Below, one piece after another: positions 1 through 64,000 of a stretch of 64,000 nt of DNA. Each line of letters starts with the position of its first letter. Positions within the stretch are counted from its first letter, which is position 1. The translations under genes and the position numbers were made by a program. The notes below the pieces were generated by a model, which was given only the letters and a program-made list of their open reading frames with translations, was not told where the DNA came from and made no database searches. The DNA is taken from contig NZ_NESH01000001.1 of NCBI RefSeq assembly GCF_003063355.1, forward strand, positions 868,001-932,000. The letters run 5' to 3'. The stretch is from Limnohabitans sp. Bal53 (lineage in GTDB: Bacteria; Pseudomonadota; Gammaproteobacteria; Burkholderiales; Burkholderiaceae_C).

Positions 1-141
1 GCCTTGCCTTACGATGCGCAAGCCTCCGATGCAGTGGAGCACCGCGACTTTGTGCTGAGTCAAAAAGAGAGACGGCACAAGGTCATTTTGTGTTGCTCAC
101 GCGCCAAAGACGCCGGGGGCGTGATCGCGCTCGATTTTTAA
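1..141 (+). CDS. C-terminal end of an unidentified protein (partial)
   Basis: An open frame runs from the first base to a TAA at 139-141 and encodes the last 46 residues of a protein, ending in CCSRAKDAGGVIALDF. It lies 22 bases ahead of the SDR gene on the same strand and may be its operon partner. The fragment holds no domain I recognise, so no function is proposed. Its codon choice is like that of the downstream genes, with many G or C third positions, which supports real coding. Confidence 0.5.
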   Translation, partial: ALPYDAQASDAVEHRDFVLSQKERRHKVILCCSRAKDAGGVIALDF

Positions 142-163
142 AAACCCTGAGGGAGAGACTGTC

Positions 164-883
164 ATGGATACTGAGCGAAAAGTCTTCGTCACCGGCGGCA
201 CCAGCGGCATAGGCGCCGCCATTGCGCGCGCATTCGCGGCCACAGGCGCCAGTGTGACCGCGACTGGCGCCACATCCGCCGAAGTGGAGGCTGCACAAGC
301 CCTGCCGGCCAACCGCTTGGTGGCTTTTCATGTTCTGGATGTGCGCCAGGATGCCCACGTTCGCGCCCACATAGGGCAATTCACGCAACTGGATGTGCTG
401 GTCAATTGCGCAGGCGTGATCCAAAGGCAAGCTGAATTGGACCCCGAGGTTTTTGCTCAAACGGTGGACATCAACCTCAACGGCACCATGCGGTCTTGCG
501 CAGCAGCGCGCGAAGGACTCAAAGCACGCCAAGGTTGCATCATCAACACCGCCTCAATGCTGAGCTTTTTTGGCGGCGGCCTGGTGCCCGGGTACAGCGC
601 CAGCAAAGGGGGTGTGGCGCAACTGACCAAATCGCTGGCCATTGCCTATGCGGCCGATGGCATCCGGGTGAATGCGGTCGCACCGGGTTGGATTGCCACG
701 CCTTTGACACAGGCCTTGCAAGACGATGCTGAAAGATCGGCTCAGATATTGGGCCGAACGCCTTTGGGACGCTGGGGTCAGCCCGAAGACGTGGCCGACC
801 CGGTGCTATTTCTGGCCAGTCCAGCCGCGCGCTTCATCACGGGCGTGGTTTTACCTGTGGATGGCGGTTACCTGATCCAATGA
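164..883 (+). CDS. SDR family NAD(P)-dependent oxidoreductase
   Basis: This 239-residue protein is a classical short-chain dehydrogenase. The cofactor motif TGGTSGIG sits at residues 10-17, an NCAG variant of the NNAG motif at 81-84, and the YxxxK pair at Y144 and K148. The C-terminus has the usual GRWGQPEDVADPVLFLAS and DGG segments. A GGGAGAGA ribosome site precedes the ATG. The length and motifs fit sugar-acid or 3-oxoacyl reductases such as gluconate 5-dehydrogenase or 2-keto-3-deoxy-fuconate dehydrogenase. The substrate cannot be told from the sequence. It may be co-transcribed with the truncated upstream gene. Confidence 0.85.
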   Translation: MDTERKVFVTGGTSGIGAAIARAFAATGASVTATGATSAEVEAAQALPANRLVAFHVLDVRQDAHVRAHIGQFTQLDVLVNCAGVIQRQAELDPEVFAQTVDINLNGTMRSCAAAREGLKARQGCIINTASMLSFFGGGLVPGYSASKGGVAQLTKSLAIAYAADGIRVNAVAPGWIATPLTQALQDDAERSAQILGRTPLGRWGQPEDVADPVLFLASPAARFITGVVLPVDGGYLIQ

Positions 884-892
884 AGCCCAAGG

Positions 893-916
893 GAGGGGCC
901 CTGCGCAATGCCCCTC
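893..916. terminator. GC-rich hairpin between convergent genes
   Basis: GAGGGGC and GCCCCTC form a perfect 7-bp stem around a 10-base loop between the convergent SDR and NIPSNAP genes. There is no clear T-run on either side, so it is only a possible bidirectional terminator. Confidence 0.3.
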
Positions 917-926
917 TGGCGCCTGC

Positions 927-1244
927 TCAGGGCTGAGGGCCCCAAGGTGCGGACAGCATGAGCTTGTTGTTTTGCTCGCGCATCAGCGGGCGGATCTTGG
1001 CGGCAAAGGCCATGAATTCCGGATCGGCAAACACCCCTGCCCAAAAGGCGCGGCGGTCGGCGTCGTCGTCAAACTTCCAGACATGGATCAGCTCGTTGAT
1101 CGCGCCCACATCGCCCGTGAAGTAGCCCACCAGTTTTTGCGGGTGCTTGGCCAGCGCAGGCCAGCCCTCGTTTTTGTAGTGCGAGATAACTTCGGACATT
1201 TTTCCGACGATCACGGAATAGGTGCGCAGCTCATAAATGGCCAT
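927..1244 (-). CDS. NIPSNAP family protein
   Basis: This is a 105-residue single-domain protein that begins MAIYELRTYSV and contains LVGYFTGDVGAINELIHVWKF. Both are hallmarks of the NIPSNAP fold, a dimeric alpha/beta barrel. Family members are small cytoplasmic proteins, often placed beside catabolic genes, with no settled enzymatic role. The length is normal for a one-domain bacterial member. It is transcribed alone, convergent with the SDR gene. The family is clear but the function is unknown. Confidence 0.85.
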   Translation of the reverse strand: MAIYELRTYSVIVGKMSEVISHYKNEGWPALAKHPQKLVGYFTGDVGAINELIHVWKFDDDADRRAFWAGVFADPEFMAFAAKIRPLMREQNNKLMLSAPWGPQP

Positions 1245-1345
1245 GGTTTCCTCAAGGGGTGAAGTTTTGACACCTCACTCTAGCCTGAGAGGCATAAAGT
1301 CCTGTCAGGCGCGTGACTCGGGCACCCATAGCGCCCTCTTCGCGC

Positions 1346-1786
1346 TCAATCCCCTCGCACCACCAGCACCGGCACAGGGCTCAGCCGAATCACCTGTTCG
1401 GCCCCGCTGCCCAAGAGCATGCGGCCCAAGCCCCTGCGGCCGTGTGTGCCCAGCACCACCAAGTCCGCACCCCAAACGGCTGCCTCGTCGGCCACCGACT
1501 CACCCAAACGCTGGCGCGGCTTGTCCACCACATGCGATTCGGCGTTCACGCCCATGGCCGAGGCCGCGTCCATGGCCTTTTGCAGCAATTGCTTGGCGTT
1601 GTCATGCGCGTAGGTGCGCAAATCGGCCGAAAACTCATAACTTGTCAGGTGCCGGTCGTCATCGATCACATGCACAAAGCGCACGGTGCCCAGGGCTTCA
1701 CGGGCCATGTCCAGCGCCGTGCGCATGGCTTTATCGCTGGTGTCGCTGCCATCGATGGGCACCAAGATTTTTCTGAACAGGGGCAT
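1346..1786 (-). CDS. Universal stress protein, UspA family
   Basis: The 146-residue protein starts MPLFRKILVPIDGSDTS and ends with VLVVRGD, as typical UspA-fold proteins do. The ATP-binding signature GxxGx9GS is present as GTHGRRGLGRMLLGSGAEQV near residues 113-132, so it belongs to the nucleotide-binding branch. These proteins are cytoplasmic and are induced by starvation or respiratory stress. It is a single gene. The 228 bases between it and the cytochrome b561 gene hold no gene or hairpin that I can support. Confidence 0.92.
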   Translation of the reverse strand: MPLFRKILVPIDGSDTSDKAMRTALDMAREALGTVRFVHVIDDDRHLTSYEFSADLRTYAHDNAKQLLQKAMDAASAMGVNAESHVVDKPRQRLGESVADEAAVWGADLVVLGTHGRRGLGRMLLGSGAEQVIRLSPVPVLVVRGD

Positions 1787-2014
1787 TCAGGTCTCCAAGT
1801 GAGCGTGGACACGGTGCGTGAGGGTCTGCGTCAAAGGAGCTGACTGGTCCATGGTCGATGCTGTGGCCAGATGCATGTGCCCCTCTGTGCTAAACCCACG
1901 AACACCATGGGGGGTGGCTGAGGCTTCATGCTAGGCCGGCCTGCGCCGTCGCGCCATCTATCGAACGGTCTGTTTTGGGATGGCTGATGCCGAGATCTCG
2001 GTGTGACTGTGCGC

Positions 2015-2764
2015 TCAACCACTCACCATGGCCCAACGGTTGACCGCTTCCCACACCCAATAAGCCAGCACACTGGCCAACACCAGCGCTGCCAGCCAGC
2101 GGCGCTCGTTTTGTATCAAATCGGGACCCGGACCGGGTATGCGGCCCGTCAGCATCGGCAGGGCCTGGTTTTTGCGCCGCGTGAAACTCAACCAGGCCAG
2201 CAAGGCCAAGTGCACCAGCACCCCTGTCAGGTAGGCATCACCCCAAAATTCATGCAAGTCTTCAAAGACATCGCCGCCCAGCACATCCCCCCACTCATGG
2301 AAGGTGGCGTAGCCGGTCAAGGTCAAGGGGATAACAGCCAACAACAAACCCACCAAGGCCAGCCCCATGAGCAGGCCTTGCCCTTGCCGCCAAGGCACGG
2401 GCGAGCCCACACGCAAGCTGCTGACCACGGTCTTTAGCCAAGCACGCGTGCCGCTGACTTTGCGCCACAGTGCCGACAGCTGGGCAGGTCGGGGGCCGAC
2501 CAAGCCGTAAACCCCACGCCAGACCAGCAAGCCCGCCAGGGTGTAGCCCAACACCACATGCACCAACCGCCAGTGCTCGCTGTCGGCGCTGATGTAGGCC
2601 CCGACAAAGCTCAAGGCAAACAGCCAATGGAACATGCGCATGGGCGCATCGGTCACGAGGCGGCCGGGGCCCTGGGGGGCCACCGGCTTGGCGGGTGGGG
2701 CGGGCGTGACGATTGGACCGCTGGCTGCGCTCGGTTTTGGATGGGGGGACGTCAAGGTGTTCAT
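2015..2764 (-). CDS. Cytochrome b561-type membrane protein (SHP/DHC partner)
   Basis: This 249-residue protein has a proline-rich N-terminal stretch followed by about four hydrophobic helices. Histidines at H46 and H69 in the first helices and H171 and H185 later are placed to ligate two b hemes, as in the b561/Ni-Fe-hydrogenase b-type family. It is the last gene of a three-gene operon with a diheme cytochrome c and an SHP cytochrome. In Rhodobacter-type SHP loci a membrane cytochrome b of this kind is thought to feed quinol electrons to the diheme cytochrome. That role is inferred from context. Confidence 0.85.
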   Translation of the reverse strand: MNTLTSPHPKPSAASGPIVTPAPPAKPVAPQGPGRLVTDAPMRMFHWLFALSFVGAYISADSEHWRLVHVVLGYTLAGLLVWRGVYGLVGPRPAQLSALWRKVSGTRAWLKTVVSSLRVGSPVPWRQGQGLLMGLALVGLLLAVIPLTLTGYATFHEWGDVLGGDVFEDLHEFWGDAYLTGVLVHLALLAWLSFTRRKNQALPMLTGRIPGPGPDLIQNERRWLAALVLASVLAYWVWEAVNRWAMVSG

Positions 2765-2791
2765 GGTGTGCTTTCTGGGTGCCGAGGTGTT

Positions 2792-3355
2792 TCAGTCGTT
2801 CCAAGCGCGGCTTTGGCGGGCGCTCAGGCCTGTGGGCCGTTTCAGGTGGTCGTCGTCAAACAGGCCTTGTTCGGTGCCGGTGTGGCAAGCGGCGCAGTTG
2901 GCGGCCGACTTGACGCTGGGCAGCTGCCAGACTGCGGGCTCGATCTTGCGATGCTTGCGCTCGAACCAGACCGACTTCGTCAGGCGGTCTTGTGGCGGCT
3001 CTTCGGCCACGCGTTTGTAGGTGCCCGCATGGGTTTGCAGCCACTGGCCAATCTCGGCCACAGTTTTTGCATCGAGCGAGGCATCACTGCCGTAATGCTG
3101 GTCCAGCCCTTTCATGACGCGTTGCCACGACTTGGCTGGCAGCATGCCGGGCGGGTAAGCCGTGTGGCAAGCCGCACACTCGGCGGTGTAAGACGGCAAA
3201 ACTTTCGCTGGCATGCGGGTGCCGTCGGCGTTGGCATTGGCGCCGGACAGGCCTAGGCCAAGACCAAGGATGCAGGCCGTAGCCTGCCAAAGCGAGCGGC
3301 GCATGGTCCGATGTGTGGCTTGAAGAAGGAGGGTCATGGGTGGCGCTTTCATCAT
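2792..3355 (-). CDS. Diheme cytochrome c (DHC family)
   Basis: The 187-residue precursor has a signal peptide (core ATACILGLGLGLSGANA) and two CAACH heme c sites at residues 60-64 and 154-158. Size, spacing and operon position match DHC, the diheme cytochrome reported to pass electrons to SHP. It acts in the periplasm. The exact start is open: ATG codons at 3355, 3337 and 3304 are in frame and none has a strong ribosome site, and the last would still leave a signal peptide. It lies 16 bases downstream of the SHP gene and 27 upstream of the cytochrome b561 gene. Confidence 0.85.
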   Translation of the reverse strand: MMKAPPMTLLLQATHRTMRRSLWQATACILGLGLGLSGANANADGTRMPAKVLPSYTAECAACHTAYPPGMLPAKSWQRVMKGLDQHYGSDASLDAKTVAEIGQWLQTHAGTYKRVAEEPPQDRLTKSVWFERKHRKIEPAVWQLPSVKSAANCAACHTGTEQGLFDDDHLKRPTGLSARQSRAWND

Positions 3356-3371
3356 GGATGCTTCGAATGCT

Positions 3372-3815
3372 TCAGGGCTTGAGCTGGATCAGGTAAGCCA
3401 GCACATCGGCTTTTTCCTGTGCGCTGCATTCACGGCTGAACACATCCTTGCAGTTGCGCTTGAACCATTTGTCGACCTTGGCGGTGTCGGTGAAGGCTTT
3501 GACGTTGAAGGCAGGGGCCAAAGGCGCGATGGCTTTGCCCGTGCTCGCATGCTTGCCCTGGGCGGTGGGTGGCGTGCCGTGGCAGGAGGCACACGACCAT
3601 TCGCCACCTTGGCGTTGGTTGAAAAGGGCCTGGCCTCGCTCGGCCTTGGCCGGGGCACCGGCCTGGGCGGTCCAGTGGTTCAGCTGCTGCGCCGGGCTGG
3701 TGTCTGCAGCGTGGGCGGTGTGCATGACCAAGGCTTGCAGGGTGCACAGGCCCACCAAAGCCCAATGGCGGCGGGTGGCAAAAGTGCCGAAAGTGTTGGG
3801 GGTTAGCCGTTTCAT
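3372..3815 (-). CDS. SHP-type oxygen-binding cytochrome c (DUF1924)
   Basis: This 147-residue secreted cytochrome has a signal peptide ending AHAAD and one heme site, CASCH, at 75-79. A C-terminal segment KWFKRNCKDVFSREC carries two further cysteines and an asparagine (N121). In the Rhodobacter sphaeroides heme protein an asparagine is the sixth heme ligand and leaves on reduction, which allows oxygen binding; N121 is the likely counterpart here. The gene leads the SHP-DHC-cytochrome b operon. A GGAGAA ribosome site precedes the ATG. Family confidence is high; the physiological substrate is not known. Confidence 0.85.
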   Translation of the reverse strand: MKRLTPNTFGTFATRRHWALVGLCTLQALVMHTAHAADTSPAQQLNHWTAQAGAPAKAERGQALFNQRQGGEWSCASCHGTPPTAQGKHASTGKAIAPLAPAFNVKAFTDTAKVDKWFKRNCKDVFSRECSAQEKADVLAYLIQLKP

Positions 3816-3977
3816 GGCGTTCTCCGTTCAAGGCTTCAAGGGGTGTATGTGAAGGGGGGTGTGGCTCGATTGTGTGAAGCCCTGCTTGAACCTTGGCTGA
3901 AGCGTTTGTTCATCGGCCGTTCAGCTTTCGTACAGGACAATCAAGGGGTGAAAAACACCCGCACCACCCATAACCCC

Positions 3978-4301
3978 ATGCTCAAATGGCGCTGGGCCGC
4001 TTGTGCCATGCTGACCACGCTGGCGGTGTGCGCTGCGATTTGGAGCGGTAACGCGCTGGCCAGTGACAAGGGCGACCATGAACGCGCCTGGCAGGCGGTG
4101 CAGTCGGGCCAGGTCTTGCCGCTGCCCAGGGTGCTGGCGCTGGTCGAAAAGGCCCATCCCGGCCAGGTGCTGGAGGTGGAGCTGGAAAACCACAAACAGC
4201 AATGGCAATACGAGATCAAACTGCTGCAGCCCGATGGCCGCTTGATGAAGCTCCAGGTCGACGCCCGCACGGGCGAGGTCTTGAAACGCAAACCCCGTTA
4301 A
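3978..4301 (+). CDS. PepSY-domain periplasmic protein
   Basis: The 107-residue protein has a signal peptide or N-terminal anchor (LTTLAVCAAIWSGNALA) followed by one PepSY domain ending KLQVDARTGEVLKRKPR. The frame stays open upstream to 3843, but the ATG at 3978 directly precedes the signal sequence and is preferred. It is 9 bases ahead of the response regulator gene. Small PepSY proteins are often found beside two-component genes and cytochromes and may modulate a sensor or a membrane redox protein. That role is inferred. Confidence 0.75.
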   Translation: MLKWRWAACAMLTTLAVCAAIWSGNALASDKGDHERAWQAVQSGQVLPLPRVLALVEKAHPGQVLEVELENHKQQWQYEIKLLQPDGRLMKLQVDARTGEVLKRKPR

Positions 4302-4310
4302 AAAAGTCCC

Positions 4311-4979
4311 ATGCGCATCTTGCTGGTTGAAGACGAACCCACTTTGCGTGCGCAGTTGCACGCAGGCCTGGCCGAGGCCGGGCATGTGGTGGAACAGGCC
4401 GACAACGGGCGCGATGCCCACTGCATGGGCGAGAGCGAAGACTTCGATGCCGTGGTGCTGGACCTGGGCCTGCCCCTGATGGATGGCCTGACGGTGCTGC
4501 AGCGCTGGCGCGAGCAGGGCCGCCGCATGCCGGTGCTGATCCTGACGGCACGTGACAACTGGCACGACAAAGTGGCAGGCATCGACGCCGGGGCAGATGA
4601 TTACCTGACCAAGCCTTTTCACATGGAAGAGCTGCTGGCCCGCTTGCGTGCCTTGAACCGGCGGGCCAACGGCGTGGCCTCTGCGGTGCTGCGGCTGGGC
4701 GATGTGGCGTTGGACACACGCAGCGGGCGCGTGACGGTGCAGGGACAAACCGTTCCCCTGACCAGCCACGAATACAAAGTGCTGGACTATTTGATGCACC
4801 GCCAGGATGCGGTGGTGTCGCGCAGCGATTTGATCGCGCACATTTATGCGCAAGACTTTGAGCGCGACTCCAACACCATCGAGGTGTTTGTGGGCCGTCT
4901 GCGCAAAAAACTGCCCACGTTGACGATCGAGGCCGTGCGCGGTTTGGGTTATCGGCTGCTCAAGGACAAGGTCCGATGA
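4311..4979 (+). CDS. OmpR/PhoB-family response regulator (QseB-like)
   Basis: The 222-residue protein has a receiver domain (MRILLVEDEP at the start, phospho-acceptor D51 in VVLDLGLP, TARD and YLTKPF signatures) and a C-terminal winged helix ending EAVRGLGYRLL. Its stop overlaps the kinase start by four bases (ATGA), so the two are translationally coupled. It most resembles the QseB/PmrA/TctD branch. The placement opposite the SHP-DHC-cytochrome b operon suggests that operon as a target. The signal sensed is unknown. Confidence 0.9.
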   Translation: MRILLVEDEPTLRAQLHAGLAEAGHVVEQADNGRDAHCMGESEDFDAVVLDLGLPLMDGLTVLQRWREQGRRMPVLILTARDNWHDKVAGIDAGADDYLTKPFHMEELLARLRALNRRANGVASAVLRLGDVALDTRSGRVTVQGQTVPLTSHEYKVLDYLMHRQDAVVSRSDLIAHIYAQDFERDSNTIEVFVGRLRKKLPTLTIEAVRGLGYRLLKDKVR

Positions 4980-6400
4980 AGCACGGCGTCAAAGGCCTGA
5001 TGGGCTCGCTGCGCTTTCGGCTGTTGGCCGCGACCGTGCTGGGAGTGTCGCTGGCCATGGTCTTAGCGGGCGTGGTGCTCAATGGCTTGTTCCATGAGCA
5101 TGTGATGCGCCAGTTTGAAAAAGGTCTGGCCCAGCAGCTCGACCAAGTCACCGCCCGTTTGTCGGCCGATGCGCAAGGCCAGCCCCTGATCGATGCGCAG
5201 TCCTTGTCAGACCCGCGCTGGCATCGGCCTTACTCGGGTTTGTATTGGCAGCTGGACGATGTGACGCCTGCAACGCCGCGCCCGGGCGTTTTGCGCTCTC
5301 GCTCTTTATGGGACACGCAGCTGGCCTTGCCCGCCGATGTGCTGCGCGATGGCGAAATCCACGCGCACGAGTTGCCCGGCCCCGGCGACAGCCGCTTGCG
5401 CGTGCTGGAGCGCACGGTGCGGCCGGACGAGCGTGTGCGCTGGCGCTTGAGTGTGGCAGCTGATTTGAAAGACACGCACGAGGCGGTGGCGGGTTTTCAG
5501 CGGGTGCTGGCGACATCGCTCGCAGTGCTGCTTTTGCTCTTGCTGGCGGCGGCCTGGGCGCAAGTGGCTTTGGGCCTGCGGCCTTTGCTGGCTTTGCAGC
5601 AGGCCCTGAACACACTGCGCGAAGGACGCACGCCCCGCCTGACAGGCGACTTCCCGAGCGAGGTTCAGCCCTTGGTGGACAACTTCAACAGCGTGCTGGA
5701 CCGCAACGACGAGGTGGTAGGCCGTGCACGCACACAGGCAGGCAACCTGGCCCACGCCCTGAAAACCCCGCTCACCGTGCTGGACCAGGCCTCGCGCCAA
5801 ACCGACACGGCTGGTTTAGCCCCGCTGGTGCAAGAGCAGGTGCAACTGGCCCGGCGCCACGTCGACTGGCACCTGGCCCGCTCGCGCATGGCCGCCTCCA
5901 GCGGCCTGCCTGGCCAGCGGGTGCCGGTGGTGCCCACGCTGCAAGGTCTTGTTCGGGTGATGCAGCGTGTGCACGCCGAGCGCCAGCTGACCATCACGCT
6001 GGAGGAGCCAGATGAGCACGTGCAGTTTGCTGGTGAGGCCCAAGACCTGCAGGAAATGCTGGGCAACGTGCTGGACAACGCTTGCCAATGGGCGCACAGC
6101 GCGGTGCGCATCCGGGTACAGCCCGTGCCCGGCACCACGTCACGGGGCGCGCCGGGCAAATGCCGGGTGGACATCGAAGACGACGGCCCAGGCATGCCCG
6201 CCGAGCAGATGCCCCGTGTGCTGCAGCGAGGCGTGCGCCTGGACGAATCGGTGCCCGGCAGCGGCCTGGGGCTGGCGATCGTGCAGGAGCTGGTGACGTT
6301 GTACGGGGGTGCGCTGCAATTGCAAACCCCGGCGCAGGATCGGGGTTTGCGTGTTTCCTTGATCTTGCCTGCGGCACTGACCAAACCGACGAGTGACTGA
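4976..6400 (+). CDS. Sensor histidine kinase (QseC-like)
   Basis: The 474-residue membrane kinase has a transmembrane helix at about 15-38, a periplasmic domain, a second helix at about 181-201 and a HAMP-like linker. The phospho-accepting histidine is H260 in GNLAHALKTPLTVLD. The ATPase domain follows with an N box (LGNVLDNACQWA), DDGPGMP and GSGLGLAIV. It is coupled to the upstream regulator and should phosphorylate its D51. The periplasmic domain has no ligand motif I can name. Confidence 0.9.
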   Translation: MKHGVKGLMGSLRFRLLAATVLGVSLAMVLAGVVLNGLFHEHVMRQFEKGLAQQLDQVTARLSADAQGQPLIDAQSLSDPRWHRPYSGLYWQLDDVTPATPRPGVLRSRSLWDTQLALPADVLRDGEIHAHELPGPGDSRLRVLERTVRPDERVRWRLSVAADLKDTHEAVAGFQRVLATSLAVLLLLLLAAAWAQVALGLRPLLALQQALNTLREGRTPRLTGDFPSEVQPLVDNFNSVLDRNDEVVGRARTQAGNLAHALKTPLTVLDQASRQTDTAGLAPLVQEQVQLARRHVDWHLARSRMAASSGLPGQRVPVVPTLQGLVRVMQRVHAERQLTITLEEPDEHVQFAGEAQDLQEMLGNVLDNACQWAHSAVRIRVQPVPGTTSRGAPGKCRVDIEDDGPGMPAEQMPRVLQRGVRLDESVPGSGLGLAIVQELVTLYGGALQLQTPAQDRGLRVSLILPAALTKPTSD

Positions 6401-6407
6401 AGCCTGA

Positions 6408-7211
6408 TCAGTAAAAGGCGTAGCCATCCATCGCGATGACCTGGTCGCTGATGCCCCGGAAAAACGCCTCCGGTTGTGCATCACTTCCCGCTGCGCCCAA
6501 AGCGGTGAACAGGGGCAGCAAGTGTTCGTCGCTGGGGTGGGCCTGCTGTCCGGTCGTTTGCTGGCGGTAAGCCAGCAAGCCGTGCACATCGCGGGCCACC
6601 ATGTGGGTGTGAACCCAGTCAGCGAAGACCTGCACATAGGTTGGTGTCGTGCCACCATTCATGCGCAAGCCCATCAGGTCGCGCAGGTTGTGCGTGATGT
6701 TGCCCGACGCCAACACCAAGATGCCTTGCTGCGCCAAACCGGCCAGTGCCTGGCCCACACGGTAAGCGTGCTCCGAGCCCAAGTGGCTTTGCACCGACAG
6801 GGGCACCACTGGCACATCGGCAGCGGGGAACATCTGTCGCAGCGGAATCCAGGCGCCGTGGTCCAGACCGCGCTGGACGCTTTTCGCCACCGGCAGGCCC
6901 GCCGCTTGCAGGGCAGCCACCACCTGCGCGGCCACTTCGGGGCAGCCGGTGGCGGGGTAGTGCATCTCGTACAGGCGCGGGTCAAAGCCGCCAAAGTCAT
7001 GAATGGTTTCAGGCCGAGCGGCAAAACCCACGGTGGGCACCGCCGTGTCCCAGTGCGGGCTGACCACCACGATGGCGCGGGGCCTGGCCAGTTGTGCCGC
7101 GATCTGCGTCATGGCCGCGCCCGCTGCGCCGGGGTGCAGGGCGAACATGGGTGAGCCATGGGGCACGAACAGAACGGCGCGGGCATTCGACTGGGTGTTT
7201 GCATAAGACAT
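6408..7211 (-). CDS. Class III extradiol-type dioxygenase (LigB/DODA, YgiD-like)
   Basis: This 267-residue protein belongs to the LigB-fold dioxygenases of the DODA/YgiD type. Conserved metal-site segments are seen as VPHGSPMF, VSPHWD, LDHGAWIPL and SGNITHNLRDL. Relatives cleave catechol-like rings such as DOPA using zinc or iron. An in-frame ATG at 7253 would add 14 residues, but the ATG at 7211 gives the family's usual N-terminus and is chosen. The substrate is not predictable and the gene stands alone. Confidence 0.85.
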   Translation of the reverse strand: MSYANTQSNARAVLFVPHGSPMFALHPGAAGAAMTQIAAQLARPRAIVVVSPHWDTAVPTVGFAARPETIHDFGGFDPRLYEMHYPATGCPEVAAQVVAALQAAGLPVAKSVQRGLDHGAWIPLRQMFPAADVPVVPLSVQSHLGSEHAYRVGQALAGLAQQGILVLASGNITHNLRDLMGLRMNGGTTPTYVQVFADWVHTHMVARDVHGLLAYRQQTTGQQAHPSDEHLLPLFTALGAAGSDAQPEAFFRGISDQVIAMDGYAFY

Positions 7212-7419
7212 GGCGTGGCATTGTGCTGGACTTTGGGTCCAAACAGCTTGCATGTGCAGGTCGACTACTTGTCGGACTTCATGACCGAGGCTGGATCGGC
7301 GCAGCCGCTGTCACGGTGTTGACGGCATCCCCGGCGTTTCAAGCCACAATCAGCTCATTGGTTTTCCCCATCCTTTTCTCCCCCACTTTGAACGCCTGTT
7401 TTTTCAACTGGATACCGAC

Positions 7420-8856
7420 ATGACCTACCCCAATACCCAACTCTTCATCAACGGCCAATGGTGCGATGCCGAAGGCGGCCGCACCCTGCCGGTGTTCAAC
7501 CCTGCCACCGGCACCGAAATCGGCCGCTTGGCGCACGCGGGCATTCCTGACCTGGAGCGTGCCGCGCAAGCCGCGCACAAGGGCTTTGAAATCTGGCGCG
7601 ACACACCCGCCAACGAGCGCAGCGCCATCATGCGCAAAGCCGCTGCCCTGATGCGTGAACGCACCCCGCAAATTGCCGAGCTGCTCACACAAGAGCAAGG
7701 CAAACCCTTGGCCGAAGCCAAGGTCGAAGCCATGTCGGCCGCCGACATCATCGAGTGGTTTGCAGAAGAAGGCCGCCGTGTCTATGGCCGCATCGTGCCG
7801 CCGCGCAACATCCACGTGCAGCAGCAAGTGCTCAAGCAGCCGGTGGGGCCTGTGGCCGCCTTCACGCCTTGGAACTTCCCGATCAACCAGGCCGTGCGCA
7901 AGATGTCCGCTGCCTTGGCCACGGGCTGCTCCATCATCGTGAAGGCCCCGGAAGAAACGCCTGCTGCGCCCGCTGAGTTGATCCGCGCCTTTCACGATGC
8001 GGGCGTGCCTGCGGGCGTGATCGGTCTGGTCTACGGCACGCCCGCCGAGATCTCGAACTACCTGATCGCGCACCCGCTGATCCGCAAGATCACCTTCACT
8101 GGCTCCACCCCCGTGGGCAAGCAACTGGCCGCCTTGGCGGGCCAGCACATGAAGCGCGTGACCATGGAGCTGGGCGGCCACGCCCCGGTCATCCTGGCCG
8201 AAGACGCCGACATCGCCTTGGCCCTGAAGACGGCCGGTGCGGCCAAGTTCCGCAACGCGGGCCAGGTCTGCATCTCGCCCACCCGCTTTTTGGTGCACCA
8301 CAGCATTGCCGACGCCTTTGCCGAACAATTTGCCGCGCAAGCGCAGGCTCTGCAGGTGGGCGATGGCCTGGCCGCAGGCACACAAATGGGCCCCTTGGCC
8401 AACGATCGCCGCTTGGCCGCCATGCAGTCCATCGTGCAAGACGCCCGCGCCAAGGGTGCCAAGGTGCTCACCGGTGGTGAGCGCATTGGCACACAAGGCA
8501 ACTTCTTTGCGCCCACGGTGCTGTCGCATGTGCCGCTGGACGCCGATGTGGTGGTCAACGAGCCCTTTGGCCCCATCGCCGCGGTCCGCAGCTTCGAGAA
8601 GATCGAAGACGCGATTGCCGAAGCCAACCGCCTGCCTTTTGGCTTGGCTGGTTACGCTTTCACCAATTCCATGAAAACCATGCACCAACTCAGCCAGCGT
8701 CTGGACGTGGGCATGCTCTGGGTCAACCAGCCTGCCGCGCCCTGGCCTGAGCTGCCTTTTGGCGGCATGAAGGATTCGGGTTACGGCTCCGAAGGCGGCC
8801 CTGAGGCGCTGGAGGCTTACCTGAACAGCAAGACGGTGTCGATCTTCAACGCCTGA
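7420..8856 (+). CDS. gabD: NAD(P)-dependent aldehyde dehydrogenase, succinate-semialdehyde type
   Basis: The 478-residue protein aligns end to end with the aldehyde dehydrogenase family. TPWNFPINQ marks the cofactor site, [12 protein letters not shown] is the dinucleotide loop, E250 in [10 protein letters not shown] is the general base and C284 in [11 protein letters not shown] is the nucleophile, 34 residues apart as in the family. Overall pattern and length resemble GabD-type succinate-semialdehyde dehydrogenases; 2-oxoglutarate semialdehyde dehydrogenase is the main alternative. It precedes pcp by 5 bases, so the two may share a transcript. Confidence 0.85.
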
Positions 8857-8861
8857 GCACC

Positions 8862-9545
8862 ATGGCGGTGATGCGCATCCTGGTCACCGGCTTTGAGCCC
8901 TTTGGCGGGCAAAGCCTCAACCCATCTTGGGAGGTGGCGCGTGCTTTGCACGGTCTGCAACTGCAGGGTGCACAGGATGAGCAGGGCGCGCAGGTCACGG
9001 CGGTGCAGCTGCCCTGCGTGTTTATCCAAGCCCTGCCCGCCTTGCAGCAAGCCCTGGCACAACACCGCCCAGACATCGTGCTGGCCCTGGGTCAGGCCGA
9101 GGGGCGCTGCGATTTTTCGGTCGAGCGTGTGGCCATCAATGTGCAAGACGCCCGCATCCCCGACAACGCGGGAGCGCAACCCATCGATGTGCCGGTGATC
9201 GCGGGGGGACCGGCGGCCTACTTCAGCACTTTGCCCATCAAGACGCTGGTGGCGGGCTTGAAGGCGGCGGGTTTCCCGGCTTCGGTCTCGCAAACGGCAG
9301 GCACCTTTGTCTGCAACCAGGTGTTTTATGCCCTGCAGCACACGCTCGCTGGGTTGGGGGTGCACAGCGGTTTCATGCACTTGCCGCTGCTGCCCGAACA
9401 AGCCGCGCAGTGGAAAGGCCCCACCCTGCCCAGCTGGCCGGCCAGTTTTCAAATCGCCGGCGTAGCGCAGGCCCTGACTTTGCTCTTGGCCCAGCGCCAG
9501 CAAGGCTCGGCGGATGCGGTCATCGGTGGTGGCACGCTGAACTGA
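8862..9545 (+). CDS. pcp: Pyrrolidone-carboxylate peptidase (pyroglutamyl peptidase I)
   Basis: The 227-residue cysteine peptidase removes N-terminal pyroglutamate. The family signature RILVTGFEPFGG opens the protein, and the catalytic triad is visible as E88 (SVERVAIN), C151 (GTFVCNQVFY) and H173 (SGFMHLPLLP). An in-frame ATG at 8871 is an equally good start. The last codons (GGGTLN and stop) are part of a 186-bp tandem duplication that continues downstream, so a second non-coding copy of the gene end exists at about 9694-9731. Confidence 0.92.
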   Translation: MAVMRILVTGFEPFGGQSLNPSWEVARALHGLQLQGAQDEQGAQVTAVQLPCVFIQALPALQQALAQHRPDIVLALGQAEGRCDFSVERVAINVQDARIPDNAGAQPIDVPVIAGGPAAYFSTLPIKTLVAGLKAAGFPASVSQTAGTFVCNQVFYALQHTLAGLGVHSGFMHLPLLPEQAAQWKGPTLPSWPASFQIAGVAQALTLLLAQRQQGSADAVIGGGTLN

Positions 9546-9570
9546 GGTTTACCGGCTGCACGCACGGTCA

Positions 9571-9640
9571 TCGCGGTCAGAGACCGCTCCTACACCCTCA
9601 CACCGTTTCAAGACTTTGTAGGAGCGGTCTCCGACCGCGA
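9571..9640. repeat. Long inverted repeat, copy 1
   Basis: Arms 9571-9594 and 9617-9640 are 24 bases long with one mismatch and enclose a 22-base loop. The outer end is TCGCGGTC and the inner end CTCCTACA. As RNA it would form a very stable hairpin just after pcp. It could act as a transcript end-stabiliser or be a REP-type element. Confidence 0.85.
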
Positions 9641-9756
9641 TGGATTGAGTGCGCGCTCCATACCCATGACCCATGGGCCGGGCTCTGCGGACTTGGCGGA
9701 TGCGGCCATCGGTGGCGGCACGCTGAACTGAGGTTTACCGGCTGCACGCACGGTCA

Positions 9757-9826
9757 TCGCGGTCGGAGACCGCTCCTACATCCTCACACCGTTGCAAGAC
9801 TGTGTAGGAGCGGTCTCCGACCGCGA
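9757..9826. repeat. Long inverted repeat, copy 2
   Basis: Arms 9757-9780 and 9803-9826 are perfect 24-base complements with a 22-base loop, copied from or to the first repeat by the tandem duplication. The perfect pairing here, against one mismatch in the other copy, suggests selection or conversion keeps the arms complementary. Confidence 0.85.
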
Positions 9827-9850
9827 TGGATTGAGGGCGCGCTCCACGCC

Positions 9851-9876
9851 CATCGCCCACGGAGTGGGCACCTACG
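9851..9876. repeat. Short dispersed palindromic repeat, copy a
   Basis: CATCGCCCACGGAGTGGGC followed by ACCTAC belongs to a dispersed family in this window with core CGCCCAC/GTGGGC and a trailing CCTAC. Related copies lie at 12213-12286, 24018-24039, 40335-40360 and 54974-54998, always outside genes. Confidence 0.6.
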
Positions 9877-10026
9877 AAGGGGCTGTTCATCCAGGGCCCC
9901 GCCTGTGCACCCGAACCCATGACAGGCCAAGAGGTCGATGTGTATCTGGGTTTTGGCGTGCCAACGCACAGACCCTGGCTGCGGTTTTCACGATCATGAG
10001 GCTCTGTCAAAACAAGAGGAGCCCAC

Positions 10027-10455
10027 ATGAACAAACAAAGCATTTGCCGCTGCGTCATCGCCAGCATCCTGAGCGTTACCGCCACCGCTTGGGCACAAAC
10101 ATCCGTGGGTTTGGGCCGCGCCGATTACAAGGACAACTGCGCCAGCTGCCACGGGACATCAGGCAAGGGTGATGGGCCGGTGCATTCGTTTTTGGTCAAG
10201 CCACCCTCCGATCTGACACAAATTGCGCAGCGCCACGGGGGCAAGTTTCCACAAGAACTGATGTGGGAGGTGATCGACGGCCGATGGTCGGGCGATGGCG
10301 GGCCACATGGCTCGCGCGAAATGCCGGTGTGGGGCCAGGAATTCAAGGCCCGCGCCATGACGATGCCGGGCGACTCGGCCATCACCGCCGAGTGGTCGGC
10401 ACGCAACCGCATCGTGTCCTTGCTCAAGTACCTGGAGACGATCCAGCAGCCGTGA
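10027..10455 (+). CDS. Class I cytochrome c, periplasmic
   Basis: This 142-residue protein has a signal peptide ending TAWAQ and one heme site in NCASCHGTSGKGDGP. A methionine in the segment REMPVWGQEF is the likely axial ligand. The GxGDGP context is typical of small cytochromes c of respiratory or dehydrogenase electron transfer. An AGAGGAG ribosome site precedes the ATG. The last 32 bases overlap the 3' end of the convergent MpaB-type gene. No partner enzyme is adjacent. Confidence 0.85.
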   Translation: MNKQSICRCVIASILSVTATAWAQTSVGLGRADYKDNCASCHGTSGKGDGPVHSFLVKPPSDLTQIAQRHGGKFPQELMWEVIDGRWSGDGGPHGSREMPVWGQEFKARAMTMPGDSAITAEWSARNRIVSLLKYLETIQQP

Positions 10456-11383
10456 ACGTCGGGTCCATGCGTTGTCTTGCCCTGGCCGCCACACCCGTGT
10501 CGGCAAAAGCCCAGGCCAGCGACGCGCCCATGCCTTGCAAGGCCGTGCGCACCGCAGCTTGCTCCAGCGGACAGCTGCGTTCGCGCCCCAGCATCTCCAG
10601 CGCCCAATCGGGCAACATCTGAAACGCCGCACGCACAATCAGGCTCACCAAGGGTCGGTCCAAGGGTGCACACGGGTAATGCTCGATCAGTGCAATCGTC
10701 TCTCGCGTGCGCTCGTCCACCCGCAGCTCGGGCCGAAAGGCTTGCAGCTGCATGAGGGCTTGGTGGCGTGTTTGGGGCAAATCGGTCGCCCCCAGACGCT
10801 CGCCGATTTGCGCCATCTCGGCAAAGTACAGGTTTTGCCTGTCTGTGCGCAGCGGCTGCAGCGACAGGTCTTGGTAGGCCCGCAAAAAGCTGGTGGTCTC
10901 GCCCAGGTGCACCCAGCGGATCAGCTGCGGGTCGTTGGCCACATAGGGTGTGCCATCGGGCAGCGTGCCGCGAATGTGCGCATGGATGCGGTTGACTCTC
11001 TCAATGGTCTGCAACGCAGCTGCCGTGCCGCCATAGGTGGTGGTGGCCACAAACAAGGCGGTGCGGCCCAGCCGCGCCTGCAGTTGGGTGCGAAAACTGG
11101 AGTGATCCCACACGGCGGCCAGCGCCCTCGGGTGCAGGGCCTGCAGCATGAGCGACGACAAACCCCCGGTCATCATGGCCACAAAGTGCGCGTGCACTTG
11201 CCAAGCGGCCGAGTCGGGGCCAAACAGACCCGGGTCGCCCGCAGGCTGCAAGAAGTCCCGTGCATCGCCCGTGGCACCGGTCATGGCCCGCACGCGCTGG
11301 CCCAGTTGGTCCTTGATCTGCGCTTCGAGCTGCGTTTGCAGCTGGCTGATCAAGGGGGATTGAAAAAACGACGGTCTGGCCAT
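10424..11383 (-). CDS. Oxygenase MpaB family protein (DUF2236)
   Basis: The 319-residue protein matches the DUF2236/MpaB family, which includes latex-clearing heme oxygenase Lcp and fungal MpaB. Family features seen include GGLSSLMLQALHPRALAAVWDHS near 75, the RTALFVATTTYG segment and HIRGTLPDGTPYVANDP with WVHLGETTSFLRAY. The histidines in these segments are the expected heme or catalytic region. There is no signal peptide. The substrate is unknown. It overlaps the cytochrome c gene tail-to-tail by 32 bases. Confidence 0.85.
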   Translation of the reverse strand: MARPSFFQSPLISQLQTQLEAQIKDQLGQRVRAMTGATGDARDFLQPAGDPGLFGPDSAAWQVHAHFVAMMTGGLSSLMLQALHPRALAAVWDHSSFRTQLQARLGRTALFVATTTYGGTAAALQTIERVNRIHAHIRGTLPDGTPYVANDPQLIRWVHLGETTSFLRAYQDLSLQPLRTDRQNLYFAEMAQIGERLGATDLPQTRHQALMQLQAFRPELRVDERTRETIALIEHYPCAPLDRPLVSLIVRAAFQMLPDWALEMLGRERSCPLEQAAVRTALQGMGASLAWAFADTGVAARARQRMDPTFTAAGSSPGT

Positions 11384-11572
11384 GGCCTGTGGGTTTGGAA
11401 AAACCCCAGTGTGGTTCAGCGGGCGCTGCCGTGCACAACAAAGGGCAATGGCCGTGGCCGCATCGCTCCGCGCCGAGTGAATAACCCGGCACTAAACAAG
11501 CCCATTGCGTGGCACACGGGTCTGCAGCCCGGGCCATGGCCGAACATGCAGGGCTAAATTTTGGAGACTTCT

Positions 11573-12190
11573 ATGGCCTGGCTGGACTTTTTGAAAAACG
11601 GCAACGAACTGAGCGAACTGCTGATTGAGGGCAATAACCCCTACGGCGCTCAGTTGCTCAAGCAAGCCGATGTGGACCAGATGCGCAACCACATCCAGCC
11701 CGACGAGCGGGTGCTGGGCTATGTGCTGGGCCGCGTGGTGTTGTCAGGCCGTGGCCTGTGGCTGCTGACCGACCGCCAGCTGCTGGTCTCAGAAAACGAC
11801 ACGGGCACTTTGGTGCACCACTTCGCCCTGAAAGACATCACCCAGGCCGAGTGCGTCAAAGGCAAATACGGTTACACCCTACGTGTGACGGCCGCTGGCC
11901 AGCAGCGCAGCGTGTACGGCGCGTCAAGCCACCTGGCTGCGGTGTTTTACCGCGCGCTGGGCCAAAAAGTCTCTTGCAGCCCTGTGTACAAACCCACCGC
12001 CTTGGACGCTGACGACGTGGCCGAAGTGGTGCACCACTTCTCGGACGCCGCGCTGCGCCTGCAACCCGTGGCCATGGTGAACGCCGACGCCCGCGCCCTG
12101 ATCGCCCAATTGGCGCAAGACGCTGCGGGCCAAGGCTGGCTGCACGCGAGCGAAGCGCAGCAAGTGCGCGAGACCGAAGCCGCGCACTGA
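11573..12190 (+). CDS. Conserved hypothetical protein, possible bacterial PH-like domain
   Basis: The 205-residue soluble protein has no signal peptide. Residues about 45-125 (LGYVLGRVVLSGRGLWLLTDRQLLV, then KGKYGYTLRV) read like a PH-type beta-sandwich of the YokE/bPH group. The C-terminal 70 residues are helical and alanine-rich. The ATG at 11573 is chosen because TTGGAGA lies just ahead; an upstream TTG at 11561 would be inside that ribosome site. It is followed by a long imperfect palindrome. The function is not known. Confidence 0.65.
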   Translation: MAWLDFLKNGNELSELLIEGNNPYGAQLLKQADVDQMRNHIQPDERVLGYVLGRVVLSGRGLWLLTDRQLLVSENDTGTLVHHFALKDITQAECVKGKYGYTLRVTAAGQQRSVYGASSHLAAVFYRALGQKVSCSPVYKPTALDADDVAEVVHHFSDAALRLQPVAMVNADARALIAQLAQDAAGQGWLHASEAQQVRETEAAH

Positions 12191-12212
12191 ACAGCCAGAC
12201 AGATTGGCTGTT

Positions 12213-12286
12213 GTGGGAGCCCACCCCGTGGGCGATGGGCGTGGCACACGCTTTGCAAGCCATCGCTCACAGGGGTGGGCTCCTAC
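12213..12286. repeat. Dispersed palindromic repeat, copy b (paired form)
   Basis: Arms 12213-12237 and 12261-12286 are about 25 bases each, complementary apart from a one-base bulge and two or three mismatches. The outer end is GTGGGAGC/GCTCCTAC and the inner end GCGATG/CATCGC. It sits just after the hypothetical gene and ahead of the convergent lipocalin gene, so it may also end transcripts from both sides. Confidence 0.7.
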
Positions 12287-12312
12287 GAAAAACAATACCC
12301 AGCGGGACTTGT

Positions 12313-12918
12313 TCAAGGTTTGCTGGGCTCGATCCGTTGGAGGTCGAAGCCCCGGTCGTGCAGTCTGCCCAGCAATGCCTGGTAGGTGGCTGTCGGCATT
12401 TGCGGCGTTCGCGACAAGATCCACAAGTAATCTCGATCAGGCTCACTCACCACCACCCACTGGTAGTCCGGGTCCAGGTCGATGATCCAGTAATCACCCC
12501 AGACCATGGGGATGAAGGACAACCACTCAGGGGCAAAGCGCACCTTGAGCCGGGGTGAATTGGGCCCACCGATTTGGCGTGCCGCGCCCAGCGCTTCGCT
12601 CCATTCGCCCTTGTCGGTTTTGCAGCGGTTGAGCACCTGCGCCCGACCGTCGGCTTGCAGCGTGTAGGTGGCCTGCGTGCTGCTGGCGCATTTTTTCTGA
12701 AACCAGTTGGGGTACTTGGCGATCTCGTGCCAGGTGCCCATGTAACGCGGCACATCGACCGAGGGCACGGTTTGTAAAGGCACGGGCTCGGCTTGCACGG
12801 CCGTCGTGGCCACACCAACGATCAAAGCCAAGGCCAGCCATCCTGCAGCCATTTTGTTCGCAGCGAATGGACCGGCCCCTCGGCCAGCTGCGTTCATCGG
12901 GAGGGGGTTGGGGTTCAT
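12313..12918 (-). CDS. blc: Bacterial lipocalin (Blc family)
   Basis: The 201-residue protein has an N-terminal hydrophobic segment (WLALALIVGVATTAVQAEP) and the lipocalin signature YMGTWHEIAKYPNWFQKKC with conserved GxW. Later signatures include LKVRFAP, GDYWIIDLDPDYQWVVV and YLWILSRTP, as in Blc. Blc proteins bind lysophospholipids and fatty acids at the outer membrane. No classic lipobox cysteine is evident, so it is probably secreted rather than lipid-anchored. The ATG at 12918 is preferred over 12954 because AGGACA lies upstream. Confidence 0.9.
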   Translation of the reverse strand: MNPNPLPMNAAGRGAGPFAANKMAAGWLALALIVGVATTAVQAEPVPLQTVPSVDVPRYMGTWHEIAKYPNWFQKKCASSTQATYTLQADGRAQVLNRCKTDKGEWSEALGAARQIGGPNSPRLKVRFAPEWLSFIPMVWGDYWIIDLDPDYQWVVVSEPDRDYLWILSRTPQMPTATYQALLGRLHDRGFDLQRIEPSKP

Positions 12919-13008
12919 GGGTTTGTCCTGTGTGGTGTGTCTGGACCGTCGCAAAGCGGCGGTGTGGCTGCGGTGAGCTTGCCACAGCGCCCGCTGCAGT
13001 TCTGTCTG

Positions 13009-13803
13009 TTACACCACGATCGGGGTCAATGCGCCGTCCATGCTCATGCAAATGCCGGTGACGTAACTGGCCTTGGACGAGGCCAAAAACAGCACCGCGT
13101 TGGCGATTTCTTCGGGCTCGGCCATGCGGCCCAACGGGATTTTGGCGACCGACTGTGCCTTGACCTGTTCGGGGCTGACACCCTGAAGTCGGGCTTCAGC
13201 GGCCAGACCCTCATTCAGACGGTCGGTCAGGGTCAAGCCCGGGTTGACCGCGTTCACGCGGATGCCCTGCCCGCCATACGCGGCGGCCATGCCAGCGCTC
13301 ACCAGCATCAGCGCCGCATTGGCCGCGCCGCCGGGCAGGTGGATGGGACTGGCCACCTTGCCGCCGTTGCCCACCACGTTCACCACCGCGCCCTGACCGC
13401 GTGCGGCCATGCGCTGGATGCACGGTGTGAGCATGTGGATGGTGGTGAAGTACTTGGCCTGCATGGCGTCGGCAAAGGCCTCGGGCGTGAGCTCGGAGGC
13501 CGGTGTGCGTTTGGCCGCGCCTGCTGAATTGACCAGCACGTCGACGGGGCCGAACGCGGCTTCGGCAGCGTTCAAGGCCACCAGTGCGGCCGATGCGTCG
13601 CGCAAATTGGTCGACACCGTGTGGATGCGCTCGGCGGGAAATGTGGCTTGCAACTGGGCGCGTGCAGCATCGAGGTTGGCGCTGTCACGCGAGACCAAGC
13701 TCACGCGGGCGCCTTCGGCCAAAAAGCCCCGCGCACAGGCCAGGCCAATCCCTTTGCTGCCGCCAGTGATGAGGATGTGCTTGTCGCTTAGGTGCAGGTC
13801 CAT
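13009..13803 (-). CDS. SDR family oxidoreductase
   Basis: The 264-residue protein has the cofactor motif TGGSKGIG at residues 14-21, NSAG at the NNAG position, the segment VVNVVGNGG with catalytic serine replaced around that site, and a C-terminal GRMAEPEEIANAVLFLAS-type tail. The usual YxxxK is not obvious: the region after VASPIHLPGGAANAALM has no YxxxK, so it is a divergent member like those annotated as atypical SDRs. It is 56 bases downstream of the GntR-type regulator and may share its transcript. Confidence 0.8.
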   Translation of the reverse strand: MDLHLSDKHILITGGSKGIGLACARGFLAEGARVSLVSRDSANLDAARAQLQATFPAERIHTVSTNLRDASAALVALNAAEAAFGPVDVLVNSAGAAKRTPASELTPEAFADAMQAKYFTTIHMLTPCIQRMAARGQGAVVNVVGNGGKVASPIHLPGGAANAALMLVSAGMAAAYGGQGIRVNAVNPGLTLTDRLNEGLAAEARLQGVSPEQVKAQSVAKIPLGRMAEPEEIANAVLFLASSKASYVTGICMSMDGALTPIVV

Positions 13804-13858
13804 GGAGGCCCTTGAATGAACGTGATGAATGGGCTAGATGGTGACGCAGAATGAGCTT

Positions 13859-14632
13859 TCAGCCCCGCAGCCCATTGACCAGGGGCTGCGCCAGCCGCTC
13901 GCCTTCTTGGGTCCAGAACACCGGGTCTGCTTTGCGAATGCGGGCAATGGCGTTACCCATGTGGGCGGCGGCGGCTTGCCTGGCCAAAATGGGATCACCG
14001 GCCTGCACGGCCTGCAAGATGGCTTGGTGTTCGCTGCGCACAGCGGCCGCGAAGTCGCCGCGCCGGGCCTCGTTGGCCCGGGTCACCTGCGTGGCCCCGT
14101 GCAAAAACTGGCTGAGATAACTCAGCGTCTGGATCAAAAAAGGATTGCGCGTAGCCTCGGCAATGGCGCGGTGAAAGTTCACGTCCTCGGCCACGCCGTC
14201 GCCGCCCGACGCCACTGCCTGGTCCAGCGCCTGGACTGCTTGCTCGATGGCCCGCAAGTCGCTGGCACTGCGCCGCTCGGCCGCCAATGCCGCCACCTCG
14301 GCCTCCAGGGCGCGACGCACTTCCACCATCTGGACCACGGCCTCTTGCGAAGCGGCGTGCCGTGCCTCGAAGTTCAGGGGCGCAAAAGGCTGCTGCGCGC
14401 TCACAAACACCCCGCTGCCTTGGCGCGAATCCACCAGCCCAAGCGATTTGAGGCGCGAGACCGCCTCGCGCACCACGGTGCGGCTGACCTGGAACTGCTC
14501 CACCAAGCGCGCCTCGGTGGGCAGTTTGTCGCCCGGTGCCAAACGACCTTGCTTGATTTCGGCGCTCAATTGCTCGGCCACCCGATCAGACAAACGGGCA
14601 CCGCTGGAAACAGGGGTGAAATGCTGGCTCAT
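13859..14632 (-). CDS. GntR/FadR-family transcriptional regulator
   Basis: The 257-residue protein has an N-terminal winged helix (KLPTEARLVEQFQVSRTVVREA) and a C-terminal all-helical FCD ligand domain with FHRAIAEATRN, and histidines that usually bind a metal. FCD regulators respond to organic acids and usually repress. The ATG at 14632 is chosen because it gives the standard FadR N-terminus. It is divergent from the flavin hydroxylase gene, and the shared 252-base region holds candidate operator repeats. Confidence 0.88.
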   Translation of the reverse strand: MSQHFTPVSSGARLSDRVAEQLSAEIKQGRLAPGDKLPTEARLVEQFQVSRTVVREAVSRLKSLGLVDSRQGSGVFVSAQQPFAPLNFEARHAASQEAVVQMVEVRRALEAEVAALAAERRSASDLRAIEQAVQALDQAVASGGDGVAEDVNFHRAIAEATRNPFLIQTLSYLSQFLHGATQVTRANEARRGDFAAAVRSEHQAILQAVQAGDPILARQAAAAHMGNAIARIRKADPVFWTQEGERLAQPLVNGLRG

Positions 14633-14804
14633 GGAGTTGTCATACAAGAAACTAATACAAGCATAACGGGCCGGGCAAGGGGGTGCTGTCAAACAGGTGT
14701 CGTTGGGCAGGTCGTTGCGTTGGGCGACCCATCGCTGGTCACGGCGAAGAGCGCAGCGACGTGGCAGTCCATGGCTCGCCTTGAAAGCGCCGAATAAAAT
14801 TACG

Positions 14805-14840
14805 TTTAGGTAAATTGATTTATCAATGGTAAATTACAGC
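14805..14840. promoter_or_regulatory. Candidate operator/promoter between gntR and hydroxylase genes
   Basis: This AT-rich island in a GC-rich intergenic region holds the inverted repeat TTGATTTATCAA at 14815-14826 flanked by direct repeats GGTAAATT at 14809 and 14829. Its position 45-80 bases ahead of the hydroxylase start fits a repressor site for the divergent GntR-type regulator. The pairing of regulator and site is inferred. Confidence 0.5.
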
Positions 14841-14884
14841 CTGAGCACCGGAAGGTGCTTTTTGACCAATTTGGAGCTCGTCAC

Positions 14885-16552
14885 ATGGGTGCTTACGTCA
14901 ACCCGATTTACCCCTACAAATCACCAGCCGACTTGATGGCCACACCGCCGCAGCGCAAACCGCTGATCGTGATTGGCGCAGGCCCGGTGGGCCTGGCCGC
15001 AGCGATCGATGCCCGCTTGCAGGGTTTGGAGGTGCTGGTGCTGGACGATGACAAAACCGTCTCGGTCGGCTCGCGGGCGGTGTGCTACGCCAAGCGCTCG
15101 CTCGAAATTCTGGACCGCCTGGGCATTGCCAACGAAGCTTGTGGCTTGGGCGTGAGCTGGAACATTGGCCGCACCTTTTTGGAAGAAGACGAGGTCTACC
15201 AGTTCAACCTGGTGCCCGACGCGGGCCACAAGCGCCCCGGCATGATCAACCTGCAGCAATACCACGTCGAAGAGATGCTGATTGCACGCGCCCTCGAATT
15301 GGGGGCCGACATCCGCTGGCAGCACAAAGTGACGGCCGTCACGCGTCATGACGACCACACCACGCTCACGGTGGAAACGCCCGATGGCACCTTTGACATC
15401 GAGGCCGATTGGCTGGTGGTGGCCGACGGCGCACGCAGCCCGATCCGTCGCCACTTGGGATTGGACATCGAAGGCCGCGTGTTCCAGGACCGCTTTTTGA
15501 TCGCCGACGTGATCATGAAAGCCGACTACCCCGCCGAGCGCTGGTTCTGGTTTGACCCACCCTTTCACCCCAACCAAAGCGTGCTGCTGCACAAACAAAG
15601 CAACAACGTCTGGCGCATCGACTTTCAGCTGGGCTGGGACGCCGACCCCGAAGAAGAAAAGAAGCCCGAAAAAGTCATCCCGCGCCTGAAGGCCATGCTG
15701 GGCGATGACCGCCCGTTTGAGCTGGAGTGGGTCAGCATCTACACCTTCCAGTGCCGCCGCATGACCGACTTCCGCCATGGCCGTGTGCTGTTTGCGGGCG
15801 ATGCGGCGCACCAGGTCTCGCCCTTTGGCGCACGCGGGGCCAACTCGGGTTTTCAGGATGCGGACGATTTGATGTGGAAGTTGGGCTTGGTCATCCAGGG
15901 CCAAGCCAGCGAAAAATTGCTCGACACCTACGCGCACGACCGCCAGTTTGCCGCCGACGAAAACATCATGAACTCGACGCGCTCAACCGACTTCATCACG
16001 CCCAAGAGCCGCACCAGCAAGACCTTCCGCAACCAGGTGCTGGCACTGGCCAAGCACCACCCCTTTGCCCGCAAGCTGGTCAATTCGGGGCGCTTGTCGG
16101 TGCCCTCTTTCTTGACCGGATCGGTGCTCAACACGCCCGACACCGACGCGTTTGAAGGGAACATGGTGCCTGGCGCACCGATGGACGATGCACCGGTGCA
16201 GGTGGATGGCCAAGACGCCTGGCTGCTTGATCAAGTCGGTCGCGGCTTTGCGGCCTTGCATTTTGTGGATGCTGCGCCCGATGCCCAGACGCTGGCCACG
16301 CTGCAGGCCTTGAAGCAAAGCGCGGTGCCGGTGAACAGCCTGATCGTTGCCCGCCAAGCCCTGCAAGTACCCGGCTTCCCAGTTTTGGTGGACGCACAAG
16401 GCTGGATGGCCAAGCGCTACGACGCCCAGCCCGGCACCACCTATTTGCTGCGCCCCGACCAGCATGTGCTGGCCCGCAGGCGCAGCCTGGACAGCGCCTG
16501 CCTGCAAGCGGCCATGGGCCGTGCCTTGGGGCAAGTGGTTACACAGGCCTGA
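14885..16552 (+). CDS. FAD-dependent aromatic hydroxylase (MhpA/PheA-like, group A)
   Basis: The 555-residue protein has the FAD Rossmann motif GAGPVG at 31-36, the DG motif in VVADGARSPIRRHLG and the GD motif in VLFAGDAAHQVSPFGARGANSG. These three define class A flavoprotein monooxygenases that hydroxylate phenolic rings with NAD(P)H and oxygen. The C-terminal 150 residues form the thioredoxin-like domain seen in MhpA relatives. The ATG at 14885 has a TTGGAG site; a GTG at 14855 lacks one. It heads a likely operon with the DUF2783 and VOC genes. The substrate is unknown. Confidence 0.88.
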   Translation: MGAYVNPIYPYKSPADLMATPPQRKPLIVIGAGPVGLAAAIDARLQGLEVLVLDDDKTVSVGSRAVCYAKRSLEILDRLGIANEACGLGVSWNIGRTFLEEDEVYQFNLVPDAGHKRPGMINLQQYHVEEMLIARALELGADIRWQHKVTAVTRHDDHTTLTVETPDGTFDIEADWLVVADGARSPIRRHLGLDIEGRVFQDRFLIADVIMKADYPAERWFWFDPPFHPNQSVLLHKQSNNVWRIDFQLGWDADPEEEKKPEKVIPRLKAMLGDDRPFELEWVSIYTFQCRRMTDFRHGRVLFAGDAAHQVSPFGARGANSGFQDADDLMWKLGLVIQGQASEKLLDTYAHDRQFAADENIMNSTRSTDFITPKSRTSKTFRNQVLALAKHHPFARKLVNSGRLSVPSFLTGSVLNTPDTDAFEGNMVPGAPMDDAPVQVDGQDAWLLDQVGRGFAALHFVDAAPDAQTLATLQALKQSAVPVNSLIVARQALQVPGFPVLVDAQGWMAKRYDAQPGTTYLLRPDQHVLARRRSLDSACLQAAMGRALGQVVTQA

Positions 16553-16570
16553 ACGGAAGAGAGAACAGAC

Positions 16571-16813
16571 ATGCCCACCGACACCCCCACAGCCCTGAAC
16601 ACCGCGCCGAATTTTCACGAAGCCGGACGCCGTTTTTTTCGCGACTTCTCGCCCGGCGACGAGTTTTATGAAAACCTGATCGATGCGCACAACGGCCTGA
16701 GCGACGAACAAAGCGAGGCGCTCAACGCCCGCCTGATTTTGCTGCTGGCCAACCACATTGGCGACTTGCGTGTGCTGCGCGAGGCCCTGCAGGCCGCCCG
16801 CCAATCTGACTGA
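16571..16813 (+). CDS. DUF2783 small protein
   Basis: This 80-residue protein has the DUF2783 pattern DAHNGLSDEQSEALNARLIL followed by LLLANHIGDLRVLREAL. It starts 18 bases after the flavin hydroxylase gene. DUF2783 proteins recur next to such hydroxylases and may be small partner subunits. No catalytic motif is seen. The GAAGAGAG sequence upstream can serve as ribosome site. Confidence 0.75.
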   Translation: MPTDTPTALNTAPNFHEAGRRFFRDFSPGDEFYENLIDAHNGLSDEQSEALNARLILLLANHIGDLRVLREALQAARQSD

Positions 16814-16832
16814 GCCCCCCTTGGAGAACCCC

Positions 16833-17369
16833 ATGAAAATCGACCGCATCCACCACGTCGCCTACCGCTGCAAAGACGCCAAAGCCACCGTCGAGTGGTA
16901 CGTGAAAAATCTGAACATGGATTTCGTGCTGGCCATCGCCGAAGACCTGGTGCCCTCGACCAAGGCCCCCGACCCATACATGCATGTGTTTCTGGACGCA
17001 GGCGGCGGCAACGTGCTGGCCTTCTTTGAACTGCCCAACTCACCCGAGATGGGCCGTGACCCCAACACCCCCGCCTGGGTGCAGCACATCGCCTTCAAGG
17101 TCGACAGCCTGCAAGCCCTGGAAGACGCCAAAGCCCGCCTGCAAGCCAATGGCGTGGACGTACTGGGCCCGACCAACCACACCATCTTCAAAAGCATTTA
17201 CTTTTTTGACCCCAACGGCCACCGGCTGGAGCTGGCCGTAGACGTGGGCACGCCCGAGATGCATGCCAAGCTCGACGCCTGCAAGTGGGACATGCTCAAT
17301 GAATGGGCCCAAACCAAACGCGCCCCCAAACATGCAGCCTGGATGCACGAGACCGAGATGCAAAGCTAA
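16833..17369 (+). CDS. VOC-superfamily protein (glyoxalase/extradiol dioxygenase fold)
   Basis: The 178-residue protein starts MKIDRIHHVAYRCKDAKATVEWY and has paired beta-alpha-beta modules. Likely metal ligands are H7 or H8, the histidine in VQHIAFKV and the glutamate in GHRLELAVD. The fold covers glyoxalase I, ring-cleaving dioxygenases and isomerases. Its place after a flavin hydroxylase suggests action on the hydroxylated product. A TTGGAGAA site precedes the ATG, and the reading frame's upstream extension to 16758 overlaps the DUF2783 gene and is not used. Confidence 0.82.
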   Translation: MKIDRIHHVAYRCKDAKATVEWYVKNLNMDFVLAIAEDLVPSTKAPDPYMHVFLDAGGGNVLAFFELPNSPEMGRDPNTPAWVQHIAFKVDSLQALEDAKARLQANGVDVLGPTNHTIFKSIYFFDPNGHRLELAVDVGTPEMHAKLDACKWDMLNEWAQTKRAPKHAAWMHETEMQS

Positions 17370-17425
17370 AGCGCAGCTAGCGCATCGGATGGGCCTGCGT
17401 GACCCCCATCCGGTCCCAAGCCCCC

Positions 17426-17698
17426 TCAGTCGCTGGCTGCAGCCGCCTGACGTTTTCGCTTGGCCAGGATCCGGGCCGAGTTGAGCCCGGTGAGGACCAT
17501 GATGGGCCACAAGAAAGTGCAGACCAAGGCCCATAACAGGCGACTGCCCAGCGCAGAGCCCCCTTCGGGCTTCTCCACCTTGTGAGGCCCCTCGCTGAAA
17601 ATGTGCTGGTAAGAATAAGTCGCAAGACCAAACACAGCACCAAACAAGAGAAACAGACAGATGTAGAGGTTCAAGGCCATCTCCTGGTTGAAAGCCAT
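17426..17698 (-). CDS. Small two-helix membrane protein, hypothetical
   Basis: The 90-residue protein has two hydrophobic segments, ALNLYICLFLLFGAVFGLAT near 7-26 and LLWALVCTFLWPIMVLTGL near 54-72, and ends in a basic tail (ILAKRKRQ). ATG codons at 17698 and 17680 are both possible starts, and the frame is open further upstream. I do not recognise the family. No neighbour suggests a function. Confidence 0.55.
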   Translation of the reverse strand: MAFNQEMALNLYICLFLLFGAVFGLATYSYQHIFSEGPHKVEKPEGGSALGSRLLWALVCTFLWPIMVLTGLNSARILAKRKRQAAAASD

Positions 17699-17912
17699 CA
17701 GGCTCGGCTGGATGGGCGGTTGGCCCGACCCAATGCCGTGAGTCGCAATCAGTGTAACTTTGAATTGACAAATTGACTGCATATCACCCGTGACACCAAG
17801 GTGTTCAGGTGCCCAGCGCTTCATGCGCTTGAAAAGGGCCAAGGGTGCAACACAAACGCTTCAGTGACAAACGCTGCGCCTGTCTGAACTGCGTCCCATG
17901 CCTTGCTGTGCT

Positions 17913-19112
17913 TCAGCGCCTGCGCAGCAACAACTGCGCCACGGCACCCGTCACGGCAAAAGCCAGCATCATCCAGCCCAGATTCACCGCGCCTTCGTGC
18001 GGCACCAGCCCCACCAGATAGCCGCCCGTGGCTCCGGTGAGTTGCTGCATGAGGCCTGCCACCGCAGCGGCCGAACCAGCCAGTGCAGGCAGCACGCCCA
18101 CAGTGCCCGCCAGCGCAGGCGGATTGAGCAAACCGTGACCAAAGCCCAGCAGGAGCAGCGGCAGGGCCACAGCCAAAGCGGTCTTCACCCCACCCAGGCC
18201 CAGCGCCAGCATCACCACCAAACCGCCCAGCGTCAGGGCCTGACCCCAAGCCATGACGCGCGATTCGCCCGCTTGCGCAATCAGCCGCGAGGTCATGAAG
18301 TTACCGAGAATGTAGGACACGGGCACGGCCATGATGAACCAGCCAATGCCGTCTGGACCGATGCCGTACCCCTTGAGCACGATGGGCGCCCCCGCCAAGA
18401 AGGCGTAAAACGTGGCGGTCGTGGCGGCAAGGATGGCCACATAGAGCAAAAATCGCGGCTCGCGCAGCAGACGGGCATAAGCGCTCAACATGGCCCTCAG
18501 CCAGTGACCCTCAGCGGGCGCAGGTTTGGCCACACGCGGCAAGCCCAGCCAGGCCGCCACCAAAAGCAACAAAGCCAACACAGCCAACACCTCAAAGTTG
18601 GTTTGCCAACCCAAGCGCACATGGATCTGCCCGCCGATCAGCGTGGCCAGCGGCGGACACATGCCCATTGCCATGCCGATGTAGGCCATGACGCGGGTGC
18701 GTTGTGGTCCGGCAAACAGGTCTTGCACCATGGAGCGGCCCACCACCATGCTGGCGGCACTGCCTGCGCCTTGCAGCACACGGGCGGCGGTCAGTTGGGT
18801 GATGTCGGTGGCCAGCGCGGCCATGACCGAGGCCAGCCCCGCCACCACCAGGCCCAGCATCAAGATGGGTTTGCGCCCGTGCCGATCGGACAGCGGGCCA
18901 TACACCAGTTGCAAGGCACCGTAGGCCACCACATAACCGCTGAAGGTCAGCTGCACATCGGCTTGGTGGGTGTTAAAAATGGCGCCCCACTCCTGCATGG
19001 ACGGCAGGCACAAGGTCATGGCCAAGAGGCCAAACGAGATTTGCGCCAGCACGTTGGCGATCAGCCAAGGGCTGTGGCCAACCGGGGCCTCGGAGCCTGG
19101 CGCAGTGGCCAT
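17913..19112 (-). CDS. MFS transporter, Bcr/CflA drug-resistance type
   Basis: The 399-residue protein has about twelve hydrophobic segments. The motif A region reads GPLSDRHGRKPILMLG between helices 2 and 3 and the drug-exporter motif GAGSAASMVVGRSMVQD follows, as in the Bcr/CflA branch of proton-driven exporters. It lies 1 base from metW on the same strand, so it may be transcribed with met genes. A link to methionine metabolism is not shown; substrate unknown. Confidence 0.88.
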   Translation of the reverse strand: MATAPGSEAPVGHSPWLIANVLAQISFGLLAMTLCLPSMQEWGAIFNTHQADVQLTFSGYVVAYGALQLVYGPLSDRHGRKPILMLGLVVAGLASVMAALATDITQLTAARVLQGAGSAASMVVGRSMVQDLFAGPQRTRVMAYIGMAMGMCPPLATLIGGQIHVRLGWQTNFEVLAVLALLLLVAAWLGLPRVAKPAPAEGHWLRAMLSAYARLLREPRFLLYVAILAATTATFYAFLAGAPIVLKGYGIGPDGIGWFIMAVPVSYILGNFMTSRLIAQAGESRVMAWGQALTLGGLVVMLALGLGGVKTALAVALPLLLLGFGHGLLNPPALAGTVGVLPALAGSAAAVAGLMQQLTGATGGYLVGLVPHEGAVNLGWMMLAFAVTGAVAQLLLRRR

Positions 19113-19113
19113 G

Positions 19114-19698
19114 TCAACTGCGCTGCAGTTTGTAAACCGCCGTGCCCGCCATCAGGTTGGGCCACAGGCGAACTTCTTGGCCTTGCTGCAGGCCAAAAGC
19201 GTCCATGATGCGCAACTGGTTTTTGCGGGCCAAGTCGCCAAAGTCGGCGTAGGTGCCCACCCGGATGTTGGGCGTGTCGTACCACTGGTAAGGCAGGCGC
19301 TTGGTCACCGGCATGCGGCCTTGCAACACGCTCAGGCGGTTGAACCAGTGCGCAAAGTTGGGAAAGGCCACGATGCCCACGCGGCCCACGCGCACGGTCT
19401 CGCGCAGCATGGTCTCGGCGTTGCGCAGGTGTTGCAGCGTGTCGATTTGCAGCACCACGTCAAACGACTGGTCAGCAAACAGGCTCAGGCCCTCGTCCAG
19501 GTTCAGCTGGATCACGTTCACGCCGCGCTTGACGCAGGCGTGCACATTGGCGTCGTCCAGCTCCACACCGTAACCGGTGCAGCCCTTGTGTTGCTGCAGA
19601 TAGGCCAGCAAGGCCCCATCGCCACAGCCCAAATCGAGCACGCGGGCGCCTTGTGGCACCAGGCGGGCAATGGCTTGCATGATCAGGGGGTCGCTCAT
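19114..19698 (-). CDS. metW: Methionine biosynthesis protein MetW
   Basis: The 194-residue protein is a class I methyltransferase-fold protein with the SAM-binding motif [15 protein letters not shown] at about 20-34. It starts inside the metX stop (four-base overlap), the standard arrangement in Proteobacteria where MetX and MetW act together in acylating homoserine. MetW stimulates or completes the acyltransferase rather than acting as a known methylase. It should be under the same SAM-responsive leader as metX. Confidence 0.95.
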
Positions 19699-20849
19699 GC
19701 GGCACCTCCTTGTTCCAAAGTCTTGGCCATGTTGTCAAAGTAAGAGCGCACGACGCTCATGTAGCGCGCATCCGCGAGCAAGAAAGCGTCGTGCCCGTGC
19801 GGTGCATCGATTTCGGCGTAGCTCACGTCGCGGTGGTTGTCGAGCAGGGCCTTGACCATCTCGCGGCTGCGGGCGGGAGAGAAGCGCCAGTCGGTGCTGA
19901 AGCTGATCAACAAGAACTTGCAGCTCGCGCGGGCCAGCGCTTTGGACAGGTCGCCGCCAAAGGCGCGGGCCGGGTCAAAGTAATCGAGCGCCCGTGTGAT
20001 CAGCAAATAGGTGTTCGCGTCAAAGTACTCGCTGAACTTGTCGCCCTGGTAGCGCAGGTAGCTCTCGATCTGGAACTCCACTTCTTGTGTGGAATATTTG
20101 TAGCCGGTGGCGTTGTGCGTCACCGCCGCGCGCAGCTCGCGGCCAAACTTTTCGTTCATCACGTCGTCGCTCAGGTACGTGATGTGGCCAATCATGCGGG
20201 CGATGCGCAGGCCGCGCTTGGGCACCACGCCCTTTGCGTAAAAGTGACCGTCGTTGAAATCCGGATCGGTCACGATGGCGCGGCGGGCCACTTCGTTGAA
20301 GGCGATGTTTTCGGCGTTCAGGTTGGGGGCGCTCGCCACCACCAAGGCGTGTTTCACGCGCTCGGGGTATTGCAGCGTCCAAGACAGCGCCTGCATGCCG
20401 CCGAGACTCCCGCCCATCACGGCGGCCAATTTTTCAATGCCCAATGCATCGAGCAAGCGGGCTTGTGCGTTGACCCAGTCTTCCACCGTGACCACCGGAA
20501 AGTCCGCGCCGTACACGCGCCCGGTGTCGGGGTTCACATGCATGGGGCCGGTCGAGCCAAAGCACGAGCCCAGGTTGTTCACGCCGATCACAAAAAAGCG
20601 GTCGGTGTCGAGCGACTTGCCGGGGCCGATCATGTTGTCCCACCAGCCCAGGTTTTTGGGCTGGTCGGCGTACACGCCCGCCACATGGTGCGAGGCGTTG
20701 AGCGCGTGGCAGATCAGCACGGCGTTGGATTTGTCGGCATTGAGCGTGCCGTAGGTTTCGTAGCTCAGCGAGTAGCCACGGATGGACGCGCCGCTTTGCA
20801 AAGGCAAAGGGGCTTCAAACAGCATGCTTTGGGATTCGGCGATCAGCAT
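19695..20849 (-). CDS. metX: Homoserine O-acyltransferase MetX
   Basis: The 384-residue alpha/beta hydrolase activates homoserine in the first committed step of methionine synthesis. The nucleophile is S148 in [10 protein letters not shown], and the acid-histidine end of the triad is in [10 protein letters not shown] near 355. Many MetX proteins with MetW in Proteobacteria use succinyl-CoA rather than acetyl-CoA, so the acyl donor is left open. The leader carries a SAM-II type aptamer and a terminator. No strong ribosome site is seen before the ATG. Confidence 0.95.
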
Positions 20850-20868
20850 CGAATGTGTTCAGGTGTGC

Positions 20869-20910
20869 AAAAAAACAAAACCCGGCTTCGCAGTCAGCTG
20901 GGCCGGGCTT
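20869..20910 (-). terminator. Intrinsic terminator in the metX leader (attenuator)
   Basis: On the minus strand a GCCCGGC/GCCGGG stem is followed by TTTTGTTTTTTT. It stands between the SAM-binding element and metX, ending 20 bases ahead of the metX start. Placement suggests conditional termination controlled by the upstream aptamer. Confidence 0.8.
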
Positions 20911-20927
20911 CAGTGGGTTGAAACACA

Positions 20928-20993
20928 CGCCATTTAGCTGAATTTCGAAACCATCGTGGTTTCGGCGCCCGCAATCGGGTTCAAATCGGCGCA
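20928..20993 (-). promoter_or_regulatory. SAM-II (SAM-alpha) riboswitch aptamer for metX-metW
   Basis: Read on the minus strand, GCGCCGATTTGAACC, then GATTGC, then GGCGCC form the SAM-II P1 stem and loop, and ATTCAGCTAAATGG supplies the conserved AGCTAAA pseudoknot strand. This order matches the known class, which controls metA/metX genes. An extra 8-bp hairpin (CGAAACCA/TGGTTTCG, 20946-20964) is inserted between P1 and the pseudoknot strand. A terminator follows. Binding of SAM should turn metX-metW off. No covariance search was done. Confidence 0.8.
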
Positions 20994-21000
20994 TGGCCTA

Positions 21001-21006
21001 AGTATA
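21001..21006 (-). promoter_or_regulatory. Probable -10 box of the metX transcript
   Basis: TATACT on the minus strand lies just upstream of the riboswitch, so transcription would begin almost at the aptamer's first stem. The -35 region is weak. Confidence 0.45.
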
Positions 21007-21092
21007 AGGGCGATAAATCAGGCCCTGCACCGAAGCAGCGCAAGGCTTCGCCCAGCCGAGGTTTCCATTGTTTAGGTCGCTTTGCAGACGCT

Positions 21093-21659
21093 TCAGCTGC
21101 CCCAATCCGACAAGGCAATCACGCCCAGCACGGCGAAGATGCCTGCCGAGATCAGGTGCACCAAGCGAAGCGGCACACGTTTGGTGATGGCGTCGCCCAG
21201 CCACACCACCGGGGCGTTGGCCAGCATCATGCCCAGTGTGGTGCCTGCGACCACCATGAACCAAGCGTTGTATTGCGCGGCCAGCATCACCGTGGCAATC
21301 TGGGTCTTATCGCCCATCTCAGCCAGAAAAAAGGCCACCACGGTGGTCAAAAACACGCCCATGCGCGGGGCGCTGTCGCCCTCTTCGTCGTCCAGCTTGT
21401 CGGGAATCAGCATCCACGCCGCCATCGCGATGAAGGACGCACCCAGCACCCAGCGCAGCACATCGGGCCCCAGCACGGTGGTGACCCAGCTGCCCAAGGC
21501 ACCGGCCAGGCCATGGTTGGCCAAGGTGGCCACCAAAATGCCGAGCACGATGGGCCAAGGTTGGCGAAAACGGGCGGCCAGCACGAGTGACAAAAGCTGG
21601 GTTTTGTCACCCATTTCGGCCAAAGCCACGATGCCAGTAGAGACGAGGAAAGCTTCCAT
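21093..21659 (-). CDS. GDT1/TMEM165 family cation transporter (UPF0016)
   Basis: The 188-residue membrane protein has two copies of the family motif EMGDKTQ, one near residue 15 and one near 110, each in a three-helix repeat. Family members move Mn2+ or Ca2+ across membranes; bacterial ones often export manganese. It is a single gene. I looked for a yybP-ykoY manganese riboswitch upstream and saw none. Its upstream region abuts the amtB control region. Confidence 0.9.
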   Translation of the reverse strand: MEAFLVSTGIVALAEMGDKTQLLSLVLAARFRQPWPIVLGILVATLANHGLAGALGSWVTTVLGPDVLRWVLGASFIAMAAWMLIPDKLDDEEGDSAPRMGVFLTTVVAFFLAEMGDKTQIATVMLAAQYNAWFMVVAGTTLGMMLANAPVVWLGDAITKRVPLRLVHLISAGIFAVLGVIALSDWGS

Positions 21660-21724
21660 AGGGATATGTGCGTCAGCCTGAACACTTGATCAGATCAGAG
21701 GTGCGCATCTTACGTGAGGGCTGC

Positions 21725-21790
21725 ATGCACCAATTTGGGGTACTGGAGGTTACCGGCACGCGCGAGCCACTTTGGGTGCGTTTCTTGCTT
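21725..21790 (+). promoter_or_regulatory. Candidate NtrC site and sigma-54 promoter of amtB
   Basis: At 21725-21741 TGCACCA-N3-TGGGGTA resembles the NtrC site TGCACCA-N3-TGGTGCA, with one perfect half. At 21774-21789 GGGTGCGTTTCTTGCT keeps the sigma-54 GG and GC doublets 10 bases apart and a perfect TTGCT -12 box. The -24 box matches less well. Transcription would begin near 21800, about 60 bases before the gene. Nitrogen control of amtB is well known, which supports the reading. Confidence 0.55.
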
Positions 21791-21861
21791 TGCTTTGGTG
21801 CGCGAGGGTGGATCGCCCCCGAAATGCACCAAATCAACTCAAAAATTCTCAAAGGACGATC

Positions 21862-23064
21862 GTGGAAGCACTAAAACAGGGCGCAGATGCGCTTTTTATT
21901 TTGTTGGGCGGCATCATGGTGTTGGCCATGCATGCTGGATTTGCTTTTCTGGAGCTGGGCACAGTCCGCAAAAAGAACCAGGTCAATGCGCTGGTCAAAA
22001 TCTTGGTGGATTTTTCAGTGTCGACCGTGGTTTATTTTGTGGTGGGCTACAGCGTGGCTTATGGCACCACATTCTTTGTGGGGGCCGAGCAACTGGCCGC
22101 CAAAAATGGCTATGACCTGGTCAAGTTCTTCTTTTTGCTGACCTTTGCCGCAGCCATTCCCGCCATCATTTCGGGCGGCATTGCCGAGCGGGCCAAGTTC
22201 TGGCCGCAATTGATCGCCACAGCGGTGATCGTGGGCTTCATCTACCCCTTCTTTGAGGGCATTGTCTGGAACCAGCACTTTGGTGTACAGGCCTGGATCA
22301 AGGCCGTCACGGGCGATGAGTTCCATGACTTTGCAGGCTCGGTGGTGGTGCACGCCATGGGCGGCTGGATCGCGCTGCCGGCAGTGATCTTGTTGGGTGC
22401 CCGCTACAACCGCTACCGCAAGGACGGCGTGGTGTCGGCGCACCCCCCCTCGAGCATCCCCTTCTTGGCCTTGGGTTCGTGGATCCTAATCGTGGGCTGG
22501 TTTGGTTTCAATGTGATGAGCGCGCAAACCGTGGACAAAATCTCGGGTCTGGTGGCGGTCAACTCCCTGATGGCCATGGTGGGCGGCACATTGGCTGCCT
22601 TGGTATTGGGCAAGAACGACCCCGGTTTTGTGCACAACGGCCCCTTGGCCGGTTTGGTGGCGGTGTGTGCAGGCTCCGACCTGATGCACCCTTTTGGTGC
22701 CTTGATCACGGGTGCCGTGGCAGGGGCCCTGTTTGTGGTGATGTTCACACTGACCCAGAACAAGTGGAAGATCGACGACGTGCTGGGTGTGTGGCCCTTG
22801 CATGGCATTTGCGGCGCTTGGGGCGGCATTGCTGCGGGCATTTTTGGGGCCACGAGTCTGGGCGGCTTGGGGGGCATCAACCTGACAGCGCAGTTGATCG
22901 GTACCGCCATGGGTGTGGCGTGGGCCCTTGTGGGTGGCTTGGCGATTTACGGCATCTTGAAAATCACGCTGGGCCTGAAACTCAGCCCAGAAGAAGAGTA
23001 CGACGGCGCCGACTTGAGCGTCCACAAGATCAGCGCCACCCCTGACCGCGAAGTGAGTTGGTAA
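21862..23064 (+). CDS. amtB: Ammonium transporter
   Basis: The 400-residue protein has about eleven membrane helices and Amt signatures: FAGSVVVHAMGGWIALPA around 155-172, GWFGFNVMSA, and a late HGICGAWGGIAAG histidine segment. These hold the twin-histidine pore. It takes up ammonium or ammonia. GTG at 21862 is chosen as start because AAAGGA lies six bases ahead; upstream codons in frame lack this. No glnK gene is adjacent, unlike in many Proteobacteria. Confidence 0.93.
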   Translation: MEALKQGADALFILLGGIMVLAMHAGFAFLELGTVRKKNQVNALVKILVDFSVSTVVYFVVGYSVAYGTTFFVGAEQLAAKNGYDLVKFFFLLTFAAAIPAIISGGIAERAKFWPQLIATAVIVGFIYPFFEGIVWNQHFGVQAWIKAVTGDEFHDFAGSVVVHAMGGWIALPAVILLGARYNRYRKDGVVSAHPPSSIPFLALGSWILIVGWFGFNVMSAQTVDKISGLVAVNSLMAMVGGTLAALVLGKNDPGFVHNGPLAGLVAVCAGSDLMHPFGALITGAVAGALFVVMFTLTQNKWKIDDVLGVWPLHGICGAWGGIAAGIFGATSLGGLGGINLTAQLIGTAMGVAWALVGGLAIYGILKITLGLKLSPEEEYDGADLSVHKISATPDREVSW

Positions 23065-23143
23065 AACAACAACAAGGTGATCAAGAGCACGATTTGACGG
23101 GCTTTTAGGGAAAACGCCTTGCAATTTTTTTGTTGATATCGCA

Positions 23144-23180
23144 GATAATGACTTGACTTCAGTGCAAAAACCCTGAAGTC
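23144..23180 (+). promoter_or_regulatory. Promoter -10 and leader hairpin of the RNA-binding protein gene
   Basis: GATAAT at 23144-23149 is a good -10 box. A perfect 8-bp hairpin (GACTTCAG at 23155-23162, CTGAAGTC at 23173-23180) follows at once, so it would be at the 5' end of a leader of about 130 bases. Long structured leaders are common in cold-induced RNA-binding protein genes. Confidence 0.5.
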
Positions 23181-23291
23181 CAGTCTGCGGTGACCAGATC
23201 AGTTTCGCTTTCCTTCCGATGATTTCAGGTTTGTTGAATGCGTTTTCGGAGCTCCATCGCTTTTATCTCTGTGTTTTGAGGAGTCCCTTTC

Positions 23292-23882
23292 ATGGGCAAC
23301 AAACTTTACGTCGGCAACCTGCCTTACTCGGTTCGTGACGGCGATCTGGAACAAGCTTTCGGCGAATTCGGTGCAGTGACCAGCGCCAAAGTCATGATGG
23401 AGCGCGACACCGGTCGTTCCAAAGGCTTCGGCTTTGTGGAAATGGGCAGCGACGACGAAGCGCAAGCCGCGATCAACGGCATGAATGGCCAGCCTTTGGG
23501 CGGCCGCAATGTGGTCGTGAACGAAGCACGTCCCATGGAAGCGCGCCCTCCCCGCTCAGGTGGCGGCGGCTTTGGTGGTGGCGGCGGCTTTGGTGGCGGT
23601 CGTCGTGAAGGCGGCGGTGGTGGTTACGGCGGCGGCGGCGGCGGTGGCGGCGGCTACGGCGGAGGTCGTGAAGGCGGCGGTGGCGGTTATGGCGGCGGCC
23701 GTGAAGGCGGTGGCGGCTACGGCGGTGGCCGCGAAGGTGGCGGCGGTTATGGCGGCGGCGGCCGTGGCGAAGGCGGCGGCGGTGGTTTCCGCAGCCCCTA
23801 CGGCGCAGGTCCCCGTGGCGGTGGCGGTCGCCGTGAAGGTGGTCGCGAAGGCGGTGGCGGCGGCTACGGCGGCGGCTACTGA
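23292..23882 (+). CDS. RRM-domain RNA-binding protein with glycine-rich tail
   Basis: The 196-residue protein has one RRM at residues 1-80 with RNP2 (KLYVGNLPY) and RNP1 (KGFGFVEM). The rest is a low-complexity tail of glycine with repeated YGGGREGGG units and arginines. This matches bacterial Rbp-type proteins, which are often cold-induced and act as RNA chaperones. TGAGGAG precedes the ATG. The tail is encoded by GGC/GGT runs, which create long meaningless open frames on other frames. Two hairpins follow the stop. Confidence 0.92.
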   Translation: MGNKLYVGNLPYSVRDGDLEQAFGEFGAVTSAKVMMERDTGRSKGFGFVEMGSDDEAQAAINGMNGQPLGGRNVVVNEARPMEARPPRSGGGGFGGGGGFGGGRREGGGGGYGGGGGGGGGYGGGREGGGGGYGGGREGGGGYGGGREGGGGYGGGGRGEGGGGGFRSPYGAGPRGGGGRREGGREGGGGGYGGGY

Positions 23883-23895
23883 TCGAGCAACTGTC

Positions 23896-23955
23896 TTGGG
23901 CTGATCACTCAGCCCAAAAATGTCCAAAGCCCTGCATTGCAGGGCTTTGTTGTTT
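23896..23955 (+). terminator. Tandem hairpin terminator after the RNA-binding protein gene
   Basis: A first stem TTGGGCTGA/TCAGCCCAA (23896-23917) is followed by AAAGCCCTGCA/TGCAGGGCTTT (23926-23948) and GTTGTTT. The second is a standard intrinsic terminator. Confidence 0.85.
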
Positions 23956-24017
23956 CTGGCGTTTGTTGAGCGTTTTTTGAACCCTACCCCAGGTCAGCGT
24001 GGCCTCAGGTTGGGGGC

Positions 24018-24039
24018 GTCCTACCCACGGGGTGGGCGA
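24018..24039. repeat. Short dispersed palindromic repeat, copy c
   Basis: TCCTACCCACGGGGTGGGCG matches the dispersed core (CCACGGGGTGGGC with an adjacent TCCTAC), here with the two parts fused. It lies between the terminator above and lptC. Confidence 0.5.
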
Positions 24040-24072
24040 AACCGATATGCCCTGTAATCTGTGGCGGTTGGC

Positions 24073-24681
24073 TCAGGGAGTCTGACGTTGCGGCAAAACC
24101 GCGCGCACCCGGCCCTGCAGCTCGTACTGGCCGCTGCGGGTGTCGAAGTTCATGGTTTGGGCGCTGAACACGTCTGCGCCGTGGGTGATGCGCACGGGTT
24201 GATCCGAGACCAGTCGCTCTTCTTCTAGCCAAACCGTGAGTGTTTCACCACGCAGCTCGATGCGCGGGCTCTGCGCGTCAGCCTGTCGCACCGCAACCGC
24301 ATCACCGCTCAGGATCACCTGTTGTTCGGCTTCGCGGGAGATGCCTTTTTTCGCCTGAGCCGTCAGGCGTGTGCCCACCTCGTTTTCGGCCAAGATGCGC
24401 ACACCTTCAATGTGCAAGCTTTCTGAGGCCGGAAAGTGGGTGGCGCCTTGCCCGCTGATTTCGCGCGTCAGACGGCCAGAGGTGTCAAAGGATTTGACCG
24501 TGAATTGTTCGAGCCGGAAATCAGGGTCTTGGCGCAGTTGGGGGTCAATGCGGGGCAATATCAACTCGGGCACGCTGCGCACCAGCCACCAGCTGCCCAA
24601 AGCCAACATAGCAAACAGGAACAAGGGCAGGTAAATCGTCAACCGATCCAAGGTTCGGCGCAGGCGAGTGAGCATGTTCAT
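24073..24681 (-). CDS. lptC: LPS export ABC transporter periplasmic protein LptC
   Basis: The 202-residue protein has one N-terminal membrane helix (LTIYLPLFLFAMLALGSWWLV) and a periplasmic beta-jellyroll. SFDTSGRLTREISGQGATHFP and LHIEGVRILAENE are typical LptC strands. It passes lipopolysaccharide from LptBFG to LptA. It overlaps kdsC by four bases. The customary lptA and lptB do not follow in this window; an unrelated gap follows instead, so the lpt locus appears split here. Confidence 0.88.
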   Translation of the reverse strand: MNMLTRLRRTLDRLTIYLPLFLFAMLALGSWWLVRSVPELILPRIDPQLRQDPDFRLEQFTVKSFDTSGRLTREISGQGATHFPASESLHIEGVRILAENEVGTRLTAQAKKGISREAEQQVILSGDAVAVRQADAQSPRIELRGETLTVWLEEERLVSDQPVRITHGADVFSAQTMNFDTRSGQYELQGRVRAVLPQRQTP

Positions 24682-25256
24682 GCCGACGCGCCCGGGTGGT
24701 CATTCACCCCCACTTGCGCGAGCAAGGCGGCGTAGTGCCCGCCCGCCACCAGCAGCAGGTCGCAAAAGGCGCGGGCCGCACCTTCGCCGCCACGTTCGGC
24801 GGTAGTGTGGTGGGCCAGCGCTTTGGCCTGGGCATGGGCGTTGGCCGGAGCGCAAGCAAATGCAGCGCGTTGCATCACGGGCAAATCGGGCCAGTCATCG
24901 CCAATGGCAGCCGCTTGCGCCCAGCTCAGGTTCAGTTCGCTCAAAAAAGCTTCGGCTGCCGGGCGCTTGTCTTCGGTGCCAAAGCGGGCGTGGGTAATGC
25001 CCAGCGCCTTCAGGCGCAGTCGCAGGGGTGCCGAGTCGCGGCCGGTGATGACGACGGGTGTGATGCCTGCCTTTTGCAGCAGTTTCAGGCCTTGGCCGTC
25101 CAGCGTATTGAAGCGCTTGAGGGTCTCGCCGCTTTCAGAAAAATACAGCCCGCCGTCGGTCAGCACGCCATCGATGTCGAAAAAGGCCACTCGGATGCCT
25201 TGCGCTTGCAGCAGCAATTCGGGCGGGTAATGCAGCGCTGGTGTCAGAACTTGCAT
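24678..25256 (-). CDS. kdsC: 3-deoxy-D-manno-octulosonate 8-phosphate phosphatase
   Basis: The 192-residue HAD phosphatase has the DxD nucleophile motif in FFDIDGVLTDGGLYF near residue 26, TGRDSAPLRLR as motif II and IGDDWPDLPVM as motif IV. It hydrolyses Kdo-8-phosphate in lipopolysaccharide core synthesis. It sits between kdsD and lptC, the normal order, and overlaps lptC by four bases. Confidence 0.93.
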   Translation of the reverse strand: MQVLTPALHYPPELLLQAQGIRVAFFDIDGVLTDGGLYFSESGETLKRFNTLDGQGLKLLQKAGITPVVITGRDSAPLRLRLKALGITHARFGTEDKRPAAEAFLSELNLSWAQAAAIGDDWPDLPVMQRAAFACAPANAHAQAKALAHHTTAERGGEGAARAFCDLLLVAGGHYAALLAQVGVNDHPGASA

Positions 25257-25257
25257 C

Positions 25258-26235
25258 TCAGATCACCTTGGCCCGCATCAGGTCGTTGGAGTTGATGGCC
25301 CCGCACAGCAAGCCTTGCGCGTCCACCACCAAGATGCTGGTGATGCGGTGCAGCTCCATCATCTCGGCAGCTTCGACGGCCAGTGCGTCGTGGCGGATGG
25401 TGCGCGGATTGGGGTGCATGACGTCGCGGGCCCTGAGACTGCGCAGGTCCACGCCTTTCTCAATCAAACGGCGCAAATCGCCATCGGTGAAGACGCCCAG
25501 CACACGGCCATCGGCGTCGGTGACCGAGGTGGCACCCAGGCCTTTGCTGCTCATTTCGCGCATCAGGGTGGTGAATTCGGCATCCTGCCCGACTTGCGGC
25601 ACATCGGCGCCTTTGCGCATCACATCACCCACATGGGTGAGCAGCTTGCGGCCCAACGAACCACCCGGGTGCGAGCGGGCAAAGTCTTCGGGTTTGAAGC
25701 CTCGCGCATCGAGCAGGGCCACGGCCAGCGCGTCGCCCATGGCCAGTTGGGCTGTGGTGCTGGCGGTGGGGGCCAAGTTCAGGGGGCAGGCTTCTTTGTC
25801 GACCGAGCAGTCGAGCACCACGTCGGCGTGTCGAGCCAAGGAGGACTGCAGGCCTCCAGTCAGCGCGATCAGGGGCACGCCCTGGCGCTTGAGCACGGGC
25901 AAGATGGCAACCAGTTCGTCGCTTTCGCCGCTGTTGGAGATGGCCAGCACCACGTCCACGGTTTTGATCATGCCCAGGTCGCCATGGCTGGCCTCGCCGG
26001 GGTGCACAAACATGGCCGGGGTGCCAGTCGAGGCCAGGGTGGCGGCAATCTTGCGGCCAATGTGACCGCTTTTGCCCATGCCAGTGACGACCACGCGGCC
26101 TTGCACGGCCAGCACCATGTTCACGGCCTGGACAAAGCGCTGGTCCAGTCGGTCTTGCATGCGGCGCAAGGCGGCGGCCTCGATGTCGAGGGTTTCGCGG
26201 GCAAGCTGCAGGGTGAGGTCGGGGTGGGCAAGCAT
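25258..26235 (-). CDS. kdsD: D-arabinose 5-phosphate isomerase (KpsF/GutQ family)
   Basis: The 325-residue protein has an N-terminal SIS domain (GMGKSGHIGRKIAATLASTG, then HPGEASHGDLGM) and two C-terminal CBS domains beginning near MRKGADVP and ARDVMHPNP. It makes arabinose 5-phosphate for Kdo synthesis. It leads the kdsD-kdsC-lptC transcript and is divergent from the antiporter gene. Confidence 0.93.
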   Translation of the reverse strand: MLAHPDLTLQLARETLDIEAAALRRMQDRLDQRFVQAVNMVLAVQGRVVVTGMGKSGHIGRKIAATLASTGTPAMFVHPGEASHGDLGMIKTVDVVLAISNSGESDELVAILPVLKRQGVPLIALTGGLQSSLARHADVVLDCSVDKEACPLNLAPTASTTAQLAMGDALAVALLDARGFKPEDFARSHPGGSLGRKLLTHVGDVMRKGADVPQVGQDAEFTTLMREMSSKGLGATSVTDADGRVLGVFTDGDLRRLIEKGVDLRSLRARDVMHPNPRTIRHDALAVEAAEMMELHRITSILVVDAQGLLCGAINSNDLMRAKVI

Positions 26236-26354
26236 GGTCTCATTTTATCGGTCGGCGTGCCATGCCCCACCACGGGTCTGTCCCAGTCCGAACCTCGGGT
26301 CCATGAATCGACCGCATGGTGATGGCGATCACACACGCTTGTTACCATTGATGC

Positions 26355-28340
26355 ATGAGTGCTTTGGAGTTGACCTTGTTGTATTTGCTGGCGGCCGTGC
26401 TGGGCGTGGTGGGCTGCCGCATGCTCAAGCTGCCGCCCATGCTCGGCTATTTGGCAGTGGGCGTGGTGATTGGCCCCAACGCGCTGGCGCTGGCACAAAA
26501 CTCCGAGGGCGTTCGGCACCTGGCCGAATTCGGCGTGGTGTTTTTGATGTTCGTGATCGGGTTGGAATTCAACCTGCCCAAGCTGCGCTCCATGCGCCAA
26601 CATGTGTTTGGCCTGGGCCTGCTGCAGGTATTGCTGACGCTGGTGATCGTGACGGTGTTTTCCTTGTTGGTGGCCACCATGGCCCCCACACTTTGGAAAA
26701 TGGAGTGGCAAACCGCGCTGGCGCTGTCGAGCGCCATGGCCATGAGCAGCACGGCGATTGTGATCAAGCTGGTGGCCGACCGGTTGGAGCTGGAGTCCGA
26801 GCACGGCAAACGGGTGGTGGGTGTTTTGCTGTTTCAAGATTTGGCGGTGGTGCCGCTGATCGTGATGATCCCCGCCCTGGGCGCCCCGGCTGAAGACATG
26901 CTGACGGCATTGCTCATGGCCGCAGCCAAAGCGGCCGTGCTGATCACCTTGCTCATGACTGGCGGGCAGCGCGTGATGCGCTGGTGGCTGACCCTGGTTG
27001 CGCGGCGCAAAAGCGAAGAGCTGTTTGTGCTCAACTTGCTGCTGGTCACGCTGGGTCTGGCCTGGATCACCGAGATGGCCGGCCTGAGCTTGGCACTGGG
27101 CGCGTTCATTGCGGGCATGCTGATTTCAGAGACCGAATACAAGCACCAGGTGGAGCTGGACATCCGGCCTTTTCACGACGTATTGCTGGGCCTGTTTTTC
27201 ATCACCATCGGCATGATGCTGGACTGGCACATTGTGGTCGAGCGCTGGCCTTTGGTGCTGATCTTGACCACATTGCCTGTGTTGTTCAAATTGGTGCTGG
27301 TGACGGTGCTGGCCAAGTTGACGGGCGCACCGAACGGGGTGTCCCTGCGCACCGGACTGTATTTGGCACAGGCGGGGGAGTTCGGCTTTGTGCTGCTGAC
27401 CCTGGGCTCGCAAAACCAACTGATTCCGCCCACTTTGTTCAACCCGGTTCTGGCCAGCATGGTGTTGTCGATGATGGCCACGCCTTTCATCATCATGCAC
27501 AGCGAACGCATCGTGCTCAAAGTGGTGGCCAGCGAGTGGTTGCAGCAATCCTTGCAAATGACCACGATCGCCCGCAAGTCGATCAACACCAGCAAACACG
27601 TCATCATCTGCGGCTATGGGCGCTGCGGCCAAAACCTGGCCCGCATGCTGGAAAAAGAAAATATGCCCTACATGGCACTGGACCTGGACCCGGACCGGGT
27701 GCGCCAGGCGGCTGCGGCCGGGGATTCGGTGGTGTTTGGTGATGCTGCACGCCTGCAGTCACTCATGGCCGCAGGCTTGGCCCGCGCCAGCGCGGTGGTG
27801 ATCACCTACCTGGATGTGCCCGCTGCCATGAAGGTGCTCGACCACACCCACAGCCATGCGCCGCAAGTGCCGGTGATCGTGCGCACCAAGGACGACCTTG
27901 ATCTGGAAAAGCTGCAGCTCGCGGGTGCAACCGAAGTGGTGCCCGAGGCGCTGGAGGGCTCACTCATGTTGGCCAGCCATGCACTGGCGCTGGTGGGCGT
28001 GCCCATGCGGCGTGTGATCCGCATCGTTCAAGACCAGCGCGACGCGCGCTACAACCTGCTGCGCGGCTACTTCCATGGCGCCGACGACGACACACTGGAC
28101 GAAATCGACCACGAACGTTTGACCACCGTGGGCCTGCCCCTGGCCTCCCCTTGGTTGGGCAAGCAGATCAAGGACCTGGCTTTTCACGCCATGGGCGTGC
28201 GAGTGGTGAACCTGCGCCGCGCCAATGGCCAACCCGAAACCGTGGGCGATGACACCGTGTTGCATTCGGGCGACACGCTGGTTCTGTCCGGTAAATCCCA
28301 AACGCTGGCAGTGGCCGAAGAGAAACTATTACGAGGTTAA
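26355..28340 (+). CDS. CPA2-family cation:proton antiporter with RCK domain (YbaL/Kef type)
   Basis: The 661-residue protein has a 12-13 helix antiporter domain (residues 1-390) with the CPA2 segments [13 protein letters not shown] and [15 protein letters not shown]. An RCK/TrkA-N domain follows at about 415 ([19 protein letters not shown]) and a TrkA-C domain at about 570-655. It should exchange K+ or Na+ for protons under nucleotide control. Kef and YbaL are the nearest types. It ends five bases before apt. Confidence 0.9.
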
Positions 28341-28344
28341 TGGC

Positions 28345-28899
28345 ATGGACGATTTGAACGTCAACGATTATTTGAAAAGCCACATCCGCACCGTGCCCGA
28401 TTGGCCTGCACCGGGGGTGCAGTTTCGCGACATCACACCGCTCTTGCAAGACCCGCGTGTGTTCCGCGTGCTGATCGATGCCTTTGTGCACCGCTACATG
28501 CATCCGGCTTTGCGGCCTGACGTGGTCGCAGGTCTGGATGCACGGGGGTTCATATTGGGCTCGGTCGTGGCCTACGAATTGGGGCTGGGTTTTGTACCCA
28601 TCCGCAAAAAAGGCAAGCTGCCCTTCACCACAGTGGAAGAAACCTACGAGCTGGAATACGGCAGCGCCACCGTGGAGCTGCACACCGACGCCGTCAAGCC
28701 CGGCCAGCGCGTGCTGCTGATCGACGACCTGATCGCCACAGGCGGCACCATGATGGCGGGCAAAAAGCTGCTCGAAAAGCTGGGCGCGTCGGTCATCGAA
28801 GGTGCTGCCATCGTCGATTTGCCGGAACTGGGCGGGTCGGATCGGATTCAGGCCACAGGCTTGAAGCTGTTCACACTGGTGTCTTTCGAAGGGCATTGA
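28345..28899 (+). CDS. apt: Adenine phosphoribosyltransferase
   Basis: The 184-residue enzyme salvages adenine to AMP. The PRPP-binding motif is [14 protein letters not shown] near 124-137, and DARGFILGS and RKKGKLPF are typical Apt segments. The ATG at 28345 has ACGAGG before it and starts four bases after the antiporter stop, so the two are likely co-transcribed. Length is normal for the family. Confidence 0.94.
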
Positions 28900-28999
28900 G
28901 GGTTCAAGGCACACCTGCGGCCCGCTGTCACCCCCGGCGCTGACAAGTCAATCGACCCGGCATAAGCTGGATCCTTTCCACTTGGCCCAGGACCGCCTC

Positions 29000-29536
29000 A
29001 TGAGCTCAAACCACACCCCTCCAGCGGCCGCTGACGACCGCGTGCCTTATGCCAAACCCCAGCCTTGGGGCATGGCCCCCGACATGGTGGTGCACGACGT
29101 GCAGACTGAAGATGAGCGCCTGTGGGCACCTGTCGCCCCCGGCATCTGGTCGCGCCCGCTGCACCTGAACGTGACAGGTGGCTTTTATGTGCACCTGCTC
29201 AAAGTCAAGCGCTCGGGCCTGCTGCAGCGCCACCGCCATTCCGGCATGGTGCACGCGCATGTGCTGCGCGGCAAATGGCTGTATCTGGAGCACGACTGGG
29301 TGGCCGAAGAAGGCAGCTATGTGTTCGAGCCTCCGGGCGAGACCCACACCCTGGTGGTGCCCGACGATTGCCAGGACATGGTGACGATGTTCACCGTGCA
29401 CGGTGCTTTGATGTACGTGGACACCCAAGGCAATGCCACCGGTTACGACGATGTGTTCACACGCATCGACAAGTACCGCGCCCACTTTGAGGACGTGGGC
29501 TTGGGCGCAGATTACGTGAAAAACTTCATGCGCTGA
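29000..29536 (+). CDS. Cupin protein, dihydroxyacetophenone/acetylacetone dioxygenase-like
   Basis: The 178-residue single-domain cupin has the first motif in LLQRHRHSGMVHAHVLRGKW (three likely histidine ligands) and the second in PPGETHTLVVPDD. This matches the family annotated as 2,4'-dihydroxyacetophenone or acetylacetone-cleaving dioxygenases, or ChrR-like cupins. It may bind Fe2+ and cleave beta-dicarbonyls. An AGGA ribosome site precedes the ATG at 29000. It stands alone. Confidence 0.75.
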   Translation: MSSNHTPPAAADDRVPYAKPQPWGMAPDMVVHDVQTEDERLWAPVAPGIWSRPLHLNVTGGFYVHLLKVKRSGLLQRHRHSGMVHAHVLRGKWLYLEHDWVAEEGSYVFEPPGETHTLVVPDDCQDMVTMFTVHGALMYVDTQGNATGYDDVFTRIDKYRAHFEDVGLGADYVKNFMR

Positions 29537-29553
29537 ACAGCTTGACTGCCCGT

Positions 29554-29584
29554 AAAAAAACCGCCAGGCAGAGCTGGCGGTTTT
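29554..29584. terminator. Bidirectional intrinsic terminator
   Basis: The stem CCGCCAG/CTGGCGG (29561-29567, 29574-29580) is flanked by seven A on the left and TTTT on the right. It ends both the cupin transcript and the convergent liv operon. Confidence 0.88.
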
Positions 29585-29619
29585 GGGATGCGTTTGGAAC
29601 GCAGGCGTTAAGGCCGAGA

Positions 29620-30831
29620 TTATTTAGGTCCCAAAACTTCGCCAAACATTTCCCACGATTTGCCGTTCCACTTCATCAGCTGCTTGTTCTCTACAGGGTA
29701 GAAGTCAGTGGGTGAGGTGTTCAACTTGACACCAGGCAACAGCATGCCATTTTCAAAGTTCTTCAAATTGGCGGCTTGCTTCATGATGTTGGCACGTGTG
29801 AGGTCATCACCAGCTTGCCGAATGACTTGCGCAGTTGCCGCAGCGTGGATGTAGCCAGAGACGTAGAAGCCTTCTGTGATGTTCGCCCCAGGCATGTTCT
29901 TTTCCAACCAAGCCTTGTACTCAAGGAAGCCTTTGTCGTTGGCCCAGAGTGGGTCAGCGGGGTCTTTGAAGTAGTTGGACGAAATCACGCCAATGCCATT
30001 CTCAGCACCAGCGGGAATCATCACTGAGCCCACCGAGGACGAGACCGAGTTGAGGTAGTGGGTGGGCTTCCAGCCCAATTCCGCTGCAATCTTGATCGCT
30101 TGAGCAGCCCACTTGGGTGTGGTCACGTTGAAGAAGGTGTCTGCGCCAGACGACTTCAAAGTCACCATCTGGTTGCTCACGGTGGGGTCTGTCGTTTCGT
30201 AACTGGCCTTGGAGACGATCATCCCTTTTTTGGCCCCCAGACCATCCTCCATACCCTTGACGTAATCTTTGCCGTAGTCGTCGTTCTGATACAGAATCGC
30301 GATTTTGGCGTTGGGGTTGTTCTTCAAGATGTGATCTGCATAGATTTTGCCCTCGACCTGATAGTCAGGCTGCAACCCCATGGTCCATGGGAAATTTTTA
30401 GGGTCACCCCATTTGTGGGCGCCGGTGTTCACAAAAAGCTGCGGAACTTTTTTCTGGTTCATGTATTTGTGAATGGCGCTATTGGGCGGCGTACCCAAGG
30501 GCGCGGTGATGAACAGCACCTGTTCTTGCTCCACCAATTTGCGTGCTTGCTCCACTGTTTTTGGAGGAGAGTAGGCATCATCCAAGGAGATGAAGTTGAT
30601 TTGGCGTCCGTTGATGCCGCCAGCTTCGTTGATGCCTTTGAAGTAGGCGGTCAAGGCCTTGCCAATGTTGCCGTAAGCCGATGCACCGCCGGAGTAGGGC
30701 ACCATGTTGCCGACCTTCACTTCTTTGTCGTTGGCCCCAGGGCCATACTTGCCTGCGGCCAAGGCGTGCGTGCCAGACAGGCTCAATGCAAGACTTGCCG
30801 CAAGGCTAAGCAGTTTCAATTTGCGGTTCAT
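29620..30831 (-). CDS. livK: Branched-chain amino acid-type ABC substrate-binding protein
   Basis: The 403-residue precursor has a signal peptide ending THALA and the LivK/LivJ periplasmic fold: VKVGNMVPYSGGASAYGNIGKA at the start and NGRQINFISLDDAYSPPKTVEQARKLVE soon after. It is the last gene of the livGFHMK operon, overlapping livM by four bases. In Burkholderiales such proteins also bind aromatic acids, amides or urea, so the ligand is open. The adjacent divergent amidase makes an amide a reasonable guess only. Confidence 0.88.
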   Translation of the reverse strand: MNRKLKLLSLAASLALSLSGTHALAAGKYGPGANDKEVKVGNMVPYSGGASAYGNIGKALTAYFKGINEAGGINGRQINFISLDDAYSPPKTVEQARKLVEQEQVLFITAPLGTPPNSAIHKYMNQKKVPQLFVNTGAHKWGDPKNFPWTMGLQPDYQVEGKIYADHILKNNPNAKIAILYQNDDYGKDYVKGMEDGLGAKKGMIVSKASYETTDPTVSNQMVTLKSSGADTFFNVTTPKWAAQAIKIAAELGWKPTHYLNSVSSSVGSVMIPAGAENGIGVISSNYFKDPADPLWANDKGFLEYKAWLEKNMPGANITEGFYVSGYIHAAATAQVIRQAGDDLTRANIMKQAANLKNFENGMLLPGVKLNTSPTDFYPVENKQLMKWNGKSWEMFGEVLGPK

Positions 30832-31784
30832 TTAGCGTCTCCTTTTTTCAGTTTGTTGAGCATGCCCATCACGCCGCCAGGAGCAACATAGATGAGTGCT
30901 ATGAGAATCGCGCCATAGACAGCCCATGGCGCGGACTTCGAAATCTCATCGGCGACGTTGGGGATGAATTGGATAAATGCCGCGCCGAACAATGCGCCCG
31001 GAATCGACCCCAAACCACCCACAACCGCACCCACGAGGAACGAAATGGATAAAAAAGAATGAAAGCTATCAGGGGCCACATAGGCCACCGCGATTGCCCC
31101 CAAGGCACCGGCAACGCCTGTGTAAGCGGCTGAAACCCCAAATGTCAGAGTTTTCACAGTTGCCAATTGCACACCCAAGGCGCTGGCGGCGATGGGCTGA
31201 TCACGAATGGCCACAATGGCGCGACCGATACGTCCTTTGATGAGGTTGTTGGCAAGCCAGAACATCAACACCGCGACGATCAAAACGAAGTAATACATCC
31301 AGCGGTCTTCTGACAAGGGCTGGCCCAAAAATTCCATTTCAAACAGAGGCTCAGGCTTGCTCAGAACAATGCCTTGTACACCACCCGTGTAGGCTTCGAT
31401 CCCTTTGTATTTGAGCAACTGAGGCACAGCCATAGCCAATGCAAAGGTGGCCAGAGCAAGGTAGTGGCCACCCAACCGCAAGGCAGGAAATCCCATCAAA
31501 ACACCCGAGATAAAACACACCACAGCGGCAACGGGAATCGTGGCATAAGGCGAAAAGCTCGCTTGGTCCATCAGCACCGCAGCGGTGTAGGCGCCAATGG
31601 CATAGAAAGCACCATGGCCTAGGGAGATTTGGCCTCCGTATCCCGTCAGCAGATTGAGCCCCAGCACCGCAATCGCGTAAATGATCATGAGGTTGAGTTG
31701 GAAGACGCGGAAATCCGTCAAGACCCAGGGTAAAACCAGGACCAACAGACCCACGGCAATGGTGATGAGCGTGCGAATCTTCAT
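30828..31784 (-). CDS. livM: ABC transporter permease, LivM family
   Basis: The 318-residue permease has about nine hydrophobic segments. The family signatures NLLTGYGGQISLGHGAFYAIGAY and the C-terminal GGLGSIPGALFGAAFIQFIP are clear. It forms the membrane channel with LivH. The coding region has more A and T than genes at either side of the liv block. It overlaps livK by four bases. Confidence 0.9.
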   Translation of the reverse strand: MKIRTLITIAVGLLVLVLPWVLTDFRVFQLNLMIIYAIAVLGLNLLTGYGGQISLGHGAFYAIGAYTAAVLMDQASFSPYATIPVAAVVCFISGVLMGFPALRLGGHYLALATFALAMAVPQLLKYKGIEAYTGGVQGIVLSKPEPLFEMEFLGQPLSEDRWMYYFVLIVAVLMFWLANNLIKGRIGRAIVAIRDQPIAASALGVQLATVKTLTFGVSAAYTGVAGALGAIAVAYVAPDSFHSFLSISFLVGAVVGGLGSIPGALFGAAFIQFIPNVADEISKSAPWAVYGAILIALIYVAPGGVMGMLNKLKKGDAK

Positions 31785-31802
31785 AAAGTTTTCCTTTGGC
31801 GC

Positions 31803-32675
31803 TTAGACGCGTGTAACGACTCTTCGGCCAAATAAACCGTTGGGTTTGAGGGTAAGTGTGCCCACAATGAGCACCAAAGCGACAGTGAGCTTGAGATCGG
31901 AGCCGATGACGTAGGCCCCCAAAATGTTTTCAAGCACACCCACGATGAAGCCGCCGATCACAGCGCCCCACGGATTGTCGATACCACCCAACAGTGCGGC
32001 TGCAAAGCCATAGAGCAAAATTCCCGCCATCAAATTAGGGTCAAGGAACATCACGGGTGCCATCATCATGCCGGCGACGGACCCGATCGCCGATGCCAGC
32101 CCCCAGCCCAAAGCCAGCATCCACGAGACACGGATACCGACCAAGCTCGCAGAATCAGGGTTCTGCGCGGCCGCCCGCATGGCCAGGCCAATGGGGGTGT
32201 AACGGAAAAACAGGTAGACCACCAGCAGCACCGCCAAGGTGACGCCCAGTGAACCCAGTTGGTGGCCAGAGATGTACTGTGGGAACACAGCGCTCTTCGT
32301 CGGAAACGGGCTGGCAAAGGCCTTCACCGTGTGGTCAAAAATCCAACCCGACATGGCGTTGAAAATCACCAGCAAGCCAACAAAAACAATCACGTTGTTG
32401 AGCACTGGGGCGCGCTCGACGGGGCGGATAAAAACCCGTTGCACAACGAGTCCACCCACAAATGCGATGCCGACCGTCAGCAAAAATGCCAGCCAATAAG
32501 ACATGCCATTTTCAATGAGCGACCATGCAATGAAGGTCGCAAACGTGGCCATCTCTCCTTGTGCAAAGTTGATGTGGTGCGTTGACTGGTAAATCATCAC
32601 CAGCGCCAAACCCACGGCCGCATAGATGCTGCCGTTGGCCAAGCCTGAGAATATTTGAAGAATAAAGCCGTCCAT
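31803..32675 (-). CDS. livH: ABC transporter permease, LivH family
   Basis: The 290-residue permease has eight or so helices and LivH signatures: GLANGSIYAAVGLALVMIYQ, HHINFAQGEMATFATF and a late AALLGGIDNPWGAVIGGF. It pairs with LivM to form the channel. It lies 18 bases from both livF and livM. Confidence 0.9.
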   Translation of the reverse strand: MDGFILQIFSGLANGSIYAAVGLALVMIYQSTHHINFAQGEMATFATFIAWSLIENGMSYWLAFLLTVGIAFVGGLVVQRVFIRPVERAPVLNNVIVFVGLLVIFNAMSGWIFDHTVKAFASPFPTKSAVFPQYISGHQLGSLGVTLAVLLVVYLFFRYTPIGLAMRAAAQNPDSASLVGIRVSWMLALGWGLASAIGSVAGMMMAPVMFLDPNLMAGILLYGFAAALLGGIDNPWGAVIGGFIVGVLENILGAYVIGSDLKLTVALVLIVGTLTLKPNGLFGRRVVTRV

Positions 32676-32693
32676 CGATGTGATCCTTGATGC

Positions 32694-33410
32694 TCAATAA
32701 CCGAGATAGGTGCGGCGAACAGACTCGTCTGCTCGGATGTCTTCGGCTGGGCCGGACAACACCACATTCCCAGTTTCTAAAAGGTAGGCGTGGTCAGCAA
32801 GGTTCAGCGCCAAAGACGCGTTTTGCTCGACCAGCAACATGCTCACACCATCGGTTTTGTTGATGTTGCGCATGATTTCAAATATCTCTTGAACGATCAG
32901 TGGTGCCAGGCCGAAAGAGGGCTCGTCCAGTAAAAGCAGTTTCGGCCTGAGCATCAAGGCACGGCTGATCGCCAGCATTTGCTGCTCACCTCCCGACAAT
33001 GTGCCCGCTTGTTGGTACAGACGTTCCTTCAGTCGGGGGAAGCGTTCAAAAATCTTCTCCATGTCTTGACCGACGGCATCCTTGTCTTTACGCGTGTAAG
33101 CACCCAAGCGCAAATTTTCTTCGACCGTAAGCCCCGTGAAGGTGCCACGCCCATCCGGGACGTGCGCCATACCCATGCGGACAATTTTGTCGGTGGCCAG
33201 TCCACCAATCGTTTTGCCCACGAACACCACATCACCCGAGGTCTTGACCGTCTGACACATGCTGCGCAGAGTGGTTGTTTTGCCTGCACCATTGGCCCCC
33301 AAAATGGTGGTGATGCCGCCTTGTTTAAGGTCAAAGCTGACGTTGAACAAAGCCTGAGTTACACCGTACCAGGCGTTGAGGTTTTTCACTTCTAACAAAT
33401 TCATGCTCAC
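32694..33410 (-). CDS. livF: ABC transporter ATP-binding protein, LivF family
   Basis: The 238-residue ATPase has Walker A GANGAGKTT at about 40, the signature LSGGEQQM, and Walker B KLLLLDEPSFGLAP. It overlaps livG by four bases. With LivG it should power the liv importer. Confidence 0.93.
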   Translation of the reverse strand: MSMNLLEVKNLNAWYGVTQALFNVSFDLKQGGITTILGANGAGKTTTLRSMCQTVKTSGDVVFVGKTIGGLATDKIVRMGMAHVPDGRGTFTGLTVEENLRLGAYTRKDKDAVGQDMEKIFERFPRLKERLYQQAGTLSGGEQQMLAISRALMLRPKLLLLDEPSFGLAPLIVQEIFEIMRNINKTDGVSMLLVEQNASLALNLADHAYLLETGNVVLSGPAEDIRADESVRRTYLGY

Positions 33411-34255
33411 GCCCCTCCCAAATATGCGCGGATCACTTCAGGGTGTTTTTGAATTTGTTCCGGTGTGCCTTCGGCAATCTTTCGACCAAAGTTCAGCGCC
33501 ACAATCCAATCAGAGACGTTCATCACCAAGTGCATATGGTGTTCGACAAGCAAAACACTGATGCCCATTTCATCGCGCACCAGCTTGATCAAATCGGCCA
33601 GATCGCTGAGTTCTTCGTGGTTGAGTCCCGCAGCTGGCTCGTCCAGCAAGAGCAAACGAGGCTGGGAGGCGAGAGCACGCGCAAACTCCACCCGCTTTTG
33701 AAAGCCGAAGGGCAAGTCGCCGACGGGCCGATGTGCAACGTCTTTCAGCTTCAGGCGGTCAATGAGCTCGTCTGCACGTTTTTTGAGATCGGTTTCCTCT
33801 GCCCGTGTCTTGGCGGTTGGCCACATACCACCCCAAAAGCCCGTCTTGGATTTGCTGTGCGCACCCACCATGATGTTCTCTTGAACGCTCATGGTTTTGA
33901 ACATGGCCAAATTTTGAAAGGTGCGGCCAATACCGGTGTTGGCCATTTCGTGAACTGGGGTTTGTGTGATGGACCGTCCATCAAACAACAAGTCACCCTC
34001 TTGGTAGTCGTACAGACGGCTCAGGCAATTGAACAAGGTTGTTTTTCCTGCCCCGTTGGGGCCGATCAAACCACAGACCTTGTCTTTGGGCAGGTTAAAG
34101 CTGACGTTATCCAATGCCGTGATACCGCCAAATCGAACAGTGATTCCCTTGACCTGTAGCAAGGTATTTGTTTCATCGACAACCAAATCAGAATCTCCTT
34201 GCGAGCAACAAAGTGGCTCATTCTGAAAAGTGTAGGTGCCGATTTCAATTGTCAT
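33407..34255 (-). CDS. livG: ABC transporter ATP-binding protein, LivG family
   Basis: The 282-residue ATPase has Walker A GPNGAGKTT near 66, Q-loop IGRTFQNLAMF, the weak signature LPFGFQKRVEFA and Walker B LLLLDEPAAGLN, plus the LivG C-terminal helix. About 25 residues precede the usual LivG start, so an internal start is possible. It is the first gene of livGFHMK. A small inverted repeat (ACACC/GGTGT) lies in its leader close to the start codon. Confidence 0.92.
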   Translation of the reverse strand: MTIEIGTYTFQNEPLCCSQGDSDLVVDETNTLLQVKGITVRFGGITALDNVSFNLPKDKVCGLIGPNGAGKTTLFNCLSRLYDYQEGDLLFDGRSITQTPVHEMANTGIGRTFQNLAMFKTMSVQENIMVGAHSKSKTGFWGGMWPTAKTRAEETDLKKRADELIDRLKLKDVAHRPVGDLPFGFQKRVEFARALASQPRLLLLDEPAAGLNHEELSDLADLIKLVRDEMGISVLLVEHHMHLVMNVSDWIVALNFGRKIAEGTPEQIQKHPEVIRAYLGGA

Positions 34256-34422
34256 CCTAGGTTAAACACCAATAAGGTGTCATGTAGGCGCTACTTGTCC
34301 TGTCTTGCTTTGGACGTTGCGGTCACCTTCGCGGCACGTTCAAAAAGGCATCATCCCTAAACTGAGCTGCCTAGTCCTTGTTGGCTTAAATAACATGTTC
34401 ACCACTGACTGAAAGATCTGCC

Positions 34423-35553
34423 ATGACGACGCCCCTAGTAGGTTTGCAGTTGATCTCCACCGTTCGTGATAACGGCACGTTGGCTGTTGTCGTCAGACCC
34501 CAGACGCTGTCTGCGCCAGCTGCTGACGAGGTGGTGATTGAAGTCCAAGCAACGCCACTCAACCCGTCAGATATTGGCTTGCTGTTTGGACCCGCTGACA
34601 TGGGGCAGGCTTGTGCTTTGCCGGGACAAACCGGCATAGAAGCACCGGTCTCCGCGTCCGCGCTGAAAGCCATGGCAGGTCGCATGAACCAAGCCATGCC
34701 TGTAGGCAACGAGGGCGCAGGCCGCGTTGTAGCTGCGGGAAGCGATGCTGCCGCGCAGGCGCTCCTCGGAAAAACCGTGACGGTGATTGCTGGGGGCATG
34801 TACGCCCAATACCGCTTGGTCAAAGCCGTCCAATGCATGGTGCTGCCTGATGGAGCCACGCCTGCGCAAGGGGCGTCTTGCTTTGTGAACCCGTTGACCG
34901 CCTTGGGCTTTGTCGAGACCATGAAGCGTGAGGGCCATCGTGCGCTGGTGCACACTGCAGCGGCATCCAACCTGGGGCAAATGCTCAACAAAATCTGTCA
35001 GGCCGACGGCATAGAGCTGGTCAACATCGTGCGCAAACCCTCCCAGGCCGCCTTGCTCCAAGGCCTTGGGGCACGCCACATCTGTGACAGCAGCGCACCC
35101 AGCTTCATGTCGGATCTGACCGAAGCACTCGTTGCCACGGGGGCCACTTTGGGCTTTGACGCCACTGGCGGCGGCACTTTGGCCAACCAAATCCTCATGG
35201 CCATGGAAGCGGCACTGAGTCGCCAGGCCACGACTTACAGCCGTTACGGTTCTTCCGTGAAAAAGCAGGTGTATTTGTACGGCAACCTGGACATGCGCCC
35301 GACAGAAATCACCCGCAGCTATGGCATGGCTTGGGGTGTCGGTGGCTGGCTGGTTTTTCCTTACTTGGAGCAGCTGGGCGAAGACACCAACCGCGCCTTG
35401 CGCCAACGCGTCATGGACGAGCTCACCACCACCTTTTCCAGCCATTACGCCCGTGAAATCAGCCTCAGCGATGTAGTGGACCTTGCTCAAATAGCGACTT
35501 ACAACAAGCGAGCCACAGCGACCAAATTTTTGATCAATCCCAGCAAGGGTTAA
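34423..35553 (+). CDS. MDR-family zinc-type alcohol dehydrogenase/quinone oxidoreductase-like protein
   Basis: The 376-residue protein has the medium-chain reductase layout: an N-terminal GroES-like domain (VVIEVQATPLNPSDIGLLFG), GNEGAGRVVAAGSDA and a C-terminal Rossmann domain with LVHTAAASNLGQMLNKI. It keeps the NPLTALGFV segment of enoyl reductase-like members. Zinc ligands of true alcohol dehydrogenases are not evident. It is divergent from livG and 46 bases ahead of the amidase. Its substrate is unknown. Confidence 0.82.
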   Translation: MTTPLVGLQLISTVRDNGTLAVVVRPQTLSAPAADEVVIEVQATPLNPSDIGLLFGPADMGQACALPGQTGIEAPVSASALKAMAGRMNQAMPVGNEGAGRVVAAGSDAAAQALLGKTVTVIAGGMYAQYRLVKAVQCMVLPDGATPAQGASCFVNPLTALGFVETMKREGHRALVHTAAASNLGQMLNKICQADGIELVNIVRKPSQAALLQGLGARHICDSSAPSFMSDLTEALVATGATLGFDATGGGTLANQILMAMEAALSRQATTYSRYGSSVKKQVYLYGNLDMRPTEITRSYGMAWGVGGWLVFPYLEQLGEDTNRALRQRVMDELTTTFSSHYAREISLSDVVDLAQIATYNKRATATKFLINPSKG

Positions 35554-35599
35554 AGCCACTGCGATCGCTCAAAACAATCGCCAATGAAAGGAAGCCATC

Positions 35600-36796
35600 A
35601 TGGCCCAGCACGACCCCCATGCATTCATGCCTTATCCTGCGGTGCCGTCCGACTCAGCCAAAGACGGTCCTCTTGCCGGTTCACGCTTTGGGGTGAAAGA
35701 TCTGTTCCATGTGGCCGGCTACCCTACCAGCATGGGGCAGCCCGTGCTGGCCGCTTTGCTCGGTCTTCAGACAAAAACAGCGCCTGTGGTGCAACAACTG
35801 CTGGACGCTGGCGCCACCATGGCGGGCAAAACAGTGTGCGACGAGTTCGCCTTTTCCATGACGGGCGACAACGCTCACTACGGCGCGCCACGCAACGGCG
35901 CGGCACCAACGAGGATTGCGGGCGGCTCTTCTTCTGGTTCGGCATCGGCCGTCTCCAATGGCATGGTGGACTTTGCGCTGGGCACAGATACCGGCGGCTC
36001 TGTGCGTGCGCCAGCCAGCCACTGTGGCTTGACGGGCCTGCGCCCAACGCATGGCCGGGTCAGCTTGGCCGAAGGCCTGCCCTTGGCCCCGAGTTTTGAC
36101 ACCTGCGGCTGGTTTGCCCGTGACATTCAAATGTTTGCGCGTGTCGGTGACGTGCTTTTGGGACCTGACAACAAGCCCTTGCCTGCACGGCTACGCTTGA
36201 TGTCGCCCACCGACCTTTGGTCACTCGCCACTGTGCAGGCTTTGGACGCTTTGGACAAGGCCAAGCAAAGGGTCAATGACGTGCTCGGCGCAGACCTGCC
36301 CGTGCAAGTCGCGCTTGAAGACATTGAAAAAATGTATTGGGCCTTTCGCTATTTGCAAGGGCAAGAAGCTTGGCAAAGCTGGGGGTCCTTCATCACCCAA
36401 TACGCCCCCACCATGGGCCATGCGGTGGCCGAGCGCATGCATTGGTCTGCCACTGTCACAACCGAACAAGCCCGCTCAGCGTCGGAGTTCCGTGAACTGT
36501 TCACGGCCCACATTGAACAACTGCTCGGCCACGATGGGGTCTTGATGCTGCCCAGCATGCCCGATATCGCGCCACTCAAAACCACAAGTGAGAGCGCAAT
36601 TGAGGACTACCGCAATCGGGCGATCCGCATGTTGTGCGTTTCAGGTTTGAGCGGCTTGCCGCAAATCAGCCTGCCAATGGCCAGTCGCGATGGAGCACCG
36701 CTGGGCCTCTCGTTGATGGGACCACGCGGGTCCGACCGGTCCTTGATCGCTTTGGCCGCTGAAATCATGACGGCATCAACCAGCCGCATCGCCTGA
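35600..36796 (+). CDS. Amidase signature family hydrolase
   Basis: The 398-residue protein carries the amidase signature. The catalytic Ser-Ser-Lys triad reads K33 in FGVKDLFHVAG, S110 in AGGSSSGSA and S134 in GTDTGGSVR, with the usual 24-residue spacing between the serines. The glycine-rich region GLTGLRPTHGRVS follows. It would hydrolyse a carboxamide. Divergence from the liv operon and proximity to the MDR gene suggest uptake and use of one amide-like nutrient, by inference. Confidence 0.88.
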   Translation: MAQHDPHAFMPYPAVPSDSAKDGPLAGSRFGVKDLFHVAGYPTSMGQPVLAALLGLQTKTAPVVQQLLDAGATMAGKTVCDEFAFSMTGDNAHYGAPRNGAAPTRIAGGSSSGSASAVSNGMVDFALGTDTGGSVRAPASHCGLTGLRPTHGRVSLAEGLPLAPSFDTCGWFARDIQMFARVGDVLLGPDNKPLPARLRLMSPTDLWSLATVQALDALDKAKQRVNDVLGADLPVQVALEDIEKMYWAFRYLQGQEAWQSWGSFITQYAPTMGHAVAERMHWSATVTTEQARSASEFRELFTAHIEQLLGHDGVLMLPSMPDIAPLKTTSESAIEDYRNRAIRMLCVSGLSGLPQISLPMASRDGAPLGLSLMGPRGSDRSLIALAAEIMTASTSRIA

Positions 36797-36896
36797 AGGA
36801 TCAATGCGCGCCGAAGTTACCACGCTCGGCCCGCACTCCTTGGGCCTCGTGACTTTCTGCACTGAACAGCGCTACGATCAAGGCTTTGCCTGATAC

Positions 36897-37142
36897 TTAA
36901 CAGGGGAACGGCATTTCATCAATGGTCAGTGCTTGCCAATTGGCCGTTGGCCACACCCCCTTGTTGAGGGTTTGTTTGTCGCTGCGAAGTTGCACAGACG
37001 CGCCGCTGTTGGTGTTGGCGATGCAGCGGCTTTGGATCGAGCAAATATCGACAACACTGTCTGGCACCGATCCCAAGGGCCAGAACACCAGAATTCGACA
37101 CCAACTGACGTCAGTTGTTGTTTCATTTAAGGCCAGCTTCAA
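36897..37142 (-). CDS. Unidentified small ORF, probably a gene remnant
   Basis: This 81-codon frame reads MKLALNETTTDVSWCRIL and ends WQALTIDEMPFPC. The last 40 residues (SGASVQLRSDKQTLNKGVWP) look protein-like, but no domain is recognised and the start is doubtful. It lies in a decayed region, so it is probably the end of a broken gene. Confidence 0.25.
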   Translation of the reverse strand: MKLALNETTTDVSWCRILVFWPLGSVPDSVVDICSIQSRCIANTNSGASVQLRSDKQTLNKGVWPTANWQALTIDEMPFPC

Positions 37143-37152
37143 AAAGCCACTA

Positions 37153-37359
37153 CACGAGGGTCATCTGGGCGTCTTGCGTCGGTTTTTTGATGATCAAACG
37201 CTTCAGCACCCGCGCTTGCAGTTCATTGATGCTCGATATCCCTTCTATCGGCTGCGCGTTGTTGATCCGCTCCTCGTGCCGCTGAATTTGGCTGAGTTGA
37301 GACAGCGCTTTTTCGGGCGACAACATGCATGGACAAGCTCGCGCTGAGTTGCAACTCAA
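37153..37359 (-). pseudogene. Possible transposase C-terminal remnant
   Basis: The translated segment EKALSQLSQIQRHEERIN and the ending KKPTQDAQMTLV then stop recall, from memory, the tail of IS1634-type transposases. There is no catalytic domain upstream. The family call is a guess that needs a search; the decay of this region is the firmer point. Confidence 0.3.
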
Positions 37360-37386
37360 TGCGCACGTTTTTCACCACAGTGAGGT

Positions 37387-37545
37387 TAGGAAAGGTGGCT
37401 GAAATTTGGACAACAAATTGAAGACCATTGTCTTGCCCGCACCATGGGGTCCGATGAGCGCGTGAATTTGTCCGCGCTTGACCTGCAAGTTAACGCCATC
37501 GACGGCGATAAATCCTTTGAACTTTGATGAGGTCTTGGGTTTGTC
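37387..37545 (-). pseudogene. livG-type ABC ATPase N-terminal fragment
   Basis: On the minus strand the frame reads SKFKGFIAVDGVNLQVKRGQ, then IHALIGPHGAGKTMVFNLLSKF, then loses homology. This is the N-terminal third of a LivG-family ATPase, with Walker A altered from GPNGAGKTT to GPHGAGKTM. It is not the intact livG at 33407-34255, from which it differs in sequence. It lies just downstream of an acyl-CoA ligase gene, a pairing common in intact liv-ligase operons. It is therefore likely the remains of a second liv operon. Confidence 0.8.
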
Positions 37546-37619
37546 CCGCAAATGTCTGCTGCTGGGGCAAACACCTTTGGAACCATCAGGTTTTCATAGC
37601 GCTGTCACAGGGAGCCGCT

Positions 37620-39140
37620 TCATTTGAGGGTTTGTGCATCCTGCTTGCGCAACTCGGTTTTCAGCACTTTGCCGTAATTGTTCTTGGGCAAGCTCTGCAC
37701 CAGGTGGTAGTGCTTGGGGCGCTTGAAGCGTGCCACTTGGGCCAGGCAGTGCGCGTCCAGCTCGGCCACACTCAAGGCTTCACGGCACACCACAAAGGCC
37801 ACCACCACCTCGCCCCACTCGGGGTCAGGCCGGCCAATCACCGAAACCTCGGCCACTTGCGGGTGCGTCAGCAGCGCTTCTTCGACTTCACGCGGGTAAA
37901 TGTTGGTGCCACCGCTGATCACCATGTCTTTGGATCGGTCCAGAAGGCTCAGGTAACCGTCCGCGTCCAGGCGACCCACATCGCCAGTCTGCAACCAGCC
38001 GTTGCGAATGGTTTTGGCTGTGGCCTCGGGGTCGCGCCAATAGCCGGCCATGACCAACTCGCTGCGCACGCAAATTTCGCCCACTTCACCCGCGGGCAGT
38101 TCAGCGCCAGCTTCATCGCAAATCCTCAATTCGACCATGGCTTGTGCGTGGCCCACCGAGGCCAGGCGCTCGCGCCAGCGCGGGTGGTCGGTGTCCAGTA
38201 CATCGCCCTTGGGCAAGACGCTGATGGTCATTGGGCATTCGCCTTGCCCGTAGATCTGCGCAAAGTGAGGCCCGATGACTTGCAGGGCTTCTTCGATGTC
38301 GGCCAGGTACATGGGGCCACCGCCATAGACGATGGTGGCCAAGCCTTGCGGGCGCTCGGGCAAAGTGCGTGCTGCATCCACCAGCCGCCGCACCATGGTG
38401 GGCGCTGCAAAAAAAGAGGCCTGCTGCCAGTGAGCGGCCAGCGCCAGGGCTTCGTGCGGGTCAAAGCCATGCGAGCGGGGCACCACGTTCAAGCCCGCGT
38501 TCAGCACATAGGGCAGGTGGTACATGCCGCCGCCGTGCGAGAGTGGCGCGGGGTGCAGCATGGTGTCGCCGCGCTGCACCGACTGCACTGAGCCAAAATA
38601 CGCCAGCGTGCTGCCGCACAACTGGCGGGCGCACAGCACCACGCCCTTGGGTTTGCCGGTGGTGCCACTGGTGTAAAACAGCCAGGCTGGGTCGTCGTCT
38701 TCACGGGATTGCAAAGCCAACTGCGGGCTATCGCCTTGCAGCATGAAAGCGTGGTCAGCGTGCACCTGGGTGGTGGCCTGGCGTTCGCTCAAGGCTTGCT
38801 TCAAGCCACTGGCGCGTTCCGCATCCACCAGCGCCAAACGCGCCTGGCTGTGCCCGGCAATCCAGGCCGCTTCGCGTTCGTGCAACTTGGCGTTCACCGG
38901 CACAGCCACAGCACCACACCACCAAATGCCCCACATCAGGGGCAGGTATTCGGGCGCGTTGTGTATGAAGAGCATGACCCTGTCGCCGGATTGCACACCT
39001 TGGCTGTGCAACCAATGTGCCGTGCGTGCGGCGCGGCGGGCAAATTCGGCGTAGTCGCACCAGAGCTCGGTGCCATGCGCGATGGCCGCTTGATGCGGAT
39101 AACGATCGGCGCTGCGTGCCAGCCAAAGGGCGATGTTCAT
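37620..39140 (-). CDS. AMP-dependent acyl-CoA synthetase/ligase
   Basis: The 506-residue protein has the adenylate-forming motifs YTSGTTGKPKGVVL near 165 and the late GDVGRLDADGYLSLLDRSKDM with SGGTNIYPREVEE. It activates a carboxylic acid through an acyl-AMP to an acyl-CoA. The family covers fatty, aromatic and cinnamic acids; the substrate cannot be told. It is followed by the decayed livG fragment, so it may once have been in a transporter operon. Confidence 0.9.
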   Translation of the reverse strand: MNIALWLARSADRYPHQAAIAHGTELWCDYAEFARRAARTAHWLHSQGVQSGDRVMLFIHNAPEYLPLMWGIWWCGAVAVPVNAKLHEREAAWIAGHSQARLALVDAERASGLKQALSERQATTQVHADHAFMLQGDSPQLALQSREDDDPAWLFYTSGTTGKPKGVVLCARQLCGSTLAYFGSVQSVQRGDTMLHPAPLSHGGGMYHLPYVLNAGLNVVPRSHGFDPHEALALAAHWQQASFFAAPTMVRRLVDAARTLPERPQGLATIVYGGGPMYLADIEEALQVIGPHFAQIYGQGECPMTISVLPKGDVLDTDHPRWRERLASVGHAQAMVELRICDEAGAELPAGEVGEICVRSELVMAGYWRDPEATAKTIRNGWLQTGDVGRLDADGYLSLLDRSKDMVISGGTNIYPREVEEALLTHPQVAEVSVIGRPDPEWGEVVVAFVVCREALSVAELDAHCLAQVARFKRPKHYHLVQSLPKNNYGKVLKTELRKQDAQTLK

Positions 39141-39222
39141 GTCGGTTCAAGCTTTCCGGCAAGCTGCCTGTGTACCGGCCCTTGCCTGTCGGGTTGGGAA
39201 GCATGTCATGAGGCTGTGCGCC

Positions 39223-40215
39223 TCAAATCATGGCCGCTGTTTTGCGTAGCTCGCCAGCAGGCGTGCCCGGACCGTCCTGGTTTTTGGCGGTGGCTTGGCG
39301 CAGCACCGCCAAGTAGCCAGGGGCCAGCTCCATCCGTGGCCCAAAGCCTTGCGCGATCAGCATGCGGTGCGCTGCAGGCAGCTTCCAGCAGGGGGTGAAC
39401 ACAAACAGGTGGTGCTCCAGGTGGTAGTTGACCCAGTAAGGGGCCAGCACCATGCGCATACCCCAGTTCGCCATGGTGGTGCGGGTGTTGCGCAGGCGGT
39501 CGTTGTTGTCGCCCACCACCGCGTGCTCGGCGATGTTGCGCACTCGGCTGATGACTTGGTACCAAGTCAACAAAGGCAGCAGCCAAAGCGCAAAGTAGGC
39601 CCACCACACACCCGCTGCGGCCGTGACCGCGAAGATGGCCAGGTTGCTCAAGAAAAAGTATTTTTCTGCAGCGAAAAGGTTCTTCACGCGCTGCAAGCGG
39701 CTGGGGCTGCTGCCCATTTCCATGCGGAAAAACGCCATGCGCCTTTGGTAGCCGGTGATGCCCAAAATATCGCGCCGCATCTTGCGCCAAAAGCTTTGCT
39801 TCGTGATCGGGAAAGGGGCCGACAAAATCAGGTCGGGATCTTCGGCTTGCTGTGTATGGCGGTGGTGGCTCAGGTGGTAAGGCCGGTAGAGCGTGAGGCT
39901 GGCTCCCACAGGCCAGCCGCACAAAAATGCGCCCAGCGTGTCATTGAGCCGCGTGTTTTTGAACAAGGCGCGGTGCGCCGCGTCGTGCATCAAAATCGCC
40001 AAGCCCAGCTGCCTGCCGCCAATGACGACCACGGCGACGATGAAGCTCAAAGGGTTGGGCCAGGCAATGAAAAACGCCATGGCCAAGGCGATCACGCCCC
40101 AAGCGTGCAACACCAGATATGCGCCCATCCAGTCCGAGCGTTCGCGCAAATACGCGTCTTGTTCGGGGCTCAGGCTGGGCGGGTTGTCGGTGGTCATGGT
40201 CAAGGGGCTCGGCAA
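39223..40215 (-). CDS. Membrane fatty acid desaturase family protein
   Basis: The 330-residue protein has four or so membrane helices and the three histidine boxes of the desaturase/hydroxylase family: MHDAAHRALF, HLSHHRHT and HLEHHLF. The boxes bind two irons. It could desaturate fatty acyl lipids or hydroxylate carotenoid-type lipids. It is 82 bases downstream-oriented from the acyl-CoA ligase gene's start and transcribed separately. Confidence 0.88.
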   Translation of the reverse strand: MPSPLTMTTDNPPSLSPEQDAYLRERSDWMGAYLVLHAWGVIALAMAFFIAWPNPLSFIVAVVVIGGRQLGLAILMHDAAHRALFKNTRLNDTLGAFLCGWPVGASLTLYRPYHLSHHRHTQQAEDPDLILSAPFPITKQSFWRKMRRDILGITGYQRRMAFFRMEMGSSPSRLQRVKNLFAAEKYFFLSNLAIFAVTAAAGVWWAYFALWLLPLLTWYQVISRVRNIAEHAVVGDNNDRLRNTRTTMANWGMRMVLAPYWVNYHLEHHLFVFTPCWKLPAAHRMLIAQGFGPRMELAPGYLAVLRQATAKNQDGPGTPAGELRKTAAMI

Positions 40216-40334
40216 AAGGCCTATCTTGTGCCTATGGCCCCGGACAGATAGTCACAGGCGTGACCTTTTGGGGGCTTTCCCCAATCACCCGCCCTGCCAT
40301 TCATGAAACGTCTTTTTGAACCCATGGGCCGCGT

Positions 40335-40360
40335 CCATCGCCCAAGGGGTGAGCGCCTAC
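40335..40360. repeat. Short dispersed palindromic repeat, copy d
   Basis: CATCGCCCAAGGGGTGAGC followed by GCCTAC is a close match to copy a at 9851-9876. It ends at the 3' edge of mnmE. Confidence 0.6.
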
Positions 40361-41769
40361 TTACCGATGCAAAAACTCGAAAAAATCACGCCCAGCAAAT
40401 CGTCGGCGCTGAATTCGCCCGTGATCTCGTTGAGCGCGTTTTGGCCCAGGCGCAACTCTTCGGCCAACAGGTCGAGGTTTTGCGCTTGCGCTGCCAAATG
40501 GGCGTCGGCCATGTCCAAATGCTCACGCACCCGGTGCAGCGCCTGCACATGCCGCTCTCGGGCGATGAACAAGCCTTCGCTGGCTTGTTGCCAACCGGCT
40601 TGTTGCAACAGTTGCTGGCGCAAGGCTTGCAGACCTTCACCGGTTCGGGCCGAAAGCGTCAAGCCAGAGCGCTCCCCCGAAACCTGTGCGGCGTCGGCTT
40701 TGTTCCACACATCGATCACCGCCACACTGGCGGGCAAACGGCTTTGCAGGGCGGCGGCAATGTCGGCATCTGCGCTGTCGTAATCGGTTTGGCCCACGCG
40801 TGTGAGGTCGTGCAAAAACAGCACCGCGTCGGCCCCTTCAATCTGGCCCCAAGCGCGGGCAATGCCGATTTGCTCCACCTCGTCCACACCCTCGCCTTCG
40901 CGCAGCCCGGCGGTGTCGATCACATGCAGCGGCACGCCTTCAATCTGAATGGTCTGCTGCACCACATCGCGGGTGGTGCCTGCAATGGGCGTGACGATGG
41001 CGAGCTCGGCCCCGGCCAGCGCGTTGAGCAGCGAACTCTTGCCCGCATTGGGTTGGCCCGCAATCACGACCTTGATGCCTTCGCGCAGCAATGCACCTTG
41101 CCGGGCTTTGCCCAACACGGTCTGCAGTGCGGCTTGCAGGCGCGTCAACTGCCCCTGCGCATCGGCCTTTTGCAAAAAGTCAATTTCTTCTTCCGGGAAG
41201 TCCAGCGTGGCCTCCACCAGCATCCGCAGGTGAATCAGGGCATCGCGCAGCCCATGGATTTCTTTCGAGAAGTCTCCGGCCAAAGACCGGCTCGCGCTGC
41301 GTGCAGCAGCCTCGGTGCTGGCGTCGATCAGGTCGGCAATCGCCTCGGCTTGGGCCAAGTCGATCTTGTCGTTCAAAAAAGCGCGTTCAGAAAACTCGCC
41401 CGGCTGCGCCACGCGCAGACCCGGCAAAAGGGGCTTGTCTGTGGCCGGATCCACTTCGGCAGCCGCTTGCATGCAGCGCGCCACCAGCAACTGCAAGACC
41501 ACCGGGCCACCGTGCGCCTGCAATTCCAGTACGTCTTCGCCTGTGAACGAATGCGGGGCCACAAAGTGCAGCGCCAACCCGTGGTCGATGGGGCTGCCAT
41601 CGGCATCTGAAAAAGGCAGGTAGGTGGCTTCACGCGGCTTCAATGGCCGCCCGCACAGCGCCTGAATCAGCGATGACAGATTTTGACCCGACACCCGCAC
41701 GATGCCCACAGCACCGCGACCGGGTGCGGTGGCGATGGCGACGATGGGTTCTTGGTGTCTGGCGAGCAT
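40357..41769 (-). CDS. mnmE: tRNA uridine-5-carboxymethylaminomethyl modification GTPase MnmE
   Basis: The 470-residue protein has the N-terminal folate-binding domain ([20 protein letters not shown]), a G domain with [14 protein letters not shown], and the C-terminal CIGK motif with its essential cysteine. It modifies the wobble uridine of tRNAs with MnmG. The ATG at 41769 is preferred over 41823, which would start inside the terminator of yidC. It follows yidC as in most Proteobacteria. Confidence 0.95.
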
Positions 41770-41789
41770 GGTGTCAGTGGGTGTGAAGC

Positions 41790-41817
41790 AAAAAAAGGCC
41801 GCTTTCGCGGCCTTTTG
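41790..41817 (-). terminator. Intrinsic terminator after yidC
   Basis: On the minus strand AAGGCCGC/GCGGCCTT forms a tight stem followed by a T-run. It stands between yidC and mnmE, so mnmE needs its own promoter or readthrough. Confidence 0.85.
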
Positions 41818-41829
41818 GGTCAAGACGGT

Positions 41830-43512
41830 TTACTTGAACTTGGGCAGATTGAACTGCGGCGGCACGCCCATGCGGGTGTTGATCATCCACTGCTGGGCGA
41901 TCGACAAGATGTTGTTCGTGATCCAGTACAGCACCAGGCCCGCTGGAAAGAAGAAGAACATCACCGAGAAGATCAGCGGCATGAGCCACATCAACTTGGC
42001 TTGCATCGGGTCTGGTGGCGCGGGGTTGAGCGCGGTCTGCAGCAAGGTGGTCGAGGTCATGACCAGAGGCAAGATGAAGAACGGATCAGGTGCCGAGAGG
42101 TCGTGGATCCAGCCGATCCAGGGCGCATTGCGCATCTCGACGCTGGACAAGAGCACCCAGTACAGGGCAATGAACACCGGGATCTGGATCATGATGGGGA
42201 AGCAGCCACCCATGGGGTTGACCTTTTCCTCGCGGTAGATCTTCATCATCTCCTGCTGCATCTGCTGCGGGTTGTTTTTCAGGCGCTCGCGCATTTCCAT
42301 GATGCGGGGGTTGATGGCCTTCATCTTGGCCATGCTCGAATATGCCTTGGCGTTGAGCCAGTAAAAACCGATCTTGAGCAAGAGCACCAAGGCCACAATG
42401 GACCAGCCCCAGTTTTGCAGCACGCTGTGCAGTTGGTCCAGCAGCCAGTACAAAGGCTTGGACAACATGGCCAACCAGCCGTAGTCTTTGACCAAGTCCA
42501 GACCTGGCGTCAAGGCTTCGAGCACTTTTTCTTCTTGCGGGCCGCTGTAGAGCTGGTTGCTCACGGTTTTGGACTGGCCCGGAGCCAGATCGGCCACAGG
42601 GGTGATCATGCCCACGGCATACAGGTTGGTGTCGACTTTGCGCACAAAGTTTTCGCGCGGCACACCATCGGCCAACAACCAGGCGCTGGCGAAGTAGTGC
42701 TGCACCATGGCCACATAACCATTGGTCGATGTCTTGTCGATCTCGGCCTTGTTTTTCTCGATATCCTCGAAATCCACCTTGTTGTACTTCTTGGCATCGG
42801 TGTAAATCGCCGGGCCGGTAAAGGTGGAGTAGAAGGACGACTCGCCCTCGGGCTTGTTGCCGTCACGCACCAGTTGCATGTACAGCTGAGGCGACACACT
42901 GGACTGGCCGTTGTTGACCACTTCGTGCTTCACGTCGATCACGTAACTGCCGCGCTTGAGCGTGTAGGTCTTGACCAGCTTGACGCCATTCATCTCGGCC
43001 GATTCGAAACGCAGATTCAACTCGTTCTGTCCGTCCTTGAGGCTGCGCTCGCCGCTGAAGCTCATGGGGGCTTTGTGGGTCGGGAAATCACCGCCGATCA
43101 GACCCGTCTGGGCCATGTACACACGGCTGCTGCTTTGGTCCAGCAAGACCATGTTTTTGTTCGAATCGACGAAGTCGCGGTGCCGGGTGAATTCGGTGCG
43201 CACCAAGGAGCCGCCTTCGGAGTCAAAGCTGAGTTTGAGCACATCGGTTTCCACCTCGATCTTCTCGCGCGGGGCGGCCAAGGCCGCAGGTGCCGAGGTG
43301 GGCACCTGGCCTGGCGTGGCCGTCACGGCCGCTGAGGTAGCAGGCACGCCGTTGGCGCTGGCAGCGGCTGCAGGCGCAGACGCGGTAGCGGCCACTTCGG
43401 GCTTGGGGAAAAACGTGGCCTTGTTGCCGTTGTACAGCTGCCATTGGTCCCACAACAAGACCAGGGAAAAACCAAAAATCACCCAAAGGATGGTGCGACG
43501 AATATCAGTCAT
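41830..43512 (-). CDS. yidC: Membrane protein insertase YidC
   Basis: The 560-residue protein has an N-terminal helix, an alanine-rich linker, a large periplasmic domain (residues about 75-345) and the C-terminal five-helix 60KD_IMP domain with WGWSIVALVLLLKIGFYWLN and GGCFPIMIQIPVFIALYWVL. It inserts inner membrane proteins with or without Sec. It overlaps yidD by four bases. Confidence 0.96.
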   Translation of the reverse strand: MTDIRRTILWVIFGFSLVLLWDQWQLYNGNKATFFPKPEVAATASAPAAAASANGVPATSAAVTATPGQVPTSAPAALAAPREKIEVETDVLKLSFDSEGGSLVRTEFTRHRDFVDSNKNMVLLDQSSSRVYMAQTGLIGGDFPTHKAPMSFSGERSLKDGQNELNLRFESAEMNGVKLVKTYTLKRGSYVIDVKHEVVNNGQSSVSPQLYMQLVRDGNKPEGESSFYSTFTGPAIYTDAKKYNKVDFEDIEKNKAEIDKTSTNGYVAMVQHYFASAWLLADGVPRENFVRKVDTNLYAVGMITPVADLAPGQSKTVSNQLYSGPQEEKVLEALTPGLDLVKDYGWLAMLSKPLYWLLDQLHSVLQNWGWSIVALVLLLKIGFYWLNAKAYSSMAKMKAINPRIMEMRERLKNNPQQMQQEMMKIYREEKVNPMGGCFPIMIQIPVFIALYWVLLSSVEMRNAPWIGWIHDLSAPDPFFILPLVMTSTTLLQTALNPAPPDPMQAKLMWLMPLIFSVMFFFFPAGLVLYWITNNILSIAQQWMINTRMGVPPQFNLPKFK

Positions 43513-43784
43513 GGGGTCTTCTTTGAGGAAGTAGGGGAAAACAAAGCAGTGAACAAGCGCGGGGCTTGCGCGGGAACGGGGTCATGGCCACCCTGGCACC
43601 ACGGACCGCATCTCACCAGGCGGTGCACCGTGAGGTAGCCACCCTTGGCCGCGCCATGCTGCGCAAGGGCCTCCAAGGCATAGGCCGAACAGGTGGGCTC
43701 GAAGCGACAAGACGAGCCCAGCCAAGGGCTCAGCAGCAGGCGGTAGCCGCGCACCACACCCATGAGCAAACGCTGAACGATCAT
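43509..43784 (-). CDS. yidD: Membrane protein insertion efficiency factor YidD
   Basis: The 91-residue protein has the family signature YRLLLSPWLGSSCRFEPTCS then YALEAL, with later RCGPWCQGGHDPVP. It assists YidC at the inner membrane. It starts within the rnpA stop and ends within the yidC start, both by four bases, so the three are translationally coupled. Confidence 0.95.
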   Translation of the reverse strand: MIVQRLLMGVVRGYRLLLSPWLGSSCRFEPTCSAYALEALAQHGAAKGGYLTVHRLVRCGPWCQGGHDPVPAQAPRLFTALFSPTSSKKTP

Positions 43785-44218
43785 GACCGCACCTCTTGGC
43801 GCACGGCACGCTCGAACAACTGCAGCAACTCTTCGCGCACGGCCAGCTTCAGGGGCTCGGAAGTGGCGCTGATGAACTGCTTGCGGTCGAAGGTCGTGCG
43901 CAGGCGCACCACATGCGCGGCCACAGGCAAGCGATCCACAAAGTGCTCGCTCACGTTGTAAATCTGACGCTTGATGGCATTGCGCGTGACGGCGCGACGC
44001 GCCCAGCGTTTGGGCACCATGGCCCCCAGCCAGACATCGAACAAGCCAAAAAGGGCCTGCTCCGATGAGGGTGCAGGCCCGTTCTTTTCGGTCTGTGCCA
44101 ATGAGGTGTCTTCGGGCTGAACCAAGCTCAGGCGGTGCAGCGCAAAATGCGCCGTCCGCGAGACCGTGCCACCCGCCAAGGCGGCCTGAAATTGTGGGCG
44201 TGTTTTCAAACGCTGCAC
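43781..44218 (-). CDS. rnpA: Ribonuclease P protein component
   Basis: The protein (145 residues from GTG at 44218) begins VQRLKTRPQFQAALAGGTVS and carries the RNR-type signature RRAVTRNAIKRQI. It is the basic cofactor of RNase P that processes tRNA 5' ends. A GTG at 44248 would add ten residues, but the shorter start matches the family. An insert of some 20 residues (PEDTSLAQTEKNGPAPSS) makes it longer than the Escherichia coli protein. Confidence 0.92.
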   Translation of the reverse strand: MQRLKTRPQFQAALAGGTVSRTAHFALHRLSLVQPEDTSLAQTEKNGPAPSSEQALFGLFDVWLGAMVPKRWARRAVTRNAIKRQIYNVSEHFVDRLPVAAHVVRLRTTFDRKQFISATSEPLKLAVREELLQLFERAVRQEVRS

Positions 44219-44299
44219 GATGGCCAAACCCCGGCATTGACCGCCCACAGTGGCCTCGGGCCACAGCCAGACGGTCGAATGGGCATCAAGGCGCCTGTA

Positions 44300-44434
44300 T
44301 TAGACGGCCAGACGCTTGCGGCCCTTGGCGCGACGTGCATTGATCACGGCGCGACCGCCACGGGTCTTCATGCGAACCAGAAAGCCGTGGGTACGGGCGC
44401 GACGTGTCTTGGATGGTTGGTAGGTGCGTTTCAT
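44300..44434 (-). CDS. rpmH: 50S ribosomal protein L34
   Basis: The 44-residue protein [19 protein letters not shown] with [20 protein letters not shown] is L34 over its full length. A AAAGGAAG ribosome site lies seven bases before the ATG. It is the first gene of the rpmH-rnpA-yidD-yidC group leading away from the origin. Confidence 0.98.
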
Positions 44435-44674
44435 AACTCTTCCTTTGTGCCCGGGGCCATGAATCAGCTTTGGGCGAAACCCAAGATTATCGCAAACTTT
44501 CGCAAGCCCGGCAAATGAACTGTATTTTCTTCCATCAGGGTGAGCCCGGGGGTCAATCGGATCGATGTGGTTTATGATCGCCCTCCCGACCCGAATCGGC
44601 ATGTGGATAAGCTCTTGATAAAGCCCCACATCCAGCCGTCCCAGACCCCCACTGTCCACAATAAAAAGTACTAC
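44435..44674. other. oriC: Candidate chromosomal origin/dnaA promoter region
   Basis: The 240-base gap between divergent rpmH and dnaA holds one perfect DnaA box (TGTGGATAA, 44602-44610) and two 7-of-9 matches (TGTGGTTTA at 44566-44574, CTGTCCACA at 44652-44660). The flanking gene order is that of many bacterial origins. One perfect box is few for a complete oriC, so part of the origin may lie elsewhere or use degenerate boxes. Confidence 0.55.
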
Positions 44675-46075
44675 ATGCCCGAGGGAATCACCCCAGAATT
44701 TCAGATGGATGCAGGCCAATCGCTGTGGCAAGCCTGCGTCGAAGAGCTCGCCCGCGAACTGCCCGAGCAGCAGTTCAACACCTGGATCAAACCGCTCAGC
44801 GCACAGGTCTCGGACGACCAGCAAAGCGTCACTTTGTTTGTTGCCAACCGCTTCAAACTCGACTGGGTTCGCGCCCAATACGCCAGCCGTCTGGCCGCTT
44901 TGCTGGAAAACCTGCAAGGCCACCCCGTCAAAATTGAGTTAGCAATCACTCCTCGTGAAAGCGGCATCAGACCTGCAAAAGCATCCACACCCTCATCGAT
45001 GGAGACGGCAACCGAAGCCCCCATTGCGCCTGAAGAAGTAATCACTAACTCCTTCCGCAGTCGACTCAATAGCGCCTTGAATTTTGACAACCTGGTCGAA
45101 GGCACGGCCAACCGCATGGCGCGTGCAGCGGCCATGCACGTCTCGGGCTCGCCGGGGCAGCTTTACAACCCCTTGTTCATCTACGGTGGCGTGGGTTTGG
45201 GCAAGACCCACCTCATGCACGCCATCGGCAACAAGCTGCTGGCCGACCGCCCCGAGGCCAAGGTTTTGTACATCCATGCTGAACAGTTTGTGTCGGATGT
45301 GGTTAAAGCTTACCAACGCAAGACTTTTGACGAGTTCAAACACCACTACCACTCGCTCGATTTGCTGCTGATCGACGATGTCCAGTTCTTCGCCAACAAG
45401 GACCGCACGCAAGAAGAATTCTTCAACGCCTTTGAGGCCCTGCTGGCCAAAAAATCACACATCGTGATGACCAGCGACACCTATCCGAAGGGCTTGGCCG
45501 ACATCCACGAGCGCCTGGTGTCGCGCTTTGATTCGGGCCTGACGGTGGCCATGGAGCCGCCCGAACTCGAGATGCGGGTGGCCATTTTGATCAACAAAGC
45601 CATCAGCGAGGGCAGCGAAATGCCCGAGGACGTGGCATTTTTTGTGGCCAAGAACGTGCGCTCTAACGTGCGCGAACTTGAAGGCGCACTGCGCAAAATC
45701 CTGGCCTACTCGCGCTTTAACCAAAAAGACATCTCCATCCAGCTCGCCCGCGACGCCTTGCGCGACCTGCTGTCCATCCAGAATCGCCAAATCAGTGTCG
45801 AGAACATCCAGAAAACGGTGGCCGACTACTACAAGATCAAAGTGGCGGACATGTACAGCAAGAAGCGCCCGGCCAGCATCGCCCGCCCGCGTCAGATTGC
45901 CATGTACTTGGCCAAGGAAATGACCCAAAAGAGCTTGCCGGAGATCGGCGAGTTGTTTGGCGGGCGCGACCACACCACCGTACTGCACGCCGTGCGCAAA
46001 ATCAGCGCCGAACGCCAGCAGCTGACCGAACTGAACCAACAATTGCATGTTCTGGAACAGTCTCTCAAGGGCTAA
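44675..46075 (+). CDS. dnaA: Chromosomal replication initiator DnaA
   Basis: The 466-residue initiator has domain I ([19 protein letters not shown]), a short linker, the AAA+ domain with Walker [11 protein letters not shown] and Walker [11 protein letters not shown], and domain IV with the box-binding signature [14 protein letters not shown]. It melts the origin. ATG at 44675 is used; another at 44705 is nearly as good. The following dnaN and gyrB complete the standard set. Confidence 0.97.
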
Positions 46076-46225
46076 GTCGCCATGAACCCATCACGCACCT
46101 CGGTTTTAGGTGATTTGCACCCCTTGCGGGCCGTTTTGCCTCCAAAAAACAGCGAAAATGCATGCTGTTGCGAAAAATTCACCCAGCGTTGAGCTGCGGT
46201 GACAAAAACCACCAAAGGTAGACAA

Positions 46226-50022
<3,797 letters not shown>

Positions 50023-50149
50023 GTGTTCTCGCTTTAGCGAAACCACCGCGCCGCACCAGCGGTACGTGCGACGCGGTGCCCTCGTGCCACACCAGCAAGT
50101 GTGGCGTCTGTCTTTCACTTTGTACGGGCCTGTCCGGCCCTGAAGCCCC

Positions 50150-51235
50150 ATGACTTCTGACAACAGCGCCACCACGCGCAACTTCACGCTCAGCGATTTC
50201 GACTTTGAGCTGCCCCCCGAACTGATTGCCCAGCACCCCGCCACCGAGCGCAGCGGCTCGCGCTTGCTCGACGGCACATCGGCCACGGTGGTGGACCGCA
50301 TTTTTCATGAACTGCCTGGCTTGCTGAATGCGGGCGATCTGCTGGTGTTCAACGACACCAAGGTGGTCAAGGCCCGCATCTTTGGCGAGAAGGCTTCGGG
50401 CGGCAAACTCGAATTGCTGATCGAACGCGTGCTGCCTGGCCACCAAGTGGTGGCGCACATGAAGGTCAGCAAAAAGCCTTTGATCGACGGCAAGATGTTC
50501 ATGATGGGCGGCGCCCAAAACGGCGGGTTTGACGCCGTGCTGCTGGGTCGTTGGCCCGACGAAAACGGCCAGCTGTTTCACCTGCAACTGAGCGACGAGC
50601 CGCACGCCCTGATGGAAAAGCACGGCGTGATGCCATTGCCGCCTTACATTGAGCGCCCTGCGGGCGCGATCACCCACACCGATTCGGCAGAAGACGCCCA
50701 GCGCTACCAGACCGTGTTTGCACGAGCGCCTGGTGCGGTGGCCGCGCCCACGGCGGCGCTGCATTTTGACGAAGGCGTCTTGGCCGCCCTGGCGGCACGC
50801 GGCGTGCAGACGGCCAGCGTAACGCTGCATGTGGGCGCGGGCACGTTCCAGCCGGTCAAGACCGAGAACATTGCCGAACACCACATGCACAGCGAATGGT
50901 ATGAAGTGCCCGAAGCCACACAGCAAGCGATTGCGGCCTGCAAGGCACGCGGCGGCCAAGTGGTGGCGGTGGGCACCACCACCGTGCGCACGCTGGAGTC
51001 GTGGGCCAAGTTCGGTCAGGCCAGCGGCGACACGCAGATTTTCATCACCCCGGGGTTTGAGTTCAAAGTGATCGACCGGCTGATCACCAATTTCCACCTG
51101 CCCAAAAGCACCTTGATGATGTTGGTCAGCGCTTTTGCGGGCTACGAACACATCATGGGCCTGTACCGCCACGCGATGGCGCAGAAGTACCGGTTCTTCA
51201 GCTACGGGGATGCGATGCTGCTGATTCGGCGCTAA
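50150..51235 (+). CDS. queA: tRNA preQ1(34) S-adenosylmethionine ribosyltransferase-isomerase
   Basis: The 361-residue protein begins with [26 protein letters not shown] and contains [28 protein letters not shown] and [17 protein letters not shown], all QueA signatures. It adds the epoxycyclopentandiol ring in queuosine synthesis. tgt, the preceding enzyme of the pathway, is at 55.0 kb rather than adjacent. Confidence 0.96.
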
Positions 51236-51272
51236 AATTAGCTCTTTATTTAGCGCCCATTGGAGTTTCGCT

Positions 51273-51524
51273 ATGGAAACCTTGATGACCCAACAGACGG
51301 TGAGCATGTCTGAGTTCAAACGCAATCCGGCCTCGGTTTTGCGCTCTGCCAACCGACGCCCCGTGGCCGTACTCAGCCACAACAAGGCCGCGTTCTACAT
51401 GGTCGAACCTGCATTGTTTGAGGCCATGCTGGATCAAATGGCAGACCGTGATCTGGAAAATCTGGTCAGGTCTCGCTTGGAGCAAAAGGCGCAAGCCATT
51501 TCGGTAGACATCGACACGGTTTAA
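51273..51524 (+). CDS. Type II antitoxin, Phd/YefM (StbD-like)
   Basis: The 83-residue protein reads MSEFKRNPASVLRSANRRPVAVLSHNKAAFYMV, the N-terminal DNA-binding half of the Phd/YefM fold, followed by a helical toxin-binding tail. It is three bases upstream of a RelE-type toxin gene that now carries a stop codon. It may still autoregulate the operon or neutralise a relative elsewhere. Confidence 0.85.
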   Translation: METLMTQQTVSMSEFKRNPASVLRSANRRPVAVLSHNKAAFYMVEPALFEAMLDQMADRDLENLVRSRLEQKAQAISVDIDTV

Positions 51525-51527
51525 GCG

Positions 51528-51830
51528 GTGGCTTACACCTTGAAATTCTTGCCTGAGGCTTTGGCCGAGTGGCAGGCACTGGATAGCTCCGTCAAAGAGC
51601 CTTTGCGCAAACTGCTGAAAAAACGCCTCGACAACCCACACGTCCCTGGCGGTGCATTGCATGGGGACTTAAAGGGCTACTACAAGATCTAGCTGCTCAA
51701 GCAAGGCGTCCACTTGGTTTACGGTGTTGAAGATGATGTTCTGATCGTCATGGTCATGGCGGTTGACCGCCGCGAAAACAGCAGGGTGTACCAGTCCACC
51801 TTGGACCGACTGCTGGCGTCCAAACCTTAA
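51528..51830 (+). pseudogene. RelE/StbE-type toxin gene with in-frame stop
   Basis: A 101-codon frame starting GTG reads YTLKFLPEALAEWQALD and later VMAVDRRENSRVY, as RelE/StbE toxins do. Codon 55 (51690-51692) is TAG in the segment GYYKI-stop-LLKQGVHLVYGVED, where relatives have lysine or another residue. Everything after the stop stays in frame and is well conserved, so one base change inactivated it or a suppressor would restore it. The antitoxin is intact. Confidence 0.88.
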
Positions 51831-52141
51831 AGCTGCAAGAACACCCGCCCACCCTCGACCTTGACCGGCCAAGTCTTGGCCGCTTCGGTGGCCGGGCCGC
51901 AGGCCACTGAGCCGTCACGCAGGCTGAACTGGGCCTGGTGAAAGGGACATTCCACATGGTCGCCTTCGACAAAGCCGTCACAGAGCTTGGCGTTGCCGTG
52001 GGTGCACTGGTTGTTGATGGCAAACACCTCGCCGTCCACGCTGAACAGGGCAATGTCTTGTCCTTCGGGCGTCACGGCGATGCCCGCGCCTTCGAACAGG
52101 TCGGCCTCGGCGGCCACGTCAATCCAGTTTGTCATGGTCAT
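51827..52141 (-). CDS. Rieske-type ferredoxin of ring-hydroxylating oxygenase
   Basis: The 104-residue protein has the Rieske [2Fe-2S] motif: C46-x-H48 in [14 protein letters not shown] and C65-x2-H68 in [10 protein letters not shown]. It should carry electrons to the alpha/beta oxygenase encoded just upstream, which it overlaps by four bases. No ferredoxin reductase gene is nearby. Confidence 0.93.
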
Positions 52142-52626
52142 ATGGGGTAAATGATGGCGTTGGGGATCATTTCGCTGTCGTACACGCACAGGCGCTCGGC
52201 GAACTTCAAACCTTCGGGTGTTGGCACGATGGTGTCGATGTAACGGCCCACGTTGAACACGGTGCTTTCCTTGTCGAGCTTGGTGCGAAACACCGCGTAA
52301 TTGGCTTGTGAATGAATGCGATCACCCTCCACACGCTGCACCACCGGCGCGCCCACCACATGCCGCTGGTAATAGGGGTCGTGGTACAGCGTCTCCTGAA
52401 TGCCATAGACCCGGTCTTTCAACATGCCTTTGCTGGTGAACGAGAGGGTGCACAACGGAAAGCCGCGCTCGTGGTTCTCACGAGGGATGAGTTTGTACAC
52501 GCACTGCTCGGTGAAAAACTCGGGCCACAAATCCCATTGGCCACTGTCCACAGCCAGGGCGTAATCGGCGTACAGGCGGGTCAATGCCATGTGGGTTTCA
52601 AAATTCACTATGGTGATTGTGCTCAT
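52138..52626 (-). CDS. Ring-hydroxylating oxygenase beta (small) subunit
   Basis: The 162-residue protein has the beta-subunit fold of the NTF2 type, with [23 protein letters not shown] and [24 protein letters not shown]. It is structural and supports the catalytic alpha subunit. It follows the alpha gene with a five-base gap and overlaps the ferredoxin gene by four. Confidence 0.92.
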
Positions 52627-52631
52627 CTTGT

Positions 52632-53897
52632 TCAGGCCTCCATCACTTTGCGCCAGTATTCATACATGCCCCGAATCAGGGTCTCGGTCACCATGTGGTC
52701 CGTCTCGCCCACATCGCGCCCGCCCAGCTCCACCAGCATGCGGTGCTCGGGTTTGGTCTCAAAGGCTTGCTGCGAGAACTCGATCACCTCGCCGTCGTCC
52801 GCACTCACAAAACCTGCGGGGCCAAACAGGTTGGACTGGCGCAAGCGGCGCTCGGTCATCTCAGGCGTGTCGTCTTCAAAACCAAAATGCGTCCAGACAA
52901 AGTCGAACGCACCATGCCCGTCAGGCTGGATGTGGCGGGTGGACACGCTGTTGACCTGCTGCTGAAAAATCACACTGGGGAACAGCGTCATCATCACGGC
53001 CGTGGGCATTTGCTCTTCCATTTGCCACCAGCCTTCGGGCACGATGTCCAGAAAGCTGACGTCGTGCAGCTGCATGCTTTCTTTGAAGCTGCTCACCTGT
53101 GTGACCTGCGACGCCTGCCCCGTGGCCTGGCCCGCGCTGCCCCGGGTGGAAATCATGGCGGCGTGGCGGTGGTGTGCGTCCATGCGCAGCTCGCTCTTGT
53201 TGTCGGCCCGCCAAAGGCCAAAGGTCACAAACCAGGTGTGCAAGAGGCCGGGGTGGTACGGGTCTTTGATGTTCTCTTGCATCAGCTTCCAGTTGCCTGG
53301 AATGCGCTGGCGGTTGTAGCCCAGCACCACCAGCTTGCGGCCGTTGAACAGGCGGTCAAAGTACTTGAGGATGGTGGGGCCCATGAAGTCTTCGAGCGAC
53401 TCCACAGCAGGGTCAAACGACGCGAACACCACGCCGCCGCGCGTGGCCACTTTCAAGGCTGTGAGGCCGTGGTCTTTGGGGTCAAAGTCGGCGGGCATGC
53501 CGCCATTGACCTTGCCGTCTTGGCGCACACCACGTCGAAACGGTACGCCCTGCAAGTCACCCTTAAGCGTGTAGCTCCACTGGTGGTAGGGGCAGACAAA
53601 TTCTTTCTTGTTGCCATGGCGTTCGCGGCAAAACTGCATGCCCCGGTGGGCGCAGACGTTCTCGACCACATGGATCTGCCCGTCGGTGGCCCGCGTCATG
53701 ATGACCGAGCGCTCGCCCACCACGGTGCGCTTGAAGTCACCGGGGTTCGGGATCTCGGCTTCCAGGCCCACATAGCTCCAATGGCCTTTGTAGAAGAAAC
53801 GCTCCAGCTCCTTTTTGTGCAGCGCCTCGTCGGTGTACACGGCAAACGGAACGCTGCTGGTGCCGGGCGTTTCCCAGTGGATGGTTTGTTCGTGCAT
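52632..53897 (-). CDS. Ring-hydroxylating oxygenase alpha subunit (Rieske non-heme iron)
   Basis: The 421-residue catalytic subunit has the Rieske pair C82-x-H84 and C102-x2-H105 and the mononuclear iron histidines H215 and H220 in DPYHPGLLH. Size and order fit the benzoate/salicylate/anthranilate branch rather than biphenyl types. It should dihydroxylate or monohydroxylate an aromatic acid. It is divergent from a LysR gene. The genuine substrate is not known. Confidence 0.93.
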
Positions 53898-53908
53898 GGC
53901 GTTTCCTC

Positions 53909-53986
53909 GAATTTCTTGATGCGGATCATGGGCAATGGCTGGAATTTCGTAAATCGAATTTCAAAGATAATCACTATTCAAATTTC
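53909..53986. promoter_or_regulatory. Repeated GAATTTC motifs between oxygenase and lysR genes
   Basis: GAATTTC occurs at 53909, 53942 and 53956, and a variant CAAATTTC at 53979. TTCG-N5-CGAA at 53946-53958 forms an interrupted palindrome of the T-N11-A LysR type. Its AT-rich position between divergent genes suggests the regulator's binding and autoregulatory site. Confidence 0.55.
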
Positions 53987-54000
53987 AAATATCACCCAAA

Positions 54001-54948
54001 ATGGACCTCGCCCGCCTCGACCTGAACCTGCTGCTGGTGTTTCACCACTTGTTGCGCGAAAAACGCGTCTCGGCAGTGGCCACGGTCTTGGGCATGAGCC
54101 AGCCCGCCGTCAGCAGCGCCTTAGGCCGTTTGCGCACCAGTCTGGACGACCCCCTGTTTTTGCGCACCCAAGGTGGCATGGTGCCCACGCCCTATGCCTT
54201 GCAGCTCGCCGATCCCGTGGCCATCGCGCTCGATGGCTTGCAGCAAGCGCTGCAGGTGCGCGCCTCGTTCGACCCGGCCACCAGCGAACGGCGCTTCACC
54301 CTGGCCATGACCGATGTGGGCGAGATGTATTTCCTGCCGGTGCTGATGGACGCACTGGCCCAAAACGCACCAGGCGTCACGCTGAACGTGGTGGCCGTGA
54401 CCAGCGCCAGCCTGGGCGAAGACATGGCCACGGGCCGCACCGACTTGGCGCTGGGCTTGCTGCCGCAGTTGCAGGCGGGTTTCTTCCAGCAAGCGCTGTT
54501 TCGCCAACCCTATGTGTGCCTGATGCGCAAAAGTCACCCACTCGCCCATGCGCCTAACGTGACCCTCGCCGACTTTGCCGCTGCCGACCATGTGCGGGTG
54601 ATCGCAGCGGGAACGGGCCACGGCCGGATAGACGAGGCCATCAGCGAGGCCCTGGAGCGCCAGGGCTTGCAAAGACGCATTCGACTCACGGTGCCCCACT
54701 ACGTGGCGCTGGGCGACGTGCTGGGCCACTCCGACCTGATCGCCACCGTGCCCGAACGCTTCGCGCAGCGCGTCACACACCCCTACGCCCTGACCACCCG
54801 CGCCCTGCCTTTGGCGGTAGACGGCAGTGTGATTCACCAGTTCTGGCACGCCCGCCTGCACAAAGACCCGGGGCACCAGTGGCTGCGCGAGTTGGTCGCG
54901 CAATGCTTTGGTGATGGCAGCAAAGCCAGCGCAGAACAAATAGCCTGA
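54001..54948 (+). CDS. LysR-family transcriptional regulator
   Basis: The 315-residue protein has the LysR helix-turn-helix at 15-65 (VLGMSQPAVSSALGRLRTSL, then DDPLFLR) and a type 2 periplasmic-binding-like effector domain. The N-terminus MDLARLDLNLLLVFHHLLRE recalls the NahR/NodD branch, which responds to aromatic acids. It should activate the divergent oxygenase genes. Confidence 0.9.
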   Translation: MDLARLDLNLLLVFHHLLREKRVSAVATVLGMSQPAVSSALGRLRTSLDDPLFLRTQGGMVPTPYALQLADPVAIALDGLQQALQVRASFDPATSERRFTLAMTDVGEMYFLPVLMDALAQNAPGVTLNVVAVTSASLGEDMATGRTDLALGLLPQLQAGFFQQALFRQPYVCLMRKSHPLAHAPNVTLADFAAADHVRVIAAGTGHGRIDEAISEALERQGLQRRIRLTVPHYVALGDVLGHSDLIATVPERFAQRVTHPYALTTRALPLAVDGSVIHQFWHARLHKDPGHQWLRELVAQCFGDGSKASAEQIA

Positions 54949-54961
54949 TTTTTTGGCCTGA

Positions 54962-56197
<1,236 letters not shown>

Positions 56198-56204
56198 GGT
56201 ATTT

Positions 56205-56246
56205 ATCCTTGCAAATCATGGAATGAAACTCCATAATTGCAAGGAT
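56205..56246. repeat. Long interrupted palindrome overlapping the DUF4143 ATPase start
   Basis: Arms 56205-56222 (ATCCTTGCAAATCATGGA) and 56230-56246 (TCCATAATTGCAAGGAT) are complementary apart from one extra base and a mismatch, with a seven-base loop. The right arm contains the start codon at 56245. It could be an operator or an RNA hairpin hiding the start. Confidence 0.75.
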
Positions 56247-57414
56247 GTTTAAACGCCATTTGCAATCTTTACTGGGTGAAGAACTCCAGTTTTCACCGGC
56301 CGTGGCCTTGCTCGGCCCCCGTCAGGTGGGCAAAACCACGCTGGCACTGGAAGTGGCGCGCAAGATTCCGCACGTCTATCTCGACCTGGAATCGGATCGA
56401 GATCGCGGCAAGCTGGCCCAGCCGGAGTTGTATCTGGAAAGTCACCTGGACAAATTGGTCATCATGGACGAGGTGCACCGGGCACCTGGCCTGTTTCCGG
56501 TGCTGCGCGGCTTGATTGACCAGGCCCGACGCTCAGGCCGGGCATCCGGACAGTATTTGTTGCTCGGCTCGGCCAGCCTGGATGTTTTGCAGCAGTCAGG
56601 CGAAACCCTGGCCGGTCGCATCGCTTATCTGGAACTGGGCCCCTTGACTGTCCTGGAAACAGGCCAGGGCACCATGGATGACTTGTGGCTGCGGGGTGGT
56701 TTTCCGCAAAGTCTGACCGCCCCCTCAGATGCCCGCAGCCTGCGCTGGCGAGAAAATTTCATCCGCACCTATCTGGAACGCGACATTCCACAATTCGGCC
56801 CGCGCATCGCCGCCGAGACATTGCGCCGCTTCTGGACCATGCTGGCCCACCACCAAGGCGGCCTGCTCAACGTGGCCCAACTGGCGCGCAACCTGGGGGT
56901 GGATGTCAAAACCGCACAAAGCTACATCGATCTCTTGTGTGACTTGCTGTTGGTGCGCAGGCTCGCCCCTTGGCACAACAACACCGGCAAGCGCTTGGTC
57001 AAAGCACCCAAGGTGTATGTGCGTGACAGTGGTCTGGTGCATGCGCTGCTGAACATCGAATCCAAAGAAAGCCTGCTCTCGCACATGGTGGTGGGTGCCA
57101 GCTGGGAAGGGTATTGCATTGAAACCTTGCTGGCCTGTGCACCTGCTGGCGCGACGGGCTACTTTTACAGAACCAACGGGGGTGCAGAAATTGATTTGCT
57201 GCTGGTTTGGCCAGGCGGTGAGCTTTGGGCCATCGAGATCAAACGCAGCAGCACACCCAAATTGGAGCGTGGTTTTCACAGCGCCTGCGATGACCTGAAG
57301 CCCAGCCAAAAATGGGTGGTTTATCCGGGCAAGGAGACCTACCCTCTTGCGGCAGACACTCAGGCGATTTCATTGCATGGCCTGTGCGAGCGGCTCGCCC
57401 TCAATCGGTCGTGA
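56245..57414 (+). CDS. AAA-type ATPase with DUF4143 domain
   Basis: The 389-residue protein has a Walker A GPRQVGKTTLALE near 24, Walker B LVIMDEVHRAPGLF, sensor LLLGSASLDVL, and a C-terminal DUF4143 part that includes a PD-(D/E)xK-like site: GGAEIDLLLVW then WAIEIKRS. This family is widespread, of unclear role, and patchily distributed. The gene has no clear partner and begins in a large palindrome. It may be an accessory or mobile gene. Confidence 0.85.
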   Translation: MFKRHLQSLLGEELQFSPAVALLGPRQVGKTTLALEVARKIPHVYLDLESDRDRGKLAQPELYLESHLDKLVIMDEVHRAPGLFPVLRGLIDQARRSGRASGQYLLLGSASLDVLQQSGETLAGRIAYLELGPLTVLETGQGTMDDLWLRGGFPQSLTAPSDARSLRWRENFIRTYLERDIPQFGPRIAAETLRRFWTMLAHHQGGLLNVAQLARNLGVDVKTAQSYIDLLCDLLLVRRLAPWHNNTGKRLVKAPKVYVRDSGLVHALLNIESKESLLSHMVVGASWEGYCIETLLACAPAGATGYFYRTNGGAEIDLLLVWPGGELWAIEIKRSSTPKLERGFHSACDDLKPSQKWVVYPGKETYPLAADTQAISLHGLCERLALNRS

Positions 57415-58648
57415 ACACCGTCAACACCCCGGTGTAACCGTACAACTGCTTGCGGGCAATTTCGCCCGCCGCAAAGAAGCCCACCAAGGGCACATAGCCC
57501 AAAGCGTGGCGAATGATTTGCATCTCGGCGCTGGGCCCGCCAAAGTGGGGGCCACCGCGTCCGGTGCAGCTCACATACACCGCGCCCGCGATGCGCTGAC
57601 CCGCTTGGGGCAAGGTCGGCACCGGGTCGTCGGTCAACGCATTGATCGCCTCGATGGACAACATCTCGGGCTCCAAAGCTTCGCGAATTTCGGCGCACAC
57701 CCGAATCAAATCGGCACGGGCCGCTTGCACATCGCGGCGGCAAAACGTCAAACGCATGCCGGGCTCCAGGTGCTCGGCAATGGCCACGCCTTGGCGCAAA
57801 GGGTCCAGGCCAATGATGTGACGCACCCGCACGTCGTTGCCCAGATTGCCCGCACGGCCCACGCCCGACTGCCCGGGCGCACTCAGGCCAACCAGTGTGG
57901 AGCGCACCACCGCAATGGCTTTTTGCGGCTCGCTCAGGCTGATGTCCAGATCGGCCAGCATCACATCCAGCGCAGGCTCTCCCGCCAACTTGAGCACCAC
58001 ATGGCCTTCGGCTTCGGTGACCTCGCGCTCGGGGGCCACAGGCTGGCAGCCTTGTGTCACGCGCGACAAAAGCGACACATCGGGCGAGAAAGCCACCCCA
58101 CTCAAACCGCCTTCGAGAACACCGCCATTCACCTCTTGGCCACCTGCATCTTCGGCCCGCACTGAAAACTGCACGCTGCGCGTGCGGCTGGCGCTCAGAC
58201 CGCCAAATAAATAGCCTTGCTGCGTGCGCTCGGCCATCTCTTTGATCAGCTCGGCGAGGTCGGGCGTGTGCGGGTCTGCGTGCACCAAGGCCGCATCGGC
58301 CCAGCCTGCTGGCAGCGGCGACACCCCAGAAAACACGCGGTATTGCTCGGGCGTCAGGTCGCACAACATGAGCGCCATGGCGGGTTCGTCAAAATACTCC
58401 GCATTGTTCACCGCCACACCAATGCCGACCGTGCCTGCCCAGTCGGGCACCTCTGGCAAGGCCTGGCGCAGGTGGTCCAGCAGGGCTTGCGCCTCGGGCG
58501 CGTAATGGTCAGTGATGTAGAGCAATCCCAAACGCGGCTGGCTGGCGTAGTCTGGCAGACCCATCTGGGCACGCAGCTGCGCCAGCACCAGGCCTGCGGC
58601 CATACGCCACTGCGGGTGGGTGGCGTGGCCACAGGGAAACAGCTTCAT
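57401..58648 (-). CDS. FIST-domain sensor protein
   Basis: The 415-residue soluble protein has FIST N (about 15-220) and FIST C (about 225-385) domains; key segments are YITDHYAPEAQALLDHL, YLFGGLSASRT and VSCTGRGGPHFGGPSAEMQI. FIST proteins are thought to bind small ligands such as amino acids and to signal. It has no output domain of its own. ATG at 58648 is the start; it overlaps phaM by four bases. The link to polyhydroxyalkanoate metabolism is by position only. Confidence 0.85.
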   Translation of the reverse strand: MKLFPCGHATHPQWRMAAGLVLAQLRAQMGLPDYASQPRLGLLYITDHYAPEAQALLDHLRQALPEVPDWAGTVGIGVAVNNAEYFDEPAMALMLCDLTPEQYRVFSGVSPLPAGWADAALVHADPHTPDLAELIKEMAERTQQGYLFGGLSASRTRSVQFSVRAEDAGGQEVNGGVLEGGLSGVAFSPDVSLLSRVTQGCQPVAPEREVTEAEGHVVLKLAGEPALDVMLADLDISLSEPQKAIAVVRSTLVGLSAPGQSGVGRAGNLGNDVRVRHIIGLDPLRQGVAIAEHLEPGMRLTFCRRDVQAARADLIRVCAEIREALEPEMLSIEAINALTDDPVPTLPQAGQRIAGAVYVSCTGRGGPHFGGPSAEMQIIRHALGYVPLVGFFAAGEIARKQLYGYTGVLTVFTTD

Positions 58649-59361
58649 GATGCTTTGCGCTTGGCAGCCGCCTTGCGCGGCGCAGATGGGGCAACCGGTT
58701 TGGTTTTGGCAGCAGCAGACTTCTTGGCTGCGGGCTTTTTGGCTGGGCTTGGTTTTTTGCCAGGTGCTGACGTGCTGGCCCCTTTGGCCGTCATCCCCGT
58801 CTTCATGGCTTCGGCGGCCACGTCTTTGACGGCCGCTGCGGCAATGTTTTGAAACTGCTGGGTCAAGGCACCCCACCACTGCATCGGGTCCACCGCAGGC
58901 TTGGCGGACGCAGGCCCTGCCGAAGTCGCTTCAGGCTCCTCTTTCACCGCATCAGGTTCTGGCTGAACGGGTTCGGGCTGTGGTGCGGCCTGCTGGGGCG
59001 CAGCAGCTTGCGGCTCAGGTGCTGGTGCAGGCGCTTTGACCGTGAAAGCCTTGGCCAGATCGGCCATGTTCACATTCATGCTCTGCAGCGTGGACAAGGT
59101 CATTTTTTGCACCTCCATCGCCTGGATGGTGGCCTTGAGCGCCGTGGTGTTTTGCTCCAACCAGAAGAGCACCGACTTCAACTCCTGAATGCGTTTGTCG
59201 ATGTCCTCGATGCTGAGCGTGGGCGCCACCCAGCTGGCCATGCCGGGCACGGCACCCGCACTGGCACCAGGCGCGGCCTGCGCTGCCGTTTTGGACAGGT
59301 TTTGTAAAAAGTCAAAACCCGGTACGAATTTGCCAAAGCCGAAGGCGGATGAATCGCTCAT
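58645..59361 (-). CDS. phaM: Polyhydroxyalkanoate granule-associated protein PhaM
   Basis: The 238-residue protein begins SSAFGFGKFVPGFDFLQNLS, has WVAPTLSIEDIDKRIQELK as the PhaM core and a coiled helix, then a proline/alanine/glutamate linker and a lysine-alanine-rich tail (AKKPAAKKSAAAKTK) like histone H1. In Cupriavidus necator PhaM activates the PHB synthase and tethers granules to the nucleoid. ATG at 59361 has an AGGAG site and is preferred to 59388. Confidence 0.85.
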   Translation of the reverse strand: MSDSSAFGFGKFVPGFDFLQNLSKTAAQAAPGASAGAVPGMASWVAPTLSIEDIDKRIQELKSVLFWLEQNTTALKATIQAMEVQKMTLSTLQSMNVNMADLAKAFTVKAPAPAPEPQAAAPQQAAPQPEPVQPEPDAVKEEPEATSAGPASAKPAVDPMQWWGALTQQFQNIAAAAVKDVAAEAMKTGMTAKGASTSAPGKKPSPAKKPAAKKSAAAKTKPVAPSAPRKAAAKRKAS

Positions 59362-59425
59362 GGTGTCTCCTGAAAAAGGACTGAGCAAAGCTTACCCGAA
59401 GACGCTTTCAATCAGTCTGACGCAC

Positions 59426-60295
59426 TCAAAACGCTGGGTCTGCCGTGAAGGTGACGCGATGCAGCTTGCGGTGCTGCGGATAAAAGTCGGCCACGGCGTA
59501 ATGCTGGGTCGAGCGGTTGTCCCACACCGCCAATGAATGGGGCTGCCAGCAAAACCGGGCCTGCACTTCGGGGGCGGTGATCAGCCCAAACAACTGCGCC
59601 AACAATGCGTCGCTTTGCGTACGCGGCAGGCCGTGGATGTGGGTGGTGAAGGTCGGGTTAACGTACAAAATCTTTTTGCCTGTGACGGGGTGCACACGCA
59701 CCACCGGGTGCGTCACGGGTGGGTATTTGGCGCGAGCAGCCTGCAGCTGCTCGCCCGTGGCATCTTGGCGCAGCAAGTATTCGGTCCAGCCGGTCACCTC
59801 CCAGGTGTGCATGGCACTCAAGGTTTCCAGATAGGCTTTGAAGTCAGCAGGCAAGGCCTCGTAGGCGGTGGTCATGCTGGCCCAGACGGTGTCGCCACCG
59901 CTGGCTGGAATCACTTGCGCATACAGGCTGGTGCCGATGGGCGGATTGGCTTGCCAGGTGATGTCGGAATGCCAATTGTTGTTGGCCGCCGGGCGCTCGG
60001 CGGTGCTTTCCACAACTTCAATCTCGGGCTGGCTCTCCACTCGGGGAAAGAAGGCTTTGACTTCGTTGACTTGGCCAAAACTGCGGGTGAAGGCCACCTG
60101 CTGAGCAGGGGTGAGCACTTGATCCCGAAAAAAGATCACCTCGAACCGGGCCAAAGCGTCCTTCAGCTCGGTTTGTGCCAGATCACTCAAGGGTTGCGAC
60201 AAATCCAAACCATGGAGCGTGGCCCCGATGTTGGGGGTAAAGGGCGTGGCAACAAAGCTTTGGTAGTCGGGCATCCGAGCAGTGAAAAATGTCAT
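59426..60295 (-). CDS. TauD/TfdA-family 2-oxoglutarate dioxygenase
   Basis: The 289-residue enzyme has the iron ligands H-x-D in NNWHSDITW near 105 and the later histidine and arginine in QHYAVADFYPQHRKLHRVT. FFRDQVLTPAQQVAFTRSFG is typical of TauD. Members cleave taurine, alkyl sulfates or phenoxyacetates. The ATG at 60295 is preferred to 60376. It lies downstream of the MbnH gene on the same strand but need not be related. Confidence 0.88.
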   Translation of the reverse strand: MTFFTARMPDYQSFVATPFTPNIGATLHGLDLSQPLSDLAQTELKDALARFEVIFFRDQVLTPAQQVAFTRSFGQVNEVKAFFPRVESQPEIEVVESTAERPAANNNWHSDITWQANPPIGTSLYAQVIPASGGDTVWASMTTAYEALPADFKAYLETLSAMHTWEVTGWTEYLLRQDATGEQLQAARAKYPPVTHPVVRVHPVTGKKILYVNPTFTTHIHGLPRTQSDALLAQLFGLITAPEVQARFCWQPHSLAVWDNRSTQHYAVADFYPQHRKLHRVTFTADPAF

Positions 60296-60329
60296 TTCCC
60301 GATGATGCCAGAGCGGGCCCCAGCCAGTT

Positions 60330-61478
60330 TCACGGGCGCGTTTTCCACGGATTGGCGTGGCGAGGGTTGTGAACAAAGGTGTGGTCGGTCAAGGTGTTCA
60401 AGAAAGCGACCAGGTCGCTGACTTCTTGTTCGCTGACCTCGAAGCCCCCGATCAATGAACTGCGCAAGGGGCTGGGCCCGTTGGCCGTGCCGCCTGCGCG
60501 GCCGGCCTGGGCGTAGTGCTCGCGGATGACTTGGTCGAGCGTGGCCATCGAGCCGTCGTGCATATAGGGCGCGGTCAGCGCAATGTTGCGCAGGCTGGTC
60601 GTGCGGAACTTGCCCATGTCATCGGGGTCGCCCGTGAACTCGCTGATGCCCGGGTTGTCTGCGGGGTAAGCACCCCGGCCATCCAGGTTGTGCATGCCCG
60701 TGTTGTGAAAGCCGCGCTCGGCCAATGGCAGCTTGCTGTGGCGGATGTTGTCGGTGAAGGTGAAGCTGCCGTGGCAGTGGTAGCACTCCATCTTTTCGCC
60801 AAAGAACAGGCTTTCTCCGCGCTTGGCCGCTGGGGATATGGCCGTGGGCTGGCCGCCGTATTTGTAGCGGTCATACGGGCTGTCAAACGAGAGCAGGCTG
60901 CGCTGAAAACTGGCCAAGGCTTTGGTCAGCGTGCCCAGCGAATACAAAGCCTCTCTGCCTTTTGCGGCTTCGGATGGAAAGGCTTTGGCAAACAAGTCGC
61001 GGTAACGCGCATCGGCTTGCAGGCGTGCAAACAGTTCTTTCTCTCGCCCTGCCATGCCCATCTCGACCGGATGCTCACCAAACAGCGGAATGAGCGCCTG
61101 CACCTCCAAAGCCGTGAGGTTGGGGTTGGCCCAAGTCAGCACTGGCAGATAGGCCACATTAGCCAGCGCCATGGCACTGCGTTGACCCGCTTGCCCGGTG
61201 ACGCCCTTGGCCACGGCCAGTCCGTCGGTGAAGGCTTTGTCCTGGTGGTGGCAGGTGGCGCACGACATGCTGCTGTCAGCCGACAGGCGTTGGTCGTAAA
61301 ACAGGTGCCGCCCCAGCTCGACCTTGGCCGCACTCATCGGGTTGTCTGCGGGCACCACAGGGCGTGGCACCCAGGCAGGCAGGTCCCAATGAAAAACGTC
61401 TGTGGAACTGCCCGTGAGCACAGCCCAGCCAGCCAAGGCCAGCAGGCAGGTGCTCAGGGTTTTGCTCAAAGGATTCAT
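60330..61478 (-). CDS. Diheme enzyme, MbnH/MauG-like
   Basis: The 382-residue secreted protein has a signal peptide and two heme sites: CATCH at 73-77 and CYHCH at 232-236. It belongs to the MauG/cytochrome c peroxidase superfamily and, with the gene behind it, forms the pair called MbnH/MbnP (metallo-mystery pair). MbnH oxidises a tryptophan in MbnP to kynurenine to build a copper site. It lies 21 bases after the MbnP gene. Confidence 0.88.
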   Translation of the reverse strand: MNPLSKTLSTCLLALAGWAVLTGSSTDVFHWDLPAWVPRPVVPADNPMSAAKVELGRHLFYDQRLSADSSMSCATCHHQDKAFTDGLAVAKGVTGQAGQRSAMALANVAYLPVLTWANPNLTALEVQALIPLFGEHPVEMGMAGREKELFARLQADARYRDLFAKAFPSEAAKGREALYSLGTLTKALASFQRSLLSFDSPYDRYKYGGQPTAISPAAKRGESLFFGEKMECYHCHGSFTFTDNIRHSKLPLAERGFHNTGMHNLDGRGAYPADNPGISEFTGDPDDMGKFRTTSLRNIALTAPYMHDGSMATLDQVIREHYAQAGRAGGTANGPSPLRSSLIGGFEVSEQEVSDLVAFLNTLTDHTFVHNPRHANPWKTRP

Positions 61479-61499
61479 GGCCGAGCTCTGGGGTGCAGA

Positions 61500-62384
61500 T
61501 CAGCGCTTGGACAAAAGGCGTTGAGGGCCTGCAGCGGCCACGCCGTCATAGGCCAGGCCCAGCGCCTGCATCACAGGTGGGCAGTCGCCGTCTTTGGGGA
61601 AGCTCATGCAGCCGGGCGATGTGCCTTTGGCGTTCACGTCCACATTGGCCTGTGCCAGCAACGCGCCCATGTCGGCCACCACGGTGTTTTTGCGCAGGTC
61701 AAAGCCATCGAAGCGCACCGTCATGCGGTTGGGGTTTTGGCAAGCGCTGGGGGCCTGGGTTTTGCTCTCGCCCGCGCATGCCGTGCTGCCCAGGTGCACC
61801 GAGTAGCGCGTGACCGGGCCCATGGCGTTGGCTGCTGCGGGTTTGTCTGTGCTGATGCCACTGCTGGCGGTGTCGAACTTGATGAACTTGTAGCCGCCTT
61901 GCCAGTTCCAGAACATGGCTGTGGAGTTGAGCGGCGCGGGGGCGACCGTGGGGTCTTGGTGATTTTGTGCAAAGGGCACGCCCACGGTGAGTTCCACCCC
62001 GGTGTACTCGCCCGCAGGCACTTGGCCGCGCACGCTGGTGTTGGTGGCTTCTGTGCCATTGCGGCAAGGGCCTGCGCCGTTTTCAAAGTCCAGCAGCGCC
62101 ACCGATTGCTGTTGCCACACGCCGTCTTGTGCGAGCTGCACGGGCACGGTGCTGCCGTCTTGGCGCACCAGCTTGACCTCGCTCACGTACATGCGAAAGT
62201 CGCTGGGCGTGATGGTCGAGCGCGTGCTGCCCACGCCTTCGTAACGCTGGCCGCAGGCAAAGGGCTGGCCGTTGATTTGGGCAGCAAATTTCAGCTCAAC
62301 AGCTTGGGAAGTGGGTGGGCTGGGCAAGGTGCTGCAGGCGCTCACGGTCAAGGCCACTGCCGTCAGGGTGAAAATATTTTTCAT
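61500..62384 (-). CDS. MbnP-like four-cysteine lipoprotein (partner of MbnH)
   Basis: The 294-residue protein has a lipoprotein signal (LTVSAC at the end) and the conserved pattern of the metallo-mystery pair four-Cys family: QPFACGQRY, AGPCRNG, STACAGES, PSACQNP. The tryptophan-rich FWNWQGGYKFIKFD segment is a good candidate for the modified residue. It should be a periplasmic copper-binding protein. A TGGAGAA site precedes the ATG at 62384. Confidence 0.88.
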   Translation of the reverse strand: MKNIFTLTAVALTVSACSTLPSPPTSQAVELKFAAQINGQPFACGQRYEGVGSTRSTITPSDFRMYVSEVKLVRQDGSTVPVQLAQDGVWQQQSVALLDFENGAGPCRNGTEATNTSVRGQVPAGEYTGVELTVGVPFAQNHQDPTVAPAPLNSTAMFWNWQGGYKFIKFDTASSGISTDKPAAANAMGPVTRYSVHLGSTACAGESKTQAPSACQNPNRMTVRFDGFDLRKNTVVADMGALLAQANVDVNAKGTSPGCMSFPKDGDCPPVMQALGLAYDGVAAAGPQRLLSKR

Positions 62385-62404
62385 CGTGTTCTCCATTTCA
62401 AAAA

Positions 62405-62950
62405 TCAATGCTTGTGCGCAGGCGCACCTGCACGCGGTGTTTGCACCCAAACGTTCACACGCCGGGTGCCTGCTTTTTCAAAGACCAGCTCCAGATCGAA
62501 GCGGTCACCGTCTTGGAGGGGTTTGGCCACGTCCAGCAGCATCAGGTGGTGCGTGCCTGCGCCGCCGTGCCGCAAGGACACTTCGGTTTGCGCGGGCAGC
62601 TCCAGCGCAGGGACTTGGCGCATGCGCATGACGTTGCCGTCCATCTGCATGTGGTGGATTTCGACCCGCGCAGCCACAGCGGTGCGGGCCGACAGCAGTC
62701 GGTCAGGCGTTTTGCCTTTGTTGCGGATGGACTTGAAATACACCGCGCCGGTCGTAGTGCCTGCAAGGCTGGGCGTGGCGTAGGGGTGGTCGATGACCAC
62801 ATCGCCTTGGCGAAAGTCGTGTGCGTGGGCAGAGCCCATGCCCAACAGCGCCAGGGCCACCAGCCCCATGAACAAGCCACCCGTCACAAAGCCCAGGCCA
62901 AAGCCGGTTTTTGGGGCGCTCTGCCAGAACCTGAAAATCACTTGTTGCAT
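62405..62950 (-). CDS. Copper chaperone PCuAC
   Basis: The 181-residue exported protein has an N-terminal hydrophobic segment (FVTGGLFMGLVALALLGMGS) and the PCuAC pattern: VEIHHMQMDGNVMRMRQVP, then LRHGGAGTHHLMLLD. Its His/Met ligands hold copper(I) for delivery to cytochrome oxidase CuA or other sites. The histidine-rich C-terminus (APAHKH) may be an extra binding tail. The ATG at 62950 has AAAGG ahead. Confidence 0.9.
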   Translation of the reverse strand: MQQVIFRFWQSAPKTGFGLGFVTGGLFMGLVALALLGMGSAHAHDFRQGDVVIDHPYATPSLAGTTTGAVYFKSIRNKGKTPDRLLSARTAVAARVEIHHMQMDGNVMRMRQVPALELPAQTEVSLRHGGAGTHHLMLLDVAKPLQDGDRFDLELVFEKAGTRRVNVWVQTPRAGAPAHKH

Positions 62951-62960
62951 ACCAGACCTT

Positions 62961-63635
62961 TCAGGCCGCCATGGCAAAGGGCTGGTCCACCGCCCACACG
63001 CTGGGCACACGCAGTCGAGGCTGCTTGCGTTCGGGCAACAAGGTGTTGAGTTCGCGGCACACGGTCTCGAAGGTGGAGTCGACCACGCGGGCCATTTCTT
63101 TGAGCGTGGGCAGTTCTTTGCGCTGAACGGTCAACACACGGCCATCGGCCTGCTTGCCCAACACCGTCAACAAATAGGCCAGTCGCTGCACGATGGGGCC
63201 GGTGCGCAAAAGGTGCATGTCGCAGGTCTGCCGCTGCTGCTGCATGAAGCCCTGCGTCATGGTGGTGTAGCGGTCCAGATCTTGGCTTACCGGGTGGGGC
63301 ACCGCTTGTGCGGCCACCAAGGCCACAGCCGTGAAGGCATAGGGCTCGGCACACAGCGACTCCACGCCGATCAGGTCACCGGCCTGGGCCAGTTGCACCA
63401 GAATTGGGCCGTCTTGGCCATGGCGCTCCAGCTTGAAAACACCTTGGGTCACGCGCCACACGGGACCGACACCGCCGGCGGCCAACAAGCTTTGGCCACG
63501 GCTCACGCTGATGGGTTCACCCACCGGAATTTGATTGAGAAATTGCACACGCTGCTCCTGACTGAAACGGCCAGAGCACCCGCTGAAAAGCGGGCACCCG
63601 GCAAACAGCAGGCGGGCATGGGCCCAGCCTGCCAC
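62961..63635 (-). CDS. Crp/Fnr-family transcriptional regulator
   Basis: The 224-residue protein has a cyclic-nucleotide-fold N-terminal domain (RGQSLLAAGG, GDLIGVESL) and a winged helix with LKEMARVVDSTFETVCRELN as recognition helix. Two cysteines near the N-terminus (CPLFSGC) could be a redox or metal site but do not match the four-cysteine FNR cluster. It lies 10 bases upstream of the PCuAC gene and may control the copper module. Confidence 0.88.
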   Translation of the reverse strand: MAGWAHARLLFAGCPLFSGCSGRFSQEQRVQFLNQIPVGEPISVSRGQSLLAAGGVGPVWRVTQGVFKLERHGQDGPILVQLAQAGDLIGVESLCAEPYAFTAVALVAAQAVPHPVSQDLDRYTTMTQGFMQQQRQTCDMHLLRTGPIVQRLAYLLTVLGKQADGRVLTVQRKELPTLKEMARVVDSTFETVCRELNTLLPERKQPRLRVPSVWAVDQPFAMAA

Positions 63636-63643
63636 GGCTGACT

Positions 63644-64000
63644 TCAGGCGTGGGCAGGCGGGGCGCGGGAGTGGACCGTCCAGTGCAGGACGGCTTGAGG
63701 AATGTGTTGATCAAACTGCGCCAACAGAGGCGGCGCTTGTGGCAATGCCTGCCACGACAAGGGTGTAGGCGGCGGCGCCATGCGGTCACTGGCCAACACG
63801 CACAAGGCGCAATGGTCGAGCATGGACGCACCCGGTACAGAACCTTCGCCGCTCTGTGCATTGCCCTGTTCGTTGAGCGCCGTCTGTGGTGTGCCCTCGG
63901 TGGTGCACACCGCCATCCATGGCACGGCGCTGCCCTGGCTCCAGGCCCGCGCACGCGAGACCGTGGGGGCCAAAGCCGCCAGCAGCATCGCGCACAGCAG
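63644..64000 (-). CDS. DUF2946-type small protein (partial, cut by window end)
   Basis: The frame continues past an ATG at 63988 to the last base of the window. It begins in a hydrophobic segment (LLAALAPTVSRA) and carries DHCALCVLASDRM, a version of the DUF2946 CxxC motif. Such proteins sit beside copper genes and may help copper handling. It is on the same strand as the Crp/Fnr and PCuAC genes with close spacing. Confidence 0.7.
   Translation of the reverse strand: MLCAMLLAALAPTVSRARAWSQGSAVPWMAVCTTEGTPQTALNEQGNAQSGEGSVPGASMLDHCALCVLASDRMAPPPTPLSWQALPQAPPLLAQFDQHIPQAVLHWTVHSRAPPAHA

Follow-up and report, generated by a model that had tools for sequence, protein, structure and literature searches.

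We found that the leader of the methionine-biosynthesis gene metX in the freshwater bacterium Limnohabitans sp. Bal53, read on the minus strand at 20992-20869 of the 64,000-nucleotide stretch analysed here (the window), is, judged by sequence comparison, a divergent variant of the SAM-II riboswitch lineage, although by Rfam's rule it is not a member of the SAM-II family RF00521. Judged by its published description, the element is already in print as the metXZ RNA of Leyn et al. (2014; PMC4239095), which a preliminary description of this DNA had overlooked. Taken as a whole, the leader is probably a SAM-II-lineage RNA that carries a peripheral hairpin in loop L3 and works as a transcriptional OFF switch for SAM.

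The gene behind the leader, metX (19695-20849, minus strand), is recognised by NCBIfam MetX_succinyl (655.3 bits, cut-off 560), with homoserine O-succinyltransferase as the best NCBIfam model, and by PRK00175 (566.7 bits, cut-off 331). The next gene of the operon is metW (19114-19698, minus strand; Pfam MetW, 205.7 bits), and the nearest MetX relatives found are those of Limnohabitans, at 97%. All parts of the leader lie on the minus strand. P1 is formed by GCGCC (20988-20992) and GGCGC (20965-20969), and between these strands lie GATTTG (20982-20987), the L1 third strand of the SAM-II core, which is common to most betaproteobacterial and other rows of our alignment, and TTGC (20971-20974), the 5' strand of the pseudoknot P2. 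Its partner GCTAAA (20933-20938) is kept between the betaproteobacterial and the other rows. Loop L3 consists of an inserted 8-bp hairpin, CGAAACCACGATGGTTTCG, to be read as CGAAACCA-CGA-TGGTTTCG (20946-20964), and an A-rich tail, AAATTCA (20939-20945), and a similar tail occurs with or without a hairpin. Every part of the SAM-II core that the preliminary description had placed before metX was recovered at its position.

A candidate -10 box, TATACT (21001-21006, minus strand), lies 8 nt 5' of P1. The word TATA[CA]T was found within 45 nt 5' of P1 in 81 of 82 element-bearing metX leaders, at a median distance of 8 nt, while a promoter scan gave nothing that reached its threshold at the focal leader. 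On the 3' side of GCTAAA, the focal leader and its closest Limnohabitans relatives carry TGGCGTGTGTTTC (20932-20920, minus strand), a possible pairing partner of the P1 5' strand and GATTT (aptamer-alone fold, -23.5 kcal/mol). Such an alternative fold is impossible with the GAGG-type tails of other relatives.

At Rfam's own cut-offs, no family matched anywhere in the window. When all matches up to E 10 were displayed for 20700-21150, RF00521 reached 12.2 bits (E 3.7) and covered 20992-20965 only; the gathering score of 36 bits that it misses is an operational rule and not biology. SAM-V and the SAM-II long loops family RF01726 were absent from the matches up to E 10 and were set aside. A search of the whole focal genome with RF00521 was empty at E 1. 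Above its cut-off, the model was found in 26/150 genomes of the order and 31/200 of the phylum, and in each case in 0/14 control genomes; at E 1 it matched 116/150 genomes of the order, but also 7/14 controls. Twenty order-level loci were read, none of which has the hairpin. Ten of them precede metX (tblastn), and the remaining ten, by eye, metZ (7), metK, metH and a MATE operon; for the metK, the metH and one metZ, gene fragments gave the same result in NCBIfam. A cmscan of 16 loci from the family separated the two types: RF00521 reached E 0.5 at 6/6 hairpin-less loci, one of them above the cut-off, versus 0/10 hairpin-bearing loci. Thus, RF00521 misses the focal element because the hairpin insert splits the match, and not for want of kinship. 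The SAM-II label of the preliminary description failed at the Rfam cut-off, but the insert explains the miss and relatives in the 26 genomes pass.

The kinship itself was assessed in an alignment of the 20 order-level sequences with 25 of 30 phylum-wide loci, five near-copies being left out. Over these 20 betaproteobacterial and 25 other sequences, P1 and P2 form the H-type pseudoknot of SAM-II. P1 is 99.6% paired with compensatory changes, and two-sided cells over all helices number 89 compared with 40.8 after shuffling (0/500). In the distinct rows the inner P2 pairs are kept as G-C in 44/44 and as C-G in 37/44, and the outer part of P2 shows two-sided changes at 4/6 pairs with 63.9% of cells paired. 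The focal row agrees with P1 and the inner P2; in its closest Limnohabitans relatives the GG of the outer P2 stands in a shifted register. UUU of L1, UUGC and GCUAAA, which in keeping with the SAM-V literature are the strands with the bases that touch SAM, are present in the window and common to most of the 25 non-betaproteobacterial rows.

Two covariance models were then compared at the focal site. R1, built from the cross-group alignment without hairpin-bearing rows, gave 23.2 bits in two pieces (E 5.7e-4 in the window, 0.033 genome-wide), where the 5' half was found and the 3' half was not significant. R2 was built from 21 hairpin-bearing leaders, none labelled Limnohabitans, although several come from metagenome genomes that are possibly near Limnohabitans. 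It found the whole element with 70.5 bits (E 5.4e-19), the next place in the window having 11.7 bits. Among 36 hairpin-bearing leaders, P1 and the GC/GC pairs of P2 are invariant, so that covariation within that group says nothing on these helices.

To describe the hairpin, we examined 101 metX loci, comprising the window, 20 loci from a DNA search (with matches in 21/120 family genomes) and 80 named loci; they are the nearest MetX relatives and not a census, and with duplicates among them (L009/L065, L015/L107) the counts are not independent. The element was found by pattern in 82, was absent from 17 and was cut by contig ends in 2; the 82 were chosen by GATTTG-like, TTGC and GCTAAA letters, whose presence there proves nothing. 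The hairpin occurs in 53 of the 82, always at one fixed point of L3, directly 3' of P1 and ending 5' of the A-rich tail. L3 measures 24-41 nt with the hairpin, and 12-13 nt, unfolded, in the other 29 leaders.

The focal hairpin (20964-20946) folds with -8.3 kcal/mol (z -3.36; 0/200 shuffles equally stable), and 37/40 distinct inserts reach p <=0.05 against mononucleotide shuffles. In 36 distinct leaders, chosen without five long inserts (L017, L068, L077, L096, L115) and identical copies, 6 of the 7 aligned pairs change on both sides. Here 86.9% of cells are paired, a percentage lowered by a few rows that stand one column off (L009 and L015 for certain). The whole-structure covariation score is 0.192 versus 0.098 after shuffling (0/500), and slid versions stay at or below 0.096. 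Both the extra helix and the paired changes across metX leaders that the preliminary description had led us to look for were therefore found, and we take the hairpin to be a real helix, probably peripheral, that was repeatedly gained or lost.

Whether this helix has a task of its own, be it protein binding, a second level of control or a share in the switch, is a question on which the pairing retained through sequence change in many species speaks for a function. We nevertheless consider such a role unlikely. On the MetX tree of 100 rows, the hairpin changes 9 times among the element-bearing rows. Including the element-less rows raises the number to 13, of which well supported branches force at least 4. 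The insert measures about 17-34 nt, inspection by eye shows no conserved loop, and terminators follow the element with (53/53) and without (27/29) the hairpin. The hairpin is most likely dispensable and lies at the periphery, as a short helix that would replace the start of L3 right behind P1 and possibly stacks on it. Judged by analogy from the SAM-II fold, the start of L3 presumably lies at the foot of P1 and not near the ligand site. In another family of the order, L217 has a separate long insert at the same L3 point, before a metZ-like gene (by eye).

Downstream of the pseudoknot, the stretch 20912-20869 is more stable than expected (-20.1 kcal/mol, z -3.49, 1/200 shuffles equally stable), and contains a hairpin of -18.0 kcal/mol (20878-20910) with a T-run (20869-20880), both on the minus strand. 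The strong terminator of the preliminary description is therefore upheld, although a consensus terminator scan left it unreported, probably because that scan allows only loops of 3-8 bases. For the leaders we used a folding-based finder. It detected a terminator 3' of the element in 80/82 metX leaders, versus 1/82 after mononucleotide shuffling, and the two exceptions, L016 and L098, look terminator-like by eye.

The terminators share a motif. CCCG lies in the first 9 nt of the 5' arm in 70/73 distinct leader terminators versus 9/128 other hairpin-T-run sites of the examined loci and the window (Fisher p 7e-40, with related rows in the comparison). This stricter comparison replaced earlier generic controls (6/257, 13/295), which included many hairpins that are hardly terminators, and one of the nine control cases is in reality the L086 leader, in which a contig end truncates the aptamer. 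CCCG is also kept in 18/18 terminators found in the 20 order-level leaders; the base that follows it can be any of the four and takes part in a pair in 15/18.

From these features we propose that the metX leader is most likely a transcriptional OFF switch. Binding of SAM would let P1 and P2 lock the GCGGGC strand, so that the terminator forms and metX-metW is switched off. In the absence of SAM, the free GCGGGC strand could pair with CCCG in the 5' arm of the terminator and the polymerase would pass. In the window, the putative antiterminator strand is CGGGC at 20967-20971 (minus strand), which runs from the final base of the P2 strand through a single linker base into the P1 3' strand, and its candidate partner is GCCCG at 20904-20908 (minus strand), singled out by the conservation of CCCG. 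The direction of the switch and the antiterminator pairing are our proposals. The latter is kept as such because own aptamers and own terminator arms pair about as well as swapped ones (mean -11.09 versus -10.64, 452/5000, with 2 of 34 rows, L024 and L030, mis-cut), the positions in a duplex scan for the best antiterminator were scattered, and L032, in which no terminator was detected, retains the GCGGGC strand. Kinship with SAM-II, the pairing of the hairpin, the terminator and the conserved CCCG all emerge from comparison across genomes. In L032 (about 1500-1580, minus strand), GAGG stands inside the P2 strand before metX and ATG just behind GCTAAA, which is apparently a translational version of the element.

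The preliminary description took attenuation to be unusual for SAM-II. This does not agree with the literature, according to which SAM-II riboswitches mostly act on transcription and only a minor subset acts on translation (PMC6061858), and data on S. meliloti metZ were reported to be consistent with termination (PMC9373788). Leyn et al. made a similar antiterminator-type guess for regions 3 and 4 of metXZ (PMC4239095). In B. thailandensis, 0.05 mM methionine served as the repressing condition for a metX 5'UTR fusion, and regulation by the 5'UTRs of metX, metZ and metK is called confirmed but unpublished there (PMC8814607).

SAM is the probable ligand. A SAM-II relative with a changed ligand or direction, sensing another metabolite of the methionine cycle, is a reading that we regard as quite improbable. 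It finds a precedent in the spermidine variants of SAM-I (PMC10853860), and 124/150 genomes of the order have no match above the RF00521 cut-off. However, the core strands agree with those of other SAM-II sequences, and the genes that adjoin the elements, metX-metW in the window and metX, metZ, metH and metK in relatives, fit feedback by SAM.

A constitutive terminator or a small RNA derived from the leader, with an aptamer that no longer senses in the Limnohabitans lineage, is very improbable in our view. The 17 of 101 metX loci without the element and the shifted P2 register of the closest Limnohabitans relatives would fit such a loss. Against it, the smallest well supported MetX-tree set that includes the window has 17 rows, and every one of them keeps the full core pattern even as the hairpin sequence drifts. 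The 17 metX loci without the element are L060, L063, L073, L075, L089, L093, L094, L100, L102, L105, L108, L109, L111, L114, L116, L118 and L122; in L118, a TATACT box directly precedes the metX start, an arrangement expected of a leaderless mRNA.

That metX has no obvious ribosome site, as the preliminary description observed, is correct and moreover general. Counting only named loci whose first matched codon is the start codon, a word resembling a Shine-Dalgarno (SD) sequence precedes metX in 1/46 element-bearing leaders and in 0/14 element-less genes, versus 28/28 metK genes. The lack of this site at metX in the group is therefore independent of the presence of the element. Further upstream, about 660-850 nt from the metX element, L006 carries a manganese riboswitch (RF00080, 671-850, 83.2 bits) and L008 a match just below the cut-off of 45 (691-841, 43.8 bits). 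The window has a gene for a GDT1 cation antiporter at 21093-21659 and no RF00080 match above the cut-off.

That the functional RNA is the opposite strand, a small RNA of Rfam RF02424, is barely credible: this model matches the plus strand of the window over its full length (20875-21027, 28.2 bits, E 1.6e-4) but stays well below its cut-off of 70, the T-run terminator, the candidate -10 box and the gene order all agree with the minus strand, and of the 30 RF02424 places listed for 150 genomes, 19 overlap with a SAM-II match listed for the other strand. With 28.2 of 70 bits on the strand opposite metX, the plus-strand RNA was set aside. Two of the 11 listed places without such an overlap were read: one is the window, and the other, L217, shows a SAM-II core on the opposite strand. 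RF02424, the Bp2_287 sRNA, appears from these overlaps to be a model of the reverse strand of the SAM-II element.

The focal genome holds a second candidate of this lineage. R1, the model without hairpin, has a stronger match directly before metK (29.8 bits, E 8.7e-4) on the plus strand at G000:C1:109235-109313 (L153:1501-1579). An element of this type was found in 29/30 metK leaders of the family, and the exception, L204, has a misplaced start; for L189, L201, L207, L210, L213 and L214 the 170 nt inspected do not reach the 5' end. Its order is P1, GAGTTA (instead of GATTTG), TTGC and GCTAAAGCGTTCGC, followed by a pairing partner that resembles GGCAACGC and by an SD of the GGAG type, which CUCC could mask. 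Many metK-type elements have long L3 inserts. In 16 metK leaders chosen without such inserts, 95.3% of cells are paired and 3 P1 pairs show two-sided changes, whereas the downstream helix shows none in these leaders. No Rfam family scored above its cut-off at the metK elements in 12 loci scanned at E 1, where SAM-II has the best score, 26.8 bits (E 0.046). At E 0.01, a model of the metK element had matches in 55/120 genomes of the order, some of them at terminator-type sites, and metK was downstream in 12/20 of the loci read. A further place in the focal genome, L240 (G000:C22:351987-352102), has a degenerate-looking metK-type element with GCTGTCAATG instead of GCTAAAG (27.3 bits), and no pathway gene was recognised near it by eye.

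Moreover, two successive GCTAAAG cores were read in gene orientation, within 1300-1900 of the locus, in 8/16 loci (L219, L232, L233, L234, L235, L236, L237 and L042). In the six that were inspected by eye, a terminator-type element is followed by a metK-type element. The genes behind the tandem cores are, by eye, a MATE family gene in seven loci and metZ in one (L235). NCBIfam confirmed the MATE gene in L233 only, where a small ORF without NCBIfam match precedes it.

Overall, our data suggest a wider picture, to which we give an even chance: in Burkholderiales, much of the methionine and SAM economy may be under one diversified SAM-II lineage that databases have largely missed. This lineage would include terminator-type elements of metX, metZ and metH that repeatedly gain an L3 hairpin, a distinct metK element that shares the core but has an SD-blocking platform, and tandem pairs of both types before a MATE-exporter operon. 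If so, the exporter would be a SAM-controlled transporter, and the metK element would close a gap left by the 2014 survey.

SAM-II in beta-proteobacteria as such is not new, since Betaproteobacteria are already among the holders of SAM-II in a listing of 2007 (PMC2258182). In the open-access literature searched, we found no report that joins metXZ with SAM-II or describes the hairpin. Within the literature searched, the new points would thus be that metXZ is, from its sequence, related to SAM-II and takes hairpin inserts and, as far as the searches go, the SAM-II-like metK element, the tandem SAM-II before the MATE operon and the apparent identity of RF02424 as a reverse strand. The metX leader likely matters mainly by giving an identity to the published but unassigned metXZ; as a variant it is moderately interesting, and the metK and tandem elements are livelier leads. 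If our reading is true, the orphan metXZ gains a class and a testable ligand, an Rfam small-RNA family is marked as the reverse strand of a riboswitch, and it becomes easier to see why Rfam scans overlook SAM-II in many beta-proteobacteria. The compact SAM-II fold would also have a natural site that accepts an extra helix, which could serve crystallography or RNA engineering.

Among known systems, metXZ is the closest. Leyn et al. described it before metX or metZ in 35 beta-proteobacterial genomes, including 10/11 genomes of Comamonadaceae, and called it novel, giving it no ligand or class; their scan with Rfam profiles placed SAM_alpha only in Rhizobiales and Rhodobacterales (PMC4239095). Like metXZ, which is located upstream of metX(W) or metZ and has a proposed pseudoknot, an alternative fold and a non-conserved terminator with a T-run (PMC4239095), the focal RNA is a beta-proteobacterial metX(W) leader in which a pseudoknot is followed by a terminator. 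The comparison was made with the published description in words.

With SAM-II (RF00521, SAM_alpha), the focal element shares P1, the L1 third strand, TTGC, the A-rich L3, GCTAAA, the methionine genes and the terminators, and it differs in the L3 hairpin, in P1 (GCGCC/GGCGC), in the shifted outer P2 and in a score below the cut-off. RF01726, introduced as SAM-II with long loops from Bacteroidetes and marine sequences (Weinberg et al. 2010, PMC2864571), shares the SAM-II name but does not match the focal leader up to E 10. SAM-V has a ligand site closely similar to that of SAM-II (PMC6061858); unlike the switch proposed here it is translational, and it too gave no match up to E 10. The Bp2_287 sRNA of Burkholderia (RF02424) occupies the same kind of site, for which Rfam models the opposite strand, and for this candidate, Bp2_Cand287, a cis-acting element of methionine metabolism was already suggested in 2012 (PMC3521395).
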